Virus record (IMG/VR): IMGVR_UViG_3300006802_000606
Span: 1 to 23,185 of that record
Length of the DNA: 23,185 nucleotides
Reading direction: 5' to 3' (one strand)
Source: a virus
The notes under the pieces: model-generated
Databases searched by the model: none
Seen by the model: only the letters and a program-made list of their open reading frames with translations
What the model was told of the DNA's origin: nothing
In this document: positions 1 to 23,185 of the stretch, piece after piece
Numbering within the stretch: the stretch's first letter is position 1
Layout: every line of letters begins with the position of its first letter
Position numbers and translations under genes: made by a program

Positions 1-499
1 GCCACACTCGTTTGAACGGTGATAATGTGTCCGTGATCAGGTCGGGGTTCTCTTTCAGATATTTCTGATCGGCATCCGACTGGCGATTCACATCCATTTG
101 TTTCTTCACTTCCTTGGAAGTCAATGGTTCTATGTGTCCCTGTTCATCCAGGTTGGTGGGATCCAGCACCGGGCATTTGGGCAACTTCTTGTCCATGCGA
201 TTCAGTGCCGCCCGAATCTTGTTTAGAGCACGTGTCAGTTTGAACACCTGGTCCAGGGTGATATCCCTGTTCCTGCCTCCTCTGTGTATGGGTCCAACGT
301 TTTGTGCCACCCCGGGTATCACGTCCTCGTCATGATTGTTCCACTCATCGATCTGAAGCACGTCCTTGAGTGATTTAAGATCGATCAGGTATTGATACAG
401 CTCCTGCCGCTCTTCCGGGGTCATGGTCAGCATCTTGGCATCCTTGTGGCGCCCCTTGGCCGTGGTGTATCCCCCGGGTATATCGTGTATAAGACTCAT
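1..499 (-). CDS. Hypothetical phage protein, C-terminus cut by window edge
   Basis: An open frame runs from an ATG at 499 to the window edge without a stop, giving at least 166 residues. The protein begins MSLIHDIPGGYTTAKGRHKD and is hydrophilic and mostly helical-looking, rich in K, D, Q and L. I see no membrane segment and no catalytic motif I recognise. The start is well supported: AGGAGG lies 5 nt upstream of the ATG in the 25-nt gap after the gene that ends at 525. It is the most downstream gene of the visible minus-strand accessory block. Function unknown; the existence of the gene is much surer than any role. Confidence 0.75.
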   Translation of the reverse strand, partial: MSLIHDIPGGYTTAKGRHKDAKMLTMTPEERQELYQYLIDLKSLKDVLQIDEWNNHDEDVIPGVAQNVGPIHRGGRNRDITLDQVFKLTRALNKIRAALNRMDKKLPKCPVLDPTNLDEQGHIEPLTSKEVKKQMDVNRQSDADQKYLKENPDLITDTLSPFKRVW

Positions 500-524
500 T
501 TGTTCCTCCTATTGTTTTATTGTA

Positions 525-812
525 TTATTTTCCTGCGGTCCCGTCAAGTTTTCTTTGCCTGATCAGGTCCACTATCTCCTGTGCCCGTATGGATGACTTC
601 TGCTCATCATAGGCCAGCTGGCACTTGATCACTTCCTTGAGTGAGTAGCCCTGATTCTTGATCAACCACGCCAGCGGCCTCAGTCGCTTGATCTCCTCAT
701 CGCTGAGTGTGTCCTCGATCTGTGCCACCCGTGGTCCGCTGTCCTGCTCGGCCAGCAGTTGTTTCAGTGTTGGATGTTTGGTTGTTGTTGCTTGTTTGGC
801 GTATCTGCCCAT
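525..812 (-). CDS. Small hypothetical protein, 95 aa
   Basis: I start this gene at the ATG at 812 rather than the in-frame ATG at 866, because AGGAGC (819-824) lies just upstream of 812 while the extra 18 residues of the longer form are low-complexity N, H, T and K. The protein starts MGRYAKQATTTKH and contains an acidic/basic helical part (LSDEEIKRLRPLAWLIKNQG, then SLKEVIKCQLAYDEQKSS). The feel is of a small DNA-binding or regulatory phage protein, but no family is recognised. It overlaps the 3' end of the upstream gene (764-1021) by 49 nt in another frame and is followed by the truncated gene at 499. Confidence 0.65.
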   Translation of the reverse strand: MGRYAKQATTTKHPTLKQLLAEQDSGPRVAQIEDTLSDEEIKRLRPLAWLIKNQGYSLKEVIKCQLAYDEQKSSIRAQEIVDLIRQRKLDGTAGK

Positions 813-1021
813 GTGTTTGCTCCTATGTTTGGTGTTTGTGTTGTGTATTCTTCGATGGTTCCCCATCTATGAATTCTTATGCCGTCTTCTCGGAACCAAT
901 ATTCCTGTCGCAGTTCCGGTATTATGGCGTGCCATCCCCGCGCGGCCAATTCGGTCCGCATCAGCGGATACTGCTCGAGCCATTGCCCTATCTTTTCTTG
1001 AGCCAATCTTTCTTTCGCCAT
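764..1021 (-). CDS. Small hypothetical protein, 85 aa
   Basis: This is the best of several overlapping frames here. It starts MAKERLAQEKIGQWLEQYPL and continues with RTELAARGWHAIIPELRQEY, which reads like a genuine folded segment, before a Q/N/T-rich tail. The start overlaps the end of the gene at 988-1308 by 34 nt, and its tail overlaps the next gene by 49 nt. No clear Shine-Dalgarno precedes the ATG, so translation would depend on coupling. The W/Y-rich core resembles other small phage unknowns. Function unknown. The competing frame at 867-1109 is Gly/His/Pro-rich and looks like a shadow. Confidence 0.5.
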   Translation of the reverse strand: MAKERLAQEKIGQWLEQYPLMRTELAARGWHAIIPELRQEYWFREDGIRIHRWGTIEEYTTQTPNIGANTWADTPNKQQQPNIQH

Positions 1022-1308
1022 ATGATGTTGTCCGCACGCCAGGGCAACTGTGGGTTCCGCCTGGCCATACAGTATGAGCTGGTGCGCCCGGCCCGCAGAT
1101 GGCGGTCATCGATCAGCATGAAATCCCTATACTGTTCAAATGTCAGCTCGTGGGCCTCTTGGCGATAGCGAGCCTGTACCCGATGCAGTTGATATCTGCG
1201 ATGCAGACGATGTATCACTGGGTCGGTGCCATGGCGCCATAGGTGTGGTCGTGGACCGCTGATGCGCCGTCGCTGTTGGCTGTCCCATCGATGTCCCGAG
1301 CTACTCAT
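988..1308 (-). CDS. Small phage protein with HNH-like/GRx-LxR-PW-DN signature
   Basis: I start at the ATG at 1308 because AAGGA lies 4 nt upstream and a TATAAATA late promoter (1329-1336) lies just beyond, inside the longer frame that would begin at 1350. The 106-residue product is very basic. Its second half shows the order QARYRQEAHELTFEQYRDF, then an AGRTSSYCMARRNPQLPW segment, then ADNIIWRKKDW. This spacing (TFEQY, GR, R-x-N/D, PW, DN) recalls small phage proteins related to HNH-type nucleases, but the zinc/histidine core is not clear, so enzymatic activity is only an inference. It is the first gene after the promoter and likely leads the 988-to-1 transcript. Confidence 0.6.
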   Translation of the reverse strand: MSSSGHRWDSQQRRRISGPRPHLWRHGTDPVIHRLHRRYQLHRVQARYRQEAHELTFEQYRDFMLIDDRHLRAGRTSSYCMARRNPQLPWRADNIIWRKKDWLKKR

Positions 1309-1328
1309 AGTGTCCTTGCGTGTTGATG

Positions 1329-1336
1329 TATTTATA
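1329..1336 (-). promoter_or_regulatory. T4-type late promoter TATAAATA
   Basis: The minus strand reads TTATAAATAC, an exact match to the T4 late promoter box. With the box placed at -13 to -6, transcription would start near 1323. This leaves a 15-nt leader that contains the AAGGA ribosome site of the ATG at 1308. No -35 element is needed for this promoter class. One of four exact copies in the window, all intergenic and on the coding strand. Confidence 0.65.
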
Positions 1337-1344
1337 AATGCCGG

Positions 1345-1378
1345 CCGCACCCCCGCGGGTTCTTGGGCCCGGGTGCGG
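1345..1378 (-). other. GC-rich hairpin ahead of late promoter (possible terminator)
   Basis: CCGCACCC (1345-1352) is an inverted repeat of GGGTGCGG (1371-1378), separated by an 18-nt GC-rich interior. It lies after the stop of the 1415-1954 gene and directly before the TATAAATA box. There is no U-run, so it is not a classic intrinsic terminator. Its place between a gene end and a new promoter mirrors the terminator-promoter pair at 16710-16743. Confidence 0.4.
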
Positions 1379-1414
1379 GCGAGCCCCGCCTGACCCGTCC
1401 CGCGTTCCGCCCAT

Positions 1415-1954
1415 TTATCGCCCGGCCTGGTATTCCACCGCCGCTAACATTTTGCGTAGCGTGGCCGCATCCTGAGTACCGATGTGCCTGATCATTTCCT
1501 CTCGGGTCATCGACTCTGGTGCCTTGCGATTACGCTCGGCCTGGTATCGTATTATGGCCTCGACCTTGCGTAGGTATTCATCCCACATCATCGCCTCTGG
1601 GTGGTCGCCGCGGTATAATTGCTCCAGTGCCGCCAGTGTGTGCTGGGTGATCCTATCGGTGATGGGATAGTTCCTGACTCCCCATTCGAGATAAGCATCC
1701 ATTACCAAATCAGTCCATGGCTCCGGTAGCGTTAGATCGGCTTCCTGTAGTCGATTGATGTTGCCCCATAACCATTTCCATAGTGGGCTGGCTGTATGGG
1801 CATCGCCCGACTCGCCCGTTCTTATCGCGGCTCTTATCTCATCCGCTGTATCAATCCATCCTCGTGTGATCGATTGATGTAGAGGTCTAATCCGTGGGTC
1901 ATTGATGTCCCATCGTGCTTTTAGGTCCTCGTCTCTGATGTATGTTTGTATCAT
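1415..1954 (-). CDS. Hypothetical protein, 179 aa
   Basis: A complete 179-residue frame starting MIQTYIRDEDLKARWDINDP. AAGGA lies 4 nt before the ATG, and a consensus sigma70 promoter (2018-2046) lies about 60 nt upstream. The protein is Trp- and Arg-rich and predicted mostly helical, with segments such as PLWKWLWGNINRLQEADLTL and TLAALEQLYRGDHPEAMMWD. There is no signal peptide, membrane segment or recognisable catalytic motif. A strong host-type promoter of its own suggests early expression, so a host-takeover or regulatory role is possible, but that is inference. Family not recognised. Confidence 0.75.
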   Translation of the reverse strand: MIQTYIRDEDLKARWDINDPRIRPLHQSITRGWIDTADEIRAAIRTGESGDAHTASPLWKWLWGNINRLQEADLTLPEPWTDLVMDAYLEWGVRNYPITDRITQHTLAALEQLYRGDHPEAMMWDEYLRKVEAIIRYQAERNRKAPESMTREEMIRHIGTQDAATLRKMLAAVEYQAGR

Positions 1955-2017
1955 CGCATCCTTTCTGGCTCGATTGCCGTTGGTTTTACGATCCGCTCGA
2001 TTGCTGATCGTATCGGT

Positions 2018-2046
2018 ATTATACTATATCGTGCTGATGATGTCAA
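2018..2046 (-). promoter_or_regulatory. Consensus sigma70 promoter (TTGACA-17-TATAAT)
   Basis: On the minus strand TTGACA (2046-2041) and TATAAT (2023-2018) are separated by exactly 17 nt, a perfect match to the bacterial housekeeping consensus. The flanks CCAG before the -35 and TAG before the -10 are shared with the promoter at 6460-6487. Transcription should start near 2011 and read into the 1415-1954 gene with a leader of about 57 nt. Confidence 0.8.
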
Positions 2047-2156
2047 CTGGTTATTTTGGTTATATTGGTAAATCTGCTAAATTTTTACAATAGCATTATA
2101 GACTTTACCATCTCCCATTTCGCGGGGCGCCCCCCTCTCCTCCACCGCCCTCTGAC

Positions 2157-2227
2157 GGTGTGCCTATTCTGGCTCTCGGGTGTGCCCGGGGTGATTCTAT
2201 CGTGAGCCCGTGGTGTGCCTATTCTGG
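2157..2227. repeat. 16-nt direct repeat pair
   Basis: GGTGTGCCTATTCTGG occurs identically at 2157-2172 and 2212-2227, 55 nt apart start to start. A partial echo (GTGTGCCCGG) lies between them. The second copy abuts the tandem repeat that follows. Confidence 0.8.
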
Positions 2228-2258
2228 TTGGTCGATTGGTCGATTGGTCGATTGGTCG
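2228..2258. repeat. Tandem TTGGTCGA repeat (3.9 units)
   Basis: The 8-bp unit TTGGTCGA is repeated three times perfectly, then once as TTGGTCG, with no spacers. Read on the minus strand the unit is TCGACCAA. Such iteron-like arrays often bind a replication or partition protein; a replication slippage product is the alternative. Confidence 0.8.
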
Positions 2259-2499
2259 GTTTGGGTGGGCGGGGTGGGCGGCCGGGGCTGGGCGGCGGCC
2301 CGCCGTTTCCACCCGTTTTCGCCCGGTTCGGCACCATGGACCCTAGCCCTATTCCACGGTGATTGGCGGCGGAAGTGGGCTGGATCGCCGGGTCCGGGGC
2401 CTGATTCTGGCTCGTATGGTGGGCTACGGTGTGATCGGGTGGGGCTCAGGTGAGTTTTGGCTGAATGAATGGTAAAGGCTTTATACAACCGTGTTGATC

Positions 2500-2610
2500 T
2501 TATACCAAATCCACCATATCTACCATCTCGACCATTCGCTCCCAATGGTGCTTTTTGGCTCTTATGCCCTGTGTTTTTGCTGATATTTCTGCCGGAATCT
2601 GTGGGGTCAC
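2500..2610 (-). CDS. Possible 36-aa small protein
   Basis: A GTG at 2610 has AGGAG about 10 nt upstream and opens a 36-residue frame ending at 2500. It begins MTPQIPAEISAKTQGIRAKK and ends with the repetitive VEMVDMVDLV. The composition is more protein-like than anything else in the 2055-2666 gap, and the frame is open back to a stop that overlaps the end of the methyltransferase gene. It is too short to assign, and chance cannot be excluded. Confidence 0.3.
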   Translation of the reverse strand: MTPQIPAEISAKTQGIRAKKHHWERMVEMVDMVDLV

Positions 2611-2666
2611 GGGGTCATCGCTCCTGCTCCGCACTCGGCTGTCGGCTTCGTCGGATCTGTTGCGGG

Positions 2667-4034
2667 CTATTCAAACAGTCGTTCAAACGGTGCTGGTCGG
2701 TGTGTGGGATTGTGTGTGTGCTGTTCTGTGTGCTTTAACCAACCTTCTATGCGACGATTCGCTATGGCCACATAACGGGGATCCTGTTCTGATCCCACGA
2801 ACTCGTGTCCCAACTCACGGGCCGCCATGCCTGTGCTACCTGAGCCGCAGAAAGGATCCAATACCCTGCTGTTGGGGGGTGTGACCAGCTGTATGAGATA
2901 ACGCATCAGGGCCACGGGTTTCACTGTGGGATGATTGTTGCCTGAACGGTGTGTGGCTGGGTCACTTGTGAATGTTTGAACATTTCCATTCCGGTCAGTC
3001 AGTCCTGTCGCCGTCTTGCCTGCCCTGTTGTTTTTGTTCGTTTTCGCACACCATTTGGCATATTCATCCTTGAGCCCGTGTGTGTATATCACTCCCACGC
3101 CTGGGATCAGGATCTGTGGATTGTTGCCGCGTTGTTCGTATGGCACGGGGCGGCCTTGGCTGTCAATGTATGCGGCGCCCATCTCCAACAACATTGATTT
3201 TACAGAAGGGGCCGCATCAAACCCACAGTGTCTTTCTCTGCGACTGACTTTGGGCGAATAGAAATACTTCTGGTAATCTGGTATGTCTCCCAGGACGTTG
3301 GAGGGGAATCTGCCCTGCTCATTGGCCGCAAACGGTGGACTGCCATCTCCACCTGCGTGTGTGGGTTTATCGCCAAATGAAAATGATGCTGTCCTATCGC
3401 CTGCTGATGGTGTGTCCTTGTGTTCGTATGGTATTCTGCTGGCATCTATGTTTAAGGCTCCCACACCGTGAGTCAATACATTGTCCGTGGTGCTACCCGT
3501 GAATGGCTTACGGGCCATCACTATGGGTTCGTGTGCTGGTTTCAGTGCGGTCTTCCAACCTGACCATTTGAGTGCTTCTGGATCAGTGCAAACGGTCTGT
3601 TGCCCTGACCAAGCGGTTTTTTCTTGTGCTCCATTGTTGGCAAATCCCGCAGTGTTAGTCTGTTGCTCTTTTGGTATTGATTTTGTTTGTTTCACTCCCA
3701 GTCTCTTCTGTATGCTCTTGCCTATGTCCTGTGCCTTGGGGAATCCTGACGCGTAGATCCACATTATCTGATCCCTGATGTCAAATCCCACTGATTCTAT
3801 GCGGGTGGCCAGGTGATGGTAAGTTCTTGCGGCTGAAAATGCCAGTAAGAATCCACCTGGTTTCAGCACTCGCAGGCATTCCTGCCATATCTCAATGGCA
3901 CCCGTGTTCTTATCCCAGTCTTTGCCTAAGAACTCTATGCCATAGGGTGGATCTGTGATGATGCTGTCAAAATGGTCGTTGGGATATTGCTTTAGTGTTA
4001 GGGCTGAATCGCCCTGGTGTATGATGTGCGTCAT
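2667..4034 (-). CDS. DNA methyltransferase (adenine-N6 or cytosine-N4), beta-class order
   Basis: This SAM-dependent enzyme methylates an exocyclic amino group in DNA. The catalytic motif DPPYGI is at residues 28-33 and the SAM-binding region is C-terminal: HPTVKP at 368-373, then DPFCGSGSTG at 393-402. This catalytic-before-SAM order is that of beta-class and related phage enzymes. A helical block with SRRERHCGFD (264-273) matches the usual conserved patch before the C-terminal motif. The stretch of about 95 residues between it and HPTVKP is longer than in many relatives and may carry target recognition. AGGAG precedes the ATG. The 5' end overlaps the zinc-ribbon gene by 68 nt. No partner restriction enzyme is visible, so protection from host restriction is the likely role. 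Confidence 0.9.
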   Translation of the reverse strand: MTHIIHQGDSALTLKQYPNDHFDSIITDPPYGIEFLGKDWDKNTGAIEIWQECLRVLKPGGFLLAFSAARTYHHLATRIESVGFDIRDQIMWIYASGFPKAQDIGKSIQKRLGVKQTKSIPKEQQTNTAGFANNGAQEKTAWSGQQTVCTDPEALKWSGWKTALKPAHEPIVMARKPFTGSTTDNVLTHGVGALNIDASRIPYEHKDTPSAGDRTASFSFGDKPTHAGGDGSPPFAANEQGRFPSNVLGDIPDYQKYFYSPKVSRRERHCGFDAAPSVKSMLLEMGAAYIDSQGRPVPYEQRGNNPQILIPGVGVIYTHGLKDEYAKWCAKTNKNNRAGKTATGLTDRNGNVQTFTSDPATHRSGNNHPTVKPVALMRYLIQLVTPPNSRVLDPFCGSGSTGMAARELGHEFVGSEQDPRYVAIANRRIEGWLKHTEQHTHNPTHRPAPFERLFE

Positions 4035-4221
4035 TGTCTCTCCTCCATTTCTGTTCTATCTGATCTTGTTCCTTCCGGCGACCCATGCCACACGGGTAAC
4101 AGACCCAACGCTGATCGCACTCCACTTCCCACCACATCAGTGTGGTGTTGTGTTGCTTACATCGCGGGCATATCTTTGTGATTGATTTTATCCGTTGATC
4201 TGTGGTGTCAGTTTTCGCCAT
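3967..4221 (-). CDS. Small zinc-ribbon protein, 84 aa
   Basis: Two CxxC knuckles (Cys18-Cys21 in CPRC and Cys41-Cys44 in CYPC) with an extra Cys35 between them predict a zinc ribbon, followed by a charged helix (RRKEQDQIEQKWRRDND). I prefer the ATG at 4221; a GTG at 4272 would add 17 residues, but these overlap a perfect hairpin (4236-4260) that looks like untranslated leader. No strong Shine-Dalgarno is visible for either. The C-terminal 22 residues overlap the start of the methyltransferase gene in another frame. The gene is first after the TATAAATA box at 4311-4318. Such small zinc ribbons often bind nucleic acid or RNA polymerase; the specific role is unknown. Confidence 0.65.
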   Translation of the reverse strand: MAKTDTTDQRIKSITKICPRCKQHNTTLMWWEVECDQRWVCYPCGMGRRKEQDQIEQKWRRDNDAHHTPGRFSPNTKAISQRPF

Positions 4222-4235
4222 ATTCTGTGTTGTGC

Positions 4236-4260
4236 GACGAGCCCTGGGAGAGAGCTCGTC
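4236..4260 (-). promoter_or_regulatory. Leader hairpin upstream of zinc-ribbon gene
   Basis: GACGAGC (4236-4242) and GCTCGTC (4254-4260) form a perfect 7-bp stem with an 11-nt loop. In the transcript from the promoter at 4311-4318 it lies about 15 nt before the ATG at 4221. It could shape ribosome access or stabilise the RNA; no U-run follows, so termination is unlikely. Confidence 0.4.
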
Positions 4261-4310
4261 TGTGTTATACACGTTTGGAGAAATATACCATGACGAATAT
4301 TTCCCATCAG

Positions 4311-4318
4311 TATTTATA
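4311..4318 (-). promoter_or_regulatory. T4-type late promoter TATAAATA
   Basis: The minus strand reads TTATAAATAC, the same 10-mer as at 1329-1336. The predicted start is near 4305, upstream of the zinc-ribbon and methyltransferase genes. It sits in the intergenic gap after the 4341-4532 gene. Confidence 0.65.
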
Positions 4319-4340
4319 ATTCGGTGATCCCTGCATAAAA

Positions 4341-4532
4341 TTATATCCTTTTTTCCAATATATCCAAAAGGTACATTATCTTTTCACCGGCTATGTCCAC
4401 CGCCTGATCGGGCGAGTGTATTTCCAATGATCGAAGAATGTTCCTCAGCACGTCTATGGCGACCTGCCTCTGTTCGTCACTGGCCTGGGAAATCTTGTCC
4501 CGTAGCAGATTTTGCTCGTTGTCCTGACTCAT
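4341..4532 (-). CDS. Small helical protein, 63 aa
   Basis: AAGGAG lies 8 nt before the ATG at 4532, inside the end of the ParB-methyltransferase gene, which it overlaps by 56 nt. The product is almost entirely helix-forming and acidic (for example SDEEQ-like segments ASDEQRQVAIDVLRNILRSL and AGEKIMYLLDILEKRI), suggesting a small helical bundle or coiled coil. No membrane segment or catalytic residues are apparent. It probably shares a transcript with the upstream methyltransferase. Function unknown. Confidence 0.7.
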   Translation of the reverse strand: MSQDNEQNLLRDKISQASDEQRQVAIDVLRNILRSLEIHSPDQAVDIAGEKIMYLLDILEKRI

Positions 4533-5802
4533 CCTGCCATCTCCTTATTATGGTGTCGCAGAATTTTGGTTCAAACTCGATGCATCTGGCGATCCTGTTG
4601 GTGCGCTCCGCCGCTATCAGTGTGCTACCGGATCCCGCGAATCCGTCAAATACTATCTCACCCGGCTGTGAAGAATTGATCAGATGATAGGCGATCAGTT
4701 TCACCGGTTTCACCGTGGGATGCAGGCTGGCTATCCGTCTGCTTTCTTTGTCAAATTCTTGATAGTTGGTGATGATGCCTTTCAGCAGTGACCGCAGTTG
4801 CTTTTCATCCATTTGGTCCAGGGTTTCTATGTCCAGGGTGTTGGGAGTTATACCACGAGCGTGCCATGGGTGAGCGGCACCTCGCCTCCAGCCATAGAAT
4901 ATGGGCTCATAGAACTTGGCGTAATCGCTCAACCAAGTGCTGTGTTTGTTCTTTTTCCATATCAGCGTGTCCGCCACATGTATGTCATTGTGCTCCAATA
5001 GATCATGTATGCGGCTGTTGAACCTGATATCATGACAGAAGTACACCGGTCCGCCGGGACGTAGATATCGCAGTATCTGCTCCAACTGCCTCTGCAATAG
5101 ATTTAAAAGTCCCTGCTCGCCCAGCGTGTCATTGGCTATGATGTGATTCCTTAATTCGTTCTCGGCGGGTGTGTAGTTGATCCCGTTGGCCGTTTCATAT
5201 GCTATGCCATAGGGTGGATCCTGCCATACCATGTCTATGCGGTCATCCGCCATTAATTTTTTAAAACATTCCGGGTCGGTGCTGTCTCCGCAGACCAAGC
5301 GATGTGATCCCAAATGCCACACGTCTCCGGTCTTGGTATGAAATATCTCGTTGTTGTCGTATTTGGTCAGGTCGGGCTCTTCCTGCATCTTGAATAGCTT
5401 GTTCAACTCGCTCTCCCTGAATCCGGTCTGTATGCTCAAATCCTGTAGATTGCTGTTTTTCATCAGTGCCTCTAATTCAGCGAACAACAGGTCGGTGTCC
5501 CATTGGCTTTCCTCGGCCGCGCGGTTGTCCATTATCCTATAGGCCCTGACCTTTTCCTCGTCTAGGTCTGTGGCCGTGACCACCGGCACTTTTTGCAGTC
5601 CCAGTTTCTTGGCCGCTTTCAGTCTGGTGTGACCCACGATCACTATGTTGTTCTTATCAACCACGATGGGTTGCTGGAATCCATATCTCTCTATGGAATT
5701 TGCGACCTTGTCTATGCTACGTTGATTTTTTCTTGGGTTGGCATGGTATGGTTGTATTTGGTTTGGATCCAACCATTGGATCTGATATTGTGTCTCTTGC
5801 AT
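4477..5802 (-). CDS. ParB-like nuclease domain fused to DNA methyltransferase
   Basis: Residues 1-95 form a ParB/Srx-type domain with the start strand ending IQPYHANPRKN (16-26) and the motif GHTRLKAAKKLG (57-68). A linker leads to a beta-class amino-methyltransferase domain: QDPPYGI at 194-200, HPTVKP at 361-366 and FAGSGST at 388-394. This fusion is common in phages and prophages, where it is annotated as a ParB-like DNA modification methylase. It should methylate adenine-N6 or cytosine-N4 in phage DNA. The start is fixed by the ParB domain. There is no Shine-Dalgarno; instead a TATAAATA box ends only 5 nt before the ATG, so the mRNA should begin at or next to the start codon. Confidence 0.92.
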   Translation of the reverse strand: MQETQYQIQWLDPNQIQPYHANPRKNQRSIDKVANSIERYGFQQPIVVDKNNIVIVGHTRLKAAKKLGLQKVPVVTATDLDEEKVRAYRIMDNRAAEESQWDTDLLFAELEALMKNSNLQDLSIQTGFRESELNKLFKMQEEPDLTKYDNNEIFHTKTGDVWHLGSHRLVCGDSTDPECFKKLMADDRIDMVWQDPPYGIAYETANGINYTPAENELRNHIIANDTLGEQGLLNLLQRQLEQILRYLRPGGPVYFCHDIRFNSRIHDLLEHNDIHVADTLIWKKNKHSTWLSDYAKFYEPIFYGWRRGAAHPWHARGITPNTLDIETLDQMDEKQLRSLLKGIITNYQEFDKESRRIASLHPTVKPVKLIAYHLINSSQPGEIVFDGFAGSGSTLIAAERTNRIARCIEFEPKFCDTIIRRWQDESGQRAKSATGQDFPGQ

Positions 5803-5807
5803 AGAAA

Positions 5808-5815
5808 TATTTATA
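5808..5815 (-). promoter_or_regulatory. T4-type late promoter placed for a leaderless mRNA
   Basis: The minus strand reads CTATAAATATTTCTATG. With the box at -13 to -6, +1 falls on position 5802, the A of the ParB-methyltransferase ATG. The gap between the box and the ATG is only five bases and contains no ribosome site. Confidence 0.6.
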
Positions 5816-5821
5816 GGGTGT

Positions 5822-6100
5822 TTAAAAATCTATCCTTCCGCCTGGGTGTTCGTTGCCCAATATCTTTAGCAGTATCCAGTTGCGTATCTCGGGGTTGAGT
5901 TGATCAGAGCAAGTGGTATAGATCTGGGACCAGAATATGTTGGTCTCCACCCAATCCTCTGGTTCCCATGCTGTTTCTGTGATCGAATCCACTATGCCAT
6001 TGATCTTTCTGGTGCGGATGTATTGTCGGGCATACTCCTGTATGTCTTTGACCGAGTGGTGTGGTTGGATAAATGTTTTTAAATAATCGTAGATGCCCAT
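5822..6100 (-). CDS. Hypothetical protein, 92 aa
   Basis: A complete frame starting MGIYDYLKTFIQPHHSVKDI. It contains a helical acidic segment (WEPEDWVETNIFWSQIYTTC) and ends HPGGRIDF. Aromatic residues are frequent; there is no signal peptide or membrane segment. No Shine-Dalgarno is present. Instead the ATG lies at the loop edge of a 7-bp hairpin (6092-6111) that can compete with a 10-bp hairpin upstream, so translation may be switchable. It follows the lipoprotein gene by 50 nt and precedes the ParB-methyltransferase gene. Family not recognised. Confidence 0.7.
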   Translation of the reverse strand: MGIYDYLKTFIQPHHSVKDIQEYARQYIRTRKINGIVDSITETAWEPEDWVETNIFWSQIYTTCSDQLNPEIRNWILLKILGNEHPGGRIDF

Positions 6101-6146
6101 AAGTGGGCATCAACTGATGTGCAAGGTGATAGAAGTGTTGATGCCC
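6092..6146 (-). promoter_or_regulatory. Competing hairpins over the start codon of the 92-aa gene
   Basis: GGGCATC (6105-6111) and GATGCCC (6092-6098) pair around the six-base loop 6099-6104, enclosing the ATG at 6098-6100. The same 6105-6114 segment can instead pair over 10 bp with GTTGATGCCC (6137-6146). The two folds exclude each other: the upstream, longer one would free the start codon. Confidence 0.45.
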
Positions 6147-6150
6147 GCTG

Positions 6151-6453
6151 TTATTTAATCACCGAATGCCCGCGACCCACCAAACATGATCTCACACGCT
6201 TGTCATAGTCCATTTCACGCTTGGGTATGATGCCCAGGGTGAAAGTGCTCATGTAAAGATTGCTGGCCTGCTGTATCACGTCGATGGTTCGATTGGTGTG
6301 CTGGTCCGCTAATTCTTTGCAGTGTTGGATGTCGTTGGTGATCTCTCTGGCCTGATCCGAGGAATATGTACCGGATCTACCTGCTGTGTCTATAACCGGG
6401 TTATATGCACAGGCGTTTAGTAGAATCGTTAACGATATTATATATTTTTTCAT
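6151..6453 (-). CDS. Small outer-membrane lipoprotein with C-terminal CLVGRGH motif
   Basis: The first 15 residues (MKKYIISLTILLNAC) are a lipoprotein signal: two lysines, a hydrophobic stretch, and a lipobox ending at Cys15. Cleavage before Cys15 would yield a lipid-anchored protein starting CAYNPVIDT. The mature part has paired cysteines and ends RSCLVGRGHSVIK, close to the C-L-x-G-R-G-Y-x-V ending of a glycine-zipper lipoprotein family found in marine proteobacteria and their phages; the glycine-zipper middle is absent here. It could act in envelope modification or superinfection exclusion, which is inference. A consensus sigma70 promoter ends 6 nt before the ATG, implying early and leaderless expression. 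Confidence 0.8.
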   Translation of the reverse strand: MKKYIISLTILLNACAYNPVIDTAGRSGTYSSDQAREITNDIQHCKELADQHTNRTIDVIQQASNLYMSTFTLGIIPKREMDYDKRVRSCLVGRGHSVIK

Positions 6454-6459
6454 AATTCT

Positions 6460-6487
6460 ATTATACTATTATTTTTTTATTTGTCAA
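6460..6487 (-). promoter_or_regulatory. Consensus sigma70 promoter (TTGACA-16-TATAAT)
   Basis: On the minus strand TTGACA (6487-6482) and TATAAT (6465-6460) are separated by 16 nt of almost pure A/T. Both hexamers match the consensus perfectly and share their flanks (CCAG-, TAG-) with the promoter at 2018-2046. The -10 lies six bases before the lipoprotein ATG, so the start site should be at 6453-6454. Confidence 0.8.
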
Positions 6488-7384
6488 CTGGCCGATGTGG
6501 TAAATATTTTTTCAAAAGGTAACTTTTGGCATATCAGATCAGCGGGGATCAGGTCTATTCTGTTAGTCGCCATACTACCCAGACCACCCCGTTGATCGCT
6601 TTGTATTCTACCCTTTAAACCCAATAAGACCCCGGTTTTTTTAACGAGATGATATATATTTGTTGCAAGGCTTACTACAGGCAAATTTTATTATTTTAGG
6701 CTTATTTTTAGGCTCTTTTAACTCGGGTTGTGATATGACGGTTAACGACCCCGGCTCATTTATCGACTACATCATTGGTAATGTCGATATGCGTTGAGTG
6801 ATGCTACATTTGGTAAAAACTTTTGGTTTTTATTTGTAGGTTTTGGTAAAGCAGTTACTACTTCAAATGTCCAATGAGTCGGGTGCGATTCGTGAAACAA
6901 TCGGCAAGATGGCGGCTATATGGTGTTCTACCACGTAGCCGTCGAATGACTCAAGCGTGAAAACAACCACTCCAAACAGTACCAAAGAAGAAACACGCGA
7001 TGGCGTCAAGCCATCGCAGACGGACTGCTGTCCGTCTAATCACAGCCCAGGATGCCCGGGCAAAATGGATCAAATACCATCGCAATGGCCCAGTGGATCT
7101 ATGGGCACTCACCACTGTTTCGAGTTGATCTATAACGACGGTTGTAATACCAGCGTCGCCCCTCCCGCGAGCTGGGATGTGGCGGTATGCGTTGCACACG
7201 ACGCACGGGCTCTGGGATCAGCTGGAAGTCGCAGTTGTGGTGAGGTGGGCCCGGACAGGTGGGCCTGTAGCCGCGGCCCCACCGTGCGCGATCACAGTGG
7301 AATCGGCCCAGGGCGCTGATGCGCTCGAAGAAATGCTTCATTGGTAATATTTAATGCGGGCCCAGGGCATCCGTAAATAACAGC
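6488..7384. other. Gap of about 900 nt with no intact gene
   Basis: The first part (6488-6960) is AT-rich with short stop-rich frames in all directions. It includes two TTTAGGCT copies near 6697-6715 and a run of T after ACCCCGG near 6640 that might be a weak terminator for plus-strand reading. From 6950 on, base composition becomes coding-like on the plus strand but every frame is interrupted (see 7000-7347). The divergence point between the plus-strand gene at 7385 and the minus-strand lipoprotein lies here, so regulatory sequence is expected. Confidence 0.5.
7000..7347 (+). pseudogene. Interrupted plus-strand reading frame (possible broken gene)
   Basis: One frame reads from an ATG at 7000 through a protein-like stretch (ITAQDARAKWIKYHRNGP, then VDLWALTTVSS) to a TGA at 7126-7128. 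It then stays open to a TAA at 7345-7347, ending VESAQGADALEEMLHW. An internal ATG at 7177 could start a 56-residue product. A neighbouring frame just upstream (6950-7039) also looks coding (NTRWRQAIADGLLSV) and ends in TAA. The pattern fits a gene or small gene pair decayed by a stop and a frameshift, or separate tiny genes; sequence error is also possible. No family recognised. Confidence 0.3.
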
Positions 7385-7897
7385 ATGACCGTGGTTTGGT
7401 TCAATGGCCCCAGCGCCCGTGATTTTTACACGATACCGCCGCAATCCCGGGAGATAGGTTGCAATTTCATCCTGGAGCACAGGCGGGTGCATCACGTGTG
7501 TGCCTATGACGCACAGGTGATCAACCGCACCGATCGTTTCGAGGACGGGGTGCAGTATTGGACGCGACCACAACTGCGCCGCCATCCCTGGCTGGCGCCG
7601 GAGGCCACGCATCAGGCCCAGTGCTCGGGCACCCTGGCGCTGGTGTTGGCGCACTCGCTGGGCTCGGGTCCGGTCTGGTTGGTGGGTTGCGATTGGGGCA
7701 TCACCGATCACAGCCTGTTCGATGACCGTTATGTGTGGAGGCATGGCCCGCCACGCAAGACCAATCGCTACAAGATCCAGCTGTTGCAACGCCTGGCGCG
7801 GGAGATGGAGATCACCATGGTGCACGATCGGGTGCGTGATCTGGCACCGGAACTGAGATGGCAGGATCCGGCGTCTTTCATCCGGGATCGTTCCTAG
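7385..7897 (+). CDS. DUF115/MptE-like Rossmann-fold protein (glycosyltransferase-like)
   Basis: This is the only well-supported plus-strand gene. Near the N-terminus, WFNGPSARDF (5-14) resembles the GNGPSL loop of sialyltransferase-like and DUF115 folds. AYDAQVI (40-46) matches the usual D-containing strand. CSGTLALVLAHSLGSGPVWL (80-99) followed by VGCDWG (100-105) is the typical S/G-helix then strand ending in G-x-D. Related phage proteins have similar length and are annotated as unknown or glycosyltransferase-like. Modification of glycans or nucleotides is an inference. The gene is GC-rich compared with the tail genes, has no clear ribosome site, and shares its stop with the convergent J-like gene. 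Confidence 0.7.
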   Translation: MTVVWFNGPSARDFYTIPPQSREIGCNFILEHRRVHHVCAYDAQVINRTDRFEDGVQYWTRPQLRRHPWLAPEATHQAQCSGTLALVLAHSLGSGPVWLVGCDWGITDHSLFDDRYVWRHGPPRKTNRYKIQLLQRLAREMEITMVHDRVRDLAPELRWQDPASFIRDRS

Positions 7898-10662
7898 TTC
7901 AATTTCAATATGTCCTGGCGGGCCACGAACAATCTGCCCGCATCGCTCATGTCATAGACCTCTGGCACGTGTCTTATGCAGGTGATGGCCACGGTGTTGT
8001 CGTAGTTGATGGTTAGGTCAGTGATCCTGTACACGTCGTCCAGGTTGATCTGTTCCACACGCATCTGTATGAAGTCACCCGGCACCAGATTGAGCCCAAT
8101 GGCATTGACCGTGAAGTTGAGCACGGGCTGGCCTCGGCTCTTCTTCAACAGTATCCTGCTGTATCTGTCGGCGTCCAGGTCATTGAATATGCTGGGCACC
8201 GAGAAGTTGCCCTCCAAGGGCTTGCCGTTGTCCTCATTGAGGTACTGCTGTCGTATGTTGGAGCTGTCCGTGATGGGATCTGGCTGTACCAAGCTGTCGG
8301 GTTGGCTGTTGTGTGCGATGTCGGTGTAGTCCAGCTTGATGCTGTTGTATCGATCATTCAGGGTGGGGGTCTGTAGCGTGATGCCCTCGATGATGTTGCT
8401 CGCGGTGATCACCGCCTCGATGGGCAGTGCGCTGACCGGCAACACGTGTGATCCATCGATGGGATCGCCCGCGTTCTCCAGGAACAGATAGTACTTGCCA
8501 TTGATGTATGGCATGTAGGCCCCGATGCTGGCCAATATTATATTGATGTTTTCCAGATGTGTCTTGGTGGTGTCAATGATGAAATGCCTGTCCAAGCCAT
8601 TGCCCGCTATCTGAATAGCGGCGCCGGGAAAAAGGCTCAGTGTGCCACCGCCACCCTGGGGCACCCCATTGGCGTTGGTGCCGTACATGTATTCGTAATC
8701 GATCGTGGTGGATGGCGCTGGATCTCCCAGGCTCTGCACGGTCGCGTCAAATTTAAAGTAGTTTGGTATCCGATCACAGCATATGGCCGATTTCAACCAG
8801 CTGGTCTTGTCTATCTCATTGAGCGACAGGCCCGGTCCATAGTTGCTGTTCAGAACATAATCCAACAACATCTCCACCGGGTTGTTGTCACATGTGTAAC
8901 CCTGGTATATCAGTCCCTCGCTGTTGTAGCCGCTGGCCAGGGCAATGTTCCAGGATGCTGGATTTTTGTCACCATTGGTCAGAGTGTTGCTGTAGATCTC
9001 AACCGTGGCCATGACGCCATCGGGTATGCTGTTTATTTCAAATAACGAAGGCACTGTGCTGTCACTGCCCACTATGTGTAGATCCACTGTGTTGCTGTCA
9101 CTGGAATAGTCCGCTCCGATGATATCATACACCACATTGGTGTCAGCGTCAATGTTCCTTATCCTCAACTTGCAGGTATAACCACCGGTCACGTAGCTGT
9201 ATATCTGTGATGGATATGTGTCATTGTTGGTCACCCATCTATATGTGCCATGGCCGCCCGATTGTGGTGGTCCCGATGCGCTGGCCTTGTCAATGACATC
9301 GGCATCGCTGAATCCCATAAAGGTCAGTTCACCCGTGGTGATCAACAGCCGGTCATCGATCCCTGGTGTGCCGGTGTTGCCCCCCTCGGGGTTTTTACCA
9401 ATCAATCTATAATGACTGCCGCCCACGTTCTTGAACCAATATTCGGTGGCGTGTATGCCATCCCCGCTCAGTCCCGATGTGAAAGATACACCACCGCTGA
9501 AGCTGGCCGGTTTCAGATACACGTATGGATAGGTCCATCCAAGCGTTTTCAATATGTCATGCACATTGACCGGTTGTGTGACCAGATTGTTATCCACTAT
9601 GCTCTGTCCTTCTTGCCCCACGACGAATAATAATTCCGTGTCGCTGGGCACTATTTCTGTGTGTATCTCCGCGGCCGACACCACTTTTGTGGAACTTGGA
9701 TATGAATCCCAGACCGTGACGCCGGTACCAGACACCACACGTATGTTCCTATGATAGGAATGATATCTCTTCAATATGGGCGTATCGCTGTATGTGGTTT
9801 GGAATCTTTCTTCCCATCCCGGTTCCTGTGCGAATCCACCTATCAGGTTTGGAGTGGATCGCCCCGAGCAAGTGACCACCACTGACGGCACGTTGCTGTA
9901 TGGGTTTCCATACACTCCCTCTCCATTATAAGGATAACTGGGAGAACCGATCGTTTCGTCGGCATTCTGTAATTTAAATCTCAATGCGATGTAATGCATT
10001 CCGCTCAGTTTGTGGTCGGCCGTCCATTCAGGGTGTTGTTGCAACAATGATGACGCTGGTTGATCGCTGGATCCATCAAAGTATTGTACGGTCAATCTGT
10101 TGGCGAAAGTGCCCGTGATTATATTTTGCTCCGTGGGTTGAACCCCACCCCTGCCACTGGCATACAATCCCACATCGGTCGTGATGGTGGTGCTACCATC
10201 GCTATAGTTTGGATTTGATATGGTATCTAATTCTAAATTCACTGGCTTCCCGTCGATCAGCATCCGGGTTATGCAGGATCCGCTGTATGGGTTGCTGTAT
10301 AATGCCCCACTGCTTCCATGGAACCCCTGTGATATGACCGCGGCCATGTAGAGATATTGTTTTGTGTCATCGGCGCTGTTGTCTCCCCAGACCCCCACGA
10401 ACACTGGTATGGTTGCGATCTCTACCTGATTGCCATACACAACCGGGATAGCACGGTTGGATCCATTGAAATCCACCGCGGTGGCGGCTTTGATCTCACT
10501 GTTGCCCACATCGGCATTGATTGATATATCAGGTAAATTAAATGCTCCCAGGAATGGTGATAACACCCCCTTGACGACGTTGGTCCCAAGATCAATGATG
10601 GGATCCACGACCGCTTTTACTACCTTCGTCGCTGATTTAAAAAGTTTGCTTATAAATCCCAT
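7894..10662 (-). CDS. Tail tip / central fibre protein (lambda J-like)
   Basis: This 922-residue protein is the last and largest of the tail block. Residues 1-40 are amphipathic (FISKLFKSATKVVKAVVDPI, then FLGAFNLPD), as in many tail-tip proteins. Next comes a conserved part around NRAIPVVYGNQVEIATIPVF and VSQGFHG-like MAAVISQGFHG. The C-terminal third (NGKYYLFLENAG, EGITLQTPTLNDRYNSIKLD, SRGQPVLNFTVNAIG, LVPGDFIQMR) matches the phage tail-tip attachment domain. The role is hub assembly and host-surface contact. The ATG overlaps the stop of the upstream hub gene by one base. The 3' end collides with the plus-strand gene at CTAG (7894-7897), with no terminator between them. Confidence 0.85.
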   Translation of the reverse strand: MGFISKLFKSATKVVKAVVDPIIDLGTNVVKGVLSPFLGAFNLPDISINADVGNSEIKAATAVDFNGSNRAIPVVYGNQVEIATIPVFVGVWGDNSADDTKQYLYMAAVISQGFHGSSGALYSNPYSGSCITRMLIDGKPVNLELDTISNPNYSDGSTTITTDVGLYASGRGGVQPTEQNIITGTFANRLTVQYFDGSSDQPASSLLQQHPEWTADHKLSGMHYIALRFKLQNADETIGSPSYPYNGEGVYGNPYSNVPSVVVTCSGRSTPNLIGGFAQEPGWEERFQTTYSDTPILKRYHSYHRNIRVVSGTGVTVWDSYPSSTKVVSAAEIHTEIVPSDTELLFVVGQEGQSIVDNNLVTQPVNVHDILKTLGWTYPYVYLKPASFSGGVSFTSGLSGDGIHATEYWFKNVGGSHYRLIGKNPEGGNTGTPGIDDRLLITTGELTFMGFSDADVIDKASASGPPQSGGHGTYRWVTNNDTYPSQIYSYVTGGYTCKLRIRNIDADTNVVYDIIGADYSSDSNTVDLHIVGSDSTVPSLFEINSIPDGVMATVEIYSNTLTNGDKNPASWNIALASGYNSEGLIYQGYTCDNNPVEMLLDYVLNSNYGPGLSLNEIDKTSWLKSAICCDRIPNYFKFDATVQSLGDPAPSTTIDYEYMYGTNANGVPQGGGGTLSLFPGAAIQIAGNGLDRHFIIDTTKTHLENINIILASIGAYMPYINGKYYLFLENAGDPIDGSHVLPVSALPIEAVITASNIIEGITLQTPTLNDRYNSIKLDYTDIAHNSQPDSLVQPDPITDSSNIRQQYLNEDNGKPLEGNFSVPSIFNDLDADRYSRILLKKSRGQPVLNFTVNAIGLNLVPGDFIQMRVEQINLDDVYRITDLTINYDNTVAITCIRHVPEVYDMSDAGRLFVARQDILKLN

Positions 10663-11246
10663 TATTCACTCCAGATTATATTTCTTACGTTGTTTTGGCT
10701 GTATTCAAATCCCAGATCCGTTGGATATAATCTGCCCTGGCTCTTGGTGTTGGTGTATCCATATACTACGGTCTTATCAAAGTTGGCAAATGGACCACCG
10801 CAGACCACATTCAACAGGCTGTCATTGTTGGTGATCTTGAGTGTGAAACCATCCACTATGCCTTTGAATATAATAAAATTAGTTATACTATTGTCATCGC
10901 CCACCAACGCTTTGCGAATGATCACTGACGCACCGGCATAGTTGCTGTTGGCGAACAGGGTGCCCGGCGTCTCCGCGGCAGAATCGAGATACACGCTGTC
11001 AAATATTAGATTGACTGTGGTATTATCTAGGTTGCTGGTCAACACGATGTCACTGTGATACAGATATCCCTTCCCGGTCAAGAATGTTTCTGTGGTACTG
11101 CCATCCTCTGTGGTGATGGTGACATCTGCTTCATAGTTTGTGAGCAGGAGCGTTTTTGTTGGCAATATTATTTTTACCATATCTATAAATCTCAATGATC
11201 GAGCATTTAGTTGATCGTATGTTAATGTGGTATCCCTGTGCGTCAT
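10662..11246 (-). CDS. Tail hub protein, DUF2163-like
   Basis: The 194-residue product sits directly before the J-like protein, where distal tail or baseplate-hub proteins are encoded. Its ending, DSLLNVVCGGPFANFDKTVV then KSQGRLYPTDLGFEYSQNNV, follows the pattern of DUF2163/BR0599-type tail proteins (a cysteine-containing strand, then S-Q-x-R-x-x-P-x-D-x-G-F). The first part is a beta-rich domain with VDGFTLKITNN. It probably connects tail tube and tip. Starts by TAATG overlap with the preceding gene and ends by the same arrangement on the next, so the three are translationally coupled. Confidence 0.7.
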   Translation of the reverse strand: MTHRDTTLTYDQLNARSLRFIDMVKIILPTKTLLLTNYEADVTITTEDGSTTETFLTGKGYLYHSDIVLTSNLDNTTVNLIFDSVYLDSAAETPGTLFANSNYAGASVIIRKALVGDDNSITNFIIFKGIVDGFTLKITNNDSLLNVVCGGPFANFDKTVVYGYTNTKSQGRLYPTDLGFEYSQNNVRNIIWSE

Positions 11247-11905
11247 TAGTATTCCTCTATCATATCTATCTGAAATGAAAAGTATCCATCCACGTCAGTT
11301 GGTATGCTTTGTACATCATTGATCAGGCTCACCCTGAATGACGGTTTATAAAATGTTATGTTGGTGTTGGCCGGTATGTTCACAACGGCGGCCGGGTAAA
11401 TTTTAGCATCCTCAAACGTGATCGTGCCAAATCCATCATCGAGGCAGGTGATGTGTATGCCATTGACCAATTTATAAATTTTACTATGATTTGCAAATTT
11501 TATGAAGTCACCGTTGCCAATCCTCCATGCTCCGGTTTGGTCTGGTGAATTCTGATCGCTATTAAGATTTGCGGTGTATGGTCCCACCGTCCCGGCTGTT
11601 ATTGATTCCCATCCGCTGTAGGCAGATATCGCCGATCCCACCACACCGGTGGTGATGCTTTGGCTGTCTATCAGTGGATATTGGAAAGTAAAGATGCCCG
11701 CGGCCCCATTTTGTTTTAATAAAAATGTATAGTATGGAGAAAACTCGGCTCGCGTCATTGGTTTTGTTGTGGTTGTAATTCTCCATCTTTGTTTTATAAA
11801 ATTTCTGAATAGCTTGTTATTGCTGTCAATGTTGCTCAACTGATTGCGTTGATCAGTGATTTTTATAGACGTGAATATGTTGGTGTTTCCAAAATCTCCG
11901 GCCAT
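11246..11905 (-). CDS. Minor tail protein, paralogue of the next upstream gene
   Basis: The 219-residue protein contains NGDFIKFANHSKIYKLVNG, closely matching NGDFIKFSNHTKVYMLTAD in the upstream neighbour (11905-12495). A following IYPAAV strand corresponds to FYPPLI there. The N-terminal region (MTRAEFSPYYTFLLKQNGAA) resembles minor tail proteins of siphoviruses that lie between tape measure and hub. It is beta-rich with no transmembrane segment. Gene duplication is the simplest explanation for the pair, and they may form different rings of the distal tail. TAATG junctions on both sides. Confidence 0.7.
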   Translation of the reverse strand: MAGDFGNTNIFTSIKITDQRNQLSNIDSNNKLFRNFIKQRWRITTTTKPMTRAEFSPYYTFLLKQNGAAGIFTFQYPLIDSQSITTGVVGSAISAYSGWESITAGTVGPYTANLNSDQNSPDQTGAWRIGNGDFIKFANHSKIYKLVNGIHITCLDDGFGTITFEDAKIYPAAVVNIPANTNITFYKPSFRVSLINDVQSIPTDVDGYFSFQIDMIEEY

Positions 11906-12495
11906 TATATAATCTCTCTAAAATTCTGTGACCAACTGACATATCCAACCGTGTCCACATTGTATTCAAATCTTTCCGATGTGGGTGTCGCTTTGATTGG
12001 CACATTGTTGTAAGTCATGGTTGCTCCTGATACATTTTTAATCAATGGTGGATAAAAATAAACTTGGTCAATGGTACTGCCATCGAGATTGACGTCCGCG
12101 GTCAACATATAGACTTTTGTATGATTGCTAAATTTAATAAAATCTCCGTTTTTGAGAGTGCCCGTGCCTCCACTGACTCCTATCTGGGTAGATCCAATTG
12201 CGGGTGTGTTCCCGTCCGCGGTCGATGCGCTGACCGTGATGGTTCCGGTCGCACTGCCCTGTGTGCTTTTTATGGGCGATGGCAGGATAAAAGAATACAC
12301 ATCGCTGTTATCGCTGGATAATGGCATATTAGTGCCCAATTCAGCACGGCTATAAGGTGCCGATGTTATCGTGAAAGACCAATAGTTGTTTCCGTAATCT
12401 GACACGAACGTATCACCGGTCAGTGTGGTGTTGGTCACATTCTGCTTTTTCTCATTGGCAAATTCAACAAATTTAAGTTTAGATGTTATGGCCAT
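11905..12495 (-). CDS. Minor tail protein, paralogue of the next downstream gene
   Basis: The 196-residue protein shares with the downstream gene the order: S/T-rich strand, PYSRAELGTN (compare MTRAEFSPYY), a Gly/Ser/Thr insertion, NGDFIKFSNHTKVYMLTAD, and a final strand block. The C-terminus YNVDTVGYVSWSQNF is aromatic and tail-like. It lies immediately after the tape measure C-terminal part, the usual place of distal tail or minor tail proteins. The ATG overlaps the stop of that part by one base. Confidence 0.7.
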   Translation of the reverse strand: MAITSKLKFVEFANEKKQNVTNTTLTGDTFVSDYGNNYWSFTITSAPYSRAELGTNMPLSSDNSDVYSFILPSPIKSTQGSATGTITVSASTADGNTPAIGSTQIGVSGGTGTLKNGDFIKFSNHTKVYMLTADVNLDGSTIDQVYFYPPLIKNVSGATMTYNNVPIKATPTSERFEYNVDTVGYVSWSQNFREII

Positions 12496-13232
12496 TACGC
12501 CAATCTCCTGCCCTGTTGTCTGAACGCCTGTTGTATGGTTCCCACGATCAATGATTTACGTGATAGCAATAGTTCATCAAATCCCGCGGAATCAACGGTG
12601 CTGATATTGAAATTGATGTTGGTTGTGCCCATTTCTGAACCCAACCTGTTGTTTGGTATGATGGTGCCGGCTGAGTTCGGTACAAATAATTCGGCGCCTC
12701 GCTCTCCAACTATATACGCACCGGAGGCCACCCCACCTCCACCTGCTCTGAATCCTTTGAATCCAATCTTGCCTCCATTAGCAAATGAACCTTCTGTGGC
12801 GGTTATGTCACCGCCTCCGAATCCAATCTTGCCTCCACCAGCAAATCCCAATAGCATCAATATGGTTCTCAGACCAATTTGTTTTTGCAATGATGAGTTG
12901 GTCCTGTCGATGGCATTTTTCTCCGCCTGCCAACTTGAGATTGTTTTGTTTATCCATTCAACCATCAAAGCGAACAGCGGCTGAACTACGTATAGTTTGA
13001 TCAGCGCGGTGAATATTTCATTAACGATCACACGAGCCAGATCTTGCATCGCTTGTTTTGCGGTTTTTGCTTTTGTGATAATGCTTAACAATGCATTGGT
13101 AGCGGCATTTGAGATAGCATTATAAACTTCCACCGTGGCCTGTGCCGCCAGTGTGGCTGGTTTATTTGCTTCGGTGATTTTTTTCCATCCATCGCCTATC
13201 CCACCCAGTATTTGTTCCTGGTGTGAAAGCAC
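12495..13232 (-). CDS. Tape measure protein, C-terminal part (separated by in-frame TAA)
   Basis: This frame is the same as that of the tape measure N-terminal part and is open without interruption back to the TAA at 13302-13304; the GTG at 13232 is merely the first standard start and has no ribosome site. Immediately after the TAA the sequence continues EAEKTKKIIEEYDFAVDYSL, so about 23 residues belong between the two pieces. The product has helical and hydrophobic parts (LYVVQPLFALMVEWI), then a Gly-rich section with two GGKIGF repeats, then AYIVGERGAELFVP and NINFNISTVD. The GERGAELFVP-type motif is typical of tape measure C-termini. Confidence 0.75.
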   Translation of the reverse strand: MLSHQEQILGGIGDGWKKITEANKPATLAAQATVEVYNAISNAATNALLSIITKAKTAKQAMQDLARVIVNEIFTALIKLYVVQPLFALMVEWINKTISSWQAEKNAIDRTNSSLQKQIGLRTILMLLGFAGGGKIGFGGGDITATEGSFANGGKIGFKGFRAGGGGVASGAYIVGERGAELFVPNSAGTIIPNNRLGSEMGTTNINFNISTVDSAGFDELLLSRKSLIVGTIQQAFRQQGRRLA

Positions 13233-13301
13233 ATCGTTTTGTAAAGAATAATCGACCGCGAAATCATATTCCTCAATTATTTTCTTTGTCTTTTCTGCTT
13301 C

Positions 13302-14285
13302 TTAACCAATGTCTTTTATGATTTGTTTTGTTTGCCCTAATTTTCCATTAATGGCGTCGGTGTCGGTCATGTCACCCTCACCCCAGATGCCCTCTCCTGT
13401 GCTTCGTTTCATTTCATCGTTGAAGGCCTTTAATTTTGGAAGTGCGTCATACAATCCTTTAGCCAGCAGTCCCAAGCCCACCAATATGCCGGCTGGTCCA
13501 AAGAATGTTATCGCTATCAATCCCAGTGCTATCTCAAATTTCTCGAGGTTTTCGGTTACGAAGCCAATGGCCTTGGCCAAATCTTCCATTTTTTCTTTGT
13601 TATCGCCACCGGTGAATGCTATGATAAATTTGTCAAAACTTTGTGTCACCCTCGCCAACGAGGCGCTCATGCCCGTGGAACCTTGTTCCAATGCCGCTAA
13701 TCCTTTGCCCTGCGGTCCTAAGAAATCATACATGGCCTTGGCGCTCAATGAAGCACTGTTTTTAACCTGCTCATACATCTGCGGGAATCGGGCACGGAAT
13801 GCCTGGCCTAGTATTTTAGAACCCTCTAATCCAGCATCTTTGATTTTAACAAAATCCTCTGCCGCCGCATCGATGTCTGTGCCGGTCATACGAGCCGCGG
13901 CACCGATCATTTCATAGTATTTTGGTATTTCTCTTAATGGTATATTGTTTTGTAATAGGGTCTGGGTGGCCTTTAATGTTTTGTCCAACTCAAAACCATA
14001 CTGTGTTGAAAATTGGGTGGCTTTTTTAAATGCTTCGCCGCCCTCCAGCGTTGAACCCGCCAGTCCATTCAATGATTGCTGAAGTCGATCAAATGTTTTC
14101 TGTAGCTCTATGGATTGCTTGATGATTTGTGCACCACCCAATGCCACTAGGGCTGTCTTGACCAATCTGAAAGTGTTCTGTAAAGACAGGCCCTGTTTGT
14201 CCAAACGATTCAGAGAGCTCTGTAGCTGGTTCACCCCGCCCAGTCCCCTCAATAATACATCAATGATCAATGGTGAAGTGGCCAT
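13302..14285 (-). CDS. Tape measure protein, N-terminal part
   Basis: The 327-residue frame begins MATSPLIIDVLLRGLGGVNQ, a typical tape measure start. It continues with the TMP core (RLQQSLNGLAG, then FEL-DKTLKATQTLLQNN), a TMP-type block PKYYEMIGAAARMTGTDIDA, and the hydrophobic segment LGLIAITFFGPAGILVGLG. The tape measure sets tail length and carries membrane-active segments. It ends at TAA (13302-13304), while the same frame resumes at once and encodes the typical C-terminus. Joined, the protein would be about 596 residues. The ATG shares one base with the stop of the frameshifted chaperone extension upstream. Confidence 0.8.
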   Translation of the reverse strand: MATSPLIIDVLLRGLGGVNQLQSSLNRLDKQGLSLQNTFRLVKTALVALGGAQIIKQSIELQKTFDRLQQSLNGLAGSTLEGGEAFKKATQFSTQYGFELDKTLKATQTLLQNNIPLREIPKYYEMIGAAARMTGTDIDAAAEDFVKIKDAGLEGSKILGQAFRARFPQMYEQVKNSASLSAKAMYDFLGPQGKGLAALEQGSTGMSASLARVTQSFDKFIIAFTGGDNKEKMEDLAKAIGFVTENLEKFEIALGLIAITFFGPAGILVGLGLLAKGLYDALPKLKAFNDEMKRSTGEGIWGEGDMTDTDAINGKLGQTKQIIKDIG

Positions 14286-14485
14286 TATCGTTTCCTCGGT
14301 TTAATAATGTTATTATTCTTTGATTCGTTCATTGTTTTTTGTCTTTCCTGGTTCTCGTTTAAGATGTATCCGGCCCACATCTGTAATTCCAACGTTGTCA
14401 TCTCCATAATTTCTGTGATAGATTTTTTTAATCTATCCGCCAGCATTATGACGAATCTTAAATCAACGTTGGCCGTTATTCCTTT
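14285..14485 (-). CDS. Tail assembly chaperone -1 frameshift extension (GT-like)
   Basis: A frame without its own good start is open from about 14500 to a TAA at 14285-14287, and is -1 relative to the upstream 114-aa gene. It encodes about 65 residues (NVDLRFVIMLADRLKKSITE, then MTTLELQMWAGYILNENQER) and ends KPRKR. The TLELQMWAGYI part resembles the T domains of GT chaperones. The shift could occur at A-AAG (14485-14482), two codons before the zero-frame stop, helped by an upstream AGAGG (14493-14497). The stop overlaps the tape measure ATG by one base, exactly where a GT protein should end. Its internal ATG lacks a ribosome site. Confidence 0.65.
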   Translation of the reverse strand, partial: KGITANVDLRFVIMLADRLKKSITEIMEMTTLELQMWAGYILNENQERQKTMNESKNNNIIKPRKR

Positions 14486-14820
14486 GCGATTGCCTCTGGC
14501 GTAAATTGTGCCTTACCTCCGTTGATTGCTGTGGCTATCTTTACGATAACAGCAGGATCGGCTTCGTTCATTAATTTCGCTCGATCTGCATCCACAAATA
14601 TTCTTTTACCATCAGCATCCCTGCTTTTCACCAACACTGTTTCTACCAGTGCTTCTACCACATTTCCCTTGGACGCCAACTCTACTATCTTGGCTTCGTC
14701 CTTGAATGAATAGGTGTTTCGATAATAGATATCTGTGCCCCATTCCTCACAATGATATTTGGTCATTTCACCAGAAATGCTTTTTTGAAAGTGCTCACTT
14801 ATTTTGTCTTGTATAGTCAT
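14476..14820 (-). CDS. Tail assembly chaperone (G-like)
   Basis: The 114-residue product lies directly before the tape measure, the conserved site of the G-like chaperone that coats the tape measure during tail assembly. It has an aromatic/charged N-terminal part (ITSFKDEAKIVELASKG-like NTYSFKDEAKIVELASKGNV) and a helical C-terminus (AVIVKIATAINGGKAQFTPE). The ATG overlaps the previous gene by 4 nt (ATGA). A -1 shift near its end would make a longer GT-type protein of about 178 residues. A ratio of short to long product is usual in this family. Confidence 0.7.
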   Translation of the reverse strand: MTIQDKISEHFQKSISGEMTKYHCEEWGTDIYYRNTYSFKDEAKIVELASKGNVVEALVETVLVKSRDADGKRIFVDADRAKLMNEADPAVIVKIATAINGGKAQFTPEAIAKE

Positions 14821-15128
14821 TTGCTTTTCCTTATTGTTTGTCTTCGTTTGATTACTTCTCTTATCGCTGGCTCAATTATTCCTAAAGGTGCTTGTTTGCT
14901 GTAGCCATCCTCTAATTTTTCACTATATGGTTGTCGGTTGTAAATTCTTGCATTCTGTTGGGTTATAGTTTTTTTCCAAGATTTCTTGAATAAACCACTC
15001 CTGACAGGGCTCCGCCTTTTTACCGTGTTGTATAAGTCATTCGTGGTCTCAATCTGCTCCTGACTGATTGCTCGCTTGACATCGGCGATGGCTTTCTTTG
15101 CATTAAATTTTACAACCAACTCAACCAT
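14817..15128 (-). CDS. HK97 gp10-like head-tail / tail completion protein
   Basis: I start at the ATG at 15128, 8 nt after the stop of the tail tube gene, not at 15182 inside that gene. The 103 residues read MVELVVKFNAKKAIADVKRA, then VKRRSPVRSGLFKKSWKKTI and PYSEKLEDGYSKQAPLGIIE, ending with a basic helix. The order P-V-x-S/T-G-L-x-x-S-W, then Y-x-x-x-L-E-x-G-x-S and Q-A-P is the signature of the HK97 gp10 family. These proteins act at the neck or cap of the tail. Placement after the tail tube gene is unusual, since gp10 homologues normally come before it. Confidence 0.75.
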   Translation of the reverse strand: MVELVVKFNAKKAIADVKRAISQEQIETTNDLYNTVKRRSPVRSGLFKKSWKKTITQQNARIYNRQPYSEKLEDGYSKQAPLGIIEPAIREVIKRRQTIRKSK

Positions 15129-15136
15129 TATAATCT

Positions 15137-15553
15137 TTACAGATTTGTTTTGGTTACTGCACCTGTCACTTGAAAAGCACAAGTAGCTGTTACCGCACCA
15201 TCATTGGATGCAGAAACTTCGTGTGAAGTAATGATCACTTCCGCACTTAGTTTTACACCTGTTGAAGTGCCTGATGGGTATAATTCCACAGTGGCCGCTG
15301 TAGCACCTGGTCCAGCGAACAATGCGTTTTGTGCGTCATCGTCCTCTCTGAAATACAGATCCATAGAGCCTGTTGCTGTGGTCAAACCAGGCAGATATGT
15401 TCTAGCTGTTTGACCCATTGTTGTTGTTTCAATCGTATCACCTGTTTGTGATAGACTGAATGAAATTACTGAAGCTATTGCGGTAGCGGAGCCACCAACA
15501 TCAAACTTCGCAACTCCATTGATACCGTTATATACGGCAGTGTTTGTTGCCAT
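15137..15553 (-). CDS. Major tail (tube) protein
   Basis: The 138-residue protein has the marks of a siphovirus tail tube subunit: N-terminal GVAKFDVGGSATAIASVISF, an ETTTMGQTARTYLPGLTTAT segment followed by GSMDLYFREDDDAQNALF, and a C-terminal strand-rich domain (AEVIITSHEVSASNDGAVTA). The tube protein forms stacked rings around the tape measure. AAGGAGG lies 7 nt before the ATG, inside the previous gene, consistent with a highly translated structural gene. TAATG junction with that gene. Confidence 0.85.
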   Translation of the reverse strand: MATNTAVYNGINGVAKFDVGGSATAIASVISFSLSQTGDTIETTTMGQTARTYLPGLTTATGSMDLYFREDDDAQNALFAGPGATAATVELYPSGTSTGVKLSAEVIITSHEVSASNDGAVTATCAFQVTGAVTKTNL

Positions 15554-15774
15554 TAGTTGTCCTCCTTATTATAAGGTTTGATGACCTCCGCCTTCGCTTC
15601 TTTAATTTGCAAAATCGGTTTTGGTCGTTTGGTTGATTTGGTCTTGCTTTCTGTTGCGGTTGTGCTTACAACAGCAGGTTGTTTAAAAGACCAGCCTGAT
15701 TTCAACATCGTTTGGACCTCTTGGTTTTCAACGATCTTGGAAATGCCTTGTTTGTCGTACATCTGTATAGCCAT
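15553..15774 (-). CDS. Small hypothetical protein of the neck region, 73 aa
   Basis: The product begins MAIQMYDKQGISKIVENQEV and continues MLKSGWSFKQP, then a disordered Ser/Thr/Lys-rich tail ending YNKEDN. The N-terminal piece resembles small proteins encoded between connectors and the tail tube in HK97-like phages (a short domain with W followed by a flexible tail). Function unknown. Coupled on both sides by one-base TAATG overlaps. Confidence 0.65.
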   Translation of the reverse strand: MAIQMYDKQGISKIVENQEVQTMLKSGWSFKQPAVVSTTATESKTKSTKRPKPILQIKEAKAEVIKPYNKEDN

Positions 15775-16211
15775 TATGCGTTTCCTCTCTTATAGACGTA
15801 TATTACTTCAAATGTCAGAGTCATCTCTCCCAACGGTGGTTGTCGTTCCACCACTTCCACACCTATCAGCCTTGAATCGACGTAGTGTGTGGCCAACTTG
15901 TCCACGGTTATGTTCCTGTTCCTGTTGGTTTCTAGGACTTGTTCAATGTTCTCTATGAGGTTGTTCCTCTTGGTGTCTATCTGATCACCTCGTAGATAAC
16001 ATTTCAGTTGTATCTGTAATCTACCCTGCCTCTCGCTCATTGATATGTCGGCCCTCTCCTCTGATGCCGTCCAAACTTGTATGGCAGGAAATTGGGTTAT
16101 CGCTAACTTTTCAAAGTCAAAAGTTTCGCGGCTCACTAACCCCACTGCAGGATCGCTCATGTTTTGAAGCTGTTCAATAATATTTTTTGTGATCTGTTCT
16201 CTGGCGCTCAT
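15774..16211 (-). CDS. Tail terminator-like protein
   Basis: 145 residues, starting MSAREQITKNIIEQLQNMSD. The sequence has the usual terminator fold pattern: an N-terminal helix, a strand with FPAIQVWTASEERAD, a hydrophilic strand pair (GRLQIQLKCYLRG), a second helix (KRNNLIENIEQVLETN), and a C-terminal strand block (PLGEMTLTFEVIYVYKRGN). This resembles lambda gpU / HK97 gp17-type proteins that cap the tail tube. Position between the connector and tail tube genes supports it. It follows the connector gene by 5 nt. Confidence 0.7.
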   Translation of the reverse strand: MSAREQITKNIIEQLQNMSDPAVGLVSRETFDFEKLAITQFPAIQVWTASEERADISMSERQGRLQIQLKCYLRGDQIDTKRNNLIENIEQVLETNRNRNITVDKLATHYVDSRLIGVEVVERQPPLGEMTLTFEVIYVYKRGNA

Positions 16212-16216
16212 TGGGT

Positions 16217-16663
16217 CTATCTAACAAGACGACCGAAGTGTGTGGGCTGTTTCTCTGAAGCCTCTATAGTTCCACTACTATCATAATCGTACTTGATTCC
16301 ATCCTGCATTAATTTTGTAATTTCTTCGCTGTACATCGTACGATAATATTTCATTTTTTCTCTGAATATATCGCCGTCGGTGCTGAATGTAGAAAGACGA
16401 GGGAAGATATAGTAGCCCAAGACATGATACACAGCGGCACGTGTGAATTGTGCCTCTAATAATAGATTGGTATCCATTTCCGTATAGGTGCCTGATGTTA
16501 TATCGTATCTACCATATGTAGATCGAGGCCACCATTGGATTCGTAAATCTCTCTGTATATCTGCTGTTGTTTTTGTATGTAGATCTGAAAAGGATGGGAT
16601 TCCGTATTCAGTTATTTGTGGTTCATATTCTAATAGATCTGAATCACTGCTATAATTTGCCAC
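16217..16663 (-). CDS. Head-tail connector protein
   Basis: The gene starts with GTG at 16663; AGGAGG is 8 nt upstream. The 148-residue protein begins MANYSSDSDLLEYEPQITEY and contains LHTKTTADIQRDLRIQWWP, a helical LLLEAQFTRAAVYHVLGYYI and an acidic C-terminal half (MKYYRTMYSEEITKLMQDGI). This layout recalls gp6/gp15-type connectors placed after the capsid gene. It is the first gene transcribed from the late promoter at 16710-16717, which opens the tail module. The mature role is docking the portal to the tail. Confidence 0.7.
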   Translation of the reverse strand: MANYSSDSDLLEYEPQITEYGIPSFSDLHTKTTADIQRDLRIQWWPRSTYGRYDITSGTYTEMDTNLLLEAQFTRAAVYHVLGYYIFPRLSTFSTDGDIFREKMKYYRTMYSEEITKLMQDGIKYDYDSSGTIEASEKQPTHFGRLVR

Positions 16664-16709
16664 GACAAAGTCCTCCTAGGTTGTGATGTGTTAGTCCTTC
16701 TAACAAATA

Positions 16710-16717
16710 TATTTATA
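16710..16717 (-). promoter_or_regulatory. T4-type late promoter TATAAATA
   Basis: The minus strand reads TTATAAATAT. Predicted start near 16704, giving a 41-nt leader with an AGGAGG site for the connector gene. The box begins inside the U-tract of the terminator that ends the capsid transcript, so termination and re-initiation share bases. Confidence 0.7.
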
Positions 16718-16743
16718 AAAAGAAAGGGCCCGAAGGCCCTTTC
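16717..16743 (-). terminator. Intrinsic terminator after the major capsid gene
   Basis: On the minus strand a 9-bp stem (GAAAGGGCC with GGCCCTTTC) closes a UUCG loop (16731-16734) and is followed by TTTTT (16721-16717). UUCG is an unusually stable tetraloop. It lies 35 nt after the capsid stop codon. Confidence 0.88.
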
Positions 16744-16777
16744 CATGTTTATAGCGAATCAAATTCGTTATTGATTA

Positions 16778-17650
16778 TTAGTCAACAACTGCCTCTGATT
16801 TAACTTTAACTGCGTAAGCGTCTTTAAGGATCGCGTTACCTCTTGCTGTCGTAGCAACATACTCTGTACTTCTTAATGAAGCATCGTATTGTTCTTTGAC
16901 AACGATTGGTCTTTTGATCACGTGTCCAAACGCCTCAGGTGAAAATACTCCACCCACTGCATCGCTCGCTGAATCAACCACAACTGCTGTAGTCATAAAG
17001 ATTTTGCAGTTATAGATTTTTCCAACGTATGCACTTGATGACAGTAAAGAGTTACCCACTGTAGAAATAGCTGGTGCTTGTGAACCAACGAATCCTGCTT
17101 GAGTTAACACTTTAGCCACGTTGTGCAATTGTGCTGGTGCGAATACACCGTAGTAATCACCATCGGAGTCAGTCGTCGCATTTTGTCCTCTTAGCAAGTA
17201 GATCGCTTTAAGGATGTCATTTGGCGATAAGTCTGTGCCTGATGAGTTGATCACGTTAGTTGTTAATGAATCAAATTGTGCGAACACGTCTCGATCCACT
17301 TTCTCCCCAATAGCTCGTCCTAAAATGCCACCAATATCTTGGGCAACATTTCTAGTTGATGCTTCTCTTAACAAGTCTGTTAAGTCTGCTCTCACACCTA
17401 ATTCACTCGCTGTGATAGTGACTGTAGATGGGTTAACAGATGTTTGGGTTGATAGGTCTGTTCCTTCAGTTAGGCCTGAAGCCGATACTGTTGGATACAC
17501 TGGAACTTGTGCTGTTAAGCCTGGTGTTCCTGTGTAGTCGAATACTTTCACTAGGCCACCTGCGATCGATCTCTCGGATGCAGAAAATATAGCCTCTTGG
17601 ATTATATTCGTTAACAACGCTGAATGCGTTGATGTTGTGTTGATTGCCAT
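16778..17650 (-). CDS. Major capsid protein (HK97 fold)
   Basis: The 290-residue protein lies between scaffold and connectors. It has the N-arm/E-loop start (MAINTTSTHSALLTNIIQEA), a spine-helix-like part (LREASTRNVAQDIGGILGRA, then IGEKVDRDVFAQFDS), a P-domain strand (YYGVFAPAQLHNVAKVLTQA), and the C-terminal VIKRPIVVKEQYDASLRSTE block followed by AILKDAYAVKVKSE, all typical of HK97-type coat proteins. AGGAG stands 9 nt before the ATG. The gene ends its transcript with a strong terminator. It makes the icosahedral shell. Confidence 0.9.
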   Translation of the reverse strand: MAINTTSTHSALLTNIIQEAIFSASERSIAGGLVKVFDYTGTPGLTAQVPVYPTVSASGLTEGTDLSTQTSVNPSTVTITASELGVRADLTDLLREASTRNVAQDIGGILGRAIGEKVDRDVFAQFDSLTTNVINSSGTDLSPNDILKAIYLLRGQNATTDSDGDYYGVFAPAQLHNVAKVLTQAGFVGSQAPAISTVGNSLLSSSAYVGKIYNCKIFMTTAVVVDSASDAVGGVFSPEAFGHVIKRPIVVKEQYDASLRSTEYVATTARGNAILKDAYAVKVKSEAVVD

Positions 17651-17674
17651 TGCTGGTCTCTCCTGTTGTTATGT

Positions 17675-18385
17675 TTAAAACATACGCTTTACATCAGAAG
17701 TACTCTGCTTGTATTGTGCGTATATCTTTCTATGTTCTGGATTGTTTAGATCCAACTGAGAGATATCAATGTCCTTTATTGATTTTGGTTTGGTGTTTCC
17801 TGTAGATCCAGATCCACTTGGACCCGCGGCTTTGAAATGTGCGTTTTGATCTATGAACTCTTTTACGAGTAGATCAACCGACATTGGTTCCCCGGAATCG
17901 GTGTATCTTGGAGCTCCATTGTCCCCAATAACTTCAACTTCACCTGCTTCGCTCAATCTTACCTTTTCTTTTACCAGTCTTGCGACCTGATCAGGGTTGA
18001 TTGCTTTGTATTTGGAAGCGGCATTTACTATCGCTCCATCTACCTTAACTTGGTTAAGTTGTGTTCTGAGTTGAGTGATCTGTTGGTCTTTCTTTTCAGC
18101 AGTTTCCTTCAGGATCTTTTCAAACTCACCTCGCTTCTTTTGCTCATCGATTCGCAACTGCTCTTCTTTGGTCAAAAGTTCGCGATATTTTTCAATATCT
18201 ACATCAGCGTATTTCTTCAACACTTTTTCCTCTGTATTTCTTTTTACAGCGGCCATTGCGTTGTTGAATTCTTCTAATGTAATGGTTTTTGATACCTCTT
18301 TTTCCGGCTGTGATTGTTTAGTGTCTTTTGCTTCTGTAGCCGTAACATCTGCAAGTTGGACATCTGTCGCTTTTGACTCTGACAT
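17675..18385 (-). CDS. Capsid scaffolding protein
   Basis: The 236-residue product has a disordered acidic N-terminus, then a long coiled coil with strong charge alternation (roughly residues 40-125, e.g. LLTKEEQLRIDEQKKRGEFE and ETAEKKDQQITQLRTQLNQV), then a Gly/Ser-rich linker (AAGPSGSGSTGNTKP) and a basic C-terminal helix. Such a layout immediately before the major capsid gene is that of phage scaffolds, which direct shell assembly and then leave or are degraded. AAGGAGG is 7 nt before the ATG. No protease domain is visible. Confidence 0.85.
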   Translation of the reverse strand: MSESKATDVQLADVTATEAKDTKQSQPEKEVSKTITLEEFNNAMAAVKRNTEEKVLKKYADVDIEKYRELLTKEEQLRIDEQKKRGEFEKILKETAEKKDQQITQLRTQLNQVKVDGAIVNAASKYKAINPDQVARLVKEKVRLSEAGEVEVIGDNGAPRYTDSGEPMSVDLLVKEFIDQNAHFKAAGPSGSGSTGNTKPKSIKDIDISQLDLNNPEHRKIYAQYKQSTSDVKRMF

Positions 18386-18417
18386 TTGAGTTCCTCCTTT
18401 TGGTTGAGTAAGTTTAT

Positions 18418-18690
18418 TTATTTTGTTTCTTTGCCGCCAGTGAATATATCATTGTAGTATTCTTTGATTCTTTTTTCGTCTGAGCTGTATAATGCCAGTA
18501 GTTCTAGTTTTCTTTTGTGTATCAATGCTTTCATTTTTTGTAGATGCTTCCTCGCCATGAATGCGGCACGAATGCTTTGGTGTTTTTGCACTCTCTGATT
18601 ATAGAATAGATATTGTTTGATTTCGTTTTCTAGTGCGTTGGCTGTGGCTGTTTGTACTGCCTGGCCTTTTAACTTACCATGATAGGGCAT
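18418..18690 (-). CDS. Small basic helical protein, 90 aa
   Basis: Begins MPYHGKLKGQAVQTATANAL and is almost wholly helical, with clusters of K/R (FMARKHLQKMKALIHKRKLE) and an acidic end (YSSDEKRIKEYYNDIFTGGK). There is no membrane segment. It lies between the small Cys-rich gene and the scaffold gene. No strong ribosome site. Possibly a structural or DNA-binding small protein; family not recognised. Confidence 0.65.
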   Translation of the reverse strand: MPYHGKLKGQAVQTATANALENEIKQYLFYNQRVQKHQSIRAAFMARKHLQKMKALIHKRKLELLALYSSDEKRIKEYYNDIFTGGKETK

Positions 18691-18698
18691 ACACTAAT

Positions 18699-18953
18699 TT
18701 ATTCCCAATCAAACGGTGCTCGCCATTTTTTCTTCAGTCCCAGTCCACAGTCTTCCATGGAACAGGTCTGCCAGTATGGTCTTTTATTATTTCTTGCGTG
18801 TCTGTGTTTTTTGCAGAAATATATTTTGTATAGCCATCCGAGAACAATTTCTTTACAGCGACCAATACAGGACAACATAGACCGCCCTGATACAGATGTT
18901 TTCTTTCTGGCTGTGTTGTTTGTGATGTTTGTTTTTTTCCTGCCACGGCTCAT
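18699..18953 (-). CDS. Small Cys/His-rich protein, 84 aa
   Basis: The ATG at 18953 comes one base after the stop of the XhlA-like gene and the frame ends 8 nt before the next ATG, fitting the packed gene order. The protein is basic and carries Cys29, Cys33, Cys47, His50, His52, Cys64 and Cys69, a pattern able to bind zinc, and ends KKKWRAPFDWE. Another frame (18734-18946, GTG start, 70 residues) also looks fairly protein-like; I prefer this one for its ATG, tighter spacing and Cys/His pattern. Neither has a ribosome site. Function unknown. Confidence 0.5.
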   Translation of the reverse strand: MSRGRKKTNITNNTARKKTSVSGRSMLSCIGRCKEIVLGWLYKIYFCKKHRHARNNKRPYWQTCSMEDCGLGLKKKWRAPFDWE

Positions 18954-18954
18954 A

Positions 18955-19179
18955 CTACATTTTCATCAACAGCACCACGATGGTGGATAGCAGTCCCGCT
19001 ATCACCGTGCCCGCGCTGTATATCAGTGTTTTGATAGTGCCGCCGTTGTTTTTATTCATATGTTCGCACATCTCATCCAGTTTTTCTTCTATCTTGTCCA
19101 ATCTCTCGTTAATTCTCATAAATCTTTGTGTGCATAGCTCCACATGTGCCTCGAGGTTTGTTTTTTCTATGTCGCTCAT
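18955..19179 (-). CDS. XhlA-like coiled-coil membrane protein
   Basis: I choose the ATG at 19179, 4 nt after the speD stop, over 19215 inside speD. The 74-residue product has an N-terminal coiled coil (about 18-43: RINERLDKIEEKLDEMCEHM), a KNNGG hinge and one C-terminal transmembrane helix (about 50-72: LIYSAGTVIAGLLSTIVVLL). This architecture is that of XhlA/hemolysin-like phage proteins near holin genes. It could help in lysis or act as a membrane-linked structural factor; no holin or endolysin is visible in this window, so the lysis role is inference. Confidence 0.7.
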   Translation of the reverse strand: MSDIEKTNLEAHVELCTQRFMRINERLDKIEEKLDEMCEHMNKNNGGTIKTLIYSAGTVIAGLLSTIVVLLMKM

Positions 19180-19183
19180 TGTT

Positions 19184-19606
19184 CTATAGGCCGAGGAATC
19201 CTGGATTGGTCTCAAATAATTCTAATCTGTTGATATCTATTGTGCGGAATTCGTTTTCGCGATCCAATAGTTTGTAGTCTATGCGCTCGGGCTCAAACTG
19301 ACGAAGCCATAATAGCACCGTATCAATGTCCATCTCTCCACAAGTATAAACATCCAGCTGTATCACGGGATAATGTGATTCGGTCCATGAATGGAACGTG
19401 ATTGATGATGTTTCAATGATCACGGCGCCAGACCAACCTGTGTTGCCCTTCACTGGACACCAGGCGGTATGTGGTCCTGATAGTATTTTCATGTCGATGT
19501 GTTGGACCAAACTGGCCAACTCGCGGGCTAGATCAAAATCTTGTAGTGGTGGTGCGTTAACTTCCGCCCTCACCAATAGATGTTTGTGTTGTAGAACCGG
19601 TGTCAT
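19184..19606 (-). CDS. speD: S-adenosylmethionine decarboxylase (SpeD-like)
   Basis: The enzyme decarboxylates S-adenosylmethionine to supply aminopropyl groups for spermidine. The 140-residue length fits the small bacterial/archaeal class 1b proenzyme. HKHLLVRAEV (7-16) matches the first strand; GWSGAVII (57-64) and then SSITFHSW (67-74) match G-x-S-G and S-H-I-S-I-H-T-W of the family; DVYTCG (85-90) carries the catalytic Cys89. Aligned to family members, Ser67 would become the pyruvoyl group and His72 the processing histidine, but the residue before Ser67 is Thr66 instead of the usual Glu. The gene is a viral auxiliary gene between portal and head genes; polyamines may aid DNA packaging or host metabolism. 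Confidence 0.82.
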   Translation of the reverse strand: MTPVLQHKHLLVRAEVNAPPLQDFDLARELASLVQHIDMKILSGPHTAWCPVKGNTGWSGAVIIETSSITFHSWTESHYPVIQLDVYTCGEMDIDTVLLWLRQFEPERIDYKLLDRENEFRTIDINRLELFETNPGFLGL

Positions 19607-19608
19607 GG

Positions 19609-19731
19609 TTATTTTTTTTTATATCCTGCGGCATAGGCGGCCCTGCCCTGTTTTGCGGCCTTGCTCTTAGACTTATAGGTCTTGCCTTTACTGCCCCATT
19701 TATAACCACCCTTGACTTTATGAACTGGCAT
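19609..19731 (-). CDS. Small basic protein, 40 aa
   Basis: The ATG at 19731 has AGGAG about 6 nt upstream and the frame is 41 codons including stop. It begins MPVHKVKGGYKWGSKGKTYK and ends AAYAAGYKKK, so lysine, glycine and tyrosine dominate and it is strongly basic. Very similar short lysine/glycine proteins occur next to portal and capsid genes in other phages. A nucleic-acid-binding or head-internal role is possible. Its end is encoded by nine consecutive A on the coding strand, a potential slippage site just before speD. Confidence 0.75.
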   Translation of the reverse strand: MPVHKVKGGYKWGSKGKTYKSKSKAAKQGRAAYAAGYKKK

Positions 19732-19739
19732 GTGTGCTC

Positions 19740-21311
19740 CTATTGATTGTTTATTTTGGTTAGTTCAGGATGCATAGCCAGTATATCTGCGTCGGAAGCC
19801 CCACTTGCTATCATTTCTTTGATATGCTGTAGTAAATTACCATCAATCTGGTCTGGTAAGGTCGTTTGGTCATTTGGTTCAGATGATTTTTCGTATTCCT
19901 CTGCTTCATTGGTAATTGTATATTTTTCAAACATCTCTGCCAACTCATATGGATCTCTGACCAATGTTTCTTTGATCTTGTCATCGATGAGTTGTTTTAC
20001 CATTGGATCTGCTGGATTGGTCCTTGCGGCTTTTTCCAATATGTCCATGTCTAAATTCTTGTCTCTGATGTGGAACTGCACTGGGTATGTTATTTTACCA
20101 TCAAATACTGTGCCTTGCCATAGAGCGAACAATCTCCACATCTGCTCCTCGGCCACTTCTAAATTTTTTGCTTTTTCTGTTAGTTTAGAATCCAAAAGGG
20201 TGTATTCGGTCTGCATGGCTATGCCTGATTGCTGACGAGTTTGTACTGATCTTATGCCTGACATCATCGCCATCCTATCGATCATTCCTACTTTTTGTTC
20301 AATACTTTGAATTATGCTATCAATGTTTTGTCCGTTGCTCTGTAATAGGTATGGTCTTAATCCACTGTCTGTTTCGGGCGGTATTCTTATGATGGCGCCC
20401 GCCCCCGCATTGAGATCTGTGTCTGGTGTGGCCACTATAGATGGATGTATGCTCAATCTTATGCCTTGCTCTATTTCAGAAAGCTCAGTGTGTATGGCCG
20501 CCGCCATATCAGCGCAATCTCCAATGTCGCTGACTCCTATGCCTCGCACAGGTGATCGGTTGGCATATACAAATACCGCTGGTATCCTGCCCAGCTCGTT
20601 TGGCATTTGTTCCAATATAAATTGTGTGGTTGGTTTTTCTGGTTTGTATTGTTCCAGGGTTATTGTTTCTGGTGTGAACTTTCTCACGTAGTATCTCTCG
20701 TTGGCCCCGTTGGCCCTGTATTCTACTTCCAATAGTTTTAGATAACTTAATTCGTACATTCCGCTTGGTGTTCTCTGAAACTCCCAATCCAATATGTTTT
20801 CCGGAGTAAAAATGTTGATGTAAGGTCTGATGTTTTGGTTCAATTCTTCGGCACGAGTCATTGCTTGTGATTTCGGTTTATCGATGAGACATAGGACATG
20901 CCCATACACCGTGCTCATTGCATTCACGTCTCTCATCACAGAATCAAATGTTCTTCCTTCTAGATCTGCATCATTTAAGAATGCTTCTAGTTCTGGTGTT
21001 TCTGCGATGTTGCCAAAGTCTCTACGAATAGGGTTACGATAGATGAATGAATTATAGATATGCGTGATTGCTTTCACATGGTTATCATATGGTGTGGTCT
21101 GTAATCTTTTTAGGTAGTCGCGATCTGATTCGTACACGTATCTCGTTAGGTATTGTCCCATTTTGAATTCATAACCGCCTAGATATGATTTGATCAAGAA
21201 CTCCCATCTCTTGTAATGATTGAGGTATTCTGGATGCACTCCCAGTGCTGTGTAATAGTTACTGGTTGTTTTAGGATCTTGATTTACTACAAAATCGCTG
21301 ATTGAAGCCAT
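19740..21311 (-). CDS. Portal protein
   Basis: The 523-residue protein follows the terminase genes, the canonical place of the portal. It starts with a helical arm (YYTALGVHPEYLNHYKRWEF), contains YDNHVKAITHIYNSFIYRNP and the wing/stem region, with ELGRIPAVFVYANRSPVRGI and SDIGDCADMAAAIHTELSEI typical of portal helices, then SGIAMQTEYTLLDSKLTEKA and a C-terminal acidic region. It forms the DNA-entry vertex and docks terminase. Start by ATG one base after the terminase stop. Confidence 0.85.
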   Translation of the reverse strand: MASISDFVVNQDPKTTSNYYTALGVHPEYLNHYKRWEFLIKSYLGGYEFKMGQYLTRYVYESDRDYLKRLQTTPYDNHVKAITHIYNSFIYRNPIRRDFGNIAETPELEAFLNDADLEGRTFDSVMRDVNAMSTVYGHVLCLIDKPKSQAMTRAEELNQNIRPYINIFTPENILDWEFQRTPSGMYELSYLKLLEVEYRANGANERYYVRKFTPETITLEQYKPEKPTTQFILEQMPNELGRIPAVFVYANRSPVRGIGVSDIGDCADMAAAIHTELSEIEQGIRLSIHPSIVATPDTDLNAGAGAIIRIPPETDSGLRPYLLQSNGQNIDSIIQSIEQKVGMIDRMAMMSGIRSVQTRQQSGIAMQTEYTLLDSKLTEKAKNLEVAEEQMWRLFALWQGTVFDGKITYPVQFHIRDKNLDMDILEKAARTNPADPMVKQLIDDKIKETLVRDPYELAEMFEKYTITNEAEEYEKSSEPNDQTTLPDQIDGNLLQHIKEMIASGASDADILAMHPELTKINNQ

Positions 21312-21312
21312 G

Positions 21313-22551
21313 TTATATCATCACCTTCCATTGTTGTGGTTGTTCTTCTATTATATAGTCTCTTGTTATTGGCCATATGTTGGATATGGCATAAGACGCG
21401 GCGTCAAACATATGATCAAATCCCGATGATTTATCTGGTTGGTTTGTGCCTGATTTATATGTGTGTCTTTCTAAACTTTGTATAAGTTTCTTGCATCTTG
21501 GATGTATTTTTATCATTCTCTCTCCTGATCCATTCTTTAACCTTGAATTCATTGAATTGATTCGGTCTCTCACTGGCATATGTTTAGATGGGACCTTACA
21601 GATCATGCCCGCATTCTGAAGAATGCTCAAATCCGTGCGTCCCCCCGCCGATGAACGACGCTGTCTGCAAGCCGGATCCGGAAATGCTATTATTTTAGTA
21701 TTTGGATATCTTGTGATTATTTCCTCTGCCAACTCGTCGGTATTGGATCCGTACATCTCTATCTCGTCAATGAAATAGGCTTTGCCATCGTTGATTACAA
21801 ATATTGCGGCGCTCATTGGTAGAATGTTCATATCTATTCCCACGTGTATGATTTTTTGTGGTTTATCAAATGTAAATTCGTCCACGTTTTCTTTCCTGTC
21901 AAAGTTGTAGGCAATTCTACCCGAGTATTCTACGAATGTGCCCTCATACTCAGCTTTGAATGTTTTTTCGTCTAGATCCCTTCGTGCCGCTTCTATCTCT
22001 GATTCTGCAACGAACCCACCCTGTATGGTTGTGAATGAATAGGATGACCAATCTTTCTCGGTTGGGTCTTGTCCCAGTTGGTATATGTCATAGAACCAGT
22101 TGGATATGCCTTTTGGTGTGCCTGCGAACATGGCTCGTCCGCCTGTGTCTGACAGCGTCGGTCTCAAAACTTCATAGAATGCTTCTGGCTGTATCGACGC
22201 GGCTTCATCAATGAATAGGTAATGGATTTTACTACCACGCAGTGCCTCGGAGTTATCCGCACCCCTCAATGATATTTTGGATTTGTTTTTTAATACTATA
22301 GATAGATCCGCCTCGTTGATTTTTTGTGCCCAGTTTAGTTTTATCGCTTTTTTCTTGACCTCATCCCACCATATGTTTCTGGCCATCCTATAACTTGGCA
22401 ATACGGCCCAGCAGTTCTGTTCTGGCAGTCTGGCATGATAGAATAGTTGTCTGATGCCCAATGTTGTCTTGCCAAAACGCCGCCCCGAGCAGAGCACCAC
22501 AAATCTTGTTGGATCCTGTGCTATAATTTTTTGTGGTTCTGATAGTTTCAT
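21313..22551 (-). CDS. terL: Terminase large subunit (ATPase-nuclease)
   Basis: This packaging motor shows all expected parts. Walker A CSGRRFGKTT is at 21-30, with the variant R-R-F-G-K-T seen in many large terminases. Walker B with catalytic Glu is YLFIDEA (111-117), and the coupling motif FAGTPKG is at 142-148. The C-terminal RNase H-like nuclease has its aspartates at IHVGIDMN (Asp240), PDPA (Asp292) and FDHMFDAASYA near 380. At 412 residues it is of usual length. The ATG overlaps the small subunit stop by one base. Confidence 0.93.
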   Translation of the reverse strand: MKLSEPQKIIAQDPTRFVVLCSGRRFGKTTLGIRQLFYHARLPEQNCWAVLPSYRMARNIWWDEVKKKAIKLNWAQKINEADLSIVLKNKSKISLRGADNSEALRGSKIHYLFIDEAASIQPEAFYEVLRPTLSDTGGRAMFAGTPKGISNWFYDIYQLGQDPTEKDWSSYSFTTIQGGFVAESEIEAARRDLDEKTFKAEYEGTFVEYSGRIAYNFDRKENVDEFTFDKPQKIIHVGIDMNILPMSAAIFVINDGKAYFIDEIEMYGSNTDELAEEIITRYPNTKIIAFPDPACRQRRSSAGGRTDLSILQNAGMICKVPSKHMPVRDRINSMNSRLKNGSGERMIKIHPRCKKLIQSLERHTYKSGTNQPDKSSGFDHMFDAASYAISNIWPITRDYIIEEQPQQWKVMI

Positions 22552-22874
22552 TATTCGGTGTCCTCATTCCACGGCAATGGTGTGTTGTTTTCCAATGTGT
22601 TAGGGTCTTCTTTCTGGCCCAGATATTGTCGTCCCAACCAGATTTGCATTTTTGTGTCTCCGGCCAATGCCTTTTCCCACTGAGCACGTCTCAGTGATTT
22701 CTTTCCTTCCGCCTGTCCCTCCTCGACGATTTTTTTATATCTTTTTTTAACTCCTTCGCCAGACATCCCAATGATGTGGCCTATCTCTTCGTAGGTACAC
22801 ATGATATAGGCTAACTTTTTGATCAGTTCCTTGTCTGGTTTTTTATATGTCTTTCCGGTGTTATCTGGAATCAT
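22551..22874 (-). CDS. terS: Terminase small subunit
   Basis: The 107-residue protein has an N-terminal helix-turn-helix (about 28-50: YEEIGHIIGMSGEGVKKRYK) that would bind the packaging site and an ALAGDTKMQIWLGRQYLGQK block (about 69-88) characteristic of many small terminases (G-x-x-x-M-x-x-W-L-G-x-x-x-L-G). A disordered acidic tail follows. It precedes the large subunit with a one-base overlap. Its role is recognition of phage DNA and activation of the large subunit. Confidence 0.85.
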   Translation of the reverse strand: MIPDNTGKTYKKPDKELIKKLAYIMCTYEEIGHIIGMSGEGVKKRYKKIVEEGQAEGKKSLRRAQWEKALAGDTKMQIWLGRQYLGQKEDPNTLENNTPLPWNEDTE

Positions 22875-23185
22875 TATGCTAATCCTTTATCTTTCACTAT
22901 GATGCGGAAATGTCTCGAATCCGTGTCTCCATTGGCTGTGGTAATGGTCACCTGCACTGGATATATTTTATTTGCCGTGCCCTGATGTACTCTGAATATT
23001 ACCTTGGTGCCTGAAATGGATGTATTTGCAATTTGTGATGTGGGAAATGCCAATGGTGATGCATCATTTGCTATCGTGCCCAGTGTCACAGTGGCCGTGG
23101 ATAGCGAATCCCCAGTTTGTAGGTAATCCACAAAATCCAATGCCAGTGTGATGTTGGCATCTGGATCTTTGGTATAGAAAATTCC
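22874..23185 (-). CDS. Phage virion-associated beta-sandwich protein, N-terminus cut by window edge
   Basis: The frame is open to the window edge; the first visible residues are GIFYTKDPDANITLALDFVD, so the true start lies outside and the TTG at 23140 is not a real start. The pattern of KDPDA near the N-terminus, TLGTIANDAS, then GTANKIYPVQVTITTANGDT and a final basic strand (RHFRIIVKDK) is that of small structural proteins encoded before terminase or among tail-fibre genes in many phages. Attachment or head-decoration roles are suggested for them, without certainty. It overlaps the terS ATG by one base. Confidence 0.7.
   Translation of the reverse strand, partial: GIFYTKDPDANITLALDFVDYLQTGDSLSTATVTLGTIANDASPLAFPTSQIANTSISGTKVIFRVHQGTANKIYPVQVTITTANGDTDSRHFRIIVKDKGLA

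Follow-up and report, generated by a model that had tools for sequence, protein, structure and literature searches.

Probable T4-type late promoter boxes five bases before start codons suggest leaderless late mRNAs in a family of small siphovirus-type phages and in a T4-like pelagiphage

How would a phage gene be translated if its start codon lies five bases past a promoter-like box and has no Shine-Dalgarno (SD) sequence? This question is raised by a ParB-methyltransferase gene on the minus strand of a 23-kb virus record (IMG/VR IMGVR_UViG_3300006802_000606), the whole 23,185-nt stretch of which was analysed here and is referred to as the window. The junction reads CACCC-TATAAATA-TTTCT-ATGCAAGAG (Table 1), as in an earlier sequence-only reading, which had placed the box five bases before the ATG at 5802. 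That reading had also noted the missing SD, and none of at least 4 nt was found upstream of this ATG, compared with 19 of the 27 listed start codons in the window that have one (8 do not). The ParB_N match covers residues 8-93 of the methyltransferase, so that the domain requires the start at 5802, again as claimed; the sole in-frame alternative within 75 nt of the box, a TTG at codon 11, would cut into ParB_N. We consider it likely that the box at 5815-5808 is a promoter of the T4 late type that consists of a -10 element only, that RNA starts at the A of the ATG, and that the leaderless mRNA is read by ribosomes on its 5'-terminal AUG. Transcription from this A would yield a late methyltransferase mRNA without a 5' leader, on which ribosomes would start directly. 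On an mRNA reading through from the upstream 92-aa gene, the AUG would be internal and, lacking an SD, poorly translated, so that the promoter would link production of the methyltransferase to late infection.

Table 1. Boxes, genes and associated elements in the window (coordinates are those of the 23,185-nt stretch)
Feature	Coordinates	Strand	Basis
TATAAATA box with a leader; ATG 20 nt further on, preceded by AAGGA	1329..1336	-	
TATAAATA box downstream of the methyltransferase gene	4311..4318	-	
ParB_N + N6/N4 DNA methyltransferase, 441 aa	4477..5802	-	
ATG start codon; A is the putative +1	5800..5802	-	junction, family +1 profile, SD absence
Five-base spacer TTTCT (putative -5 to -1), with the T at -1 seen in the family profile	5803..5807	-	
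TATAAATA box of late promoter type (putative -13 to -6)	5808..5815	-	junction, motif excess, family enrichment
Upstream 92-aa ORF, ending 19 nt short of the ATG; possible source of read-through mRNA	5822..6100	-	
Stem-loop GTTAGAAGGACTAAC, beginning 5 nt past the box at 16710..16717; AGAAGGA conserved in relatives	16690..16704	-	
TATAAATA box following the major capsid gene; conserved in relatives	16710..16717	-	
AATAAATA box ahead of the scaffold gene; its leader has AAGGAGG	18415..18422	-	

The window encodes a terminase, a portal protein, a scaffold, a capsid and a lambda-J-like tail, and, judged by its terminase, portal and capsid, it is closest among named phages to DSL-LC06 and to pelagiphages such as HTVC026P, always at less than 60% identity. 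It is a fragment of a family of ~30-kb siphovirus-type phages and is not T4-like. Twelve gene clusters, which look like virion or packaging genes, were common to all 12 genomes compared. Four relatives (G039, G049, G068 and G069) appear circular, their ends overlapping by 77-153 bp; these and L020, at ~30-34 kb, carry virion genes, glycosyltransferases and methyltransferases, with no recognisable replication or sigma genes.

Homologues of the ParB-methyltransferase with at least 50% identity were found on 10 distinct contigs including the window, and five of these have an upstream box. The junction itself is present in only two of the 10, which weighs against the leaderless reading: the box, five bases and ATG (box-N5-ATG) occur in the window and in L001, whereas L181, L183 and L184 have the box with a longer leader and no box was found near the start in L002, L003, L182, L187 and L209. 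With half of the homologues boxed and two of them in the N5 form, the promoter appears to be commonly placed at this gene, the putatively leaderless form being one version. In L181 (~2050-2120), an 11-codon frame that may encode a leaderless leader peptide starts at a box-N5-ATG ahead of the ParB-methyltransferase.

Across the family, 126 boxes had a gene start within 90 nt, at a distance of 4 nt (n = 2), 5 nt (n = 6), 7 nt (n = 1), 11 nt (n = 1) or at least 15 nt (n = 116). An SD of at least 4 nt preceded 110 of the 116 leadered starts, a fraction raised by the rule that the start with the best SD was taken; where an ATG lay within 7 nt, it took precedence. The N5 cases comprised the window gene, the L001 ParB-methyltransferase, the L006 terminase (TerL), a 79-aa ORF in L010 whose junction is also found in L012, a 93-aa ORF in G039 and an asparagine synthase in G063, and the N4 cases were homologous genes of 322 and 307 aa in G039 and G049. 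Two further N5 cases were added, a homologue of the asparagine synthase gene in G062 and a 109-aa gene in G069, the box of which fell out of the 126-box set. The 7-nt case, in L046, was rejected, its ATG lying inside a long gene. Taken alone, the N5 count is modest, since counts of 4-6 at individual distances were also seen in the family set for other 7-mers of equal composition. The asparagine synthase, with GATase and Asn_synthase domains and a junction kept in three contigs, begins Met-Cys-Gly, and because the Cys beside the Met is the catalytic nucleophile in this enzyme class, its start is fixed by chemistry, while the L006 terminase start aligns with those of other terminases. The homologue of the 79-aa ORF in L264 (1548-1562) carries a variant of the box at an unchanged spacing (CTTAAATA-ACATT-ATG).

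These cases also bear on whether the box is used at all. The methyltransferase could be the second gene of a polycistronic mRNA, its SD-less start translationally coupled to the 92-aa ORF that ends 19 nt away. Short gaps of this kind also precede the L001 (32 nt), L006 (20 nt) and one of the G039 starts (20 nt), and 8 of the 27 window starts lack a 4-nt SD. In five of the 10 cases with a box 4 or 5 nt from the ATG, however, the upstream gap is 140-652 nt, so that coupling could serve the window gene but not these five, and the spacing is fixed at 4-5 nt and recurs in the T4-like phage HTVC008M and contig C28 described below. We regard coupling to the 92-aa ORF as quite improbable.

That the box is a promoter is suggested by its distribution. 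In the window, TATAAATA occurs four times, always on the gene strand, against 0.95 expected, and four or more copies arose in none of 100 shuffles; a fifth site, AATAAATA (18422-18415), lies upstream of the scaffold gene. Protein searches yielded 100 non-redundant loci (1.13 Mb), in which intergenic copies of NATAAATA, with the core ATAAATA, numbered 111 in sense versus 7 in antisense; the next 7-mers of equal composition in these loci were TAAATAA (97), which overlaps the box, and then one with 48. Such protein-found sets replaced an 88-locus set that had included motif-found loci. Full contigs G014-G016, from a more distant capsid group, showed no strand bias; in the full-contig scan, the orientation of each contig was chosen by its box count, a choice biased towards the forward strand. 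An alignment (A2) gave no usable pattern.

A profile of 141 de-duplicated family boxes was drawn from 91 contigs, of which G023 and G033 were reached only via motif loci; G014-G016 were left out and distant loci under other identifiers stayed in. No -35 element was conserved among these boxes. The fifth spacer base (-1) was T in 57% and the next base (+1) a purine in 78%, and with the leaderless cases removed the counts were 77 of 133 and 104 of 133. According to passages of PMC1524935, the T4 late box spans -13 to -6 and its first base varies among T4 relatives; the family profile accordingly places +1 five bases past the box. A T at -1 and a purine at +1 at exactly the T4 spacing would set +1 on the A of the methyltransferase AUG, in support of what the sequence-only reading had proposed. 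Two T4-type late features are present, the NATAAATA box and, by sequence statistics, a +1 five bases past it without a -35. Among 45 distinct leader stem-loops, the first paired base lies 2-11 nt past the box, mostly 4-8, in agreement with this +1 although not sharp. Positions -50 to -3 of the 141 boxes alternate between AT- and GC-rich stretches with a period of ~10-11 bp, as if helically phased.

Were transcription to begin a few bases away, the mRNA would carry a leader of 1-10 nt and the start would simply lack an SD. Two observations fit such a shift, namely that the two N4 cases (G039 and G049) would put +1 on a U and that the first paired base of the post-capsid stem-loop varies from 2 to 11 nt past the box, but the T(-1)/purine(+1) peak falls at N5 and nine of the 11 HTVC008M starts within 12 nt sit at exactly five, which renders a short leader distinctly unlikely. 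A different reader of the box would leave the mRNA leaderless but not late: TATAAA is one base off the sigma-70 -10 element, and the box might be a host housekeeping -10 needing no phage factor, in keeping with the lack of any phage sigma found in the relatives. Against a host promoter, the first base of the box is free (N) and the core is ATAAATA, as in T4-like late boxes (passages of PMC1524935 and PMC2984593), there is no -35 conservation, the boxes precede virion genes, and the sister pelagiphages L021 and L022 show no intergenic sense bias. Host-driven transcription seems unlikely.

An independent comparison was provided by HTVC008M (NC_020484), a T4-like pelagiphage with an annotated late sigma factor (gp55), in which an ATG follows at exactly 5 nt in nine of the 20 promoter-like boxes. 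Other starts nearer than 12 nt lie at 7 and 8 nt (one each), giving nine of 11 at exactly 5, and no other 7-mer of the same composition exceeded 4 at any distance in this genome. All six of the nine N5 starts that were compared match deposited start codons, and belong to genes for the tape measure, DNA end protector, tail tube cap, baseplate wedge subunit, baseplate wedge initiator and a 2OG oxygenase. The T4-like contig C28 has the N5 arrangement at seven of 25 promoter-like boxes, as opposed to none of 31 in T4 and none of 28 in S-PM2, and a simple pattern count (forward plus reverse versus a reversed-pattern control) gave 3 vs 3 in P-SSM2, 0 vs 2 in KVP40, 1 vs 1 in Syn9, 2 vs 0 in RB49 and 2 vs 0 in T4. 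The box-N5-ATG design therefore looks lineage-specific.

Set beside known systems, the family boxes share with the gp55/gp33/gp45-dependent T4 late promoters an octamer of variable first base, the lack of a -35 and a five-base spacer tending to end in T before a purine +1, but T4 late genes are leadered, with no ATG-initiated ORF within 12 nt at the 31 promoter-like boxes, and no credible gp55 was found in the relatives of the window. The earlier name of T4 late promoter accordingly holds for box sequence and spacing and serves as a description of sequence, not of a proven reader, because the phage is not T4-like and its relatives yielded no credible gp55. The layout shared with HTVC008M extends to virion genes, whereas the G at -5 found in 80% of HTVC008M boxes occurs in 6% of family boxes, which speaks against a simple link between the two. 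Lambda cI is a leaderless phage mRNA, likewise with a 5'-end AUG and no SD, but is a repressor gene at a host-read promoter, while the window family has a late-type promoter and several unrelated genes in this layout. The retention of box-N5-ATG at the L001 methyltransferase and the same spacing at unrelated genes and in HTVC008M favour the leaderless mRNA first proposed from the window; promoter activity, the exact +1, leaderless translation and late timing are what we infer from it. The recurrence of the layout in relatives and in a cultured T4-like phage of marine origin points to a genuine mode of late-gene initiation in phages, and this general pattern, rather than the single methyltransferase gene, is the interesting result.

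As to who would read the box, phrog_234 (T4 gp55) had no credible match in 74 phage records, mostly family members, the window itself being a fragment, and phrog_12791 had no match in the family. A 14-bit gp55 match in the small phage G036 was to a Lys/Arg-rich HTH-like protein and was dropped as spurious, and another, in the metagenome-assembled genome (MAG) G073, was on the T4-like phage contig C28 and not on the bacterium proper or a small phage. No replication family matched among 38 non-virion ORFs of G049, G068 and G069 or 10 of G039, a search that divergent initiators could escape. DnaB_C and DNA_pol_A were absent, which is not decisive because the sister pelagiphages lack both too; HTVC202P and HTVC026P have a DnaD-domain gene and no promoter-like box bias. 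According to PMC10611076, all seven of its genomes have replication genes, whereas the deposited DSL-LC06 table lists none. Virion-encoding satellites without replication genes are known (Streptomyces satellite phages; PMC10690885), to which the circular-looking relatives compare in having virion genes and no recognised replication gene; the T4-type boxes are additional here. On these grounds, with neither recognised replication genes nor a sigma factor in the relatives, it is conceivable, if rather doubtful, that the ~30-kb family represents virion-encoding satellites of marine T4-like phages, lacking replication genes and a late sigma, bearing partly leaderless T4-type promoters and transcribed, perhaps replicated, by a co-infecting T4-like phage. 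The literature search found no paper on a satellite with T4-like late promoters. Within the genome collection, the family capsid was found on a single contig, in a Porticoccaceae MAG that also contains a T4-like phage contig, which may reflect co-binning.

In phages, leaderless mRNAs are mostly regarded as exceptional, and leaderless late phage genes are not described in the available text of the literature searched, outside which most subscription journals fall. The sharp box-N5-ATG peak in two phage groups, one of which is in culture together with its host, suggests a second role for late promoters in fixing where translation begins, and such promoters would tie expression to ribosomes that accept 5'-terminal AUGs. 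The layout may help to explain why late-promoter prediction reportedly failed in pelagimyophages (a passage of PMC7029224), and gene starts can be corrected by the simple box-N5-ATG rule. Because the small phages apparently lack gp55, it can be tested directly which machinery transcribes them.

Other features of the window were recorded alongside. The box downstream of the capsid gene is found in most close relatives, followed by a stem-loop with AGAAGGA, and this stem-loop, in the window and its relatives, is possibly a 5' stabiliser or a protein site in late mRNA. An S-adenosylmethionine decarboxylase gene (PF02675; 19184-19606), with relatives in several family loci, lies between portal and scaffold, and a second N6/N4 DNA methyltransferase gene (PF01555; 2667-4034) lies near the ParB-methyltransferase. 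A plus-strand ORF at 7385-7897 opposes the other genes and has relatives of 36-47% identity in six family loci.
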